From assembly GCA_963169195.1 (NCBI GenBank), contig CAUJDN010000030.1, positions 140,943 to 204,942 of the forward strand: a stretch of 64,000 bases of DNA, in the 5' to 3' direction. A program made the position numbers and the translations under genes. The DNA comes from Acidobacteriota bacterium (GTDB taxonomy: Bacteria > Acidobacteriota > Vicinamibacteria > Vicinamibacterales > UBA2999). Below, piece by piece: positions 1 through 64,000 of this stretch. How positions within the stretch are numbered: position 1 is the stretch's first letter; each line of letters begins with the position of its first letter. A model generated the notes under the pieces. The model worked only from the letters and a program-made list of their open reading frames with translations, did not search any database and was not told where the DNA came from.

Positions 1-2
1 AG

Positions 3-1208
3 AGCAACATCCTGGACGTGTGGTTCGACTCCGGGTCCAGCCACGAGGCCGTGCTGCCCTTCCGCGAGCACCACCGCTGGCCCGCCGACCTCTACCTGGA
101 GGGGAGCGACCAGCACCGCGGCTGGTTCCACAGCTCGCTGCTCGTCGGAATCGGCACGCGCGGCCGCGCGCCGTTCGACCAGGTGCTGACGCACGGCTTC
201 GTGGTGGACGAGCAGGGCCGCAAGATGTCCAAGTCGCTCGGCAACTCGGTCGCGCCGCAGGACGTCATCAAGCAGAGCGGCGCGGAGATCCTCCGCCTGT
301 GGGTCTCGATGGTGGACTACCGCGAGGACATCCGCCTCGGCAAGGAGATCCTGGCGCGGACGGTGGAGGCCTACCGCAAGATCCGCAATGTGATCCGCGT
401 GCTGGTCGCGAACCTGTACGATTTCGACCCGGTGGCCGGCGCGGTCCCCCACGAGCGGATGCTCGAGATCGACCGCTGGGCCCTGGCGAAGTACGCCGAG
501 TGCGCGGACCGGATCGTCAGGGCCTACGACGACTACGACTACCCCGCGATCTTCCAGGCCGCCAGCACGTTCATCACGGTGGACATGAGCGCGTTCTACG
601 TGGACGTCACGAAGGACCGGATGTACACCTTCGGGGCGAACTCCGAGGCGCGGAGGTCCGGGCAGACGGCGATGTTCACCATCGTGGACGGCCTGGCGCG
701 GCTCCTGGCGCCCATCCTCTCGGTGACGATGGACGAGCTGTGGCGCGCGCTGCCGGGCGGACGGGCGCCGTCGGTCCACATGGCCCTGTTCCCGATGGGA
801 GACGAGACGGCGCGCCTGAGGTCCCCCGCGCTCCTGGATCGGTTCGCCACGCTCGGCGCCGTGCGCGACGAGGTGAACCTCGCGCTCGAGCAGAAGCGGC
901 AGGAGCAGGTGATCAAGGCCAACCTCTCCGCACAGGTGCGGCTCGAGACCGGCGGAGAGGAGGCGCGCCTGCTGGCGGACTGCCGCGACTTCCTGCCGAC
1001 GCTCTTCGGCGTCTCGCACGTGGAGCTGGTGACGCGTTCCGGGAGCGGCCCGGACGGCGGCCAGCCCAGGCGCATCACCGTCACGCGGGCGGATGGCGTC
1101 AGGTGCGAGCGCTGCTGGCGGTTCGTGCCCGCCGTGAGCGACGAGCCCGCCACCAGGGGACTCTGCGCGCGCTGCGTCGAGGCGCTGGCACTGGTGGCCG
1201 GACATTGA
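3..1208 (+). CDS. ileS: Isoleucyl-tRNA synthetase, C-terminal part (5' end outside window)
   Basis: WFDSGSSHEAVL, DLYLEGSDQHRGWFHSSL, KMSKSLGN motif; C-terminal CERCWRFVP...CARC zinc motif; open at left edge. Confidence 0.97.
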   Translation, partial: SNILDVWFDSGSSHEAVLPFREHHRWPADLYLEGSDQHRGWFHSSLLVGIGTRGRAPFDQVLTHGFVVDEQGRKMSKSLGNSVAPQDVIKQSGAEILRLWVSMVDYREDIRLGKEILARTVEAYRKIRNVIRVLVANLYDFDPVAGAVPHERMLEIDRWALAKYAECADRIVRAYDDYDYPAIFQAASTFITVDMSAFYVDVTKDRMYTFGANSEARRSGQTAMFTIVDGLARLLAPILSVTMDELWRALPGGRAPSVHMALFPMGDETARLRSPALLDRFATLGAVRDEVNLALEQKRQEQVIKANLSAQVRLETGGEEARLLADCRDFLPTLFGVSHVELVTRSGSGPDGGQPRRITVTRADGVRCERCWRFVPAVSDEPATRGLCARCVEALALVAGH

Positions 1209-1210
1209 GC

Positions 1211-1705
1211 ATGCTCCGCGAGCGGCGGCTCGAGATCGGCATCGTGCTGGTGGTGATCGTGCTCGACCAGATCGCGAAGGCGCTGGTCCGCAATACCCTG
1301 GCGCTGCACGAGAGCATCGACGTCATCCCGAACCTGCTGAACCTGACGCGGGTCCACAACACGGGCGCGGCGTTCGGGATGCTGAACAGCGTGGACTTCG
1401 CGTTCAAGGCCGTCGTGATGTCGATGGTGGCGCTCGCGGCCCTGGGCGGGGTGGCCTGGTATGCCTTCAGCGTGCCCCTCTCGGACCGCCTGGCACGCGT
1501 CGGCATCGCGGGCGTCGCCGGCGGGGCCGTCGGCAACCTCATCGACCGGGCGACCGCCGGCTACGTGCTCGATTTCGTGGACGCGTACTGGCGCGGGTGG
1601 CACTTCTGGGCGTTCAACGTGGCGGATGCCGCCATCACTCTTGGCGTCTGCTGCATGATTCTCGATATTCTGGGGCTGGGCCGCCGTGCATCCAATCCTG
1701 CTTAG
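1211..1705 (+). CDS. lspA: Lipoprotein signal peptidase (signal peptidase II)
   Basis: LDQIAKALV, NTGAAFGML, GNLIDR, DFVDAYW...FNVADAAI motifs. Confidence 0.96.
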   Translation: MLRERRLEIGIVLVVIVLDQIAKALVRNTLALHESIDVIPNLLNLTRVHNTGAAFGMLNSVDFAFKAVVMSMVALAALGGVAWYAFSVPLSDRLARVGIAGVAGGAVGNLIDRATAGYVLDFVDAYWRGWHFWAFNVADAAITLGVCCMILDILGLGRRASNPA

Positions 1706-2507
1706 TCTCGGGCCGATCACCATCTACTCGTACGGCGTCCTGCTCGCTGCCGCCTACCTGATCGGCCTCGGCATGGCCGTCCGCAGGGCGCGCGCCGCCG
1801 GGCTGGACGGCAATCGCGTGCTCGACCTGGGCATCTGGGTCATCATCGCCGCCCTCGTCGGCGCCAAGGCCCTGCTCTTCGTCGTCGACTTCGAGCACTT
1901 CACCGGCAGCTGGGAGGCGTTCACGACGCTCCTCCGCTCGGGCGGCGTGTTCTACGGCGGGCTGATCGCCGCCGTCGTCGTCTGCATCCACCAGCTCCGC
2001 AAGCACAGGCTGCCGCTCTGGCAGTCGGGGGACCTCTTCGCGCCGGGCATCGCCCTCGGCTACATGGTGGGCCGCCTGGGCTGCCTGATGGCGGGCTGCT
2101 GCTACGGCCGGCCGACCGAGGTCGCCTGGGCCATCACGTTCACCGATCCGGCGGCCAGCCTGAACGTGGGCACTCCGCTCAACGTGCCCCTGCACCCGAC
2201 GCAGGCCTACGAGTCCATCGCCGGGCTGGTGATCCTCGTGGCGCTGCTCGTCCTCGAGAGGCGCGGCCGCGCGTTCCCGGGGCGGACCTTCTGGGTGTTC
2301 GTCCTCCTCTACTCCGTCTCGCGCTTCGTCATCGAGTTCTACCGCGGCGACGACCGCGGCTTCGTCTTCGATGTGGTGTCCACCTCCCAGGCGATCTCCC
2401 TGGTGCTCGCGCCGGTCAGCCTGTTCATGCTGTGGTACCTGCGCCGTCCCGAGCAGCCGCCCGCCGCGGACGTGCCGCGGGGGCCGCGGAAGCCGCGGTT
2501 CGCGTGA
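1686..2507 (+). CDS. lgt: Prolipoprotein diacylglyceryl transferase
   Basis: MHPILLSLGPITIYSYG, GRLGCLMAGCCYG, HPTQAYES, FxIEFYRGDDRG; GTG start overlapping lspA. Confidence 0.96.
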   Translation: MHPILLSLGPITIYSYGVLLAAAYLIGLGMAVRRARAAGLDGNRVLDLGIWVIIAALVGAKALLFVVDFEHFTGSWEAFTTLLRSGGVFYGGLIAAVVVCIHQLRKHRLPLWQSGDLFAPGIALGYMVGRLGCLMAGCCYGRPTEVAWAITFTDPAASLNVGTPLNVPLHPTQAYESIAGLVILVALLVLERRGRAFPGRTFWVFVLLYSVSRFVIEFYRGDDRGFVFDVVSTSQAISLVLAPVSLFMLWYLRRPEQPPAADVPRGPRKPRFA

Positions 2508-2561
2508 GGCACGGGGGTTCGAGGTACCCGGATTCAACGCCGGTCGCCCCATCCTGATCCG

Positions 2562-3563
2562 ATGACGAGTCACGTGTTCACCGTGCCGGCCGAGGCAGAA
2601 GGCGAGCGGCTCGACCGCTATCTCGCTGGCGAGATTCCGCAGCGCTCCCGGTCGCAGATCCAGCGACTGATCGACGAAGGGCACGTCCGCGTGCCGCGGG
2701 TGAAGGTGACCAGGGCCAACGTCCAGCTGCGCGACGGTGACATCATCGAGGTGCGGCTGCCCGACGCGGCTCCCGCCGCGCCCGTCGCGGAGGACATCCC
2801 GCTCGACATCCTGCACGACGATGAGGATGTGGTCGTGGTGAACAAGCCGGCGGGGATGGTGGTGCACCCGGCGGCGGGCAATCCACGGGGCACGCTGGTC
2901 AACGCCCTGCTCCACCACGTCAAGGACCTCAGTGGCATCGGAGGCCAGCGGCGCCCGGGCATCGTGCACCGGCTGGACAAGGGCACGAGCGGCGTGATGG
3001 TGGTGGCCAAGCACGACAGGGCCCACCAGGAGCTGTCGCGTCAGTTCCACGACCGCGAGGTCGAGAAGGAGTACGTCGCCCTCGTGTGGGGCCTGGTGCA
3101 GCAGCGAAAGCGGATTGACGCCTCCATCGGGCGCGATCCGAAGCACCGGCAGAAGATGTCGACGCGGGCCACGCGCGCCCGCGACGCCGTGACCAGGGTG
3201 ACCTGGGCGCGGGACCTGAAGGGTCTGACCCTGCTGCGCGTGGCGATTGCCACGGGGCGTACGCACCAGATCCGCGTGCACCTGAGCGCCATCGGCCACC
3301 CCATCGTGGGCGACGCGCTCTACGGCGGCGTGCACCGGAGGGTGCCGGGACCCTTCCGCGCGGTGCAGCGGCTGTCGCGCCCATTCCTGCACGCCGAGCG
3401 CCTGGCGTTCACGCACCCGCGCACGGGCGAGCGCCTGACGTTCGTCGCGCCCCTCCCCGCGGATCTGGAAGCGGTGCTGCGAGACGTCACGCCCGCCGGG
3501 ATGCAGGCGAGCGTGTTTGGGGAGGCACCGGATGAGCCGGAAGCCGACGGTCACGCGCGTTAG
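2562..3563 (+). CDS. rluD: RluD/RluA-family 23S rRNA pseudouridine synthase with S4 domain
   Basis: S4-like N-terminus, VVNKPAGMVVHPAAGN, GIVHRLDKGTSGVMVVAK, GRTHQIRVHLSAIGHPIVGD. Confidence 0.94.
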   Translation: MTSHVFTVPAEAEGERLDRYLAGEIPQRSRSQIQRLIDEGHVRVPRVKVTRANVQLRDGDIIEVRLPDAAPAAPVAEDIPLDILHDDEDVVVVNKPAGMVVHPAAGNPRGTLVNALLHHVKDLSGIGGQRRPGIVHRLDKGTSGVMVVAKHDRAHQELSRQFHDREVEKEYVALVWGLVQQRKRIDASIGRDPKHRQKMSTRATRARDAVTRVTWARDLKGLTLLRVAIATGRTHQIRVHLSAIGHPIVGDALYGGVHRRVPGPFRAVQRLSRPFLHAERLAFTHPRTGERLTFVAPLPADLEAVLRDVTPAGMQASVFGEAPDEPEADGHAR

Positions 3564-4074
3564 CCGGCGCACGATCTACCAGGGGCGGATCTTCCGCGTC
3601 GAGGTGGACCGGGTGACGCTGCCGACCGGCCACACGCTGGACATGGAGGTGATCCGGCATCCCGGGTCGGTGGTGCTGCTGCCGCAGCCCACTCCCGCGC
3701 AGATCATCCTCGTCCGCCAGTATCGCTACACCCTCGACCGCGACATCTGGGAGCTGCCGGCCGGCAGCCTCAAGCCCGGGGAGGACCCCGACGCCGCGGC
3801 CGCGCGGGAGTGCGAGGAGGAGATCGGCCTGGCACCGGGCCGCGTGGAACGCCTGCAGGGCTTCCATCCCACGCCGGGGTTCTGCGACGAGCTGATGATC
3901 TACTACCGGTGCACGGAGCTCGGGCCGCCGGCCCCCGGATCCGCCGCGCGGCAGGACGAGGACGAGGACATCGAGCCGCGCACGTTCACGCTGGCCGAGG
4001 CGCGGGCGCTGGTCGCTTCGGGTGAAATCGTGGACCTGAAGACGGTGGCGGGACTGGCGCTCATCGAGGCGTGA
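3532..4074 (+). CDS. NUDIX hydrolase (ADP-ribose pyrophosphatase-like)
   Basis: NUDIX box [25 protein letters not shown] 3532 preceded by GGAGG. Confidence 0.9.
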
Positions 4075-4110
4075 CGCCAGCGCCGAACGAGCCCGTGATC
4101 CCGCGGGCCC

Positions 4111-6552
4111 TCACTGCAGGCCGGCGTGGGCGCGGCGTCCGTGGGCGGCCCTGGCCTTCGCGGCCGCGCCGCGGGTGGCCGGGAGCAGCGCCAGCAGCAG
4201 CACCTCGTCGATGGTGCTGGCCAGGTGGATGGTGAGCCCGCGTCGGAGTTCCTCGTTCAGATCCTCCTTCACGTTCTTCTCGTTCATCTTGGGCAGAATC
4301 ACTTCCTTGATTCCGGCCCGCCTGGCCGCCAGCACCTTCTCCTTGATGCCGCCCACGGGCAGCACCTTGCCCGAGAGCGTGATCTCACCGGTCATCGCCA
4401 CATCGCTCCGCACCGGGCGGCGCGAGAGCGCCGACACGAGCGAGGTGACCATGGTGACCCCGGCCGACGGCCCGTCCTTGGGAATCGCCCCCGAGGGGAC
4501 GTGCAGGTGAATCTCCGACGACTTGAAGAACTCGGGGTCGATGTTCCACTCCGTCGCATGCGCGCGCACCCACGAGAGCGCGGCACGCGCCGACTCCTTC
4601 ATCACATCGCCGAGCTGGCCGGTGAGCGTGAGCGACCCCCCGCCCGCCATGCGCGACGTCTCCACGAAGAGCACCTCGCCGCCGACGGGCGTCCAGGCCA
4701 TGCCGGTGGCCACCCCGGGCTGCCGGGTCCGAAGCTCCACCTCCTCGTCCAGGAACCGGGGCGCGCCGAGCAGCGCGTGCACGAGGTCCGCGGTCACGCG
4801 GATTCTCGACTCGTCACCCTCGGCACGCCGGCGCGCAATCTTCCGGCAGATGGCCCCGATTTCCCGCTCCAGGTTCCGCACGCCGGCCTCGCGGGTGTAC
4901 CCGCGGATGACGGCGCGCAGCCCCTGGTCGGAGAAGGCCACCTGCTTCGGGGTGAGGCCGTGGTTCTGGATCTGCTTGGCCACGAGGTGGTCGCGCGCGA
5001 TGGCGAGCTTCTCCTCTTCCGTGTAGCCGGCGAGTTCCAGCACCTCCATGCGGTCCCGGAGCGGCCCGGGAATCGTGTCGAGCACGTTGGCCGTCGTGAT
5101 GAAGAGCACCTCGGAGAGATCGAACGGCACGTCGAGATAGTGGTCGCGGAACGTGTGGTTCTGCTCGGGATCGAGCACCTCGAGGAGGGCGGACGAAGGG
5201 TCGCCCCGAAAATCGGCGCCCAGCTTGTCGATCTCGTCGAGGATGAACACCGGGTTCTTCGATTCCGCGCGGCGCAGGCCCTGGATGATCTGCCCGGGCA
5301 GCGCGCCGATGTACGTGCGCCGATGGCCGCGAATCTCCGCCTCGTCCCGGACACCGCCGAGCGAGATGCGGACGAACTTGCGCCCGAGCGCCGAGGCGAT
5401 GGAGCGCGCCAGCGACGTCTTGCCCACCCCCGGCGGGCCGACGAAGCACAGGATCGGTCCCTTGAGCGCCGGGTTCAGCTTGCGGACGGCGAGGTACTCC
5501 AGGATGCGATCCTTGAGCTTGTCCAGCCCCGAGTGCTCGTCGTCGAGGATCGCCTTCGTGCGCTCGAGGTCGATGACCTCCTCGGTGCGCGTGGACCACG
5601 GCAGGGCCACGATCCAGTCGAGATAGGTGCGCGCGACCGTGAACTCGGCGGCCGCCGGCGGCATCCTCGACAGCCGGTCCAGCTCGCGCAGCGCCTCCTT
5701 CTTCACCACCTCGGGCAGGCCCGCCGCCTCTATCTTCTCGCGGAGCTCGTCGATCTCCCGCGTCTGGTCGTCGCCCTCGCCCAGCTCCTTCTGGATGGCC
5801 TTCAGCTGCTCCCGCAGGAAGTAGTCACGCTGGTTCTTGCCCACCTCCGACTGCACCTGCGACTGGATCTTCGATCCGAGCTCCAGGACCTCCAGCTCCT
5901 TGATGAGCAGGCGGTTGAGCAGGTCGAGGCGCGCGCGCACGTCCAGCGTGGCCAGCACCTCCTGCTTGGTCTCGGTGCCGATGGTGCTCAGGCTCGACGC
6001 GATGAAGTCGGCCAGGCGCCCGGCCTCGGTGATGTTGATGGCGAGCGTCTGCAGGTCGTCCGACATGAGCGGCGACAGCGACACGATCTGCTGGAAATTG
6101 GTCTTGATGTTCCGCTGGAGCGCGTCGATCTCCAGCTTGTCCTTGTCAGCCAGGACCTCGGGCAGCTCGGTGACCCTGGCGCGCAGGTAGGGCCGCGCCG
6201 CGGTCATCTCGTCCAGCCGGACACGCGCCAGACCCTGCACGATGATGCGCAGGCTGCCGTCGGGCAGCTTGAACATCTTGTGAATGTGGCTCGCCGTGCC
6301 GACCGGATGGAGGTCCGCCTGCTGCGGATCGTCTTCCGCGGCCTCCTTCTGCGCGAAGACGGCGATCATCTTCCCGCCGGCCACGGCCTCGTCGATGAGC
6401 CGGACCGAGCTCTCGCGCGCCACGGCCAGGGGCATGAAGGCCTGGGGAAACAGCACCGTGTCGCGGAGCGGCAGCACCGCAATCTCGGCCGGTACCGGCG
6501 CCGACAGGCGGGCTTGCTCTTCGGACACGACAGGTTCGATGTGATCGCTCAT
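4111..6552 (-). CDS. lon: ATP-dependent protease La
   Basis: Walker [29 protein letters not shown], catalytic PKDGPSAG; full-length ORF. Confidence 0.98.
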
Positions 6553-6669
6553 GCGACCCCCCGCGAAGACTCTAGGCGATGACGTTGGAACGGCAAGCCC
6601 GGTTCGGGCCGGTGAGGGGCGCAGGCCCCGCCACCGGCGGAGCCTGCTGTTCGGGAAGGACGCCGGGTG

Positions 6670-7131
6670 TTACCCCTGGAACTCGTAGAAGAGGCTGGAT
6701 GCGCCTCGGCGCTGGGCCAGGCGCTCGCGCTTCTGCGCCATCTCCCGCGCCTCCTCGCAGTCCTTGCAGCGGACCGCGAACGGCAGCGCGCGCAGCCGCT
6801 GCTCGGCAATCTCGTCGCCACACTCGAAGCAGTGACCGTAGGTCCCTTCCTCGAGACGCGAGAGCGCCTCGTTGATCTTGTTCAGCGTCTCCGCCTTCAT
6901 CTGGATGAGGGCGAACTCGATGTCCTCCTGGATATCGACCTCGCTGGTCTCGCCCTGATCCATCACCTCGTGCGGCTTCTCGGACCCCTCGGCCCGCACG
7001 CCGCGGATCCGCCCCTGGACCTCGCTCAGAATGTCGCGACGGCGATCCTCGAGGATCGTCCGCAGTTCGTCGTACCGCGCTCCCCGTGATGCTGCTGCGA
7101 CAGCCGCGCCGCGCTTCGTAACCTTGGCCAT
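6670..7131 (-). CDS. DksA/TraR-family C4 zinc-finger protein
   Basis: GHCFECGDEIAEQRLRALPFAVRCKDCEE zinc finger; start MAKVTKRG. Confidence 0.88.
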   Translation of the reverse strand: MAKVTKRGAAVAAASRGARYDELRTILEDRRRDILSEVQGRIRGVRAEGSEKPHEVMDQGETSEVDIQEDIEFALIQMKAETLNKINEALSRLEEGTYGHCFECGDEIAEQRLRALPFAVRCKDCEEAREMAQKRERLAQRRGASSLFYEFQG

Positions 7132-7639
7132 GACAGCCACTCCTTCCTCTCCCCCCCACCAGCCGTTCTTCTGGGAGGCGTATGATGCCCGCCCTCCTTG
7201 CAAAGGCGGTGCCTATGAACCCGGCCAGAACCCCTGGGCCGGAAACGGTCGGTTGTCCTGCAGGCGGTCGTTCGGGAGTATGAAGTTGTGGGGTGGTCCG
7301 GCCACCCGACTGGGTGCACCAACCGCGAGACCCCGCCCTCTCGACCTACTGCAAACCACTCATTTTCAAAGAGTTAACTGACCACTTCCAGATGGCACGT
7401 GTTCCGTCGAACACCGTTCACTGCCTATTAGACGCCGGAGTGGCCAATCGGGTTCTTGGACATATGTCCGCCCCCACATGTCCTTTCGTGGGGACACCAA
7501 TAAACCGCGAAACGGTAGCACGAATCCCGCAGTGTGGCAAGTCGTCCACATGGTGTCTCTCCGGCGCCGGTTGCCGGATTCCAGTCAGCGGCTCGCCGGC
7601 AGCAGGAAAACGCGCGCCGCTCGCTGTAATCTCTACATA

Positions 7640-8275
7640 GTGACCTGCCCCCTCTGCTCGCGACGACCGGCCAAGCGTGCCTGCCCGGCGCTCGGCCGGC
7701 CCATCTGTCCCACGTGCTGCGCCACGAAGCGGCTGGTCGAGATCCGATGCCCGGCCGACTGTCCTCACCTGACGAGCGCGCAGAAGCACCCGGCGGCCGT
7801 CGTGCGGCGCCAGCAAGAACGGGATCTCACGACGCTCATCGCGTCGATGGGGCGCCGGCTCACCGAGCCACAGCTCCAGATCTGCTTTCTGCTGTCCAGC
7901 CTCATCGTCCGACACCGGCCCGACGGGCCGGTCACCCTGGCCGACGACGACGTCGCCGACGCCACCAGTGCCATGGCAGGCACCCTCGAGGCGGCGCGCA
8001 GCGGAATCATCGCGGAGATCGCGGGCGCGTCGCCGGTCAGCGAGGGCCTGAGGCGCGAGCTGGATGCGCTGCTGGCCGAAGTTGGCAAGGGCGCAGGTGC
8101 CCGGTTCGCGGGCGACGCCGCGGAGGTGCTGCGCGGCATCGAGCGTGGCGCCCGGCACGAGGCGCCCGGCATTGACGAAGGCCCGGACGGCTACCTGGCA
8201 CTGCTGCGGCGGGTGCTGCCGCCGCCGGCGGCGGAGGAGCCCGCAGCCGAGGCGTCGCCCATCATTCTCCCGTAG
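7640..8275 (+). CDS. Conserved hypothetical protein with Cys-rich N-terminus
   Basis: GTG start; CPLCSRRPAKRACPALGRPICPTCC...RCPADCPHL. Confidence 0.7.
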   Translation: MTCPLCSRRPAKRACPALGRPICPTCCATKRLVEIRCPADCPHLTSAQKHPAAVVRRQQERDLTTLIASMGRRLTEPQLQICFLLSSLIVRHRPDGPVTLADDDVADATSAMAGTLEAARSGIIAEIAGASPVSEGLRRELDALLAEVGKGAGARFAGDAAEVLRGIERGARHEAPGIDEGPDGYLALLRRVLPPPAAEEPAAEASPIILP

Positions 8276-8289
8276 TCCCGAACGGCGCT

Positions 8290-8319
8290 TTGCCTTGATC
8301 CGCGGGTCTGCACTATGAT
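8290..8319 (+). promoter_or_regulatory. Putative sigma70-type promoter of rpmB
   Basis: TTGCCT - 18 nt - TATGAT upstream of rpmB. Confidence 0.4.
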
Positions 8320-8346
8320 TGGAGTTTGTCCCAGGAGTCGTGAACG

Positions 8347-8538
8347 ATGGCTATGCGCTGTGAAATCTGCGGGAAGGGGCCGGTGGTCGGCCGCCGCGTG
8401 TCCCACGCCCACAACGTCCGTCCCCGGCGGTTCGAACCCAACCTGCAGAGCGTCCGGGCCGTGGTGAACGGCGCGGCGAAGCGGGTGCGCGTCTGCACGC
8501 GCTGCATCCGGTCGCGCAAGATCGTCAAGGCCGCCTAG
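8347..8538 (+). CDS. rpmB: 50S ribosomal protein L28 (C+ zinc-binding form)
   Basis: MRCEICGKGPVVG.RVSHAHN..RRFEPNLQ, CTRCIRS. Confidence 0.96.
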   Translation: MAMRCEICGKGPVVGRRVSHAHNVRPRRFEPNLQSVRAVVNGAAKRVRVCTRCIRSRKIVKAA

Positions 8539-8540
8539 CC

Positions 8541-8921
8541 ATGCGCGAGGTCGTCAGCTCGCCGGGTGCGCCGGCGGCCATCGGCCCGTACTCCGCTGGC
8601 GTCCGGGCCGGGGCGCTGCTCTTCCTGTCGGGATCGATTCCGCTCGACCCGGCGACCGGGCAGATCGTGCCGGGGGACATTTCAGCCCAGGCGACGCGCG
8701 TGATGGAGAACATCAAGGCGCTGCTCGCCGCGGCGGGTGCGGACTTCCGTCACGTCGTCAAGACGACGGTGTTCCTGGCCGACATGAACGAGTTCGCCGC
8801 GATGAACGAGGTCTACGCGACGTACTTCGCAGCCCCGTTTCCCGCCCGATCCACGGTCCAGGTCGCGCGCCTGCCGCGCGACGTGCGCCTCGAGATCGAA
8901 GTCGTCGCCGTCCTGGACTAG
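8541..8921 (+). CDS. ridA: RidA/YjgF-family enamine/imine deaminase
   Basis: AIGPYSAGVRAG, SGSIPLDPATGQIV, PARSTVQVARLPRDVRLEIEVVAVL. Confidence 0.93.
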   Translation: MREVVSSPGAPAAIGPYSAGVRAGALLFLSGSIPLDPATGQIVPGDISAQATRVMENIKALLAAAGADFRHVVKTTVFLADMNEFAAMNEVYATYFAAPFPARSTVQVARLPRDVRLEIEVVAVLD

Positions 8922-8951
8922 GAAGCAACCCCGAGGGCAGGAGGGACGCGC

Positions 8952-11120
8952 TCACCTGTTCGGCGCGCGCTCGACGTCCAGCACGCCTTGCACACCGCGC
9001 AGCGACTTGATCACCTTCTCCAGGTGCTTCATGTCCTTGATCTCCACCGTCATCCCGATCGTGGCGTGCGCTGAATCGCCGGTGGTCGCCTCCAGGTTCG
9101 TGATGTTGGTGTTGATCTCCGCCACTCGCGCGCTGAGGGCCGCAATCATCCCTTTCCGGTCTTCGACCGCCATGGTCAGGCGGACGGTGTAGGGCGCCTG
9201 GTCGCTGCCCTTGTCCCACTCGACCTCGATCCGGCGCTCGGGATCGAACTGCAGGTTCACCACGTTCGGGCAGCTGGCCGAGTGGACCGACACGCCCTTT
9301 CCGCGGGTGATGTAGCCGACGATCTTCTCTCCGCGGATCGGATTGCAGCAGCGTGCGCGAAACACCATCAGCTCGTCGGCGCCGCGGACCTTGATGCGGT
9401 CGGCCCCCGCGCTTCCGGGGCTGAGCACGCGCTTGACGGCCGAGACCACCGGGTGCTCGGCAGGCCTCTCCTTCAGCTGATCCTGTGGCACCAGCTTGTC
9501 CAGCACCTGGCGGGCCGAAACCTTGCCGTAGCCAATCTGGGCGAGCAGGTCGTCGGGCCGCTGGGCACCGAACTCCGAGGCCACGGCGCCCATGCGTTCG
9601 CCCTCGAGGAGCTTTGCCGGGTTGAGGTCGTAGCGGCGGGCGTCCTTCTCGAACACCTTCCGCCCGAGCTCCACGGCCCGCGCCTTCTCCTCTTCCTGGA
9701 TGAGGTGCTTGATCTTGTTGCGGGCCCGGGACGTCACGACGAAGTTCAGCCAGTCGCGGCTGGGCTTCGTGGCCGCATTGGTCAACACCTCGACGATGTC
9801 TCCGTTCTTCAGCTTGGTGCGGAGCGGCACCATCCGGCCGTTGACGCGCGCGCCCACGCACTGGTGGCCGACATCGGTGTGGATGGCGTAGGCGAAGTCC
9901 ACGGGCGTGGCGCCCTTCGGCAGCACCTTCACCTGGCCGCGGGGCGTGAAGATATGCACCTCTTCGGGGTAGAGATCGATCTTCAGGTTGGTGAGGAACT
10001 CCTGCGGATCCCTGACCTCCTGCTGCCACTCGAGCAGCTGGCGGAGCCACTGGAAGTACTGCTCGTCGCGGCCCGCCCCGACACGGCCTTCCTTGTATTT
10101 CCAGTGGGCCGCGATGCCCTCCTCGGCACGGCGGTGCATCTCCTCGGTCCGGATCTGGACCTCGAAGGCCAGGCCCCTCTCGCTGACGACCGAGGTGTGC
10201 AGCGACTGGTAGCCGTTGGGACGCGGCATCGCGATGAAGTCCTTGATGCGCCCCGGTACCGGGGACCAGGTCTGGTGAATGATGCCGAGAGCGGCGTAGC
10301 AGTCCTTCACCGACGGGGTCACGACGCGCAGGGCGATGAGATCGTAGACCTCGTCGAGATCGATCTTCTGCTTCTTCAGTTTCAGCCAGATGCTGTAGAG
10401 GCGCTTGATGCGGCCGTCGATGGCGACGACGGGCACCTGTGCCTCGGCCAGCTTGGCGGAGATGCGGGCCTTGAGCTCCTCGATGCTCTCCTCGGCGGCA
10501 CGGCGCTTCGCGTCGACGCGCGCCTTCAGCGACTCGTAGGCCACCGGCTCGAGGTACTTGAAGGACAGCTCCTCGAGCTCGTTCTTGATCTTGGACATGC
10601 CCAGCCGGTTGGCGATGGGCGCGTAGATGTCGAGCGTTTCCTGGGCGATGCGGATGCGCCGGTCCTCGGGCACGTGCTGCAGCGTCCGCATGTTGTGGAG
10701 GCGGTCGGCGAGCTTGACGAGGATGACGCGGATGTCATCGACCATCGCCAGCAGCATCTTCCTGAAGTTCTCGACCTGCCGCTCCTCGCTGGTCGAGAAC
10801 GGGATGGCGCCAATCTTGGTGACGCCCTCGACGATGTGAGCAACGTCCTCGCCGAACCGCTCGCGGATCTTCTCGGGCGTCGTCAGGGTGTCCTCGACGA
10901 CGTCGTGCAGGAGGCCGGCGGCCACGCAGACAGCATCGAGCTTCATGCCGGCCAGGATGTCGGCCACCTCCAGAGGGTGGACCAGGTAGGGTTCACCTGA
11001 GTGACGGACCTGGCCCTTGTGCTCGAGGGCGGAGAACACGTACGCCCGGCGCAGGAGCTCCAGGTCGGCATCCGGGCTGTAGCCCCGGACCCGGTCGAGC
11101 AAATCCTCGAAGCGAATCAT
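8952..11120 (-). CDS. relA/spoT: Bifunctional (p)ppGpp synthetase/hydrolase RelA/SpoT
   Basis: HD domain AAGLLHDVVEDT, synthetase RPNGYQSLHTSV, TGS VDFAYAIHTDVGH, ACT domain. Confidence 0.96.
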   Translation of the reverse strand: MIRFEDLLDRVRGYSPDADLELLRRAYVFSALEHKGQVRHSGEPYLVHPLEVADILAGMKLDAVCVAAGLLHDVVEDTLTTPEKIRERFGEDVAHIVEGVTKIGAIPFSTSEERQVENFRKMLLAMVDDIRVILVKLADRLHNMRTLQHVPEDRRIRIAQETLDIYAPIANRLGMSKIKNELEELSFKYLEPVAYESLKARVDAKRRAAEESIEELKARISAKLAEAQVPVVAIDGRIKRLYSIWLKLKKQKIDLDEVYDLIALRVVTPSVKDCYAALGIIHQTWSPVPGRIKDFIAMPRPNGYQSLHTSVVSERGLAFEVQIRTEEMHRRAEEGIAAHWKYKEGRVGAGRDEQYFQWLRQLLEWQQEVRDPQEFLTNLKIDLYPEEVHIFTPRGQVKVLPKGATPVDFAYAIHTDVGHQCVGARVNGRMVPLRTKLKNGDIVEVLTNAATKPSRDWLNFVVTSRARNKIKHLIQEEEKARAVELGRKVFEKDARRYDLNPAKLLEGERMGAVASEFGAQRPDDLLAQIGYGKVSARQVLDKLVPQDQLKERPAEHPVVSAVKRVLSPGSAGADRIKVRGADELMVFRARCCNPIRGEKIVGYITRGKGVSVHSASCPNVVNLQFDPERRIEVEWDKGSDQAPYTVRLTMAVEDRKGMIAALSARVAEINTNITNLEATTGDSAHATIGMTVEIKDMKHLEKVIKSLRGVQGVLDVERAPNR

Positions 11121-11305
11121 CGCGAGCGGTGTCTAAGGCAGACAGAGGGAAGATCCGCCTTTCCGGACCCATCATAGGGTCGGGGTTGCAGGGGGTCAAG
11201 AAACGGGGCTATACTCCCGGTCTTCCCGGCCGAACGGCGTGGACGAATGTAAGCGCTTGTAACGGCTCGACTTGGGAACCACCACAGCACTGCAGGGGGA
11301 CGACG

Positions 11306-12277
11306 ATGAGGATTCGGTCAGCGGGAGCGTACTTGGCGCTGGTCGCCGGGATGGGTGTGGCAATCGCCGGGTGCAGCCAGATTGGCCAGATCAAGGCCAT
11401 GAAGGCGTTCAAGGACGGCAACAAGCTGTATGCCAGCAACGACTTCCGGGGCGCCGCGGCCAAGTACGAGGAGGCCGTCGCGGCCGACCCGAACGGCGAG
11501 CTCAACTCCTGTGGCAACAGCCCGGGCTGCGTCTACTTCTTCCTGGCAAACTCCTACGACAACCTGTATCGGCCGGCCCGCAAGGGCGAGCCGCAGAACG
11601 ATGCCTACCTCACCAAGGCGGTCGAGTACTACAAGCTGGCGTCCGAGAAGATTGCCGACCCGACCTTCAAGACGCGGTCGCTCGAATACCTGGTGGCGGC
11701 GTACGGGCCCGACAAGTTGAACGACCCGACGATGGCCGAGCCGATCATTCAGGAGATGATCCGCCTCACGCCGGACGAGCCGACCAATTACTTCGCGCTG
11801 GCACGCCTCTACCAGGACTCGGGTGAGTACGAGCTCGCCGAGCAGACCTTCCTGAAGGCGCGCGATGCCCGCCCGAACGACCCGGCCGTCTACCTGCAGC
11901 TCGCGAACTTCTACAATACGCAGGGCGACTTCGAGAAGACCATCCAGTACCTCAACGAGCGCATCAAGATCGAGCCGAACAACCCGGAGGCCCACTACAC
12001 GGTGGCCACCTACTACTGGGACAAGGCCAACCGCGACTTCCGCCTCACCGACAAGGAAAAGATCCAGTACGTGATGGACGGTCTCGGGTCGGTGGACAAG
12101 GCCATCTCGATCAAGACCGACTACATGGAGGCCATTGCCTACAAGAACCTCCTGCTCCGCCTCCAGGCCAACCTCGAGAAGGACCCGAAGAAGCAGCAGG
12201 CCCTGCTCAAGGAGGCCGACTCGCTCCGCGACAAGGCCACGGAACTCCGCAAGCAGAAGGCGACCGGCACCGATTAG
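11306..12277 (+). CDS. TPR-repeat lipoprotein
   Basis: Lipobox-like signal VAIAGC; TPR-like repeats. Confidence 0.8.
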   Translation: MRIRSAGAYLALVAGMGVAIAGCSQIGQIKAMKAFKDGNKLYASNDFRGAAAKYEEAVAADPNGELNSCGNSPGCVYFFLANSYDNLYRPARKGEPQNDAYLTKAVEYYKLASEKIADPTFKTRSLEYLVAAYGPDKLNDPTMAEPIIQEMIRLTPDEPTNYFALARLYQDSGEYELAEQTFLKARDARPNDPAVYLQLANFYNTQGDFEKTIQYLNERIKIEPNNPEAHYTVATYYWDKANRDFRLTDKEKIQYVMDGLGSVDKAISIKTDYMEAIAYKNLLLRLQANLEKDPKKQQALLKEADSLRDKATELRKQKATGTD

Positions 12278-12319
12278 TCCGGCGGATCTGGTAGACAGAC
12301 TACATTCTGGCGTTCGACC

Positions 12320-12362
12320 AAATCGGGCCGCTCCGCGCACGCGGGGCGGCCCGATTTTCTTG
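12320..12362 (+). terminator. Intrinsic terminator after TPR lipoprotein
   Basis: AAATCGGGCCGCTCCGC-GCAC-GCGGGGCGGCCCGATTT followed by TTCTTG; 17-bp stem. Confidence 0.85.
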
Positions 12363-12447
12363 CGCAACCCGCGGCGCGCGCACGTCCGTTTTCCTTTACT
12401 CTGCCGTAACGAATGGGTGGTACTTTTGGTGGGTTGAGGAAAGGTGA

Positions 12448-15400
12448 ATGAGGACGACTATGTCTTTGTCTCTTGGACGATGCCGATACCTGCTGCTCCT
12501 GTTGTGCCTGCTCGCCTGGCCCGTACCCACGGCCAGTGCACAGGGTGTCACCACCGGCTCGTTGACCGGTGTGGTCACCGACTCCCAGATGTCACCTGTC
12601 TCGGGCGCCAGCGTGATTGCCATCCACGCACCGTCGGGGACCAACTACGAAGCCACCACCCGCGCCGACGGCCGCTTCACCATCCTGGGCGTGCGTGTCG
12701 GCGGTCCCTACATCGTGACGGTCGCCTACGTCGGAACCGGGACGGCCTTTGAACCGCAGACCGTCGAGGACGTGATCGTCAACCTCGGCGTGGCGACTGA
12801 TGTCGACATCACCGTGAAGGCCATCGCGGTCCAGGAAACGGTCACCGTCGTCGGGCAGTCGGACGCGGTGTTCAGCTCGAACCGCACCGGCGCCGCGACC
12901 GCGGTGGTGCGCGAGCAGATCGCCACGCTGCCGAACCTGAGCAACCGCCTCGAGAACTTCACGCGCCTGACGCCGCAGGCGAGCGGCCTGTCGGTGGCGG
13001 GCCAGGACAGCCGCCTGAACAACATCACCGTGGACGGGTCGTACTTCAACAACTCGTTCGGCCTGAACAACTCACCGGGGGATCGCACCGGCGTGGCGCC
13101 CATTTCGCCGCAGGCCGTGGAGCAGATTCAGGTGAACGTGGCCCCCTACGACGTGCGGCAGGGCAACTTCGTGGGCGCGGGCATCAACACCGTGACCCGG
13201 AGCGGGACCAACCAGTACACCGGCTCGGTGTACCGGCAGTTCCGCAACGAGAACCAGGTCGGGACCGAGGCGAAGAACCTCAAGGTGAACCCCGGCACGT
13301 TCGAGTTCGCGAACACGGGCGGCTGGGTGGGCGGCCCGATCGTGCGGAACAAGGCCTTCTTCTTCGGCAACATCGAGGACGAGGCGCTGACGCAGCCGGG
13401 CACGACCTTCCGGGCCAACGCCGGTGGCGAGCCCGTCGTCGGCGGCACGACCCGCGTGCTGGCGTCCGACCTGAACGCGGTGAGCCAGTTCATGCAGTCG
13501 AACTTCGGCTACGACACCGGTGGGTACGAGGGATACGACTTCGAGGTGCCCGCCCGCCGCTATCTGGTGAAGGGCGACTACAACGTGAACGCATCGAACA
13601 AGATCACGTTCCGCTATCTGCAACTCGACTCGAGCTCCGACATCCTCATGTCCAACTCGAGCTCGCTCGGCTTCGGCAACCGCCGGACGAGCCAGTTCTC
13701 GATGAACTTCGCGAACTCGAACTACAAGCAGCTCGAGGAGATCAAGTCGGGCGTCGGCGAATGGAACTCGGTGATCGGCAACACCATGTCGAACTCGCTC
13801 ATCGTCGGCTACACCAGCCAGGACGAGAGCCGCGAGTCGGTGGGCTCGTTCTTCCCGATGATCGACATCCTCGGGGGCGACAACACCGGCTACATGTCGC
13901 TCGGCTTCGAGCCGTTCACGCCCAACAACGAGCTTCGCTACAAGACCTTCCAGCTGCAGAACAACTTCACCAAGTTCGCCAGCCGGCACACGCTGACCTT
14001 TGGAGGCACGTTCGAGCGCTACCGGTCGGAGAACGTGTTCTTCCCGGGCTCGCAGAGCGTCTACGTCTACAACTCGCTTGACGACTTCTACGCCGACCTC
14101 AACGGCTACATCGCGAACCCGAATCGCACGACGTCGCCAATCACGCTTCGGCGGTTCCAGGTCCGGTGGAACAACATCCCGGGCCAGGAGAAGCCGCTGC
14201 AGCCGCTCGAGGTCACCTACACCGGCGCCTACGCGCAGGATGAATGGAGCGTGTCCGACAACCTGAAGGTCACGGCGGGCGTCCGCTTCGACGTGCCCTT
14301 CTTCGGCGAGACCGGCTACGAGAACGCCGTGGCGGACGCCCTGACGTTCCGCGACGAGGGCGGCCAGCCCGTGCAGTACTCGACGGCCAAGCTGCCCGAC
14401 GCGAACATCCTCTGGTCGCCGCGCCTCGGCTTCAACTGGAATGTGGACCCGGAGCGCCGAACACAGGTCCGCGGCGGCACCGGCATCTTCACCGGCCGGC
14501 CGGCCTACGTGTGGATCTCCAACCAGATCGGCAACACCGGCGTCCTGACCGGCTTCCAGCAGCTCGACAACACGACGGCGCGGCCGTTCAACCCGAACCC
14601 GGACGCCTACAAGGCGGCCAACGTGACGGGCGCTCCGGCGTCGTCGTTCGAGCTGGCGCTGACCGATCCCGGCTTCAAGTTCCCACAGCTCTGGCGGACC
14701 AACATCGCCGTCGATCGGCGGCTGCCGTGGGGGATCACCGGCACCGCCGAATTCCTCTACAACCGTGACGTGAATGGCGTGTATTACATCAACGCCAACC
14801 TGCCGCAGGCGCAGTCGGCCTTCGCCGGCGCCGACAGCCGGCCGCGCTACACCAACACCCGGCTGAACTCGCAGGTGGCCAACGCCGTCGTCCTGAAGAA
14901 CCAGAACGTCGGCCGGTCGTGGAACATGGCGTTCTCCGCCGCCAGGAACTTCACCGGCGGCTTCGTGAAGACGGCCTACAGCTACGGCGAGGCCAAGAAC
15001 ACCGTGGACCCGGGCTCGATTGCCTTCGGCTCGTGGAACAACAACCCGCACCCCGGCGACCCGAACAATCCCGGCCTGGGCTACGCAGCCGGGTCACCCG
15101 GTCACCGGTTCTTCCTGACGGGCTCGTACACCAGGGAGTACTTCGGCTTCGGCGCCACGACCGCGTCGTTCTTCTACGAGGCCAGGACCATCGGCAGCGC
15201 CAGCTACGTCTTCTCCGGCGACCTGAACAGCGACGGCGGCACGGCGAACGACCTCCTCTACATCCACCGCGACACCTCGGAGATGAACTTCCAGAGCTTT
15301 GCGTCGGGCGGGCGCACGTACACGGCGGCCGAGCAGGCTGCAGCCTGGAACGCGTTCATCGAGCAGGACGACTACCTGCGCGAGCGCCGCGGGCAGTACG

Positions 15401-15750
15401 CCGAGCGCGGCGCGGTCTTCCTGCCGCTCGTCAAGCGCCTCGACTTCAGCGTGTCGCAAGAGCTGTTCGCCTCGCTGAAGGGCCGGCGTCACTCGTTCCA
15501 GTTCCGGGCCGACTTCATCAACTTCGGCAACCTGCTGAACAAGAACTGGGGCGTGGCCCAGCGCCTCGTGTCGAACTCGCCGCTGATCGTCCCGACCGCC
15601 GCGCAGGGCGGCCCCCGGGATGCACAGGGCCGCGCGCAGTACCGCCTGCGGGTCGTGAACAACGAGCTCATGTCCCGGTCCTACGAGCAGACCGCCGATC
15701 TGCTCGACGTCTGGCGCATTCAGTTCGGCATTCGCTACACGTTCAACTGA
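12448..15750 (+). CDS. Oar-like TonB-dependent receptor with carboxypeptidase-regulatory-like N-terminus
   Basis: GSLTGVVTDSQMSPVSGASV domain, plug LPNLSNRLENFTRLTPQ, NTVTRSGTNQYTGSVY, C-terminal FGIRYTFN. Confidence 0.9.
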   Translation: MRTTMSLSLGRCRYLLLLLCLLAWPVPTASAQGVTTGSLTGVVTDSQMSPVSGASVIAIHAPSGTNYEATTRADGRFTILGVRVGGPYIVTVAYVGTGTAFEPQTVEDVIVNLGVATDVDITVKAIAVQETVTVVGQSDAVFSSNRTGAATAVVREQIATLPNLSNRLENFTRLTPQASGLSVAGQDSRLNNITVDGSYFNNSFGLNNSPGDRTGVAPISPQAVEQIQVNVAPYDVRQGNFVGAGINTVTRSGTNQYTGSVYRQFRNENQVGTEAKNLKVNPGTFEFANTGGWVGGPIVRNKAFFFGNIEDEALTQPGTTFRANAGGEPVVGGTTRVLASDLNAVSQFMQSNFGYDTGGYEGYDFEVPARRYLVKGDYNVNASNKITFRYLQLDSSSDILMSNSSSLGFGNRRTSQFSMNFANSNYKQLEEIKSGVGEWNSVIGNTMSNSLIVGYTSQDESRESVGSFFPMIDILGGDNTGYMSLGFEPFTPNNELRYKTFQLQNNFTKFASRHTLTFGGTFERYRSENVFFPGSQSVYVYNSLDDFYADLNGYIANPNRTTSPITLRRFQVRWNNIPGQEKPLQPLEVTYTGAYAQDEWSVSDNLKVTAGVRFDVPFFGETGYENAVADALTFRDEGGQPVQYSTAKLPDANILWSPRLGFNWNVDPERRTQVRGGTGIFTGRPAYVWISNQIGNTGVLTGFQQLDNTTARPFNPNPDAYKAANVTGAPASSFELALTDPGFKFPQLWRTNIAVDRRLPWGITGTAEFLYNRDVNGVYYINANLPQAQSAFAGADSRPRYTNTRLNSQVANAVVLKNQNVGRSWNMAFSAARNFTGGFVKTAYSYGEAKNTVDPGSIAFGSWNNNPHPGDPNNPGLGYAAGSPGHRFFLTGSYTREYFGFGATTASFFYEARTIGSASYVFSGDLNSDGGTANDLLYIHRDTSEMNFQSFASGGRTYTAAEQAAAWNAFIEQDDYLRERRGQYAERGAVFLPLVKRLDFSVSQELFASLKGRRHSFQFRADFINFGNLLNKNWGVAQRLVSNSPLIVPTAAQGGPRDAQGRAQYRLRVVNNELMSRSYEQTADLLDVWRIQFGIRYTFN

Positions 15751-15838
15751 AGACGCCGATTGGGCCGCAGATGACGCGGACGGCGCAGATGCACGGCCCT
15801 CGGACGCCGCCGTAAGGCCCCGGAGGCGGCACTTGGAA

Positions 15839-15870
15839 CGGCCTCGGTCGGAACGCTCCGGCCGAGGCCG
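15839..15870. terminator. Strong hairpin after TonB-dependent receptor
   Basis: CGGCCTCGGTCGGA-ACGC-TCCGGCCGAGGCCG. Confidence 0.55.
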
Positions 15871-15876
15871 CTCGTT

Positions 15877-15918
15877 CGCACCCGTTCGCACCCGCCCGCA
15901 CCCGCCCGCACCCGTACG
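15877..15918. repeat. Short tandem CGCACCCG(C/T)(C/T) repeats
   Basis: cgcacccgttcgcacccgcccgcacccgcccgcacccg. Confidence 0.75.
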
Positions 15919-15947
15919 CTAGACTGCGCGGAGGGAGGTCCCTGTCC

Positions 15948-17696
15948 ATGTCCCGCCGCGTCTTCACGCCCCTTGTGCTGGCCCTGGCCCTGCTGGCCGG
16001 AGCGGCCTTGCGAGCGCAGCAAGCCTCGCTCGGACAGGTCGACTTCCCCACCTCGGCAAGCGGCCCGGCCCAGGAGGCCTTCACTCGGGGCGTGCTGCTG
16101 CTGCACAGCTTCGAGTACGACGACGCGCGGGAGGCGTTCCTGGAGGCGCAGAAGGCCGACCCCGGCTTTGCCATGGCCTACTGGGGCGAGGCCATGACCC
16201 ACAGCCACCCCCTGTGGGGGCAGGCTTCACTGGAGAAGGCGCAGGCCGCGCTCGGCCGTCTGGCGCCCACAGCGGCTGAGCGACAGGCCAGGGCCGGCTC
16301 CGAGAAGGAACGGGCATGGCTGCAGGCCGTCGACGCGTTGTTCGGCCCTGGCGAGAAGGTGGAGCGCGATACCGCGTACGCCAGCCGCATGCGGCAGATG
16401 CACGAGCGATTTCCCGACGATCTCGAGGTGAAGGCGTTCTACGCGCTGGCGATCCTCGGGACGAGCCACGGGGGCCGCGAGATGGCGGCCTCCATGAAGG
16501 CCGCGGCGCTCGCGGAGGAGGTCTACCGGCAGAATCCGCGGCACCCCGGCGCCGCACACTACCTGATTCACGCCTACGACGACCCCATCCACGCACCCCT
16601 CGGCCTCCGCTACGCGGCCGCCTACTCGAGGCTCGCGCCCTCGGCGTCCCACGCCCTTCACATGCCGTCGCACATCTACTTCGCGCTGGGCATGTGGGAC
16701 GAGGCGAGCGAGACGAACGAGCGCTCGGTCCGGGCCGCCGACGAGCGGGTGGCCCGCAAGGGCCTGGGCGTGGACGACCGCGCCTTCCGCGCCCTGTTGT
16801 GGCTCAGCTACAGCTACCTCCAGCAGGGACGCCTGGCGGACGCCAGGGGCGTACTCGACCGGACCGAGCAGGCCGCGGCCGAGAGTGGATCGGCCATGGC
16901 GCGCAGCCATCTCGCGCTCGGCCGCGCCGCGTGGCTCGTTGAAACGCGTCGGTGGATGGACGCGAGACCCGCGGTGGATCCCGAGGGCCTGAGCGCCGAT
17001 GCGACGGCGGCCGACCTGTTTGCCGTAGGCATGGCGGCGTTCAGGAGCGGCAACCGCACAGGCGGGAACGAGGCGCTGCAGCGCATCGCCCTGCTCGTCG
17101 GCGATGGCGACCGCCCGCTCCGCAGCGTGACCACGGCGCGCCCCGCGCCCACGGCGCGGTCCGGCCCCACGCGTCCGGGGGTCACCCCCATCCCGACTCC
17201 ACGTCCCATCAGGCCGGAGCCGCCTGCCGCCCAGGGTGCACAGGCTCGAGCCGGGCAGCCCGCCGAGGGAAGCGGGAGTGGACGGCGGGTGGCCGCCGTG
17301 ATGGCCCAGCAACTGGAGGCCATCCTGATCTTCTCTGAAGGCCGCCGTGACGAAGCGATCGTCCTTGCGCGGCAGGCGGCTGCGGTGGAGGACGGACTGA
17401 GCTTCGAGTCCGGCCCGCCGCTCCCGGTGAAGCCCGGGCACGAGCTCGTCGGGGACCTGCTCATGGACGTGCGGCGTCCGGGCGAGGCGATGCCGGAGTA
17501 CGAGGCGGCGCTCGTGAAGGCGCCCGGACGTGCCCTCTCACTGCTGGGCCTGTTCCGCGCGGCCACGGCCGTGCGGGACATCGAGAAGGCACAGGCGGCC
17601 GCCGCCGAGCTGAGGAGGGTCTGGCGCCGTGCGGACAGGACGCTGCCCGAGCTCCGCGAGGTCATGGCCGGCGCTCCGACGTCGAGCTCGCGCTAG
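15948..17696 (+). CDS. Secreted tetratricopeptide-repeat protein
   Basis: Signal peptide; TPR-like sequence; Pro-rich linker near 17.2 kb. Confidence 0.75.
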   Translation: MSRRVFTPLVLALALLAGAALRAQQASLGQVDFPTSASGPAQEAFTRGVLLLHSFEYDDAREAFLEAQKADPGFAMAYWGEAMTHSHPLWGQASLEKAQAALGRLAPTAAERQARAGSEKERAWLQAVDALFGPGEKVERDTAYASRMRQMHERFPDDLEVKAFYALAILGTSHGGREMAASMKAAALAEEVYRQNPRHPGAAHYLIHAYDDPIHAPLGLRYAAAYSRLAPSASHALHMPSHIYFALGMWDEASETNERSVRAADERVARKGLGVDDRAFRALLWLSYSYLQQGRLADARGVLDRTEQAAAESGSAMARSHLALGRAAWLVETRRWMDARPAVDPEGLSADATAADLFAVGMAAFRSGNRTGGNEALQRIALLVGDGDRPLRSVTTARPAPTARSGPTRPGVTPIPTPRPIRPEPPAAQGAQARAGQPAEGSGSGRRVAAVMAQQLEAILIFSEGRRDEAIVLARQAAAVEDGLSFESGPPLPVKPGHELVGDLLMDVRRPGEAMPEYEAALVKAPGRALSLLGLFRAATAVRDIEKAQAAAAELRRVWRRADRTLPELREVMAGAPTSSSR

Positions 17697-17766
17697 CAGG
17701 GCCGGGGGTTCGCGGCACGGCCGTGGCGAGGACCGCCACGGCCTGGAGACTGGAGGAAAGACAAGA

Positions 17767-17796
17767 GGGCCGCCCGGAATCCCTTCCGGGCGGCCC
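17767..17796. terminator. Bidirectional hairpin between convergent genes
   Basis: GGGCCGCCCGGAA-TCCC-TTCCGGGCGGCCC, perfect 13-bp stem. Confidence 0.65.
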
Positions 17797-17824
17797 AGTC
17801 TGTTCTGAGGCGTGAAACGAACGG

Positions 17825-18295
17825 CTAGTCGGTGCCCGTGGCTCCGGCTGCGCGGCGCATGGCCTCGGTGACGATCCCGACCTTTTCGACCCCGGCGCCC
17901 TTCGCGGCGTCGATGACCTCGACGATGTCGCCGTAGCGGAGGGAGCCGGCGCCGGCGATGAACATCGTCTTGTCCTTGCGGGTCTCGAAGATGGTGCGGA
18001 GGCGGCTCTCGAGTTCCATGACCGTGACATCCTGCTTGTTGACCGAGATCCGTCGGTCAGCCGTGTACTCGAGCACGATCTGCGAGACGTCCACCTGCTG
18101 CTGCTGGGCCTGCTGAGTCTCGGCCGGGAGGTTGATGTCCAGGCCCTTCTGCGAGAGCGGCAGGGCCGCCATGAAGATGACGAGCAGCACGAGGAGCACG
18201 TCGATCATGGGAGTGATGTTCATGTCGCCCGACACTTCGAGCTTCTTGCCCATGAACACTTTTTCGGCGCCGAAATGCTGATGCGCGTGGGCCAT
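17825..18295 (-). CDS. exbD: ExbD/TolR-family biopolymer transporter
   Basis: MNITPMIDVLLVLLVIFM and ExbD C-terminal fold. Confidence 0.9.
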   Translation of the reverse strand: MAHAHQHFGAEKVFMGKKLEVSGDMNITPMIDVLLVLLVIFMAALPLSQKGLDINLPAETQQAQQQQVDVSQIVLEYTADRRISVNKQDVTVMELESRLRTIFETRKDKTMFIAGAGSLRYGDIVEVIDAAKGAGVEKVGIVTEAMRRAAGATGTD

Positions 18296-18298
18296 GAC

Positions 18299-18736
18299 TC
18301 AGTTCCCTCCCGCCTGGCCGGGCCGCTGCTTGGGGTCGGTGATGAGGCCCATGTCCTCGATGCCGGCCGACCGCAGCTGGTCCATGGCGGCCATGATGGC
18401 GCTGTACTGCGCGTCTTCATCGGCCTTGATGAGTACGATCCGCTCGGCCTTTTCCGCCAGGATGTCCTCGACGCGCTGCCGCAGCTCGTCTTCGCGGACG
18501 GGCACGCCGTTCACGAAGAAGCGTCCCTGCGAGTCGATGGCGACGACGGTCTGGTCCTGGGTTTCCGGCTTGTCCGCACTGTAGGCTGCGACGGGCAGCT
18601 TGACGTCCGCGCCCTTCTGCAGCAGTGGCGCCACGATCATCATGATGATGAGCAGCACCAGCATCACGTCCACGAGCGGGGTGACATTGATGTCGGACTT
18701 GATTCCGCCTTTTGCCCCGCCGACGTCCATTGCCAT
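18299..18736 (-). CDS. exbD: ExbD/TolR-family biopolymer transporter (second copy)
   Basis: INVTPLVDVMLVLLIIMMIV. Confidence 0.9.
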   Translation of the reverse strand: MAMDVGGAKGGIKSDINVTPLVDVMLVLLIIMMIVAPLLQKGADVKLPVAAYSADKPETQDQTVVAIDSQGRFFVNGVPVREDELRQRVEDILAEKAERIVLIKADEDAQYSAIMAAMDQLRSAGIEDMGLITDPKQRPGQAGGN

Positions 18737-18810
18737 GTCGGTTCTCCTTGAATTGCCGTCGCACGGCCGAGGCGCCGGGAGTGCCCCGGCGCCTCAACCC
18801 GTGGCCCAAG

Positions 18811-19584
18811 CTAGGCGGCGGTCTTCTTGATGAAGTAGTCCACCATCTCCGACGAGGAGTTGTCCATCTCGACGTTGAAGTACTCGAGACGGCCCGACAG
18901 GTAGTTGTAGAACCACACCGCCGGGATGGCGACGAAGAGGCCGAGCGCGGTTTCGACGAGGGCCTCGGCGATGCCGGCCGAGACGGCGCCGATGCCGCCC
19001 GAACCGGTCGAGGCGATACCGACGAATGCGTTGATGACGCCGACGACCGTGCCGAGCAGACCCACGAACGGCGCCGTGGCGCCGATGGTGGCGAGACCCG
19101 AGACGCCCTTCTTGAGGTCGTTCGACGTCAGCGCGGTGGCACGCTGAATCGAGCGGCGCACGGTGTCGAGGACGTCCTCGCGCGAGAGGTTCGATCCGCT
19201 CTCCTGCTGGAACTGGTATTCCTGGAGGCCGGCGAGCACCACCTTGGCGAGGTGGCTGTAGCGGTATTCCTTGGCCGAGGAGAGCGCGATGGCTTCCTTC
19301 AGGCGGCCTTCCTTGAGGTGCTTGGCCACCTGCGGGGCGTAGAGCTTTGACTGCTTCTTCGCCTGGCCGAAGGTGTAGATGCGCTCGATGGCGACGCCCA
19401 CCGACCAGAACGACATGACGAAGAGCACCACGGCGATGGCCATGGCGACCGCGCCCATCTGCTCGAACATCTCGACGAGGTCGAGGCCTCCACCTTCCTG
19501 CGCGAACGCAGGGGTGGCGACAAGCGCCATGGCGAGCCCGGCATATGCGATCCGCCCGATCTGACCCAGCTTCCGACCTTCCAT
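18811..19584 (-). CDS. exbB: MotA/TolQ/ExbB proton channel family protein
   Basis: GLATIGATAPFVGLLGTVVGVINAF, ALVETALGLFVAIPAVWFYN; SD GGAGG before MEGRKLG. Confidence 0.92.
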   Translation of the reverse strand: MEGRKLGQIGRIAYAGLAMALVATPAFAQEGGGLDLVEMFEQMGAVAMAIAVVLFVMSFWSVGVAIERIYTFGQAKKQSKLYAPQVAKHLKEGRLKEAIALSSAKEYRYSHLAKVVLAGLQEYQFQQESGSNLSREDVLDTVRRSIQRATALTSNDLKKGVSGLATIGATAPFVGLLGTVVGVINAFVGIASTGSGGIGAVSAGIAEALVETALGLFVAIPAVWFYNYLSGRLEYFNVEMDNSSSEMVDYFIKKTAA

Positions 19585-19634
19585 CGCATTCCTCCCGAAA
19601 AAGTCCGTGTTACCGGTTGAAAACATGGCCACTC

Positions 19635-20351
19635 CTACTGCAGCGTGAACTGCACCGTGACGGTCATGATGACCGGCACCGGCACGCCGTTGAGGAGCGT
19701 CGGCGTGAACTGCCACTGGCGCACGGCATCGAGCGCCGCCTGGTCCAGCAGGGGAATCGAGCGCAGCACCTTCGCGTCCTTCACCGCCCCATCGGGGCCA
19801 ATCGTGGCCTCGATGATGACGACACCCTGGACACGGGCCGACTGCGCGATCGGCGGGTAGATCGGGTTGACGTGCTTGATCTTCTGCGGGGCCTTGATGT
19901 TACCGCCCACGCGAACCGGCGCGGCCGGCGGCGGCGGAGGGGGCGGCGGCTCGGGAATCCCGCCCGTGATGCCGCCCGCGACGCCACCCACGATGCCGCC
20001 CTCGACACCACCGACGCTGGCTTCGAACCCGGCCTCCAGGCCCGTTTCGGGCTTGATCTCGGACGGTGCCTCCACGGGCGCCGCGTTCGGGTTGACGTCC
20101 ACCGGCGGCGGCGGCGGCGTGTCGGCCGCCGGCGGCGGGGGCGGCGGCGGGGGCGGCGGCGGCGGCGGGGCCGCCACGAAGGCCATCATCGAAGGCGTCG
20201 TCGGCAGGGCTCCCACCGCCATCAGGGGCACGATGATGATGGCGGCCACGATGGCAGCCTGCATCAGCATCGTCAGTGGCACCGTGTACCACATCTTGTT
20301 GCCCATCTTGATGGAAGGGTCGACGACATCGCCGAACATGTCGCGTGGCAC
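19635..20351 (-). CDS. tonB: TonB-family energy transducer with long polyproline segment
   Basis: N-terminal TM, PPPPPPPPPPPPP, C-terminal YPPIAQSARVQGVVIIEATIGPDG...LLDQAALDAVRQWQF. Confidence 0.9.
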   Translation of the reverse strand: MPRDMFGDVVDPSIKMGNKMWYTVPLTMLMQAAIVAAIIIVPLMAVGALPTTPSMMAFVAAPPPPPPPPPPPPPAADTPPPPPVDVNPNAAPVEAPSEIKPETGLEAGFEASVGGVEGGIVGGVAGGITGGIPEPPPPPPPPAAPVRVGGNIKAPQKIKHVNPIYPPIAQSARVQGVVIIEATIGPDGAVKDAKVLRSIPLLDQAALDAVRQWQFTPTLLNGVPVPVIMTVTVQFTLQ

Positions 20352-20766
20352 GTATCCTCCTAAGGTCCTTCAGCGGCAGTCGCGAGGGCTGCCGATTATA
20401 GCCAGCACGAAAAACGAGTGTCAACGAACGGTGACAAACAGGTCTCTTTTCGCCCAGTTACCGGGTTAGACACCGGTTTCGGGAAAGTGCTCCCGAGGGA
20501 GCGGCGCTTCCCCTCGATTCCCGGCCCCGGTCCCTCCGCCCACGGGCCCGACTGACAAACGCCCGCCGATTCTAGTCACCGGATGAGGCCGCGTCAACGG
20601 GCGGATCGCGGTCAGACCCTCGCGGCCCGAAATGTTACAAACAATGACACGGACGGGCTCCGGCCACGCAGAAGGGCGACCGGCCGACGACACCGATGCC
20701 ACGCCATCGGCGGATCATCCCTTCTGCGCCATCAACGTCCTTCGTGCATCATCGCATCCGCGTCGC

Positions 20767-23241
<2,475 letters not shown>

Positions 23242-23256
23242 GTTCTCCTGTCCTCG

Positions 23257-23916
23257 TTAAGCCCGACCACCCTCGCCACCGTCCCGGCCTGCAACCCCGG
23301 CAGGCACGGCACGCGCATCCAGCAGGCCCCGCACCTTCTCGGGCAGCGCCATGCCGCCCGTAAGGAAGATCCGGATGCCATCCTCCACCGTCAAGTCCGG
23401 GTACAGCACCTGATCGCGCGGGTAGACCACCACGTCCCCGAGATACAGGTGATTCGTCGGCACATAGATGGCCACCAGCGCTTCCGGCCCCTGCCCGCGG
23501 TCCAGCGTGAACTCGCGGGTGAGGAACCCCATCAGCATCCCGCGACGAGGATCCGCCACCAGCACCACCTTCTTGAAGCCCGCGTCGTTGTCGGGCGAGA
23601 AGGCCGCCACCAGCTGCTTCACCGGCGCGTAGATTGTCTTGAAGACGGGCACGTGGAGCAACCAGCTTTCCGCGCGCTGCAGCACCCGGCGCCCGAACAC
23701 GTTGGTCGCCACCACCCCCACCAGTAGCACCACCAGCGCGGTGATGAGGACGCCGAGCCCCGGCACCTCCCGCCCCAGGACCTGCGAGGACACGGGCCTC
23801 GCCACCCCGTCCACGAACCGGAAGATCCACACGAGTGTCACGAGGCTCACGATCAGCGGCACCGTGACGACGATGCCCGTCAGGAACGTGCGGCGGAGCC
23901 AGGCCACCACGGTCAT
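23257..23916 (-). CDS. DUF502-family membrane protein
   Basis: LRRTFLTGIVVTVPLIVSL...YAPVKQL...PTNHLYLGDVVVYPRDQV. Confidence 0.85.
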   Translation of the reverse strand: MTVVAWLRRTFLTGIVVTVPLIVSLVTLVWIFRFVDGVARPVSSQVLGREVPGLGVLITALVVLLVGVVATNVFGRRVLQRAESWLLHVPVFKTIYAPVKQLVAAFSPDNDAGFKKVVLVADPRRGMLMGFLTREFTLDRGQGPEALVAIYVPTNHLYLGDVVVYPRDQVLYPDLTVEDGIRIFLTGGMALPEKVRGLLDARAVPAGVAGRDGGEGGRA

Positions 23917-24728
23917 CCCCCGTGGACCGCCACCCAGGCGATGGCCACGGCCGCCAGCACCAGCCGATAGGCGGCGAACCCGTGCAGGGAGTGGCCGGCC
24001 AGGTAGCGGATGAAGTACTTCACCGTGACGTACCCGACCACCCCCGACACCACCAGGCCGACCAGGAACATCGTCACGGGCAACCCCTCGACGCCGGCCT
24101 TCGAGAACTCGAGCGTTTCCTTGCCCGCGGCCGCCAGCACCGCCGGCAGGCTGAGGAGGAACACGAACCTGGCCGCGGCCTCGCGCCTCAGGCCCAGCAG
24201 CATCGCCACCGTCAGCGTGGCGCCGGATCGCGAGATGCCCGGCACGAGCGCCGAGGCCTGCGCCACGCCGATCGCGAAGGCCTCCCCGTACCCGATCGCC
24301 TCGTCGCCGCGGCGCTTCGATCCGAACCCCTCACCCGCGATGAGCCCGATGCCGCCGACCGCCAGCGCCGCGGCGACGACCGCCGGCGAGCGCAGGGTGG
24401 TTTCGATCGCGTCGGCGAAGAGCAGGCCCACGATCACCACGGGCACGGTGCCGACCATGATGAGGCGCCCCAGCCGCTCCCAGGATCCGTCCCGGCCGGC
24501 AAGCGCCCCCGGTGCCGCCACGGCCAGCCGCAGGATCTCCCCGCGGAAATAGGCCACCACCGCCAGCAGGGTTCCCACGTGGCAGGCCACGTCGAAGGCC
24601 AGCCCGAAGCGGCCGGCGTCCCAGCCGAAGAACTCGCGCGCGAGAATCAGGTGGCCCGAGCTCGACACCGGCAGGAACTCGGTGAGCCCCTGGACCACGC
24701 CGAGCAGGGCCGCCGCGACGAGATCCAC
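23913..24728 (-). CDS. uppP: Undecaprenyl-diphosphatase
   Basis: VVQGLTEFLPVSSSGHLIL; VPGISRSGATLT. Confidence 0.95.
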   Translation of the reverse strand: MDLVAAALLGVVQGLTEFLPVSSSGHLILAREFFGWDAGRFGLAFDVACHVGTLLAVVAYFRGEILRLAVAAPGALAGRDGSWERLGRLIMVGTVPVVIVGLLFADAIETTLRSPAVVAAALAVGGIGLIAGEGFGSKRRGDEAIGYGEAFAIGVAQASALVPGISRSGATLTVAMLLGLRREAAARFVFLLSLPAVLAAAGKETLEFSKAGVEGLPVTMFLVGLVVSGVVGYVTVKYFIRYLAGHSLHGFAAYRLVLAAVAIAWVAVHGG

Positions 24729-24735
24729 GCCTTGC

Positions 24736-25668
24736 CTACGAAGCCTTGCGCGCCGTCTGCGGCCGTCCCTGGGCCTGCCTGCCGCTCAGGATGATGGCGA
24801 TGGCCGCGGCGATGAACACCGTGGAATACGTGCCGCTGACGATGCCGACCAGCATCGTGAAGGCAAAGCCCTCGAGCACCTCGCCCCCGAACAGGTAGAG
24901 CGAGAGCACGGCGAGGAACGTCGTGCCGGCCGTGATGAGCGTGCGGCTGAGTGTCTGGTTGACGCTGGTGTTCACCACCGTCTCCAGGGCGTCGCGCCGC
25001 TTGCTGCGCAGGTTCTCGCGCACGCGGTCGAAGATGACGATGGTGTCGTTCACCGAGTACCCGGTGATGGTGAGGATGGCCGCGACGATGTTCAGCGAGA
25101 GGTCGTAGCCGAAGAACGTGAGGAACGCCAGCGTGACGAGGATGTCGTGCAGCGTGGCGGCGATCGCGCCGATGGCGAACGCGAACCGGAAGCGGACGCC
25201 GATGTAGATGGTGATGCCGACGATGGACGCGAGCGTGGCGTAGATGCCCTTGCGCTGCAGGTCCGCGCCGATGACCGGGCCGACGATCTCCTGGCTGATC
25301 ACCTCGTACTGCCCGAGATTCGCCTTCGTCACGGCGTCGGTCACCGCGCGCGCCCCCTGCTCGAGGCTGGCGCCCTGCTCGGTGGCGAGCTCGGGCAGGC
25401 GGACCAGCCACTCGTTCGCGCCGGCCTCGCCGTACTGCTGCACCACCTTCTCGCCCGGCACGGCGTCGAGCGCGCCGCGCAGCGCGTCCTCGCCCACGGG
25501 CTGCTGGAACTTCAGGACCACGATGGTGCCGCCCGAGAAGTCGATCCCCAGCGGCAGCCCGCGCGTGGCCATCGTGCCGATGCCCGCGAGGATGACGACC
25601 AGCGACAGGGCGATGGCATGCCACCGCCACTGGATGAAGTTGTAGTTCGCGTTCTCGAAGATGCGCAT
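24736..25668 (-). CDS. secF: Protein translocase subunit SecF
   Basis: GIDFSGGTIVVLKF, GYSVNDTIVIFDRVREN. Confidence 0.96.
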   Translation of the reverse strand: MRIFENANYNFIQWRWHAIALSLVVILAGIGTMATRGLPLGIDFSGGTIVVLKFQQPVGEDALRGALDAVPGEKVVQQYGEAGANEWLVRLPELATEQGASLEQGARAVTDAVTKANLGQYEVISQEIVGPVIGADLQRKGIYATLASIVGITIYIGVRFRFAFAIGAIAATLHDILVTLAFLTFFGYDLSLNIVAAILTITGYSVNDTIVIFDRVRENLRSKRRDALETVVNTSVNQTLSRTLITAGTTFLAVLSLYLFGGEVLEGFAFTMLVGIVSGTYSTVFIAAAIAIILSGRQAQGRPQTARKAS

Positions 25669-25672
25669 ACGG

Positions 25673-27235
25673 CTAGATGCTCAGTTTCGCCACCTGCCGC
25701 CGTGACAGCACCAGCTCGAACATGGTGCGCGACACGAAGACGGCGGTGAACACGTTCGACAGCAGGCCGATGGTCAGCGTGGTCGCGAACCCGCGGATCG
25801 GGCCCGTGCCGAACTGGAACAGGAAGGCCGCGGCGATGAGCGACGCGACATGGGTGTCGAGAATGGTGAGGAACACGCGGTCGAAGCCCGCGGCCACGGC
25901 CTGCCTGACGCCCTTGGCCGTCGCCAGCTCCTCCTTGATCCGCTCGAAGATGAGCACGTTCGAGTCCACGCCCATGCCGATGGTGAGGATGAAGCCCGCG
26001 ATGCCAGGCAGCGTCATCACCGCACCCAGGTAGGCCATGAGGCCCAGCAGGACGATCAGGTTCACGACGATCGACGTGAGCGCGTTGAAGCCCGCCACCT
26101 TGTAGTAGACCAGCAGGAACAGCATCACCAGCAGCAGGCCGCCCGCCGCGGCCGTCACCCCGGCCCGGATGGACTCGGCGCCGAGCGAGGGGCCGACGGT
26201 CCGCTCCTCGAGGTAGGTGAGCGACGCCGGCAGCGCGCCCGACCGGAGCGTCAGCGCCAGATCCGCCGCCTCCTGGGACGTGAAGGTGCCGGTGATGCGG
26301 CCCTCGTAGTCGATGCGGCTCTCGATGCGCGGCGCCGTCTGCACGCGGCCGTCCAGCACGACGGCCAGCTGACGACCGATGTTCGTGCCCGTGAACGCGC
26401 CGAACTTCTGCGCCCCCTCGCTGTTGAAGCTGAACCCGACGGCCGGCCGGTTGTACTCGTCCAGCTGCGGGCTGGCGCTGCGCAGGTCGCGACCCGTCAC
26501 CGCCGGCACCCGGCGCACGGCGTAGTAGACCGCAGTGGCGGGCTGCCCGGGCGCCACGGCCTCGACGCGACCCGGCAGGATCTGGACGTCGGGAGGCACG
26601 TTGCCGCCGTAGGCCTGGCGGGCACTGGTCTCGTCCGGATACGGCCCCTGCTCCACCAGCTTCAGCTCGAGCAGCGCCGTCGACCGGATGATCTCCTTTG
26701 CGCGGTTCACGTCGGTCACCCCGGGCAGCTGCACCAGAATCTGGTCCGCCGCGCTGTGCCGTGCCACGATGGGTTCCGCGACACCCAGCTCGTTCACCCG
26801 CCGCTCGATGGTCTGGAGCGCCTGGTTCACCGTGCTCTCGCGATTGTCCACCACGATGTTCGGCTTCATCTCGAACGTGTAGCTGCCGGGGCCGCTCGAC
26901 GCGCGATCGTAGGAGAGCTCCACCGTGGAGAGCGCGCTCCGGAAGACCGCATCCTGCTCCGGTGTCACCCCGCTGACCGTGAAGGTGGTCGTGCCGGTGG
27001 CCGCCGCCGTGATGCCCGTGAGGCCGGCCGTCCGCAGCTGCTCGCGCAACTGGTCCGCCGTCCCCTCCGTGAGCAGGCGCAGCGCATCGTCGGTCTGCAC
27101 GCGGAGCACCATGTGAACGCCCCCCTTGAGGTCCAGGCCGAGGCGGACCTTCTGCTGGGGCGGGTAGAAGGCGAAGACCGCGAGCGCCACAACGCCCAGG
27201 ATGACGAGAAGTTTCCAGCGCAGGTTCTTACTCAT
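25673..27235 (-). CDS. secD: Protein translocase subunit SecD
   Basis: VRLGLDLKGGVHMVL, GMGVDSNVLIFERIKEEL. Confidence 0.96.
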   Translation of the reverse strand: MSKNLRWKLLVILGVVALAVFAFYPPQQKVRLGLDLKGGVHMVLRVQTDDALRLLTEGTADQLREQLRTAGLTGITAAATGTTTFTVSGVTPEQDAVFRSALSTVELSYDRASSGPGSYTFEMKPNIVVDNRESTVNQALQTIERRVNELGVAEPIVARHSAADQILVQLPGVTDVNRAKEIIRSTALLELKLVEQGPYPDETSARQAYGGNVPPDVQILPGRVEAVAPGQPATAVYYAVRRVPAVTGRDLRSASPQLDEYNRPAVGFSFNSEGAQKFGAFTGTNIGRQLAVVLDGRVQTAPRIESRIDYEGRITGTFTSQEAADLALTLRSGALPASLTYLEERTVGPSLGAESIRAGVTAAAGGLLLVMLFLLVYYKVAGFNALTSIVVNLIVLLGLMAYLGAVMTLPGIAGFILTIGMGVDSNVLIFERIKEELATAKGVRQAVAAGFDRVFLTILDTHVASLIAAAFLFQFGTGPIRGFATTLTIGLLSNVFTAVFVSRTMFELVLSRRQVAKLSI

Positions 27236-27238
27236 GGC

Positions 27239-28812
<1,574 letters not shown>

Positions 28813-28827
28813 TGTATTATCCCTGAC

Positions 28828-29976
28828 GTGAGCAAACTGCGCGTGGGCGTGATCTACGGTGGGCGATCGGGCGAGCACGAGATCTCGGTGGCGTCGGCGG
28901 CCTCCATCCTGAAGCACCTCGATCGCGGGAAGTACGAGCCGGTGCCCGTCCGGATCGAGAAGGACGGCCGGTGGACGCTTCCCGATCGCGCACCCACCGC
29001 CCTGTCGGCGGCGGACGTCATCGAAGGCGCGCGCGCGGCGGCCACCGCGCTCCCGGGTGGCCGCGATGCCATCATGCCGGCGCACCCGGGTCCGGACACG
29101 CTGCTGACCCTCGAGCGCGGCCCGGGCGCGAGCGGTGCGCCCGCCATCGTCGGGGGCCTCGGGCTCGACGTGGTGTTCCCGGTCCTGCATGGGCCGTTTG
29201 GCGAGGACGGCACGGTGCAGGGGCTGCTCGAGCTGGCGAACGTCCCCTACGTGGGCCCGGGTGTCATGGCGTCGGCCGTCGGCATGGACAAGGCCACGAT
29301 GAAGATCCTCTTCGAGGCGCGCGGGCTGCCCGTGACGCCGTGGCACGCGTTCGTGGCGGCCGACTGGGCCCGGCGGCGTGACGACGTGATCGCGCGATCG
29401 CTGGGGCTGGGCCTGCCGCTGTTCGTGAAGCCGTCGAACCTGGGGTCGAGCGTAGGCATCTCGAAGGTGAAGGTGGCCGAGGCGCTCGTCCCTGCCATCG
29501 AGGAGGCGCTGTCCTTCGATCGCAAGGTAATCGTCGAAGCCGGAGTGCCGGAGCCGCGCGAGATCGAGTGCGCTGTGCTCGGCAACGACGACCCGCAGGC
29601 GTCGACGGCCGGCGAGGTGATCCCCTCGCGCGAGTTCTACGACTACGAGGCCAAGTACCTGGACGAGGGGTCGAGGACGATCATCCCCGCGGACCTGCCG
29701 GCATCGCGGCTGGTGGAGGTGCAGCGCCTGGCCCTCGAGGCGTTCAGGGCCATCGATGCCTGCGGGATGGCGCGGGTGGACTTCCTGCTCTCGAAGGTCA
29801 CGGGCGCACTGGTCGTCAACGAGATCAACACCATTCCCGGATTCACGACCATCAGCATGTTCGCCAAGCTCTGGGAAGCGAGCGGCGTGCCCTACGCCGC
29901 GCTGTGCGACAGGCTCATCGCGCTGGCGCGGGAACGCCACGCGGAGAAGCAGCGGCTGCGGACCTCGGCGTTCTGA
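28828..29976 (+). CDS. ddl: D-alanine--D-alanine ligase
   Basis: GGRSGEHEISVASA, HGPFGEDGTVQGLLE, VNEINTIPGFT; GTG start. Confidence 0.95.
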   Translation: MSKLRVGVIYGGRSGEHEISVASAASILKHLDRGKYEPVPVRIEKDGRWTLPDRAPTALSAADVIEGARAAATALPGGRDAIMPAHPGPDTLLTLERGPGASGAPAIVGGLGLDVVFPVLHGPFGEDGTVQGLLELANVPYVGPGVMASAVGMDKATMKILFEARGLPVTPWHAFVAADWARRRDDVIARSLGLGLPLFVKPSNLGSSVGISKVKVAEALVPAIEEALSFDRKVIVEAGVPEPREIECAVLGNDDPQASTAGEVIPSREFYDYEAKYLDEGSRTIIPADLPASRLVEVQRLALEAFRAIDACGMARVDFLLSKVTGALVVNEINTIPGFTTISMFAKLWEASGVPYAALCDRLIALARERHAEKQRLRTSAF

Positions 29977-30027
29977 CCGGGGGAGCGAAGACGAGAGGGC
30001 AGCAGGGGACGAGGCAGACGCACGGCC

Positions 30028-31089
30028 GTGACCGACGGGCACACGCATGGACGCGGATGGCGGGCGCTGGTTCTGGCCTGCTGCCTTGGGCCCGTTGCCC
30101 TCGACGTTCCGGCGTCTGCCCCCGCGCCGGTCCGCGGCCTGACCGCCGCGGATCGGGTGGCCGCCGCGTACGACGCCGTGCTCAACGCGGACTTCGATCG
30201 GATGCCGGAGGTCCTCGAGGCCACGTGCGGCCCTGCGCCACGCGTGGCCTGTCTCGGCCTTCGCGCCCTCGGCACGTGGTGGGAGATCCAGCTCGATCCG
30301 GAGAGCCGGGCCCTCGATGCGCGCTTCTCCCGGGAGGTCGAGGCCGCCATCGACGGGACCCGCGACTGGGCGAGCCGCGAGCCGGAGCGGGCCGAGGCGT
30401 GGTTCTACCTGGGCGCGGCGCTGGGCGCGCGCAGCCAGTGGAAGATCCTGCGGAAGGAGCGGCTGTCGGCCGCCCGCGACGGCAAGCAGATCAAGGAGGC
30501 GCTCGAGCGCGCGCTCGCCCTCGACCCGGGAATGCACGATGCCGAGTTCGGCATCGGCGTGTACCGCTACTACGCCGGTGTGGCGCCGGCGGTCTTCCGC
30601 TGGCTGCGGTGGCTGCTGCTGCTGCCCGGCGGCGACCGGGTGGAGGGGCTGCGGCAGATGGAGCGCGCGAGCCGGCAGGGCGTGATCGTGCGCGCCGAGG
30701 CCGACTACCAGCGCCACGTGGCCTACCTCTGGTACGAGCGGCGCTTCCGCGAGGCGCTGGACCTCATCGTCGATCTCGTGTCGCGGTATCCGCGCAACCC
30801 GCTCTTCCGGCAGATCGACGCCGACATCCGCAGCGTCTACTTCAGCGACGCGGCGGGCAGCCTCGCCTCGTCCGAGATTCTGCGGGAACTCGCGCGGACG
30901 AAGCGCGTGAACCGCGCGGCGCTGGCGGAGGTGCGCGCGCTCCTGAACATCGCGGTGCAGCGCGATCGGCTCGGCGACCGGCCAGGCGCGATCGAGGCGC
31001 TCCAGGCGCTGCTCGCACGCACGCCCACGGCGCCGGTCGACGCCGTCGCGCGCGCGCGGCAGCTCGCGCGCGCGTGGTCGGCCCGCTGA
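30028..31089 (+). CDS. Secreted tetratricopeptide-like hypothetical protein
   Basis: Signal peptide; helical repeat-like sequence; GTG start. Confidence 0.65.
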   Translation: MTDGHTHGRGWRALVLACCLGPVALDVPASAPAPVRGLTAADRVAAAYDAVLNADFDRMPEVLEATCGPAPRVACLGLRALGTWWEIQLDPESRALDARFSREVEAAIDGTRDWASREPERAEAWFYLGAALGARSQWKILRKERLSAARDGKQIKEALERALALDPGMHDAEFGIGVYRYYAGVAPAVFRWLRWLLLLPGGDRVEGLRQMERASRQGVIVRAEADYQRHVAYLWYERRFREALDLIVDLVSRYPRNPLFRQIDADIRSVYFSDAAGSLASSEILRELARTKRVNRAALAEVRALLNIAVQRDRLGDRPGAIEALQALLARTPTAPVDAVARARQLARAWSAR

Positions 31090-31185
31090 ACGCGCCACCG
31101 CCGCCTGCAGGCGCGCGTGATACCCGCCGATATCATGTGTACAGCGAATGGATGGGCCTACCAGAAAAGACGTTTGGTTGACAAC

Positions 31186-31229
31186 CACAAACGCTTTGTG
31201 CTTGACAAGCGGCTTTTCTCATCCATAAT
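31186..31229 (+). promoter_or_regulatory. sigma70-like promoter with adjacent upstream dyad (candidate operator)
   Basis: -35 TTGACA (31202-31207), 16 nt, -10 CATAAT (31224-31229); CACAAA-CGC-TTTGTG dyad 31186-31200; another TTGACA at 31178. Confidence 0.55.
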
Positions 31230-31333
31230 CTACATCTGGTATGAGGGCGTAAGGCTCAGACCACGGCTTGTGAAGCTCTACAACCTCGAGCCGGGTTGCC
31301 ATCAGGCGGAGCCAGGCCCCTTCAGGAGGAACA

Positions 31334-31390
31334 ATGGCGAAGAAGGCAAAGAAGGCGGCGAAGAAGAAGGCTGCGAAGAAGAAGAAGTAA
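31334..31390 (+). CDS. 18-aa Lys/Ala-rich basic microprotein (MAKKAKKAAKKKAAKKKK)
   Basis: SD AGGAGG 5 nt upstream of ATG; all Lys codons AAG; followed by strong intrinsic terminator; paralogue at 31582. Confidence 0.65.
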   Translation: MAKKAKKAAKKKAAKKKK

Positions 31391-31406
31391 GCCACGCCGC
31401 TTACCA

Positions 31407-31439
31407 GGGGCGGTTGTTCACGACTGCCCCACCTTTTTT
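31407..31439 (+). terminator. Intrinsic terminator after microprotein 1
   Basis: GGGGCGGTTG-TTCA-CGACTGCCCC (10-bp stem with two GU pairs) followed by ACCTTTTTT. Confidence 0.8.
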
Positions 31440-31581
31440 CCGCATCGCGCGCTCACGGGAGGCGCGCAGCAAGGCGCAGGGGAGCCGGCACCCGCGAGCC
31501 GAGTGCCAGGCGGCAGAGGCTACCGCAGGTGGCGCGGCGAATCCTGACGCATAACCCAACCTGAAGGGGGGGATACGACCG

Positions 31582-31638
31582 ATGGCAAAGAAGGCGAAGA
31601 AGGCGGCCAAGAAGGCCAAGAAGGCGAAGAAGCGGTAA
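31582..31638 (+). CDS. 18-aa Lys/Ala-rich basic microprotein (MAKKAKKAAKKAKKAKKR)
   Basis: G-rich SD region upstream; first 11 residues identical to microprotein 1 with only synonymous changes; followed by strong terminator. Confidence 0.65.
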   Translation: MAKKAKKAAKKAKKAKKR

Positions 31639-31663
31639 GCTTCTCGTTGCCGGAAGATCGACG

Positions 31664-31692
31664 AAAGGGGGCGCCACCGTGCGCCCCCTTTT
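31664..31692 (+). terminator. Intrinsic terminator after microprotein 2
   Basis: AAAGGGGGCGC-CACCGT-GCGCCCCCTTTT. Confidence 0.88.
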
Positions 31693-31734
31693 GTTGTGGC
31701 GGGGCCTCGCGGCGCGCCGCCGCCCTCACCCGCC

Positions 31735-33816
31735 TCAGCGCGCGTCGGCGCCCACCCACGCCACGCCGTCCCAGATCCTGACGCTGCGGACGGCGTCCCA
31801 CTGCTGCAGGCGATCCACCACGTCCATCCCGGCCACGACCTGGCCGAACACAGTGTAGCGACCGTCGAGGTGCGGCTGCGGCGAATGGGTGATGAAGAAC
31901 TGGCTGCCGCCCGTGTCGGCCCAGTCGAGCGCCATCCCGACCGTACCGCGAAGGTACGGCCGCTGGTTGATCTCGTCCCGCATGGTGTAACCCGGCCCAC
32001 CTTCCCCGTCGCCGCGCGGATCGCCGCCCTGGACGACGAAGTCGGGCACGACGCGGTGCCACGGGATGTTGTTGAAGAAGCCCTTGCGCGCGAGGGCCGT
32101 GAAGTTCGCCACGGTTCGCGGGGCATCGACGACGGCGAGCTCGAGCTCGATGACCCCCTTTTCGGTGTCGATGTAGGCGCGCGGCGAGTACGCGGGTGAG
32201 ATCAACCCGTCGATCGCCGGCGGCTCGGGCACGGGCGGCGCCGGCGTGGCGGGGGTCGCATCGGCCTGCGGATCGAGTCGCGCGAGCAGCTGCGCCGCGC
32301 GAAGGCGGACGGCCCAGTCCTTGTCCGCCAGCGCGGCGGTGAGTGCCGGCCGCGCGGCCGCCGCGTCCAGCGTCGCCAGCGCCGACAGGATGGCCGCGCG
32401 GGCGACGTAGGTGCCGTCACGACCGGCCACGTCGAGCGCCGCCGTCAGCGCGGCCACCTGGTCGGTGGCCTTCAGCCGTGCGAGGCCGTTCGCCGCCGCC
32501 ATCCGCACGACGGGATCCTCGGCGGCCAGCCGCGCGGACAGGACCGCCCGCGCCGACTTCGCGCCGCTGGCGGCCAGCGCGGCCAGCACCGACGGCATGA
32601 CCCGCTGGTCCTCGTCACCCCGCATGTCCGTGAGGCGCGCCTCACCGCGATGGTCCGGCAGCTCGCCCAGCGCGGAGGCCAGCGCCGCGCGCACGGACCA
32701 GTGCGGATCGGCGTCGAGCCCCGAGATGGCGGAGATGAACATGTCCGGATCGACGCGGGCCATGGCGACCAGGGCCGCCGCGCGCATCGCGGGCCACGGG
32801 GCCGACGCCAGCTCGATGAGCGCATCCATCGCCGCGCCATGCCTCACCTGCCCAAGGGCGACGACGGCCTCCAGCTGGAGGTTCGGGTCGAGCTTCGGCG
32901 TGGTGACAATCTTCATCAGCGCCGCGCCGCTCTCGGTGCGCCTGATGGCGCCGAGGGCTCGCACGGCCTGGACGCGCACCGCGGCCGGCTCGGCCTCGCC
33001 GACCGCGAGGGCGGTGAGGGCGGGAAGCGCGGCCACGTGCTCGAGCGCGCCCAGCCCTCGGGCAGCGAAGGCGCGCGTCACCTGTCCCTCGCCCTGCAGC
33101 AGGGCCATCAGTGTGCCTGCCGCGCGCGGGTTCTCCAGCCGCTGAAAGGCGTACGCCACGGGCCACCAGCGGCTGCGCGGCTGGCCGGTCGCGTCGAGCA
33201 GGGTTGCCGCCAGCTCGTCGTAGGCCCCGAGCCGCACGAGCGCATACATGCCCAGGCGCACGGCTTCGGCCGCCGCGTCCTTCGGATGGCCGACATCGTC
33301 GGCCGCGATCCCGGCAAGCGCCCCCGCGCCGATGTGCGCGGACATCATCGCGGCAATCTCCGCCGCGGCCGGCTCGTGGCCGAGCATGCCGAGGGCCTCG
33401 GCCGCGCGGCCCTGGAGCAGCGGATCCGGCGTGGCGAGCGCGGTGACCAGCGCCGGCGCGGCGCCGGCGCGGCCGATGAGGCCGAGCGCGAACGCCGCCA
33501 TCTGGCGCACTTCCGGGTCGGCCTCGGATGTGAGCATGGCGGTCAGCGGGCCCACCGCGTCTGGCAGGCGCGCGCGGCCGGCGGCCAGCGCCGCACGCCG
33601 GCGGATGTGCGCCTGCGAGTCGGCGAGCATCGCGATGAGATCCTGCCCGGGAGTGGGCCCCCGAGCGACGCGCTGGTCTTCGAGTTCCAGGATCCAGGCG
33701 AGCTTCTGGGCGGCGGTGGGTGGCGGCGGCTCGGCCGCGATGTCGGGACCCGGCTGCGGGCCGCAGCCGTGCGCGAGCAGCACGACCGCGAGTACGCCCG
33801 CGCGTCGCCACGTCAT
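31735..33816 (-). CDS. HEAT-repeat protein with C-terminal cyclophilin-type peptidyl-prolyl isomerase domain
   Basis: MTWRRAGVLAVVLLAHGC lipobox; HEAT-like repeats; C-terminal GVIELELAVVDAPRTVANFTALARKGFFNNIPWHRVVPDFVVQGGDPRGDG...SQFFITHSPQPHLDGRYTVFGQV. Confidence 0.9.
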   Translation of the reverse strand: MTWRRAGVLAVVLLAHGCGPQPGPDIAAEPPPPTAAQKLAWILELEDQRVARGPTPGQDLIAMLADSQAHIRRRAALAAGRARLPDAVGPLTAMLTSEADPEVRQMAAFALGLIGRAGAAPALVTALATPDPLLQGRAAEALGMLGHEPAAAEIAAMMSAHIGAGALAGIAADDVGHPKDAAAEAVRLGMYALVRLGAYDELAATLLDATGQPRSRWWPVAYAFQRLENPRAAGTLMALLQGEGQVTRAFAARGLGALEHVAALPALTALAVGEAEPAAVRVQAVRALGAIRRTESGAALMKIVTTPKLDPNLQLEAVVALGQVRHGAAMDALIELASAPWPAMRAAALVAMARVDPDMFISAISGLDADPHWSVRAALASALGELPDHRGEARLTDMRGDEDQRVMPSVLAALAASGAKSARAVLSARLAAEDPVVRMAAANGLARLKATDQVAALTAALDVAGRDGTYVARAAILSALATLDAAAARPALTAALADKDWAVRLRAAQLLARLDPQADATPATPAPPVPEPPAIDGLISPAYSPRAYIDTEKGVIELELAVVDAPRTVANFTALARKGFFNNIPWHRVVPDFVVQGGDPRGDGEGGPGYTMRDEINQRPYLRGTVGMALDWADTGGSQFFITHSPQPHLDGRYTVFGQVVAGMDVVDRLQQWDAVRSVRIWDGVAWVGADAR

Positions 33817-34940
33817 CTCGAGACCTCGCTGGCGGTCAGGACGAGATGCCGCTCCGTGGCCTTCTCGACGCGGTCGCGCATCACGTTCACCCCGATGCCG
33901 GGGCCCGCGGGCACGGCGATGGTGCCATCCGGCCCGATGTCGATGCCGGGCTCGATGAGGTCGGGCACGTAGTAGCGCTTGCTGGCCGCGATGTCGCCCG
34001 GCAGGCGGAAGTTGGGCAGGCTGGCCAGGTGGATGTTGTGGGCCCGGCCGATGCCGCTCTCGAGCATCCCACCGTGCCAGACCGGGATGTCCTGGGCCGC
34101 GCAGAGATCGTGCAGTTCCACGGACTGCTGGTGCCCGCCCACGCGGCCCGGCTTGATGTTGATGATGCGGCAGGCCTTCGCGGCGATGGCATCCCGCCCG
34201 ATACGGACCGTGTGGATGGACTCGTCCAGGCAGATTGGCGTGGCGATGGCCTGCTGCAGCGCGACGTGGTCCATCACGTCGTCGTAGTCGAGCGGCTGCT
34301 CGATCATCATGAGGTCGTACGGATCCAGCTTCGCCAGGTGCGCGGCATCGTCGAGCGTGTAGGCGGCGTTGGCATCCACCATGAGCGGGATGTCGCCGAA
34401 GGTCGCCCGCACCCGTTCCACCGCCTCGATGTCCCAGCCCCGCTTGATCTTGATCTTGATGCGCTGGTAGCCGGCCGCCCGCTCCTTCGCCACCTTCTCG
34501 ACGAGCTGGTCCAGTGAGTCCTGGATGCCGATCGACACGCCCGAGGCGATGCGGTCGCGCGTGCCGCCGAGCGCGGCCGACAGCGGCTGGCCCTGGATCT
34601 TCGCGTAGAGGTCCCACGACGCCATCTCCAGCAGCGCCTTGGCCATGTTGTGCGTGCGCACCCGCTTCATCGCCGGGAACACCTCGCGGGGATGCGCGAA
34701 CTCGCGCCCCAGCACCAGCGGCGCCAGGAAGCGCGTGACGATGTGCCAGACGGTTTCCGTGGTCTCGCCGCTGTAGTAGGGGTGTCCCTCGGCCACGGCC
34801 TCACCCCAGCCTTCGTGCCCTCCGCCCTCCACGCGCGCGAGGATGAACTCGCGGTCGTAGCTGCGCCCGAAGCTCGTCTCGAAGAAGTGCACGAGGGGCA
34901 GTCGGCACAGGAACAGTTCCAGTCTGTCGATTCTCATCAC
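33813..34940 (-). CDS. menC: o-Succinylbenzoate synthase / enolase-superfamily racemase
   Basis: KIKIKRGWD, MVDANAAYTL, MIEQPLDYDD, CLDESIHTV, NIKPGRVGG. Confidence 0.85.
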   Translation of the reverse strand: MMRIDRLELFLCRLPLVHFFETSFGRSYDREFILARVEGGGHEGWGEAVAEGHPYYSGETTETVWHIVTRFLAPLVLGREFAHPREVFPAMKRVRTHNMAKALLEMASWDLYAKIQGQPLSAALGGTRDRIASGVSIGIQDSLDQLVEKVAKERAAGYQRIKIKIKRGWDIEAVERVRATFGDIPLMVDANAAYTLDDAAHLAKLDPYDLMMIEQPLDYDDVMDHVALQQAIATPICLDESIHTVRIGRDAIAAKACRIINIKPGRVGGHQQSVELHDLCAAQDIPVWHGGMLESGIGRAHNIHLASLPNFRLPGDIAASKRYYVPDLIEPGIDIGPDGTIAVPAGPGIGVNVMRDRVEKATERHLVLTASEVSR

Positions 34941-34981
34941 GTCTCCTGCGAGTAGTGGAACCTGAAATATACTCGGCCGGC

Positions 34982-35620
34982 GTGGCCTTTCATTACCTCG
35001 CTGTCGAGGGCCCCATCGGGGTCGGCAAGACGGTCCTGGCCGAACGGCTGGCGACGCGCCTCGACGCCACCACCATTCTCGAGGACACGGACAACCCGTT
35101 TCTGGCGGACTTCTACGCCGATCGGCCGGGATCGGCGCTGCAGGCGCAGCTGTTCTACCTGCTGAACCGCCACCGCCAGTTGTCGGGCCTGCGCCAGGCC
35201 GATCTGTTCCTGCAGGCCACCATCTGCGACTACGTCTTCGACAAGGACAAGATCTTCGCGTACCTGAATCTGGACGACAACGAGCTCTTCATCTACCAGC
35301 GGCTCTACGACCTGCTGGCGCGGGACGTCCCGTCGCCGGACCTCGTGGTCTACCTCCAGGCGCCGACGGACATCCTCCTCGAGCGGCTGCGCCACAAGCC
35401 CCGGGACCTCGAGGTCGCCATCCCCCGCCCGGCGGAGGACTACGTGCGCGAGGTGAACGAGGCCTACCAGCACTTCTTCTTCCATTACACGGCCACCCCG
35501 TTGCTCGTCGTCGAGACCGCGGAGTTCGACCCCGAAACCGACGACGCGGCCCTCGACGAGCTGGTGAAGCAGATCCGGGGCATGGGGAAGGGAACCCGGT
35601 ACTACATCGCGCGGAGGTGA
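34982..35620 (+). CDS. Deoxynucleoside kinase family protein
   Basis: VEGPIGVGKTVLAERLA P-loop; DRPGSALQAQLFYLLNRHRQL; ATICDYVFDKDKIFA; YLQAPTDILLERLRHKPRD. Confidence 0.9.
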   Translation: MAFHYLAVEGPIGVGKTVLAERLATRLDATTILEDTDNPFLADFYADRPGSALQAQLFYLLNRHRQLSGLRQADLFLQATICDYVFDKDKIFAYLNLDDNELFIYQRLYDLLARDVPSPDLVVYLQAPTDILLERLRHKPRDLEVAIPRPAEDYVREVNEAYQHFFFHYTATPLLVVETAEFDPETDDAALDELVKQIRGMGKGTRYYIARR

Positions 35621-35664
35621 TCTCTTTTCACTTTTCTCGTTTCTCTTTGCTAAGCTGAATCCTC

Positions 35665-36507
35665 ATGGCCTGGTTCAAGAAGGCCCGCAAGCCCCTGGCG
35701 GCGCCGGAGAAGACCAGCCGCGTGCCCGAAGGCCTCTGGGAGAAGTGCCCGGAGTGCGACTCCATCATCTATGCCAAGGATCTCGCCCGGACCCTGCACG
35801 TGTGCGAGAAGTGCGGGCACCACTTCCGGATGGGCGCGGTCGATCGGCTGAAGACGCTCTTCGACCACGAGCGCTGGGACGAGCTGGCGCCGGGGCTGCG
35901 CTCGAACGACCCGCTCACCTTCACCGACACCAGGCCCTATCGTGATCGGCTCGCGAAGACCCGGGCCGGCACGGGCCAGGACGACGCGGTCATCGTCGGC
36001 GTGGGGCGCCTGGACGGCATCGAGACCGTCATCGCGTCCATGGACTACAGCTTCATCGGCGGGTCGATGGGTGTCGTGGTCGGCGAGAGGATCGTGCGCG
36101 GCATCGAGCTGGCCATCGAGCGGAGGGCCGCGGTCGTCATCGTGTCGTGCTCGGGCGGCGCCCGCATGATGGAGGGGGCGCTGTCGCTGATGCAGATGGC
36201 GAAGATCGCCGCGGCGCTGGCCCGGCTGGATCGCGCGCGGCTGCCGTACATCTCGGTGCTGACGGACCCGACGACCGGCGGCGTGACCGCCAGCTATGCC
36301 ATGCTGGGCGACCTGAACGTCGCCGAGCCGCGGGCGCTCATCGGCTTCGCCGGCCCACGCGTCATCGAGCAGACCATCCGCCAGAAGCTGCCCGAAGGCT
36401 TTCAGCGGAGCGAGTTCCTGCTCGAGCGCGGCATGCTCGACCTGGTGGTGGACCGCCGCGAGCTGAAGGCGACGCTGGCCCGGGCCCTGCGCTTCATGGG
36501 GACGTGA
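35665..36507 (+). CDS. accD: Acetyl-CoA carboxylase carboxyltransferase subunit beta
   Basis: WEKCPECDSIIYAKDL...VCEKCGHHFRM zinc ribbon; SGGARMMEGALSLMQMAK; GFAGPRVIEQTI. Confidence 0.97.
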   Translation: MAWFKKARKPLAAPEKTSRVPEGLWEKCPECDSIIYAKDLARTLHVCEKCGHHFRMGAVDRLKTLFDHERWDELAPGLRSNDPLTFTDTRPYRDRLAKTRAGTGQDDAVIVGVGRLDGIETVIASMDYSFIGGSMGVVVGERIVRGIELAIERRAAVVIVSCSGGARMMEGALSLMQMAKIAAALARLDRARLPYISVLTDPTTGGVTASYAMLGDLNVAEPRALIGFAGPRVIEQTIRQKLPEGFQRSEFLLERGMLDLVVDRRELKATLARALRFMGT

Positions 36508-37790
36508 CCACCTACGAACGGCTCTTCGCGCTCGAAGCCTTCGGCGTCAAGCTGGGGCTCCAGAACATGCGCACGCTCGTGGCCGCCCTCGGCCACCCCG
36601 AGCGCACCTACCCCACCATCCACGTCGCGGGCACCAACGGCAAGGGCTCGGTCTGCGCGATGACCGAGCGGGCCCTGCGCGCGTCAGGCTACCGCACGGG
36701 CCTCTACACGTCGCCCCACCTGGACCGCCTCGAGGAGCGCGTGGCCGTGGATGGCGACCCGGTCGCGCCGGCCCTGTTCGAGGCGTGCGCCGCGCATGTG
36801 CTGCGGGTGGTCGACGAGGCCATGGCCGATGGGCGCCTCGACGTCCACCCCACCTTCTTCGAGGTGACGACGGCCATCGCGTTCGAGGTGTTCCACCGCG
36901 CGCGCGTGGACGTGGCGGTCATCGAGGTCGGGCTGGGAGGCCGGTTCGACGCGACCAACGTCATCGGTCCGGTGGCCTGCGCCATCACCTCGATTGCCTT
37001 CGACCACGAGCGGCACCTGGGCACGACGCTCGCCGCCATCGCCGCCGAGAAGGCCGGGATTGCCAAGCACGGCACGCCCCTGGTGATCGGCGACCTGGCG
37101 CCCGAGGCCCGTTCCACCATCGCGGTCGCGGCGGAGGCTGCGGGCGCGCCGCTGATCGATGCGGCCGCTGTCCTCGCCCACGCCACCGTGGAGCGCGGGG
37201 TCGCCACCGTCACCTGCCGCGGCGGGTACCCGCCCGTCCGGCTCGCCCTCGCGGGGCGGCACCAGGTGGCCAACGCGGCCACGGCGGTGCGGCTGCTCGA
37301 GATCATCGAGCAGGAAGGCCTGCCGGTGGGCATGGAGGCCATCGTGACGGGATTGTCCGCGGCCCGCTGGCCCGCGCGCCTCGAATGGCTGCGCCTGGCG
37401 GGCGGGGATCTGCTGATCGACGCGGCGCACAACCCGTCCGGCGCCCAGGCGCTGGCATCGTATCTCGTGGACGCGGGCGTGGCGCCGCTGCCCATCGTCG
37501 TCGCGGCGATGCGCGACAAGGACGTGGCCGGAATGGTGCGGCCGCTGGCCCGCGTCGCCTCGCGGTTCGTCGCGACCGGCGTGGCGCACGATCGCTCGCA
37601 CGGCGCGGGCGCGCTGGCGGCGCTCATCGCACCGCTGGCGCCGGGCATCCCCGTCGAGATGGAGCCGGACGCGCGTCGTGCGGTCGCGCACGCGCTCGAG
37701 GGATGCGGCCGGGCCGTGGCCGCCGGCTCCATCTACTTCGTGGGCCCGCTGCGCGCGCGGCTCGTCGAGTCCGGGGCGGTTTCAATCTGA
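36504..37790 (+). CDS. folC: Folylpolyglutamate synthase / dihydrofolate synthase
   Basis: IHVAGTNGKGSVCAM, YTSPHL, VGLGGRFDATNV, DAAHNPSGAQAL; GTG start. Confidence 0.95.
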   Translation: MTTYERLFALEAFGVKLGLQNMRTLVAALGHPERTYPTIHVAGTNGKGSVCAMTERALRASGYRTGLYTSPHLDRLEERVAVDGDPVAPALFEACAAHVLRVVDEAMADGRLDVHPTFFEVTTAIAFEVFHRARVDVAVIEVGLGGRFDATNVIGPVACAITSIAFDHERHLGTTLAAIAAEKAGIAKHGTPLVIGDLAPEARSTIAVAAEAAGAPLIDAAAVLAHATVERGVATVTCRGGYPPVRLALAGRHQVANAATAVRLLEIIEQEGLPVGMEAIVTGLSAARWPARLEWLRLAGGDLLIDAAHNPSGAQALASYLVDAGVAPLPIVVAAMRDKDVAGMVRPLARVASRFVATGVAHDRSHGAGALAALIAPLAPGIPVEMEPDARRAVAHALEGCGRAVAAGSIYFVGPLRARLVESGAVSI

Positions 37791-37807
37791 TATCCTCGAA
37801 TCCACCC

Positions 37808-40135
37808 GTGCCGTCCCCGTCCCACGTGCTGCGCGCGTTCGTCCTGGCGCTCGTCACCCCGGCCGCCGCATCGGCACAGCTGGTGCCGGGCTGGACCACC
37901 AGGCAGTTCACGCTCGAGCGCCTCGACGCCGAGCGCGTGCGCCTGATGCGCGAGGTCGAGATCGAGGGCGAGAAGGGCAGCCCGAACGAAGGCCAGAAGT
38001 TCTTCGCGGACGACCTCGAGCTGAACACGCGCACCGGCGAGCTCATCGCCATCGGCAACGTCGTCTTCTCGACGCCCGAGGCGCGCATCGCCGCGGATCG
38101 CGTGGTGTTCAACACGCGCACCCGGCTGGGCACGTTCACCAACGCCTCCGGCATCGCCTCGCTCGGCGAGCGCGGCGAGCGGGACCGCAGCATGTTCGGG
38201 ACGATGGAGCCCGACATCTACTTCTACGGCCAGACCATCGAGAAGGTGGACGCGGACAAGTACCGCATCGACAAGGGCGGGTTCACCACCTGCGTGCAGC
38301 CCACGCCGCGGTGGGAGATCGTCAGCGGGCGTGCGACCATCAACCTGGACGACTACGCGCTGCTCCGCAACGCCGTCATCCACGTGAAGGACGTGCCGGT
38401 GTTCTACCTGCCGGTGATGTACTACCCCATTCAGGGCGACGACCGCGCCACCGGGTTCCTGCTGCCGACCTACGGCCGGTCGACCTACCGCGGCTCCTCC
38501 ATCAGCAACGCGTTCTTCTGGGCCATCAACCGCAGCCAGGATGCGACGCTCATGCACGACTGGTTCATGTCGCGCGGCCAGGGGATGGGCGCGGAGTACC
38601 GCTACGTGCTGTCGGGCCAGTCGCAGGGCGACTTCCGCTACTACTACCTGAAGGAGAAGGAGAGCACCATCTCCACGCCCAGGGGCACGGTGAACGAGCC
38701 GGCGCGCACCAGCTACCAGGTGAACGCGAACGTGAGCCAGGGGCTGCCGCTCGGGCTGCGGGGCCGTGCGCGCGTGGACTACTTCTCCAACATCACGGCG
38801 CAGCAGCTCTACAACAACAACCTGTACCAGCAGCAGTTCAGCACCCGGTCGGTGGGCGGCGGCGTGTCGGGCGCGTGGCGCGGGTTGAGCGTGTCGGGGA
38901 CATTCCAGCGGACCGAATCGTTCTACAACTCGAACGACTCGTTCGTGAACGGCCAGGCGCCGGGCGTCGTCGCGTCGTTCTCCGGCCAGCGAATCGGTCG
39001 CCTCCCCCTCTATGCCTCGGTGAACCTCGATGCCACGCGCGTGCTGTACCAGCAGAAGTCCGGCGCGAGCGTCGCGGACTGGGGCCTGGGCAAGGTGGAC
39101 CTGGTGCCGTCCCTGCGCGCGCCGCTCAGTTCCCTGCCGTTCCTCTCGGTGAACGCGTCCATCGGCTATCGGGTCACCTACTTCACCGAGAGCCTCGATC
39201 CTTCCACGCGACGTCAGATCGAGGAGGCAGTGACGCGGCGCTACGCCGACATGCGGGCCGAGGTGGTGGGGCCGGTGTTCACGCGCGTCTTCACACCGAA
39301 CAACGCGTTCGCGGACCGTGCCAAGCACATCATCGAGCCGGCCTTCACGGTGCAGCGGATCACCAGCATCGACACGCAGGACCGCATCCCGACCGCGGCG
39401 TCCTACGAGTACATCGTTGGCGGGGTCACGCGCCTCACCTACGGCCTGACCAATCGCCTGCTGGTCCGGCGCGGGGGCGGCGGCGCCCAGGGGGCCGCCG
39501 GCCCGGAGGCGCCCGGCCCGGGCTCGTCGGGGGCGCCCCGCGAGCTGCTCAGCGTGGGCATCAGCCAGAGCTACTACTCCGACGAGAACGCCAGCCCGTT
39601 CGACAACTCGTACTCGTACTCGATGTTCGCGCGCCCGCCCAGCAACTTCTCCACCGTGTCGCTCGTCGCGCGCGCGATGCCGGCCCAGGCGGTCGGCGTG
39701 GACTTCCGCATGGAGTACGACCCCATTGCCGAGGAGCGGAAGGTCGTGGGGTTCGGCCTGAACGGGATGGTGCGGTCGCGCATCGTGGAAGCCTCGGCGG
39801 GCTGGAACAAGCAGAACTACCAGTTCGGGAACCAGTTCCAGTCGAACCACTACGTCCAGCAGACCACCACGCTCCGGTTCGCCGGCAACAAGGTGGGCGG
39901 CACGGTCCAGTTCAACTACGACATCGGGCGCTCCACGATGCTGAACCAGCGGTACATCGCCAACTACAACGCCCAGTGCTGCGGGGTCTCCTTCGAGTAC
40001 CAGTCGTTCAACTATCCCAGCCTGGATCCGCGGTTTCCGGTGCCCCAGGACCGCCGCTTCAATTTCGCCTTCACCCTCGCGGGCGTCGGCAGCTTCTCGA
40101 ACTTCTTCGGCACGTTCGGGGGGCGGTCGTACTGA
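37808..40135 (+). CDS. lptD: LptD/OstA-like outer-membrane LPS assembly protein
   Basis: OstA-like N-terminus; DVPVFYLPVMYYPIQGDDRATGFLLPTYGRSTYRG; beta-barrel. Confidence 0.85.
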   Translation: MPSPSHVLRAFVLALVTPAAASAQLVPGWTTRQFTLERLDAERVRLMREVEIEGEKGSPNEGQKFFADDLELNTRTGELIAIGNVVFSTPEARIAADRVVFNTRTRLGTFTNASGIASLGERGERDRSMFGTMEPDIYFYGQTIEKVDADKYRIDKGGFTTCVQPTPRWEIVSGRATINLDDYALLRNAVIHVKDVPVFYLPVMYYPIQGDDRATGFLLPTYGRSTYRGSSISNAFFWAINRSQDATLMHDWFMSRGQGMGAEYRYVLSGQSQGDFRYYYLKEKESTISTPRGTVNEPARTSYQVNANVSQGLPLGLRGRARVDYFSNITAQQLYNNNLYQQQFSTRSVGGGVSGAWRGLSVSGTFQRTESFYNSNDSFVNGQAPGVVASFSGQRIGRLPLYASVNLDATRVLYQQKSGASVADWGLGKVDLVPSLRAPLSSLPFLSVNASIGYRVTYFTESLDPSTRRQIEEAVTRRYADMRAEVVGPVFTRVFTPNNAFADRAKHIIEPAFTVQRITSIDTQDRIPTAASYEYIVGGVTRLTYGLTNRLLVRRGGGGAQGAAGPEAPGPGSSGAPRELLSVGISQSYYSDENASPFDNSYSYSMFARPPSNFSTVSLVARAMPAQAVGVDFRMEYDPIAEERKVVGFGLNGMVRSRIVEASAGWNKQNYQFGNQFQSNHYVQQTTTLRFAGNKVGGTVQFNYDIGRSTMLNQRYIANYNAQCCGVSFEYQSFNYPSLDPRFPVPQDRRFNFAFTLAGVGSFSNFFGTFGGRSY

Positions 40136-40180
40136 GGTGCGGGCGGGTGCGGACAGGTGCGGGTGCGGGTGCGGATGGGC
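40136..40180. repeat. Short tandem GGGTGCGG repeats
   Basis: ggtgcgggcgggtgcggacaggtgcgggtgcgggtgcgg; reverse complement of the 15.88 kb repeat motif. Confidence 0.75.
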
Positions 40181-40240
40181 TTGGCGCGCCGAAGCTCGCG
40201 AGCGAGGGCGGGATAAGATAGGCGGCCGGGTCCACACGCG

Positions 40241-41272
40241 ATGACTTCCACTCCCACGAACGTCCTGGTGACCGGCGGGGCCGGGTTCATCGGCAGCAAC
40301 TTCGTCCGCTATGCCCTTGGCGCGCACCCGGACTGGCACGTCACGACGCTCGACAAGCTGACGTACGCCGGCCGGCGCGAGAACCTGCACGACGTGATGG
40401 ACCATCCTCGCCACACGTTCGTGCACGGCGATATCTGCGACGCGCCCGTGGCGGGTCCGCTGGTCGAAGCCGCCCACATCGTCGTGCACTTCGCGGCGGA
40501 AACCCACGTGGATCGGTCGATCCTCGCGGCGGGCGACTTCATCCGGACCGACGTCGAAGGGACGTTCGTGCTGCTCGAAGCCGCGCGGCGGAACGCGAAG
40601 CTCCGGCGCTTCGTGCAGATTTCCACGGACGAGGTGTACGGGAGCGTGGCGGAGGGATCGAGCCGCGAGACCGACGAGCTCCGGCCGAGGAATCCCTACT
40701 CGGCCAGCAAGGCCGGTGCGGACCGTCTGGCCTACAGCTACTGGGCGACCCACGAGGTCCCGGTCGTCGTCACCCGCGCCTCGAACAACTACGGGCCGTA
40801 CCAGTTCCCGGAGAAGGTCATTCCGCTCTTCGTCACGAACCTCATCGAGGGCATCCCGGTGCCGCTCTACGGGGACGGCGGGAACGTCCGCGACTGGCTG
40901 CACGTGCTGGACCACTGCCGCGCCCTGGACCTCCTGATCCATCAGGGCCAGAGCGGAGAGGTCTACAACATCGGCGGCGGCAATGAGGTGAAGAACGTGG
41001 ACCTCACCCACCAGCTGATCCGCCTGCTCGGGAAGGACGAGACGCTCATCCGGCGTGTGGAGGATCGCAAGGGCCACGACCGGCGGTACAGCGTGAGCAC
41101 GGCGAAGCTCCGCGACATGGGCTGGCAGCCGCAGGTCCCGTTCGAGCAGGGGCTCGCGGACACGGTGCGATGGTACCGCGAAAACGAGTGGTGGTGGCGG
41201 CCCGTGAAGGAGCGCGACGCCGAGTACCGCGCGTACATCGAGCAGCAGTACGGCACGCGCCGGGCGCACTGA
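40241..41272 (+). CDS. rfbB: dTDP-glucose 4,6-dehydratase
   Basis: VTGGAGFIGSNFVRY, AAETHVDRSI, STDEVYGS, PYSASKAGADRL...NNYGPYQFPEKVIPLF. Confidence 0.95.
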   Translation: MTSTPTNVLVTGGAGFIGSNFVRYALGAHPDWHVTTLDKLTYAGRRENLHDVMDHPRHTFVHGDICDAPVAGPLVEAAHIVVHFAAETHVDRSILAAGDFIRTDVEGTFVLLEAARRNAKLRRFVQISTDEVYGSVAEGSSRETDELRPRNPYSASKAGADRLAYSYWATHEVPVVVTRASNNYGPYQFPEKVIPLFVTNLIEGIPVPLYGDGGNVRDWLHVLDHCRALDLLIHQGQSGEVYNIGGGNEVKNVDLTHQLIRLLGKDETLIRRVEDRKGHDRRYSVSTAKLRDMGWQPQVPFEQGLADTVRWYRENEWWWRPVKERDAEYRAYIEQQYGTRRAH

Positions 41273-41281
41273 CTCCCTCCT

Positions 41282-42304
41282 GTGGTCGGCGTTTCTCGTG
41301 GCGACCAGAGGCTCACCGTGACGGGCGCATCACTCACCGCGGGACCCATCCTGGTCACCGGCGCCGCCGGCTTCGTCGGCTCCTATCTCGTCGAGCTCCT
41401 CGTGTCGGAGGGCGTGGAGGTGGTGGGCTGGCAGCGGCCCGGGACGACGCCACTCACGACGGCCGCCGTGCGATGGATGGCCGTGGAGCTGCTCGATGCG
41501 GACGGCGTCTCGGACGCGCTTGGCGAGCTCCGCCCGTCGGCGGTGTACCACCTGGCCGGATCGGCGCACGTGGCCGATTCCTGGTCGCACACCCGCGAGA
41601 CCTTCGAGGGCAACGTCCTGGCGACGCATCACCTGCTCCAGGGCCTCCATCGCCGGAACCTGTGCCCGCGGGTGCTCGTGTCGGGGTCGGCCACCATCTA
41701 CGCGCCGGGGGCGGCGCCCATCGTCGAGACTGCGCCGATCGCACCTGCCAGCCCGTATGCCACCAGCAAGCTCGCGCAGGAGATGCTCGCTGCCCAGGCC
41801 TGGCGCGAGCAGGGAATCCCGGTGGTGCTCGCGCGGTCGTTCAACCACGTGGGCCCGCGCCAGACGCCGTCGTACGTCGCGCCGAGCATCGCGCGCCAGG
41901 TCGCGCTCATCGAGCGCGGTGCGCTCCCGCCGGTGTTGAAGATGGGCAACCTGGACCCCGAGCGGGACGTGATGGACGTGCGCGACACGGTCCGCGCCTA
42001 TCGCGCCATGATGGACGCGGCCACGCCCGGCGTGCCCTACAACGTGTGCGGCGGCCGGCCCATCCGCATCGGCGACCTCGTGGACCTGTTCCGCGCCCGC
42101 GCACGCGTGCCCATCGCAGTCGAGCAGGATCCGTCGCGCATGCGGCCCAACGACGCGCCACGCCTGGCGGGCAGCCACGCGCGGCTCACCGCCGACACGG
42201 GATGGCGGCCGCGGATTCCGCTCGAGCAGACCGTGGAGGAGTTGCTCGCCTGGTGGCGGACACAGATTGACCTGCCGATGGAGGCCGACCGAGGCCGCGG
42301 ATAG
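41282..42304 (+). CDS. NAD-dependent epimerase/dehydratase (GDP-6-deoxymannose reductase-like)
   Basis: VTGAAGFVGSYLVELL, SGSATIYAP, PYATSKLAQEML, FNHVGPRQTPSYV. Confidence 0.88.
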   Translation: MVGVSRGDQRLTVTGASLTAGPILVTGAAGFVGSYLVELLVSEGVEVVGWQRPGTTPLTTAAVRWMAVELLDADGVSDALGELRPSAVYHLAGSAHVADSWSHTRETFEGNVLATHHLLQGLHRRNLCPRVLVSGSATIYAPGAAPIVETAPIAPASPYATSKLAQEMLAAQAWREQGIPVVLARSFNHVGPRQTPSYVAPSIARQVALIERGALPPVLKMGNLDPERDVMDVRDTVRAYRAMMDAATPGVPYNVCGGRPIRIGDLVDLFRARARVPIAVEQDPSRMRPNDAPRLAGSHARLTADTGWRPRIPLEQTVEELLAWWRTQIDLPMEADRGRG

Positions 42305-42553
42305 AGCACAGCGCCGGTCCGCAGACGGCGCGGGGAAACACGCACCCGCCCCTTTCTGCACATCGGCGGCTTCGTGTTTCCGGCGTCTGACTCATCGAAT
42401 TCACGCATGGATTACCGGCGGCTGCGGGCGTCCCGGAAATCGGCGCGCCGCCGCCCGGGCAGGCGAACACAAGGCGAAGCCATGAGACCACGCCGATTCT
42501 CGTGGGATTCCCCGGCGTGGAGGTGGTGGGGATCCTGAAGGCGCGTGACGGGC

Positions 42554-43705
42554 TCAGCGCCAGGCGGGGTCGGCCGTCATGCGGTGCAGCACGCCCGCGA
42601 TGAGCGCCGCGCGGACCGGCAGCGGATCCAGTTCCACGTGCTCGTGCAGCGCATGCGCGCCATCGCCGATGGCGCCGAGGCCGTCAAGCGTCGGGATGCC
42701 GAGCGCCGCGGTGAAGTTGCCGTCCGAGCCGCCGCCGGTACCGCCCTCGGCGAGGTCCACCCCCATCTCCGCGGCCACGTCGCGTGCAAGGCCGAACAGC
42801 CGGGCGACGCCCTCGGAGCGCTCCATCGGCGGCCGGTTGAAGCCGCCGCTCACCTCGAGTGCCGCGCCGGGCACCTGCGCCTTCAGCCCGCGGAAGGTGC
42901 GGTCCAGATAATCGGCGTCGGCCAGGGTGCTGGCGCGGACGTCCACGGTGGCCCTGGCCACGTCGGGCACGACATTCGGGCGGGATCCCCCGGACACCAG
43001 GCCGACGTTCACCAGCCTCCCGCGGTCGATGTCGCGAATGGCGTCGAGAGCCAGCACCTGGAGCGCGATCTCGCGGATCGCGTTCACGCCCCTTCGAGGA
43101 TCCACGCCCGCGTGGGCGGCCACACCGCGCGCCACGAGCTCGTACTGCCCGATGCCCTTCCGGCTGGTCTTCAGGGCCCCGCCGGCCAGCGCCGGCTCGA
43201 GCACGAGCACCGCCTCGCTGCGCGCGGCCTCCGACTCGATGAGCGCGCGCGAGGTCTCGCTGCCCTCCTCCTCGTCCGTCGTCCAGAGCATGGTGATGCG
43301 CGCGCCCGCGGCGGCCGCCAGCTCCAGCACGGCCTTCGTGGCGAGCATGCCCAGCGCGATGCCGGCCTTCATGTCGAGCACGCCGGGACCGTGGAGGCGG
43401 CCACCCTCGCGGCGGAGGGGCATGCGGCCCAGCTGGCCGACGGGCCAGACGGTGTCGAAGTGCCCGAGGATGAGGATCTGCCGGGATCCGGCGCCGAAGC
43501 GCGCCACCAGGTGATCGCCCGCCGTAGCCGCGGCCACGCGCGCCACCGCGCCTCCCATCGCGGTCAACCGATCGGCCAGGATCAGCCCGCACCGGTCCAC
43601 GGCGGCCTTGTCGTCCGTGGGCGATTCCATGGCGACGAGCGTCTCGATGAGCTCGATCATCCACGGCGTGTGGGCGTGGCAGTACTCCAGCAGGCGTCTG
43701 GTCAT
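42554..43705 (-). CDS. M20-family metallopeptidase (carboxypeptidase G2-like)
   Basis: LILGHFDTVWPVGQLGRMP, GPGVLDMKAGIALGMLA, TTDEEEGS. Confidence 0.92.
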   Translation of the reverse strand: MTRRLLEYCHAHTPWMIELIETLVAMESPTDDKAAVDRCGLILADRLTAMGGAVARVAAATAGDHLVARFGAGSRQILILGHFDTVWPVGQLGRMPLRREGGRLHGPGVLDMKAGIALGMLATKAVLELAAAAGARITMLWTTDEEEGSETSRALIESEAARSEAVLVLEPALAGGALKTSRKGIGQYELVARGVAAHAGVDPRRGVNAIREIALQVLALDAIRDIDRGRLVNVGLVSGGSRPNVVPDVARATVDVRASTLADADYLDRTFRGLKAQVPGAALEVSGGFNRPPMERSEGVARLFGLARDVAAEMGVDLAEGGTGGGSDGNFTAALGIPTLDGLGAIGDGAHALHEHVELDPLPVRAALIAGVLHRMTADPAWR

Positions 43706-43727
43706 ACGCCTGCCTATAATACTGGTC

Positions 43728-44291
43728 ATGCGTGGCGTGACCGGACTCGTGATTCTCGCGCTCACGGCGACGATGGCCGCACAGACACCGCAGCCATTCC
43801 CCACGCCGAGGAGCAGCCAGCCGGCCCCCGCCGCACCAGGGGCGCCGGCGCCGCAGCCTGCGCCGCCGGCTCCGCAACCGTCCACGCGCCCACCGACTCC
43901 CGCGCAGTCGCAGGCATCGACGCCCGGGTCACCCGGCGCGCCGGATCTGGGCGGCGTGCCGCTCTATCCGAGCGCGGTATACCTGACCTCATACGACGCG
44001 GGCCGCGGCCAGCGCTTCCACTTGTACGGAGTAATGCTGTCCTACGCAGACGCCGTGTCGTACTACCGCAGCGCGCTCAAGACGCGGGGCGACGAGCTCT
44101 TCGAGTCGCCCCCCACACACCAGTTCGAGCTCGGGCGCTTCCGCGATTCCGAGATGGCGTTTCCGCCCAGCGTGACGGTGAAGGACTACACGTGGGGTGG
44201 CTCGGCCGGCTACGTGAACCCGGCCCTGGGCGGTACGCCGGAGCGTTTCCCGACCGTCGTCCAGATCGTCCTGGCGCCCCCGGTGCGGTGA
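43728..44291 (+). CDS. Hypothetical secreted Pro-rich protein
   Basis: Signal peptide, PAPAAPGAPAPQPAPP region, conserved-looking C-terminal half. Confidence 0.6.
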   Translation: MRGVTGLVILALTATMAAQTPQPFPTPRSSQPAPAAPGAPAPQPAPPAPQPSTRPPTPAQSQASTPGSPGAPDLGGVPLYPSAVYLTSYDAGRGQRFHLYGVMLSYADAVSYYRSALKTRGDELFESPPTHQFELGRFRDSEMAFPPSVTVKDYTWGGSAGYVNPALGGTPERFPTVVQIVLAPPVR

Positions 44292-44310
44292 GCGGGCCAG
44301 GGAAGCCACT

Positions 44311-44351
44311 TCTTGGGACTTGGGGCCCGGGGCCTGGGGCCTGGGGCCTGA
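44311..44351. repeat. GGGGCCT tandem repeats
   Basis: ttgggacttggggcccggggcctggggcctggggcctgag. Confidence 0.7.
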
Positions 44352-44358
44352 GATCGAC

Positions 44359-46094
<1,736 letters not shown>

Positions 46095-46126
46095 CTCGAT
46101 CATACCGGTTTCCCGGCCCGGGGCGC

Positions 46127-47458
46127 CTACGTGGCGCGATCCACGTCGGCGGCCAGCTCGCGGACGCCGGCCGTGACGGTGACGTCGTAGTCCGGCTGCT
46201 CGTCCAGTCCTCGCAGCCAGTCGGGCAGGCCGGCCAGCTGGAGACGCGCGCGCTCGCGGGCCCCCGCAAGTGGCTCAGCGGCCCCGAGGCGGCGCCCGGA
46301 CCGCATGACCGGCGCCAGCAACGGCTCGCCCTCGGCATGCTCGGTGACGAGCCCCAGCGTGTCGCCGGCAAACCGGCACTCCGCATCCCTCCGGCGCCAC
46401 ACTTGCTTGCGTCCCGGCCACGTGGCCTTCTCGGGCGAGCGCTTCCGGCGGGGCCGGCCGTCGTACTCCTGCAACTTGTAGGCGCAGTCCAGGTACGGCC
46501 AGTCGGCGGAGGTGTTCATGCGGGTGCCCACGCCGAACCCGTCGATGGGCGCCCCCTGGCTCACCAGGTCCCGCAGCTTGAACTCGTCGACGTTGCCGCT
46601 GGCGAAGATCGTGATGCCCGGGAGGCCCGCCGCATCGAAGATGCCACGCACCTGCCGCGCGAGGTCGCCCAGGTCGCCGCTGTCGAGCCGCACGCCGCTG
46701 ATCGGGATCCCCTCGCGCGCGAGCCGCGTGGCCAGGGCCACGACGCGATGAGCGGCACGCACCGTGTCGTAGGTGTCGATGAGGAGCAGCGCATGGTGCG
46801 GTTGCGAGCGGGCGAAGCACTCGAACGCGCGGACTTCGTCCTCGTGCGCCTGCACATAGGAATGCGCCATGGTGCCGTAGACGGGCATGCCGAAGAGCCG
46901 CCCGGCCTCCGCCGTGGCCGTGCCCGTGAACCCCGCCAGCCAGCTCGCGCGCGCCGACAGCACGCCCGCCTCGGCCCCGTGGGCTCGGCGGAACCCGAAA
47001 TCCACGAGCGTTCGTCCCGGCGCCGTGATCACGCAGCGCGCCGCCTTGCTGGCCACCATCGTCTGGTAGTGCAGCAGGTTCATCACGCGGCTCTCGACCA
47101 GCTGCGCCTCCGGCATCGGGGCGACGATGCGAAGGATGGGCTCGTCCGGAAAGAACACGGTGCCCTCCGGCATGGCGTCCACGTCACCGGTGAACCGGAA
47201 GTCCCTCAAGGCGTCGAGGAACGATGGGGTGAACCGGCCGAGGCCTGCCAGGTACGCGCGCTCGTCGTCGGTGAAGCGCACGGTGTCGAGGTACTCGAGC
47301 ACCTGCTCCAGCCCGGCGGCGACCAGGAAGCTGCGCTGCGCCGGCAGCTTCCGCACGAAGAACTCGAACACCGCCGTCCCGAGCATCCCCTGCTCGAGAT
47401 AGGCCTGCATCATGGTGAGTTCGTAGAGATCGGTGAGCAGGGCGCCGGAAGGCGTCAT
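46127..47458 (-). CDS. pncB: Nicotinate phosphoribosyltransferase
   Basis: LLTDLYELTMMQAYLE, GTMAHSYVQAH, SGVRLDSGDLGDLA, GVGTRMNTS. Confidence 0.94.
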   Translation of the reverse strand: MTPSGALLTDLYELTMMQAYLEQGMLGTAVFEFFVRKLPAQRSFLVAAGLEQVLEYLDTVRFTDDERAYLAGLGRFTPSFLDALRDFRFTGDVDAMPEGTVFFPDEPILRIVAPMPEAQLVESRVMNLLHYQTMVASKAARCVITAPGRTLVDFGFRRAHGAEAGVLSARASWLAGFTGTATAEAGRLFGMPVYGTMAHSYVQAHEDEVRAFECFARSQPHHALLLIDTYDTVRAAHRVVALATRLAREGIPISGVRLDSGDLGDLARQVRGIFDAAGLPGITIFASGNVDEFKLRDLVSQGAPIDGFGVGTRMNTSADWPYLDCAYKLQEYDGRPRRKRSPEKATWPGRKQVWRRRDAECRFAGDTLGLVTEHAEGEPLLAPVMRSGRRLGAAEPLAGARERARLQLAGLPDWLRGLDEQPDYDVTVTAGVRELAADVDRAT

Positions 47459-48078
47459 CGCCACTCCTGGCCCGTGGTCGGGCCAGCCGGGCCGGCACCG
47501 GCGACCTCGTCGACGGAAGCGAATGCGGTGCCGAGCCGCCGCATCTCGGCCTCGGCCTTCGCGCCATCGTCGGCCTGAACGTTGACCGCCCGGCACGCAT
47601 CGCCCAGGACGACGACGGCGAAGCCGAGGCGGATGGCGTCACGCACGGTATTCACCACGCAGTAGTCGGTGGCCAGCCCCCCGACGAAGATTCGGCGTAC
47701 CTTCCTGGCTCGAAGCTCGTCTCCCAGCGCGGTGCCCGCCAGCGCCGAGTACGCCTCGGTGTCGCGGTCGGTGGCCTTGTGGATGTGGACGGCATCCGGG
47801 GGCAGCCGCAGGCCCGGCACGAAGGCAGCCCCCGGCGTGCCCGCCACGCAGTGCACCGGCCATGGGCCGCCCCGGTCCCTGAAGGAGCAGTGGTCGGGCG
47901 GATGCCAGTCGCGCGTGGCGAACACCGGCAGGCCGCGCGCGGCAAAGGCGGCCATGGCGCGGTTGAGTGGATCGACGACGGCTGGCGCATCCGGCACGGC
48001 GAGACTGCCGGTCACGAAATCGTTCTGCAGATCGACGACCACCAGCGCGTCGCCGTCCCCGGGGGTGATGCGGCTCAT
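47455..48078 (-). CDS. pncA: Nicotinamidase
   Basis: ALVVVDLQNDFVTGSLAVP, FATRDWHPPDHCSF, GLATDYCVVNTVRDA; overlaps pncB start by 4 nt. Confidence 0.93.
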   Translation of the reverse strand: MSRITPGDGDALVVVDLQNDFVTGSLAVPDAPAVVDPLNRAMAAFAARGLPVFATRDWHPPDHCSFRDRGGPWPVHCVAGTPGAAFVPGLRLPPDAVHIHKATDRDTEAYSALAGTALGDELRARKVRRIFVGGLATDYCVVNTVRDAIRLGFAVVVLGDACRAVNVQADDGAKAEAEMRRLGTAFASVDEVAGAGPAGPTTGQEWR

Positions 48079-48147
48079 CGCAACCTCGAACGCGATATCG
48101 TAGCCTGTATTCGCGAGCAGCTCCCCATCGACGGCCATCTGTCCGCG

Positions 48148-50442
48148 GTGCACGACGCGCTGGCGCGCCACCGTGCCGCGGCGCTGGTGGCGGCCCCCGG
48201 GGCCGGCAAGACCACGCGGGTGCCTCCGGCCCTCATCGACGCGGGACGCGTGGTCGTGCTCCAGCCACGGCGTGTCGCCGCACGTGCCGTCGCCCGTCGT
48301 ATCGCGCACGAACAGGGATGGACCGCGGGGCGCGAGGTGGGCTGGCACGTGCGGTTCGAGCGCCGGTTCACGGCCGAGACGCGGGTGCTCGTCGTCACCG
48401 AGGGCATGCTGACCGCCTACCTGGACGACGACCCGCTGCTCGGCGACGTCGCCACCGTCATCCTGGACGAGTTCCACGAGCGGAGCGTGCACACCGACGT
48501 CGGGCTCGCGCTGGTGAAGCAGGCGTGGCTGGCGCGGCCAGACCTGCGCGTGCTGGTGATGTCGGCGACGTTCGATCCGGCACCGGTATCACGCTTCCTT
48601 GGGAACTGTCCCGTCGTCGAGGTGCCGGGCACGGTGCATCCCGTGCGCGTGGAGCACGCGCCGGGCCAGTCCGTGGCACAGGCGCTGGACGAAATGCTGC
48701 CGGTGACCCGTGGACAGGTGCTCTGCTTCCTGCCCGGAGCCGCCGAAATCGAGCGGGTGGCGCGGGAAGCCGCGGGCGTCGCGGCACGCCAGGATGTGGA
48801 ACTCGTCCCGCTGCACGGGTCGCTCGACGCCGAGGCACAGGACCGCGCGCTGCGGCCCTCGACACGGCGCCGCGTGGTGCTGGCGACCAACATCGCCGAA
48901 ACCTCGCTCACCGTCCCCGGCGTGGCCGTCGTCATCGACACCGGGCTCCAGAAGGTGGCCCGCTACGATGCCGAACGTGCCATCGACGCGCTCGTGCTCG
49001 AGCGCGTGACGATGGACAGCGCCGATCAGCGGGCCGGCCGCGCGGCCCGCCTGGGCCCGGGCCTCGTGAGGCGGCTGTGGGACGCGCGCGACCGGCTGCG
49101 GGCGGCACGCGAGCCCGAGATTCGGCGCGTCGACCTGGCGTCCACCCTCCTCGGGATCGTCGCGGCGGGCAACCAGCCCGAGGCCTTCGAGTGGTACGAG
49201 GCGCCTTCGACCGAACGGGTGGCGGCCGCGCGCTCGCTGCTGGAGCGCCTCGGCGCCCTCGACGGGCAGGCCGTGACGCCACTCGGCCACCAGCTTCGAC
49301 GCCTGCCCCTCCATCCCCGTCTCGGGCGCGTCCTGCTGGCGGGCGGCGGCTCGTTCCAGGCGGCGGCCGCGTGCGCGTTGCTCTCCGAGCCCGGCACGCG
49401 CCCCACCGGCGCCGGCCGGGGATCGACGGCGTGCGACCTGCTGCCGCTGATCGACCGATGGCAGGCCGCCCCCCGTCGCACCCGGCAGGTCGCCGAGCAG
49501 CTCCAGCGGATGGCCGCGGGCGTGCTGGGCAGCGGCACGCAGCCGCGCATCGACGACCAGACGCTCTGCCGCACCGTGTTCCAGGGCTATCCGGACCGGC
49601 TGGCACGGCGCCGTCCGCAGGATCGCAGCCGCGTGACGCTGGCATCGGGGCGGGGTGCCGTGATGGGCCGCGAATCGCTCGTGGTCGAGGGCGACTGGCT
49701 GGTCGCGCTCGACCTCACCGCCGGCCGCGCGGGCGCGCACACCGAGGCGCTGGTGCGCATGGCCGCCGTGGTGGAGCCCGAGTGGATTGAACCCACGGCG
49801 CGGACGATCGAGCACCGCCTGGACGATGCCAAGGGGACCGTTGCCGCCTTCGAAATCGAGCGGTCCGACCGCCTCGTCGTGCGCGAGCGGCCTGTGCCAC
49901 CCGACCCCGCGGTGCGCGCACGGATCCTCGCACAGGCATGGTTGAGTCGCGCCCCTGACGAGTGCACGACCCAACTGCTGGCTCGCGCTCGTTTCGCGGA
50001 GATCGCGCTCGACCTTCCGGCGCTTGCGATGGCGGCGGCGGTGGATGCGCGCTCGGTCGGCGACATCCGTGTCGAGGACACGCTGGCGTGGAGCACGCGC
50101 CAGGCTCTGGGCCAGGGCGCGCCGGAGCGGCTGGACGTGCCGAGCGGTCGCTCCGCCCCGCTCGTCTACCGCGAGGACGGCCGTGTCGTGGCCGCGGTGA
50201 AGCTGCAGGAGCTCTTCGGCCTCGCCGACACGCCGCGCGTGGGCCGTCGCCGCGAACCGGTCACGCTGGAGCTGCTCGCGCCGAACGGCCGCCCAATACA
50301 GACGACGCGCGATCTGCGGAGCTTCTGGGAGCGCACGTACCCAGAGGTGCGAAAGGAGCTCCGAGGCCGCTACCCGAAGCATCCATGGCCCGACGATCCG
50401 TGGACGGCGACGCCCACGCACCGCACGGTGCGCAGGCGCTGA
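48148..50442 (+). CDS. hrpB: ATP-dependent helicase HrpB (true N-terminus probably slightly upstream; no ATG/GTG/TTG seen)
   Basis: VAAPGAGKTTRVP, LDEFHERSVHTDVGLAL, MSATFD, ATNIAETSLTVPGVAVVIDTG, QRAGRAARLGPG. Confidence 0.92.
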   Translation: MHDALARHRAAALVAAPGAGKTTRVPPALIDAGRVVVLQPRRVAARAVARRIAHEQGWTAGREVGWHVRFERRFTAETRVLVVTEGMLTAYLDDDPLLGDVATVILDEFHERSVHTDVGLALVKQAWLARPDLRVLVMSATFDPAPVSRFLGNCPVVEVPGTVHPVRVEHAPGQSVAQALDEMLPVTRGQVLCFLPGAAEIERVAREAAGVAARQDVELVPLHGSLDAEAQDRALRPSTRRRVVLATNIAETSLTVPGVAVVIDTGLQKVARYDAERAIDALVLERVTMDSADQRAGRAARLGPGLVRRLWDARDRLRAAREPEIRRVDLASTLLGIVAAGNQPEAFEWYEAPSTERVAAARSLLERLGALDGQAVTPLGHQLRRLPLHPRLGRVLLAGGGSFQAAAACALLSEPGTRPTGAGRGSTACDLLPLIDRWQAAPRRTRQVAEQLQRMAAGVLGSGTQPRIDDQTLCRTVFQGYPDRLARRRPQDRSRVTLASGRGAVMGRESLVVEGDWLVALDLTAGRAGAHTEALVRMAAVVEPEWIEPTARTIEHRLDDAKGTVAAFEIERSDRLVVRERPVPPDPAVRARILAQAWLSRAPDECTTQLLARARFAEIALDLPALAMAAAVDARSVGDIRVEDTLAWSTRQALGQGAPERLDVPSGRSAPLVYREDGRVVAAVKLQELFGLADTPRVGRRREPVTLELLAPNGRPIQTTRDLRSFWERTYPEVRKELRGRYPKHPWPDDPWTATPTHRTVRRR

Positions 50443-50468
50443 GCGTCCTCAGGCCTTATCATCTGTGC

Positions 50469-51860
50469 ATGCGTTTTCTCGTGCGTGCACTCCTGCTGCT
50501 CGTCGTCCTGGCCGCGTTGGCCGCCGGCGTCGGCTGGTTCCTCGCGGGCCGGGAGCCGGGCCCGGCCGTTGTCATCAGCTCGCCCGGTGCGTTCATCGGC
50601 CGGTCGGCCACGCTCGAGATGACGGTTGCCACGCCCGACGGCCGGCTGACCCGCATCGACGCCGTGCTCGAGCAGAACGGCCAGCCCATCCCTGTGTACT
50701 CTCACGAGGGAGCCTTCGAGGCGGCCGAGGGCGGCAACACCGCCGCGCCGACCAGCCTGGCCATCTCGCAGCCGCTCGGCAGCCAGGCACAGCCCGCGCT
50801 GGTGTCCGGACCGGCGCGGCTGGTCGTCACGGCCGTCCGCCCGGTGCTGTTCGGCCTGCGGAGCGCGTCCACGACGGTGACGAAGGATCTCGAGGTCCGC
50901 CTCGAGCCGCCGCGCGTCTCCGTGGTCTCGCTGCACCACTTCATCAACCTCGGCGGCGCGGAGTTCGTGGTCCTGCGAGCGATGCCGGAGGACGTGGACG
51001 CCGGCGTCCGCGTGGGCGACGCCGACTATCCCGCGTATCCGGGCGCGGCGGTCGGGCTGCCGGATGGCTCGGCGCGCGTGGCGTTCTTCGCGCTCAGGCA
51101 CGACCAGGACGTGAGCACGCCGATCGCCGCCTACGCACGCGACCGGGCGGGCAACCAGATGACGACGCCCATCGAGCACCGGCCGTTTCCAAAGAGGTTC
51201 GTCCAGTCGACGATCTCCATCGACCAGCGCTTCCTGGATCGCGTTGTCCCCGCCATCGCGTCGCAGACCCCGGACCTGAAGGTGGATACCGGCTCGCCGG
51301 AAGCACTCCTGCAGGCGTTTCTCACGATGAACGGGCAGCTCCGGCGACAGAACGCCGAGACCATCCGCTCGCTGGCCGCGAAGTCGGCGCCAGAGATGCT
51401 GTGGCGCGAGGCCTTCGCCCAGATGGGCAACGCGCAGGTGGAGTCGCGCTTCGCCGATCAGCGCACGTATGTCTTCGACGGGAAGGAAATCGACCGGCAG
51501 GTACACCTCGGCTTCGACCTCGCCTCGGTGCAGCACGCGCCGGTGCGGGCGTCGAATACGGGCGTCGTGATTTTCGCGGACTTCCTGGGCATCTACGGCA
51601 ACTGCGTGATTCTCGATCACGGGCTCGGCATGCAGTCGCTCTACGCCCACCTGTCGTCGGTGGACGTGACGGTGGGCGATCGGATCGAGAAGGGCACGGA
51701 GCTGGGCCGCACGGGAGCGACGGGGCTGGCCGGTGGCGATCACCTGCACTTCACGATGCTGCTGCAGGGGACAGCCGTGAACCCGGTTGAGTGGTGGGAC
51801 ACGCACTGGATGGAGGACCGGGTGTTCCGGAAGATTCGCGAGGCCGGCGGCGCGCGGTAG
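50469..51860 (+). CDS. M23-family metallopeptidase (membrane-anchored LytM-like)
   Basis: N-terminal TM; VQHAPVRASNTGVVIFADFLGIYGNCVILDHGLGMQSLYAHLS...GDHLHF. Confidence 0.9.
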   Translation: MRFLVRALLLLVVLAALAAGVGWFLAGREPGPAVVISSPGAFIGRSATLEMTVATPDGRLTRIDAVLEQNGQPIPVYSHEGAFEAAEGGNTAAPTSLAISQPLGSQAQPALVSGPARLVVTAVRPVLFGLRSASTTVTKDLEVRLEPPRVSVVSLHHFINLGGAEFVVLRAMPEDVDAGVRVGDADYPAYPGAAVGLPDGSARVAFFALRHDQDVSTPIAAYARDRAGNQMTTPIEHRPFPKRFVQSTISIDQRFLDRVVPAIASQTPDLKVDTGSPEALLQAFLTMNGQLRRQNAETIRSLAAKSAPEMLWREAFAQMGNAQVESRFADQRTYVFDGKEIDRQVHLGFDLASVQHAPVRASNTGVVIFADFLGIYGNCVILDHGLGMQSLYAHLSSVDVTVGDRIEKGTELGRTGATGLAGGDHLHFTMLLQGTAVNPVEWWDTHWMEDRVFRKIREAGGAR

Positions 51861-51964
51861 CCGCCGCTTCCCGGCCGAGTCCGCGACGCCGGGATCCCGC
51901 CGGCCAATTGACACGATGCCCCCGATCGGCCACGCTGTGCCGAATCAGACCCCGGAGGAGCCCG

Positions 51965-52585
51965 ATGCGCACCACCGCTGCCCTCGCCTCGTTGTGCCTG
52001 CTCGTCCTCGTCGTGCCCGCCCGGGGCCAGGCGCTCGACTGGCACCTCACCGCCATGGTCGCAGAGAGCTGCAGCTGCGCCATCGCGTGCCGGTGCAACT
52101 TCGGCGGCGAGCCCGACGGCGGCAAGTGCGAGGGCAACCGCATCATCTCCATCGAGCAGGGTCACTACAACGGCGTGGACCTGGCCGGCGTGCAGATCCT
52201 CGTCACCTTCCACATGCGCACGTGGTCGAAGATCTACATCAGCGACACGGTGAGCGACGCGCAGATGAAGGCCGTCGACGCGCTCATGCCGCTCGCGTTC
52301 GCGGGCTTTCAGAAGGGTATGCTGTCCTTCACCCGGGCGCCCATCACCATGGAGGTGAGCGACACGCGCGTGCGCTTCTCCGGCCCCGAGTCCACGGTGG
52401 ACATGGAGGTGATGAATGGCTTCAACGGGCAGGCGGTGAAGATCCTGAACCTGCCGGCGGCCGTGTTCCAGGACTACACGCAGTTCCGCTCCGTCTCGCA
52501 CACCCACACGAGCGCCACGCACCGCTGGACGCACAGCGGGACCAACGGCTTCACGTCGAAGTGGGACGTGGGGAGCCGGCGGTAG
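51965..52585 (+). CDS. DUF1326-family secreted protein
   Basis: Signal peptide; AESCSCAIACRCNFGGEP. Confidence 0.75.
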   Translation: MRTTAALASLCLLVLVVPARGQALDWHLTAMVAESCSCAIACRCNFGGEPDGGKCEGNRIISIEQGHYNGVDLAGVQILVTFHMRTWSKIYISDTVSDAQMKAVDALMPLAFAGFQKGMLSFTRAPITMEVSDTRVRFSGPESTVDMEVMNGFNGQAVKILNLPAAVFQDYTQFRSVSHTHTSATHRWTHSGTNGFTSKWDVGSRR

Positions 52586-52587
52586 AC

Positions 52588-53298
52588 TCAGCCGCGCTCC
52601 TGCCACTCAAGCATCGCCACCGCCACGGGCTCGTCGAGCCCCGGGCGCACGAACGCCCGCGCCTGGGGGAACCGGCGCTCGACCTCGCCGGTCATCCACG
52701 CCAGTTCGGTGAGGGTCGGCTCGGCGGCCGCGACGCTCACCGCCCCGTGCTCCACCAGTTTCAGCCACGCGTCGCCCAGACGGTCGAACGCGAGCAGCGA
52801 AGCCTTGGCCGAACCGCTGGCGTCGCTCAGCGCACCGTCCCCTTCGTCGCTCAGCGAGAGGCCGAACAGCGCCCGGTGCACCTTCGCGCCGATGAAGATG
52901 CCGTAGTGCCCCAGCACTTCCAGCGCCTCGCTGATGCCCTCGTGCACCGTCGTGCCCTCCGGCGGCTGCCACGTCGCGAGCCGGAAGCCCAGCGCCTTCA
53001 CGCGATCCTCCAGCGCCTGCGCGTCGGGCGCCAGTTTCGGCGGATCCCAGTGCGGCACCTGCAGCAGGGCCGGCGGCGCGGTGGCGTGCTCGTCGTCGTC
53101 GCCGCCGCACTGCCCGAGCGCCATCGCGCCGAGCGAGCGATGCTCCGGCTCGGGCGCCGGCATGGCCCCATGATCCTGCTCGAAGTCGAACCGCGCGATC
53201 GCCGCGAACACGCGGCAACGGGCCGTGAGCGGGCACCGCTCGCACCAGCGGTCGCAGTAGTTGAAGACGCCGACAATGTAGCCGTCCTGAGTTTCCAT
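52588..53298 (-). CDS. Hypothetical protein with N-terminal CxxxCxxCxxxxxC cluster
   Basis: METQDGYIVGVFNYCDRWCERCPLTARCRVF. Confidence 0.7.
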   Translation of the reverse strand: METQDGYIVGVFNYCDRWCERCPLTARCRVFAAIARFDFEQDHGAMPAPEPEHRSLGAMALGQCGGDDDEHATAPPALLQVPHWDPPKLAPDAQALEDRVKALGFRLATWQPPEGTTVHEGISEALEVLGHYGIFIGAKVHRALFGLSLSDEGDGALSDASGSAKASLLAFDRLGDAWLKLVEHGAVSVAAAEPTLTELAWMTGEVERRFPQARAFVRPGLDEPVAVAMLEWQERG

Positions 53299-53771
53299 GG
53301 CCCCTCCTGCAACGGGGGCCCGAAGGCGCAAGGGCGGTACCACCGTGATTCTGGCCAGATCGCCCGGGGGCTGGTCTCCGCGTACGCAACGGCTGCGGTG
53401 GAAGAGGCGGCGCCGAGCTGCAGTTTCTGACACATGGTGCATGGCGGGCGGGATCGCCATGGCTGGCATGACGGGCGGCGACGATGGCGCCGCCCTGAGC
53501 AAGGCGCCGGTCCCCGCGCCGTGCCGTCGCCTGCACGTTCTCCTCGCCACGCCCTTCCGCCGCGGCGCGCCTGCTTGCGAGGCTCGCAGTTCCGCCGGGC
53601 AGGCGCAGCGCCCGCTTCACCGACGCTGTTCCGGGTCTGGGGTCGTGAGCTTCGGGTCCCGGCTGGTGCGACGCGGGTCTCAGCGCCTCGACCCGCTCCA
53701 AGGGGACAGGTTCGCTACACCTCGCGATGCCTGACCGGCGCGCCAGGTCGTATGCGGACCGAAAGCCATCC

Positions 53772-54833
53772 CTACCGCGCGCCCCAGAACCGCGTCCCCG
53801 GCGCCGCCGGCGCGGGCAGCGGGACGCCGTTGATCCAGCGGTCGTAGCCCCAGTCGGTCATGCCCTGCCTGACCTCCGTGGCGTCGGGCAGCGTCGCGAT
53901 GGCGGCCTGCGCGCTCGAGGCGCTGCGGACGGCGCCGGCCAGTCCCAGCAGCCGGAGGCTCGTGCGGTAGCCGTCCTCGAAATCGTTCGCGCGGATCTGG
54001 ACGGTCTGCTGGTCGGCGTTCAGTTCCGCGCCCGGCCAGAGCGCCGCGTTCATCGCCTGAGCCGGCTCCTCGAACTTCGCAGCGAAGCGGTAGGGGCCGG
54101 GGAACTCCATCACCTTCATCTGCGCCAGCGACTGCAGCGCCTCGCGGGCCGACGCCTCGATGCGCCGCGAGGCCTCGTCGCGCGGCAGCGGCTCGGCCTT
54201 CCCGACGTTGACCGCGTGCTTGACCGCGGCGTACTTCACCCATGGCAGGTTGCGCCGGATCTCCCGCTCGAGCTGATCGTCACCGCTGACCATGATGACG
54301 GGAATCTTCAGCCGTGCCGCGCCCGTCGCCAGGATCATCGTCTCGTTGAACGGCACCCCGTTCACGCGGTACTCGATGTCGTGCGCGCTGTAGGTGTGCG
54401 CGAGGAAGCCAGTGCGGTTCCCCGCCCCCGCGTGCATCCCGACGGCGACGATGGCGTCGATGGAGTGATCGTAGCTGTCCATGTAGATGTCGAAGGGCGT
54501 CGAGCGGAAGTGCATCGCGCCCGGGGCGGCAATCTGGTCCACCAGGATGTCGGGCTCCCGGGTGTTGCCGGAGCCGTGTCCGTCCACGACGACGACCTCG
54601 GTGGCGCCGCCAGCCTTCAGCCCGGCGATGGCCGCATTCACGTCCGCCGTGAGCGACTGCCGACCCTCGGCGTATTGCGCCGGGTGCGCGAACGTCGTCT
54701 TGCGGTACTCGTCGGCGGCGGTGATGCCTTCCATGTCGTAGAGCAGCAGCACCTTGAGCCCGCGGGATGGCTGGGCCGACAGGGCGACGGGGAGAGCAAG
54801 GATGACCAGGAGGAAGGTTCGGAGTGTCCGCAT
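53772..54833 (-). CDS. M55-family D-aminopeptidase (DppA-like)
   Basis: GLKVLLLYDMEGITA, VVDGHGSGNTR, GMHAGAGNRTGFLAHT. Confidence 0.88.
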   Translation of the reverse strand: MRTLRTFLLVILALPVALSAQPSRGLKVLLLYDMEGITAADEYRKTTFAHPAQYAEGRQSLTADVNAAIAGLKAGGATEVVVVDGHGSGNTREPDILVDQIAAPGAMHFRSTPFDIYMDSYDHSIDAIVAVGMHAGAGNRTGFLAHTYSAHDIEYRVNGVPFNETMILATGAARLKIPVIMVSGDDQLEREIRRNLPWVKYAAVKHAVNVGKAEPLPRDEASRRIEASAREALQSLAQMKVMEFPGPYRFAAKFEEPAQAMNAALWPGAELNADQQTVQIRANDFEDGYRTSLRLLGLAGAVRSASSAQAAIATLPDATEVRQGMTDWGYDRWINGVPLPAPAAPGTRFWGAR

Positions 54834-54890
54834 CGAGGTGAGTATCCGTGGCGACGTCGCGCGCCCGCTGGCAGGATACCACCGCGCGGG

Positions 54891-55208
54891 TCAGATGAAG
54901 ATGAAAGCCAGCGAACCCGCTCCGAAGACCACCGCGTAGATGAGCCACATGAACGTGAACTCCTTTTCGCCGGCCGTCGGCCGCAGCCACCAGCGGAGCG
55001 CCGACGGGTGGCGTCGGTACGTGTAGACGAGCGCAGATCGGAACGACACCGTGAACGGGAGAAAGGAGGCCACCGACCGCCAGAACCAGGCTTCGACCGT
55101 CGGTCCCCTGAGCGCCAGGACGATCAGCAGGAACACGGCCGCCACGACGTACCCCTGTGCGATCCGCCGCCCGAGCGCCTGTGTCTCGAGCACGCGTTTT
55201 CTGGACAT
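54891..55208 (-). CDS. Small membrane protein, hypothetical
   Basis: Two or three hydrophobic segments. Confidence 0.5.
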   Translation of the reverse strand: MSRKRVLETQALGRRIAQGYVVAAVFLLIVLALRGPTVEAWFWRSVASFLPFTVSFRSALVYTYRRHPSALRWWLRPTAGEKEFTFMWLIYAVVFGAGSLAFIFI

Positions 55209-55209
55209 G

Positions 55210-55755
55210 TCAGTCAGTCCTCCTGCCGCGGGACGACCCCACGCGTGGCGTGCGGGCTCGAAGCGGTCCCCGGATCACGGCGTCGGCCGCACGAACGGTA
55301 CCACGGATCGATGAGCGCGGGTCCGAAAGGACCTTCATGAGCACGACCTGGGAATGGCCACGAGGATAGTCCGCGACTTCGGAGACCACGGTGAAGCCGA
55401 TCCTCTGGTAGAACGCGGGCGCCTGAAAGCTGTGCGTGGTGACGAGGATCTGGCGGCACCCGCGGCGTCGTGCTTCCGCCTCGGCCTCGGCCAGCAGGCG
55501 CCGGCCGATCCCCTTCCGGCGCAGGGGCTCGGCCACCCACACCTGGCGCAGCTCGCACGTCTCACCCCACGTGTGGCCGGCAACCCCCGCCAGGAGCGTC
55601 TGCGCCCCGTCGCGCACGAAGATCCCGAGACGGCGTCCATCCGCGATGCCGGTGGCCGCCAGATTGAACTCGTAGAGCCGTTCCTCGAGATACTCGATGT
55701 CGCCGGGACTCGGCTCTTCGAGGCACAGGACCGGATCACCGACATCTCGCGTCAT
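55210..55755 (-). CDS. GNAT-family N-acetyltransferase
   Basis: VAEPLRRKGIGRRLLAEAEAEARRRGCRQILVTTHSFQAPAFYQRIGF. Confidence 0.88.
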   Translation of the reverse strand: MTRDVGDPVLCLEEPSPGDIEYLEERLYEFNLAATGIADGRRLGIFVRDGAQTLLAGVAGHTWGETCELRQVWVAEPLRRKGIGRRLLAEAEAEARRRGCRQILVTTHSFQAPAFYQRIGFTVVSEVADYPRGHSQVVLMKVLSDPRSSIRGTVRAADAVIRGPLRARTPRVGSSRGRRTD

Positions 55756-55830
55756 CTCGCCACCCCACGCACCAGCGGCATCCGCATGTTCGGCAGCCCC
55801 GGGCCCTGCTCTCGGATGGCGAACGTCCGC

Positions 55831-56268
55831 TCAGGAGGCCTTGGTCGGCGCACGGTACTGCATGCCGGGCGCGTCCTCCGGACGCGCGACGAAACCACGC
55901 GTCTCGTAGAACACCCGCTTGCCCCTGGCGCAGAACAGCTGTATGTCCCGGATACCCGCGGTCGTGCATCGGTCGACGAGGCACGCCAGGAGTTGCCCGC
56001 CGATTCCGGCTCCCTGGCACTCCGGGATGACGATCAGGTCGTAGATCATCGCGTGAACGACCCTGTCGGATACCGCCCGCCCCACGCCCACGAGCCGGCC
56101 CTCGGCGTAGGCTCCGACGACGAGCCAGCTCGACTCGAATGCGGTTCTCAGCTCGGCGGGCGAGAGCTGGTATTCATCGTTCCATCCCGTGGTGTCGAAG
56201 ACGCGCCACAGATCGTCGGTTGGGGGTGTTCCCTCCTGAAGGCGGATCGGCACGTGTTTTCCTCTCAC
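55831..56268 (-). CDS. GNAT-family N-acetyltransferase
   Basis: MIYDLIVIPECQGAGIGGQLLACLVDRC...FYETRGF. Confidence 0.88.
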   Translation of the reverse strand: MRGKHVPIRLQEGTPPTDDLWRVFDTTGWNDEYQLSPAELRTAFESSWLVVGAYAEGRLVGVGRAVSDRVVHAMIYDLIVIPECQGAGIGGQLLACLVDRCTTAGIRDIQLFCARGKRVFYETRGFVARPEDAPGMQYRAPTKAS

Positions 56269-56270
56269 AC

Positions 56271-56795
56271 TCAGGTCCTTCCCGCGCGGTGACCAGCGGC
56301 GCGCGACGACCGTTCAGTCCCGGACGAACTCACCTTCGTGGGGATTCGTTCCGCCCACAGATGTCCGCCAACCATCACCACGACCAGTGGATACCCAATC
56401 TGGGGTTCACAATAGACTTTCGCCTGATGCGTCTTCTGGAGGACAGGATCAACGTTCCATGATGGCGGAGCGAAAGACACATCCCACGTGTCCTTGGTCT
56501 CTCGATGGACGGTGCCCTTGACGTAATCACGACCGTCACCCGATTCCTTGCGGAGCTCGACGAGGCCGTTCTCCGGTTGACCGCGTCTCACCACGTTCAG
56601 AGCCTTGCGAGCCATGTGCGTCTGCCTGAGCGCGGCACCGTTGAAGAGCAGCGCGAGGCACAACACCATCCAGGCAAGCCATCTGTCCGGCCAGGACGAC
56701 ACGACCAGTCCCAGGGAGATGGCAATCACTGCCGGGCCAAGACGTCTCCACACCCGAATGACGCTCGACAACTCCTCTTCAATGGAACGGTCCAT
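56271..56795 (-). CDS. Hypothetical membrane protein
   Basis: N-terminal TM pair; soluble domain. Confidence 0.5.
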   Translation of the reverse strand: MDRSIEEELSSVIRVWRRLGPAVIAISLGLVVSSWPDRWLAWMVLCLALLFNGAALRQTHMARKALNVVRRGQPENGLVELRKESGDGRDYVKGTVHRETKDTWDVSFAPPSWNVDPVLQKTHQAKVYCEPQIGYPLVVVMVGGHLWAERIPTKVSSSGTERSSRAAGHRAGRT

Positions 56796-56823
56796 CGTGT
56801 CCTCAATCCGACAGGCACGGCTG

Positions 56824-56888
56824 ACGCCCGGGCGTCAGCCGAGGCGGCTCAGCATGGCGCCGGCCGCCGTCGGCTGCAAGCCGTGTTC
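56824..56888 (-). repeat. Degenerate attC remnant
   Basis: GGCTCAGC...GCCGCCGTCGGCTGCAAGCCGTGTT resembles the downstream attC sites but core sites are mutated. Confidence 0.35.
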
Positions 56889-56942
56889 GCCGCGCCATCG
56901 CCGGGGATGGCGAGATCCACGGTGAGACAGCACTCGAGTCAC

Positions 56943-57101
56943 TCAGCGAATCGGAATCCGATACAGATTCCGCTGTGCCGTTTCGCGCGAGAACGCATAC
57001 ACGTTGCGGCGCGGACCGGGCGCGACGTCGGCCGCCTCGATGACCTGGACGCCCGGAATCCTGGCGATGTCGGCCTCTGACTGACATCCCCTGGGCCACA
57101 T
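56943..57101 (-). pseudogene. Orphan 52-aa ORF, probable gene 3' fragment
   Basis: MWPRGCQSEADIARIPGVQVIEAADVAPGPRRNVYAFSRETAQRNLYRIPIR*, between two degenerate attC-like sequences. Confidence 0.35.
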
Positions 57102-57177
57102 TCGCTGCCGGCGCCATCGGCTGCAAGCCGAGGTGATGCCGCCGCGATGGCCACTCTGCCTTGCGCAGGCGAACGCG

Positions 57178-58566
57178 CTACGGCGGCCTGCTTATGTCTC
57201 TGCGTACGGACCCGATCAGCCCGGACGAATCGTACCCGATACCGTCCTTGAAGACGAACACCACGTTTCTGATTGCCGCCGGATTGGTGCTGGGGTCTCC
57301 GTTGATGACGACCAGATCCGCGATCTTGCCCGGTTGAAGCGTTCCGACGACAGTTGCGATGCCCAGAAGGCTGGCGCCGTTGGCGGTCATGATCTGGACC
57401 ACTTGCTCGGGGGCAAAGCCCGCCTCGATGAGGAGCTCGTAGTTCCGCTGGTCAGCAAGACCGGGCAGAACGCCGGGCAGAACCGGATCGATGCCAGCGA
57501 CGAGGCGTCCGCCCGCCGCAACGAACTTCCGAAACACGGCGCTGGCTCGCGCGAGGTAACCCAACGGGGCTGCGTCGAAGCGCGCACGGAACTCGCGGTA
57601 AGCCGAGACCGTCTTCGGGGTCATCAAGTCGAAGACACGTGGATCAGCGGCACGACGCGACTCGTAGGCCTCGGCTTCGGCCATGGTCGCCGTGATCGCG
57701 ACGTTCTTTGCGACGAGCGCGCGGATTGTCGCGGCAACGGCGTCGCTCGCCGGATCGAACGGATAAGACTCTTGTGGGCACGCACCCGGTGTTTTCCGGG
57801 GATCGAAGTCCGTGCTCGTGGGTCCGTGCTCGATGTTGTCAATCCCGAGTTCCGCCGCCTCCCGGGCAGTTACAGCACAGAGGTGGCCCGTCACCTTCAG
57901 CCCACGGGTGTGCGCCTCGCCGACCACTGCGGCCAGCTCCTGCGATCGGATGCGCGTATAGACCTTAATCCAGTTCACGCCTTCGTCGGCCCAGTGGTTC
58001 ACAAACCGACGCGCCTCATCGGGAGTGGAGATCTGGGCCATTCGAAGGTTGGGAGCTGGCCGACCGGTCAGGTACGGACCAGTCAGATGCATGCGTGGTC
58101 CCGGCGAACGCCCCTCGTCAATCTCGCGTTTCAGATTGATCTCGCGATATGGCTCGTACGTTCCCGAGGTCCGGATCGTCGTGACGCCGGCGCCGAGATA
58201 GAGCCTCGCATCCTGCCTGGTGTCGAGGTCGTAGCCGAATCCGAGGTGATTGTGCATCCCCACGATCCCGGGCACGACGGTGTGTCCGGTGAGCCCGAGC
58301 ACCTTGGCGTCCTCCGGCACAGGGACGCCCGCGGTCGGTCCGACGGAGAGGATCAGACCGTTGCGGATGAGAATGGTTTGATTGTCCCGCGGTGACCCGC
58401 CAGTTCCATCGATGACTCGTACGCTGGTCAGGGCAACCACGGGCGCGTCGACCGCGACGAACTCGCGAAGCTCAGCGCTGAGGGTCGCTGGTCTCTGAGC
58501 CCGGGAGGGAGGACTGAACCACCCGAGCAAGAACGGGAAGGCTGACGCGTATGCCAGGGTCCTCAT
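57178..58566 (-). CDS. Secreted amidohydrolase (imidazolonepropionase-like)
   Basis: Signal peptide MRTLAYASAFPFLLGWF; TVVPGIVGMHNHLGF; KVTGHLCAVT; DNIEHGPTS; GKIADLVVINGDP. Confidence 0.88.
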   Translation of the reverse strand: MRTLAYASAFPFLLGWFSPPSRAQRPATLSAELREFVAVDAPVVALTSVRVIDGTGGSPRDNQTILIRNGLILSVGPTAGVPVPEDAKVLGLTGHTVVPGIVGMHNHLGFGYDLDTRQDARLYLGAGVTTIRTSGTYEPYREINLKREIDEGRSPGPRMHLTGPYLTGRPAPNLRMAQISTPDEARRFVNHWADEGVNWIKVYTRIRSQELAAVVGEAHTRGLKVTGHLCAVTAREAAELGIDNIEHGPTSTDFDPRKTPGACPQESYPFDPASDAVAATIRALVAKNVAITATMAEAEAYESRRAADPRVFDLMTPKTVSAYREFRARFDAAPLGYLARASAVFRKFVAAGGRLVAGIDPVLPGVLPGLADQRNYELLIEAGFAPEQVVQIMTANGASLLGIATVVGTLQPGKIADLVVINGDPSTNPAAIRNVVFVFKDGIGYDSSGLIGSVRRDISRPP

Positions 58567-58616
58567 CGAAAACGGCGGCGTTCTCATCCCATTGTCCGGA
58601 GAGATTCCTGGTGTCC

Positions 58617-58729
58617 GCATAACGGCTTGGCGTTCAGCCGCGCCGCGCTCGCGCAGGATACCACCGAGCGCGGCGACCCGGCGGGCGCGCACGCGGCCGC
58701 CGGGCGTCGGCTCCAATGCCGGGTTAGGC
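58617..58729 (-). repeat. attC site 1 (long form, 113 bp)
   Basis: GCATAAC...GGCGTTCAGCCG...CGGCTCCAATGCC...GTTAGGC. Confidence 0.85.
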
Positions 58730-58759
58730 CCCGTCGTTCTTGAGGAGTATCATTCCGGA

Positions 58760-58981
58760 ATGGATTTGCAGTTCACCGCGGTGTTCCGGAAAGTGCCGGA
58801 GGGATATATCGGGTTCGTCGAGGAGCTGCCCGGGGCGAACACCCAAGGGGCCACGCTTGAGGAGGCCCGCGCGAACCTGCATGAGGCCGTTGAAATGGTC
58901 CTCCAGGCCAATCGTGAACTGATTGAGGAGGCCTCGACCGGCGTCGAGGTCATTCGAGAACCCTTCAGGGTCAGCGCGTGA
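58760..58981 (+). CDS. hicB: HicB-family antitoxin
   Basis: FTAVFRKVPEGYIGFVEELPGANTQGATLEEARANLHEAVEMVLQANRE. Confidence 0.88.
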   Translation: MDLQFTAVFRKVPEGYIGFVEELPGANTQGATLEEARANLHEAVEMVLQANRELIEEASTGVEVIREPFRVSA

Positions 58982-59163
58982 AGCGCCGCGCACTGGTTCG
59001 GCACCTGGAAGAGCATGGGTGCGAACTCCTGCGCGAAGGCGCCAATCATTCGATCCACATCAATCGCACCGCCCGCAAGACGTCGGCGGTGCCCCGCCAT
59101 ACCGAGATCAACGACGACCTCGCCAAGAAGATTTGCAAGGATCTCGGCGTTCCGCCTCCATAG
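58978..59163 (+). CDS. hicA: HicA-family toxin
   Basis: MKRRALVRHLEEHGCELLREGANHSIHIN...PRHTEINDDLAKKICKDLGV; overlaps hicB by 4 nt. Confidence 0.88.
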   Translation: MKRRALVRHLEEHGCELLREGANHSIHINRTARKTSAVPRHTEINDDLAKKICKDLGVPPP

Positions 59164-59230
59164 CTGGCCTTGCGACCTCCGTGTCGACCACGACCGGCAG
59201 CTCGGTGGTTGCTTTCGTTCCGTATTAGGG

Positions 59231-59341
59231 GACTAACGTTTCGGGTTGAGCCGCGCCGCGCGAGGCCGGATGCCACCGAGCGCGGGAACCCGGCGGGCGC
59301 GCACGCGGCCGCCGGGCGTCGGCTCCAACCCGGGGTTAGAC
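59231..59341 (-). repeat. attC site 2 (long form, 111 bp)
   Basis: GACTAAC...CGGGTTGAGCCG...CGGCTCCAACCCG...GTTAGAC; nearly same centre as attC 1. Confidence 0.88.
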
Positions 59342-59353
59342 GGCCCCGGATGG

Positions 59354-59932
59354 TCAGAAAGTCCGGCCCACGACCTTGACCTGCACATCGTCTACTAGGG
59401 TCCAACCAGCCGGCTTCCCATCGAGCACAATGCGGACCCACAACTCCACGGTGGGTTCGGCGCTAACCTTGAACATTTCCTTGTCGAAGGTCGGGCACAT
59501 CTCGGCGTCGATGACCTCGCCGTCCACTCGGACGAAGCAGGTCCCTTCAGCCCGGTACTGGAGGTATTCCACGCGGTTGTTCGCATCGACGTTCACGTGC
59601 CCCCATGCGGATGCGCCCTTATAGTACGCCTCCCGCGACAGGCGAGCGATATGGCCGAGTTTTCGGCCAGAGATCGACGTCGCCTGCAGCACGGTGACGG
59701 CGGCCGGCACCAGCGTGCGGTAGACGGTCTGATCGAAGACGAGGTCACGGTCGGTCGGAACCGCCAGTGTCGAGTTGATGGCCAGCGAGAGCTGGGGCTC
59801 CTGCCGCAGCTGAAGCGGCACCGTCGCGCGGAGGCGGGGGCGCCCCTCGCCAGGAAAGATGTCGCTCTCAAAGGAGGAACTTGGCACCTGCCACACACTC
59901 AGCGCCAGCACGAGCAGAGGGGCCAGTCTCAT
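59354..59932 (-). CDS. Secreted hypothetical protein (cassette gene)
   Basis: Signal peptide; stop 12 bp from attC 2. Confidence 0.6.
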   Translation of the reverse strand: MRLAPLLVLALSVWQVPSSSFESDIFPGEGRPRLRATVPLQLRQEPQLSLAINSTLAVPTDRDLVFDQTVYRTLVPAAVTVLQATSISGRKLGHIARLSREAYYKGASAWGHVNVDANNRVEYLQYRAEGTCFVRVDGEVIDAEMCPTFDKEMFKVSAEPTVELWVRIVLDGKPAGWTLVDDVQVKVVGRTF

Positions 59933-59947
59933 CGCATTATGTTGGCC

Positions 59948-60024
59948 GTCTAACGATTGCGGCTCAGCCGCGGCGCCTCTCCGTTCGTGACGCGCGCGCC
60001 GTCGGCTGCAGCCGCGTGTTATGC
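59948..60024 (-). repeat. attC site 3
   Basis: GTCTAAC...GCGGCTCAGCCG...CGGCTGCAGCCGC...GTTATGC. Confidence 0.88.
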
Positions 60025-60030
60025 GGACCG

Positions 60031-60601
60031 TCAGCTATTGGCCGCATACCCACCCAGGAATCCAACGGCCGTCGCCCCGGCGTGGAGGATAGGCCACACT
60101 GGCCACGCGGCTGGAAGATACAAGACGCTGAATATCGCGACCAGCGCGGTACAGGCGACCGCGGGGCCGACTGAGCTGATGCCCGGCACGTTGCCTTCCA
60201 AGGCCTCATTCATCTCTCTGGAGGCGAGAACGACTCCGATTAGGTGGCACACACCTGCCGCCGCCAACAAAGGAACGATGCCGACGAAGAAACAGGCGAT
60301 GACTTCAGTCGCGACGCTGATCGCGCCGAGCACCCAGAAACCCGGCCCGCCATCTCGCCCGGCGGCCGCTCCGAAACCCGTGCCCGACATGATTGCCGAG
60401 CCGAGGCCAAGACCGATTGCCAGCAGCCAGAGATTCCCGATCCGAACCCGCTCGAGCCACGATGCCGAACAGGACACCCGGCCCTGGGGGCATCCCGGCA
60501 AGTGCTGCGAGCAGGAGACCGACTGCCAGGAAGAACAGCAGAATGGCGAGGTTTGCGAGGCCAGCAATGTGTTCGGGAAATGCGCCCAAATCTAGGCTCA
60601 T
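60031..60601 (-). pseudogene. Hypothetical membrane protein, apparently frameshifted
   Basis: N-terminal frame MSLDLGAFPEHIAGLANLAILLFFLAVGLLLAALAGMPPGPG... switches to RIGNLWLLAIGLGLGSAIM... in another frame near 60430-60460. Confidence 0.55.
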
Positions 60602-60641
60602 TAAGACTCACTCCGATCCGCTGCCGCCAAGTGTCCGTTCC

Positions 60642-60715
60642 GCATAACGCCTGCGGTTCAGCCGCAGCGGCCCAGGATCGCACCGGCTGCTGTCGGCTGC
60701 AACCGCTTGTTGGGC
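60642..60715 (-). repeat. attC site 4
   Basis: GCATAACGCCTGCGGTTCAGCCGCAG...TGTCGGCTGCAACCGCTTGTTGGGC. Confidence 0.92.
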
Positions 60716-60723
60716 CGCTTGTT

Positions 60724-61014
60724 TTACGTCCGGCCCACCCAGTAGAAGGGCCGCCGACGCAGATGCATGACGGCGAGAATGCGCAATTCGTCCTGGCGAA
60801 CGGTGTACAGGAGGCCGTACGGGAAGCGCTGGCACAGCCGGCGCCGGATGCTACCTCGGACAATCGAACCGGCGAGCGGGTATGCGACGATCGCCTCGGT
60901 GCAACGCTGCACATCCGTGATGAAGGCGCTGCCGAGACCCGACTGCTCGTGCTCGTAGTAGTGCGCCCCGTCGTTGAGTTCGCGCTCGGCCAACTCGTTG
61001 AACGTGACGCGCAC
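60724..61014 (-). CDS. RelE/ParE-superfamily toxin
   Basis: FNELAERELNDGAHYYEHEQSGLGSAFITDVQR...RRLCQRFPYGLLYTVRQDELRILAVMHLRRRPFYW. Confidence 0.88.
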   Translation of the reverse strand: MRVTFNELAERELNDGAHYYEHEQSGLGSAFITDVQRCTEAIVAYPLAGSIVRGSIRRRLCQRFPYGLLYTVRQDELRILAVMHLRRRPFYWVGRT

Positions 61015-61017
61015 GAT

Positions 61018-61239
61018 CTAGATCCGCGCGCGCGCGTCCCGAAACACGTCGGCAGCGGGGCGAACCGAGAGCGTTCCGGCATCCTGGGCCTCCGCCCGTC
61101 GCTCGGCTTCTTCGGCCCAGATCTCGTCAACCTCGTCCGGTGTGACGTTGTCGAGGCTCTTGAGGAGCCGCTTGGCAAGGCGTGCCCGGCCCTTCGAGTC
61201 GAGCTTGAGTGCTTCGGCCTCAAGATCGTCGATCTTCAT
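61018..61239 (-). CDS. Addiction-module antitoxin component (TIGR02574-like)
   Basis: LDSKGRARLAKRLLKSLDNVTPDEVDEIWAEEAERRAEAQDAG; immediately upstream of the ParE-like toxin. Confidence 0.82.
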   Translation of the reverse strand: MKIDDLEAEALKLDSKGRARLAKRLLKSLDNVTPDEVDEIWAEEAERRAEAQDAGTLSVRPAADVFRDARARI

Positions 61240-61312
61240 GGTTTCATTCTACGCTCGGTGTGGCGAGCATGCCCCGCCGATTCGATTCGGCCCGAATGTC
61301 AATTCGTTGGCG

Positions 61313-61384
61313 GCCCAACGATGCCAAATCAGCCGCGCGCCGACAAGCAGCCCGCGGCGCGTCGGCTGCATTTGGAGGTTAGCC
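61313..61384 (-). repeat. attC site 5
   Basis: GCCCAACGATGCCAAATCAGCCG...CGGCTGCATTTGGAGGTTAGCC. Confidence 0.88.
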
Positions 61385-61696
61385 CGCCTGTTTCTCGGAT
61401 GGCGTGCCGGCCAATGCCCACCGCCGCGCCATCTCGACCAGGCCCTCTCGATACTTGGGCCAGTCGTGCAGCGTTTCCGGATCGAAATCCGCTCCGGTCG
61501 GCCATTGGATCGCGCCGAACGCGCTGTCGAGTTCGACCCGGTTGAACAGACTGAGGTCACGAAGGGGCCCGAACAACTCGCCCTCTAGGACGGGGCGGAA
61601 ATCGATCGTCTGCTCGGTGCCGTCGTTGAACTGCAGCGCCAAGGTATACGGAGCGACGATCTCGAACCGCTCGACTCGATAGATGGCGTGACCCAT
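61379..61696 (-). CDS. DUF2442-family protein
   Basis: YTLALQFNDGTEQTIDFRPVLEGELFGPLRDLSLFNRVELDSAFGAIQWPTGADFDPETLHDW. Confidence 0.85.
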   Translation of the reverse strand: MGHAIYRVERFEIVAPYTLALQFNDGTEQTIDFRPVLEGELFGPLRDLSLFNRVELDSAFGAIQWPTGADFDPETLHDWPKYREGLVEMARRWALAGTPSEKQAG

Positions 61697-61708
61697 GACG
61701 GTGCTCCT

Positions 61709-61978
61709 TCACTGCAATGGATCAATCTTGCGTGGGGCCTGGCCGGATTGCAAGCGGTGCCACGCCTCCAGGAGTTCCGCGTGATGAATCTCGGCCCACG
61801 CCTCGACCAGTCGCTGCTGCGTGCGGGGCAACGCGCCTCCGATGCACTCAATTGGATCGAGGGCGAATGTTGCCGTCGAGCCCTGGTAGGCGGCGTGGAA
61901 GTGCGGCCGGTGATGCGGCGCGCCCAGTTCCGCGAACATCCGAATGATGATGCCGAAGAAGCGCGAGAGCTCAGGCAT
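61709..61978 (-). CDS. DUF4160-family protein
   Basis: MPELSRFFGIIIRMFAELGAPHHRPHFHAAYQGSTATFALD. Confidence 0.85.
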   Translation of the reverse strand: MPELSRFFGIIIRMFAELGAPHHRPHFHAAYQGSTATFALDPIECIGGALPRTQQRLVEAWAEIHHAELLEAWHRLQSGQAPRKIDPLQ

Positions 61979-62015
61979 CCGACGATTGTCGCATGCCGTC
62001 GGCGTTCGTCGGTCG

Positions 62016-62075
62016 GGCTAACGGCTAAGCTCAGCGGCGGCCCGGAGGGGCGTCCGCTGGAGCGCATTGTTGGGC
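62016..62075 (-). repeat. attC site 6 (short form, 60 bp)
   Basis: GGCTAACGGCTAAGCTCAGCGGCGG...CGTCCGCTGGAGCGCATTGTTGGGC. Confidence 0.87.
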
Positions 62076-62088
62076 GCCGACTTATGCC

Positions 62089-62646
62089 TTATAGCCTCCC
62101 TGCTGCAACCTTCAGAAGCGCGATGATTTTGTCCTTCTGTGAGGACGCGTTGCCCCCGTGGAATGTCACCATCAGGAGGACGCCTTTGCCTTTGATGACG
62201 TACGCTTTCGCCATAGCGTCGTACGTCTTGGGGTTCGTCGTGAACACCGCGCCGTCGCCGATGCCGGGGATCTCCGACGCATCCGGCCCACCTTGCTTCG
62301 CCTCGACGACCACTCTCTGCTTGATTTCATTAGGGCTCAGGCCCCGCGGCCAGACTTTCGACGCGTCCGTGACGATGACACTGAGAGAGGTCTGGCCCCA
62401 CTGGGTGCTTCTTGGTCCCCAGGTGTAAGTGCAGCCGACAGCCATGGGGAGCGCGGTGGTATCGGTAACTCCGCTGCCGATGTTGGCGTTCGGAGCGAGC
62501 GCCTGAATGTCGGCGGACTTCAGGAGGGCGCAGGCATCTTTGGGCATTGCCGCTGCCGCAGCGCTTGCAGAACCGGTAAATTGTAGGCCGGCAATAGCCA
62601 ACGCAACTATGAGAGCCGTCGTCCGGAGTTTCCGACAAGGATTCAT
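62089..62646 (-). CDS. Secreted hypothetical protein (DUF3558-like)
   Basis: Signal peptide; ACALLKSADIQALAP...CTYTW...IPGIGDGAVF. Confidence 0.55.
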   Translation of the reverse strand: MNPCRKLRTTALIVALAIAGLQFTGSASAAAAAMPKDACALLKSADIQALAPNANIGSGVTDTTALPMAVGCTYTWGPRSTQWGQTSLSVIVTDASKVWPRGLSPNEIKQRVVVEAKQGGPDASEIPGIGDGAVFTTNPKTYDAMAKAYVIKGKGVLLMVTFHGGNASSQKDKIIALLKVAAGRL

Positions 62647-62670
62647 GTCATCCTCCTTAACACCTATAGG

Positions 62671-62712
62671 GCCGCACGCACGGCGCCCAACGCCGCACGC
62701 ACGGCGCCCAAC
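62671..62712. repeat. Perfect 21-bp tandem duplication ending in an attC core site
   Basis: gccgcacgcacggcgcccaac x2. Confidence 0.9.
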
Positions 62713-62780
62713 GCCTGCGGTTCAGCCGCGGCGCGCTCAGGATGCCACCGCGCGCCGTCGGCTGCAACCGCTTGTTGGGC
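62706..62780 (-). repeat. attC site 7
   Basis: GCCCAACGCCTGCGGTTCAGCCG...CGGCTGCAACCGCTTGTTGGGC. Confidence 0.93.
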
Positions 62781-62807
62781 AGCCGATTGCGGGTATACAG
62801 TACTCTG

Positions 62808-63014
62808 GTGACCTTCACCATCGAGCTGGAGCGCGAAGCTGATGGCCGCTGGCTGGCCGAAGTGCCGACCTTGCTTGGCGTGTTGTGCTACGGGCAGGAC
62901 CGCGATGAGGCGGTGGCCAAAGTCCAAGCTCTCGCCCTCCGAGTCATCGCGGAGCGGCTCGAGCATCGCGAGGCTCCGGCCGAATTTCTGAACGTTACAT
63001 TCCAGGCCGCGTGA
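62808..63014 (+). CDS. hicB: HicB-family antitoxin
   Basis: GTG start; VTFTIELEREADGRWLAEVPTLLGVLCYGQDRDEAVAKVQALALRVIAERLE. Confidence 0.88.
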   Translation: MTFTIELEREADGRWLAEVPTLLGVLCYGQDRDEAVAKVQALALRVIAERLEHREAPAEFLNVTFQAA

Positions 63015-63223
63015 GCAACTGGCCCGCGTCCAAGGCTCGTCGAGTTCTGGCGGCCCTGTTGCGACTTGGCTGGACGATCAAGCGCCAATCAGGTTCGCAC
63101 CGGACGCTTGCCCGCGAGGGGTGGGCCGATGTCGTGTTCGCATTTCACGACGACGAAGAAATCGGGCCGAGGATGCTCGCGAGACTGGCCAAGCATACTG
63201 GCCTCCACCCGGAAGATCTGTAA
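63011..63223 (+). CDS. hicA: HicA-family toxin
   Basis: SKARRVLAALLRLGWTIKRQSGSHRTLARE; overlaps hicB by 4 nt. Confidence 0.9.
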   Translation: MSNWPASKARRVLAALLRLGWTIKRQSGSHRTLAREGWADVVFAFHDDEEIGPRMLARLAKHTGLHPEDL

Positions 63224-63247
63224 GCGCCCGACCGCTCGTATTGGTCG

Positions 63248-63322
63248 GCCCAACGTCCGCGGCTCAGCCGCGGCGTGCTCAGGATGCACCAGCGCGCCGT
63301 CGGCTGCAACCGCCTGTTGGGC
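63248..63322 (-). repeat. attC site 8
   Basis: GCCCAACGTCCGCGGCTCAGCCGCGG...GCCGTCGGCTGCAACCGCCTGTTGGGC. Confidence 0.93.
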
Positions 63323-63360
63323 GGCAATGTTGAAGCGTGCAACGACGGTTGGCTTGTCAT

Positions 63361-63699
63361 TCAATGCACGGGGCGAATCGACCTGTTGTCCCAGGCCGTG
63401 GACTGCCAATTTGAGATGATGCCGTTTTCGCCGCATTCCGGGCACTGCCATCGGATCCGTTCATCCGGCCAGACGCGGTACTCGATGATTCCCGAGCATG
63501 GACGACGGCCCAAGCGACGCCGGCATCGGATCGGCGCGATCGCGTCCGTGCGCAGATTCGAGTTGCCGGTGAGTGTCGTAGCGGCCGCCACGATCCTGGT
63601 CTGATATTCCATGTTTCGTCGCGCCGGGCCGGGTACGTCCTTCGGCAATTGCCCTGTGCGCTCATCGATGAAATGACTGAGGTCTGTGACCCACGTCAT
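63361..63699 (-). CDS. Hypothetical cassette protein with CPEC motif
   Basis: MTWVTDLSHFIDERTGQLPKDVPGPARRNMEYQTRIVAAAT...IRWQCPECGENGIISNWQSTAWD. Confidence 0.65.
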   Translation of the reverse strand: MTWVTDLSHFIDERTGQLPKDVPGPARRNMEYQTRIVAAATTLTGNSNLRTDAIAPIRCRRRLGRRPCSGIIEYRVWPDERIRWQCPECGENGIISNWQSTAWDNRSIRPVH

Positions 63700-63779
63700 T
63701 GCTGGTCTTCCTCGAGTCACGGTCTCCCTCGTTCGAATACGACCACCGGTCTTCGTGTCGCCGAGATGCTTCGTTGTCC

Positions 63780-63839
63780 GCCCAACGCGCAGCATCAGCG
63801 GCGGCGCGCAGCGCCGTCCGCTGCATGCTGTTGTTAGCC
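63780..63839 (-). repeat. attC site 9 (short form, 60 bp)
   Basis: GCCCAACGCGCAGCATCAGCGGCGG...CGTCCGCTGCATGCTGTTGTTAGCC. Confidence 0.9.
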
Positions 63840-63846
63840 GGCGTCT

Positions 63847-64000
63847 TCAACTGGCCCTTTCCCCTGCCGGTGCAGCCTGCACCGTTCGCCATACTACCGT
63901 CCACTCCCCCCGTAGACGTGAGAAAACGAGGATGTCGTGCCCCTTCTCGTGATGTCTCGTGCCGTCGAGTTCGTAAACCACATCGAACGGAGTGACCGCC
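63847..64000 (-). CDS. C-terminal part of an NTF2-like/SnoaL (DUF4440-type) protein, truncated by window edge
   Basis: Minus-strand open frame ...AVTPFDVVYELDGTRHHEKGHDILVFSRLRGEWTVVWRTVQAAPAGERAS*; stop 7 bp from attC 9. Confidence 0.55.
   Translation of the reverse strand, partial: AVTPFDVVYELDGTRHHEKGHDILVFSRLRGEWTVVWRTVQAAPAGERAS

Follow-up and report, generated by a model that had tools for sequence, protein, structure and literature searches.

The window analysed here, a stretch of 64,000 nucleotides, holds two neighbouring ORFs for Lys/Ala microproteins. We propose that they are tandem paralogous genes for polycationic microproteins without a domain, equivalent to a free-standing histone H1-like tail that would bind nucleic acid, a reading which, judged from sequence, stands at about even chances. 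Genes that are old, syntenic, and under selection can encode peptides of about 15 residues drawn from no more than two or three amino acids, and annotation pipelines overlook them; the twins, singles, and natural loss described below offer a clean comparative system for the role of a bare H1-like tail in bacteria.

The ORF pair and its peptide family

ORF1 (31334-31390, + strand) encodes the 18-aa microprotein MAKKAKKAAKKKAAKKKK and ORF2 (31582-31638, + strand) the 18-aa microprotein MAKKAKKAAKKAKKAKKR, with a gap of 191 bp when the sequence is read directly and a net charge of about +10.5 per 18-residue peptide. The preliminary description had pointed to both Lys/Ala ORFs, to the use of AAG at all 21 of their Lys codons, and to their common first 11 residues, in which codons 2, 5, and 9 differ and do so synonymously only, and each of these points was borne out. 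The start pattern MAKKAKKA (up to one mismatch) has three matches in the 5-Mb genome, namely ORF1, ORF2, and the N-terminus of a SWIB-domain protein. Since the pattern is so restricted, and since a search of relatives for tandem MAKKAKK-like ORFs found the pair conserved in related genera, the pair is not a chance occurrence. The longer overlapping ORFs at 31117-31554 (+ strand) and 31401-32126 (- strand) were rejected, as no alternative frame is open in all relatives (maximum 38 of 68). The SWIB-domain protein, of 118 aa, lies on another contig (L003, 1501-1857, G000:C33) and has an N-terminal MAKKAKK lysine-rich tail; its domain is matched by Pfam at E 5.7e-30, and similar proteins occur in related genomes.

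Under the criteria applied, between one and three microORFs were recovered at each of 80 of the 81 loci, 134 in total, of which 131 start with MAKK and 122 end with KKR. Their composition is 49% K, 28% A, and 7% G, and their lengths of 14-60 aa differ in the alignment by whole codons, with start and stop kept. K/G forms (e.g. MAKKTAKGGKKKGGKKR) are found in families f2, f5, f9, and f11, long AKK/VKK repeats of up to 60 aa in f14, and forms with some proline in f15. Pfam and NCBIfam contain no family match to the microproteins, and matches in PDB were set aside as designed or unrelated lysine-rich proteins only.

Selection at the level of the peptide, previously suggested from the single pair, is now strongly supported. 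Same-length orthologues differ 454, 707, and 1625 times at codon positions 1, 2, and 3, with 1157 synonymous vs 800 non-synonymous codon differences, a tally that is descriptive because the orthologue pairs are not independent. In 16 of the 53 twins the two copies give identical peptides despite 3-8 codon differences, all synonymous, and selection therefore acts on the peptide. Twin similarity within a genome exceeds all 2000 within-family permutations, in which finer phylogeny is uncontrolled. Gene conversion in the past, followed by silent drift, could contribute to twin identity, the peptide still being what is kept. Start, stop, and frame, on whose conservation in relatives the preliminary description had staked its proposal, are retained across the 134 ORFs.

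Promoter, leader and translation signals

A near-consensus promoter of the sigma-70 type, TTGACA-N16-CATAAT, lies at 31202-31229 (+ strand) with 11 of 12 consensus matches (0.0 expected by shuffling), and 24 bp upstream of its main -35 element is a TTGACA repeat (31178-31183, + strand) that reads TTTTTGACA in most orthologues. The spacer through -10 into the leader start forms the block TTCTCATCCATAATCTACATCTGGTATGAGGG (31216-31247, + strand), and in the alignment of relatives the ORFs are preceded by the conserved block TTTGTGCTTGACA-N-TTCTCATCCATAATCTACATCTGGTATGAGGG. Across the 81 loci, column identity is 0.93-1.0 in the promoter TTGACA block and core and lower in the spacer, while the upstream repeat block reaches 0.70, against a background of 0.35-0.37; conservation is higher in promoter and leader than in the ORFs. 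When TTCTCATCCATAATCTACATCTGGTATGAGGG was searched across 193 genomes of the class with up to three mismatches, one copy per genome was recovered in 81, all of the same order, and none with the reversed pattern used as control. The core of TTCTCATCCATAATCTACATCTGGTATGAGGG has a single match in its own genome, and a regulon sharing the block was therefore rejected. The exact promoter pattern is absent outside the order among the phylum's sampled genomes, and the scan of this window listed no promoter-like site between ORF1 and ORF2. At the sister-order loci L239 and L240 the promoter-start region retains CTACATCTAGTATG, and in the sister-order genome G029 CTTGACA is mirrored by TGTCAAG downstream.

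The 5' leader (31232-31333, + strand) probably forms an H-type pseudoknot, as judged from a 58-sequence alignment, although the structure is weaker in this genome. Its architecture consists of a hairpin GGGUGG/CCACCY, the loop GCUCAGC of which pairs with a downstream GCUGAGC, and it ends shortly 5' of the Shine-Dalgarno. Within the alignment P2 is paired in 91% and P1 in 87%, and 89% of cells are paired vs 32-46% when the pairing is slid. Covariation is 0.121 vs 0.097 +/- 0.007 in shuffled alignments and exceeds all 500 shuffles, and compensatory changes are confined to two pairs of P2. P1 is weak in this genome, in genus g3, and in family f15, and the candidate P2 here joins GGCTC (31253-31257) with GAGCC (31309-31313), both on the + strand. 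RNAalifold alone recovers four pairs of P2 only, because pseudoknots lie beyond its model. Neither the locus nor any of 12 orthologous loci matched Rfam 15 above the gathering score, and weak matches at E<=5 in the locus were taken as chance; a leader uORF starting GTATGAGGG was rejected by eye on the alignment, its frame and stop not being conserved. Elsewhere in the window a TPP riboswitch (45981-46094, - strand) scores above the Rfam gathering threshold.

The Shine-Dalgarno regions reported earlier are present as AGGAGG (31324-31329, + strand) before ORF1 and GAAGGGGGGGAT (31563-31574, + strand) before ORF2. With the 16S 3' end of the same genome (GGATCACCTCCTTTCT, located by pattern), the former would form a duplex of about -10 kcal/mol and the latter one of about 12 nt and -17 kcal/mol; this predicted pairing identifies the G-run upstream of ORF2 as an extended Shine-Dalgarno. 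Each ORF had also been credited with its own terminator, a description that does not extend to all relatives. The terminator scan gave an intrinsic-terminator-like hairpin with T-run after ORF1 (GGGGCGGTTGTTCACGACTGCCCC-ACCTTTTTT, 31407-31438, + strand), and a terminator-like hairpin after ORF2 (AAAGGGGGCGCCACCGTGCGCCCCCTTTT, 31664-31692, + strand), unlisted by the scan, was read by eye and is conserved in position and type. This second hairpin is probably common to the convergent gene. The first hairpin has no T-run in genus g3, and read-through into ORF2 is therefore likely in that genus. Between terminator 1 and ORF2 lies the element GTGCCAGGCGGCAG (31503-31516, + strand), found in 31 of 53 twins and 8 of 10 single-ORF2-type loci, and conserved in about 40 loci.

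Synteny, loss and possible function

The locus with the conserved promoter block occurs once per genome and at the same chromosomal position in 81 genomes; the MAKKAKKA pattern is found in 20 of the 193 class genomes, with twins in genera g1, g2, and g3. Across this order of soil Acidobacteriota the neighbours are conserved: upstream lie tgt, ddl, and/or a TPR-protein gene, and downstream lies a convergent HEAT-repeat/cyclophilin gene (Pfam), beyond which a dNK gene is found in most genomes. The region was reached via the cyclophilin gene in 30 further or unmatched genomes: most of the sampled genomes of the order without a strict block match carry microORFs behind a diverged block, and in the sister-order genomes G004, G029, and G031 ORFs of the MAAKKKAKKAAKKKK type lie close by. 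The second-type ORF stands alone in several f3 genomes and f14 has mostly the first type alone, and by this survey some microORF copy is retained almost everywhere. Within f14, the genomes sampled from genera g77 and g84 have no gap between ddl and the cyclophilin gene, which abut directly, and the KKG[A/G]KKR* end is absent from them; judged by this gene order, the microORF locus is cleanly lost in one clade. One locus (L056, in G083) carries three consecutive microORFs rather than two.

As the microproteins lack a folded domain and match no family, what likens them to H1 is their composition and the way their repeats behave. In known H1-like proteins, lysine-rich repeats account for differences in length and the tails bind nucleic acid; in Hc2 and AlgP lysine-rich repeats vary, and such tails associate with nucleic acid or polyP (PMC2848022, PMC9239181). 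Like chlamydial Hc1/Hc2 and Bordetella BpH1, the microproteins are Lys/Ala-dominated low-complexity sequences whose length varies by in-frame gain and loss of repeats between conserved ends, and like the repeat region of Hc2 they have no globular domain. Hc1 and AlgP have an N-terminal domain and Hc2 exceeds 150 aa (165-237 aa), whereas the microproteins span 14-60 aa with no Pfam or NCBIfam match. They differ further in having tandem twin genes with a dedicated promoter and leader, and their DNA binding is putative. They are polycationic disordered repeats in the manner of the C-terminal tails of AlgP and PhaF, whereas the KPAA repeats of those tails are attached to another domain and the microproteins are free-standing. 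The same N-terminal AK motif begins the L003 protein, which, unlike the microproteins, carries a SWIB domain and is encoded elsewhere in the same genome. The resemblance to AK-rich tails of H1-like proteins, first proposed from two peptides, is strongly supported by the longer orthologues, which grade into such sequences.

A domain-less, H1-tail-like binder is favoured because lengths form a continuum from 14 aa to long lysine-rich repeat proteins, the repeats vary in frame, and a SWIB protein shares the tail. It also agrees with order-wide synteny, one promoter block per genome, peptide-level selection, lengths grading up to the 60-aa f14 proteins, and the coexistence of 22-aa forms with 110-152-aa lysine-rich proteins in Cytophagales; on the other side, the MAKK/KKR ends and leader pseudoknot equally fit a ribosome-associated protein, and one clade does without the locus. 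Both ORFs lie behind one dedicated near-consensus promoter, with a structured leader before ORF1 and an unusually long Shine-Dalgarno before ORF2, and on this reading both peptides would be made in quantity. Disordered and positively charged, they may bind DNA and/or RNA non-specifically, and this binding could compact or shield the nucleic acid or balance its charge. It is possible that the pseudoknot beside the ORF1 start tunes translation, perhaps via the peptide itself, and that a leaky first terminator and a strong second start site balance the dosage of the two copies.

The main rival, which we consider rather unlikely, is that these are lineage-specific ribosomal or ribosome-associated microproteins, in the style of bTHX, bS22, and bL37, that thread into rRNA and are autoregulated via the leader pseudoknot. 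The three named proteins are tiny, very basic ribosomal proteins of fixed sequence, and the microproteins share their small size and basicity; most orthologues begin with MAKK and end with KKR, and the locus has a strong dedicated promoter, a probable pseudoknot beside the start site, and a conserved chromosomal position. However, the interior consists of a repeat that expands freely (14-60 aa) and has no position-specific residues, two near-identical copies would be unusual, the locus is cleanly lost in one clade, and NCBIfam, Pfam, and PDB gave no relevant match to a known ribosomal family. It is more doubtful still that the peptides serve as polycations for a different polyanion, polyphosphate for example, or as general counter-ion peptides of the sort suggested for the AlgP tail; their composition resembles that tail, whose action is on polyP granules (PMC9239181), but the conserved neighbours include no gene for polyP.

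The remaining alternatives concern the transcript. Conservation of promoter and leader above that of the ORFs, together with the probable pseudoknot, could point to a structured or regulatory RNA as the functional entity with the ORFs incidental; this is very improbable given the third-position excess, the in-frame length variation, the kept start and stop, and the identical peptides made via different codons. Transcription-attenuation leader peptides would fit the anatomy of a short Lys-rich ORF followed by a terminator, yet we give this reading hardly any credence, because the downstream gene is the convergent cyclophilin gene wherever covered, except in the rearranged G081, and no conserved co-directional operon follows.

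Similar ORFs beyond the order

The family had been supposed to be wide and unannotated, and its occurrence throughout the order, in sister orders, and as similar short ORFs in other phyla, with no library match, strongly supports this. Among the matches listed from GTDB species genomes, short MAKKAKK...KK ORFs are found in Cytophagales/Bacteroidota, Alphaproteobacteria, Planctomycetota, and others, many of them preceded by plausible start regions, and tandem twins occur in at least two Planctomycetota records. Given such composition, convergence of AK microORFs across phyla is quite possible. Within the papers covered, a literature search turned up neither a mention of MAKKAKK nor a description of this locus. 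A broader proposal, offered tentatively and with less confidence than the H1-tail-like reading itself, is a global polycation system in which two domain-free peptides of about 14-20 residues, evolving together, would serve the nucleoid or ribosome as an abundant cofactor, their dosage set by the unique promoter, the leader pseudoknot, and the extended Shine-Dalgarno. Comparable AK microproteins would then have arisen or been retained in several phyla, too short for gene callers to list. Cyclobacteriaceae relatives (L300-L317) have 22-42-aa AK ORFs and 110-152-aa lysine-rich proteins in separate places, mostly starting GCTATGGC. Tandem MAKKAKKK... microORFs with a common upstream block containing GACTTCCGATAATCT were seen in a Phycisphaerae record (L101, 1868-2004) and in a record titled Leptolyngbya (L138, 5420-5571).
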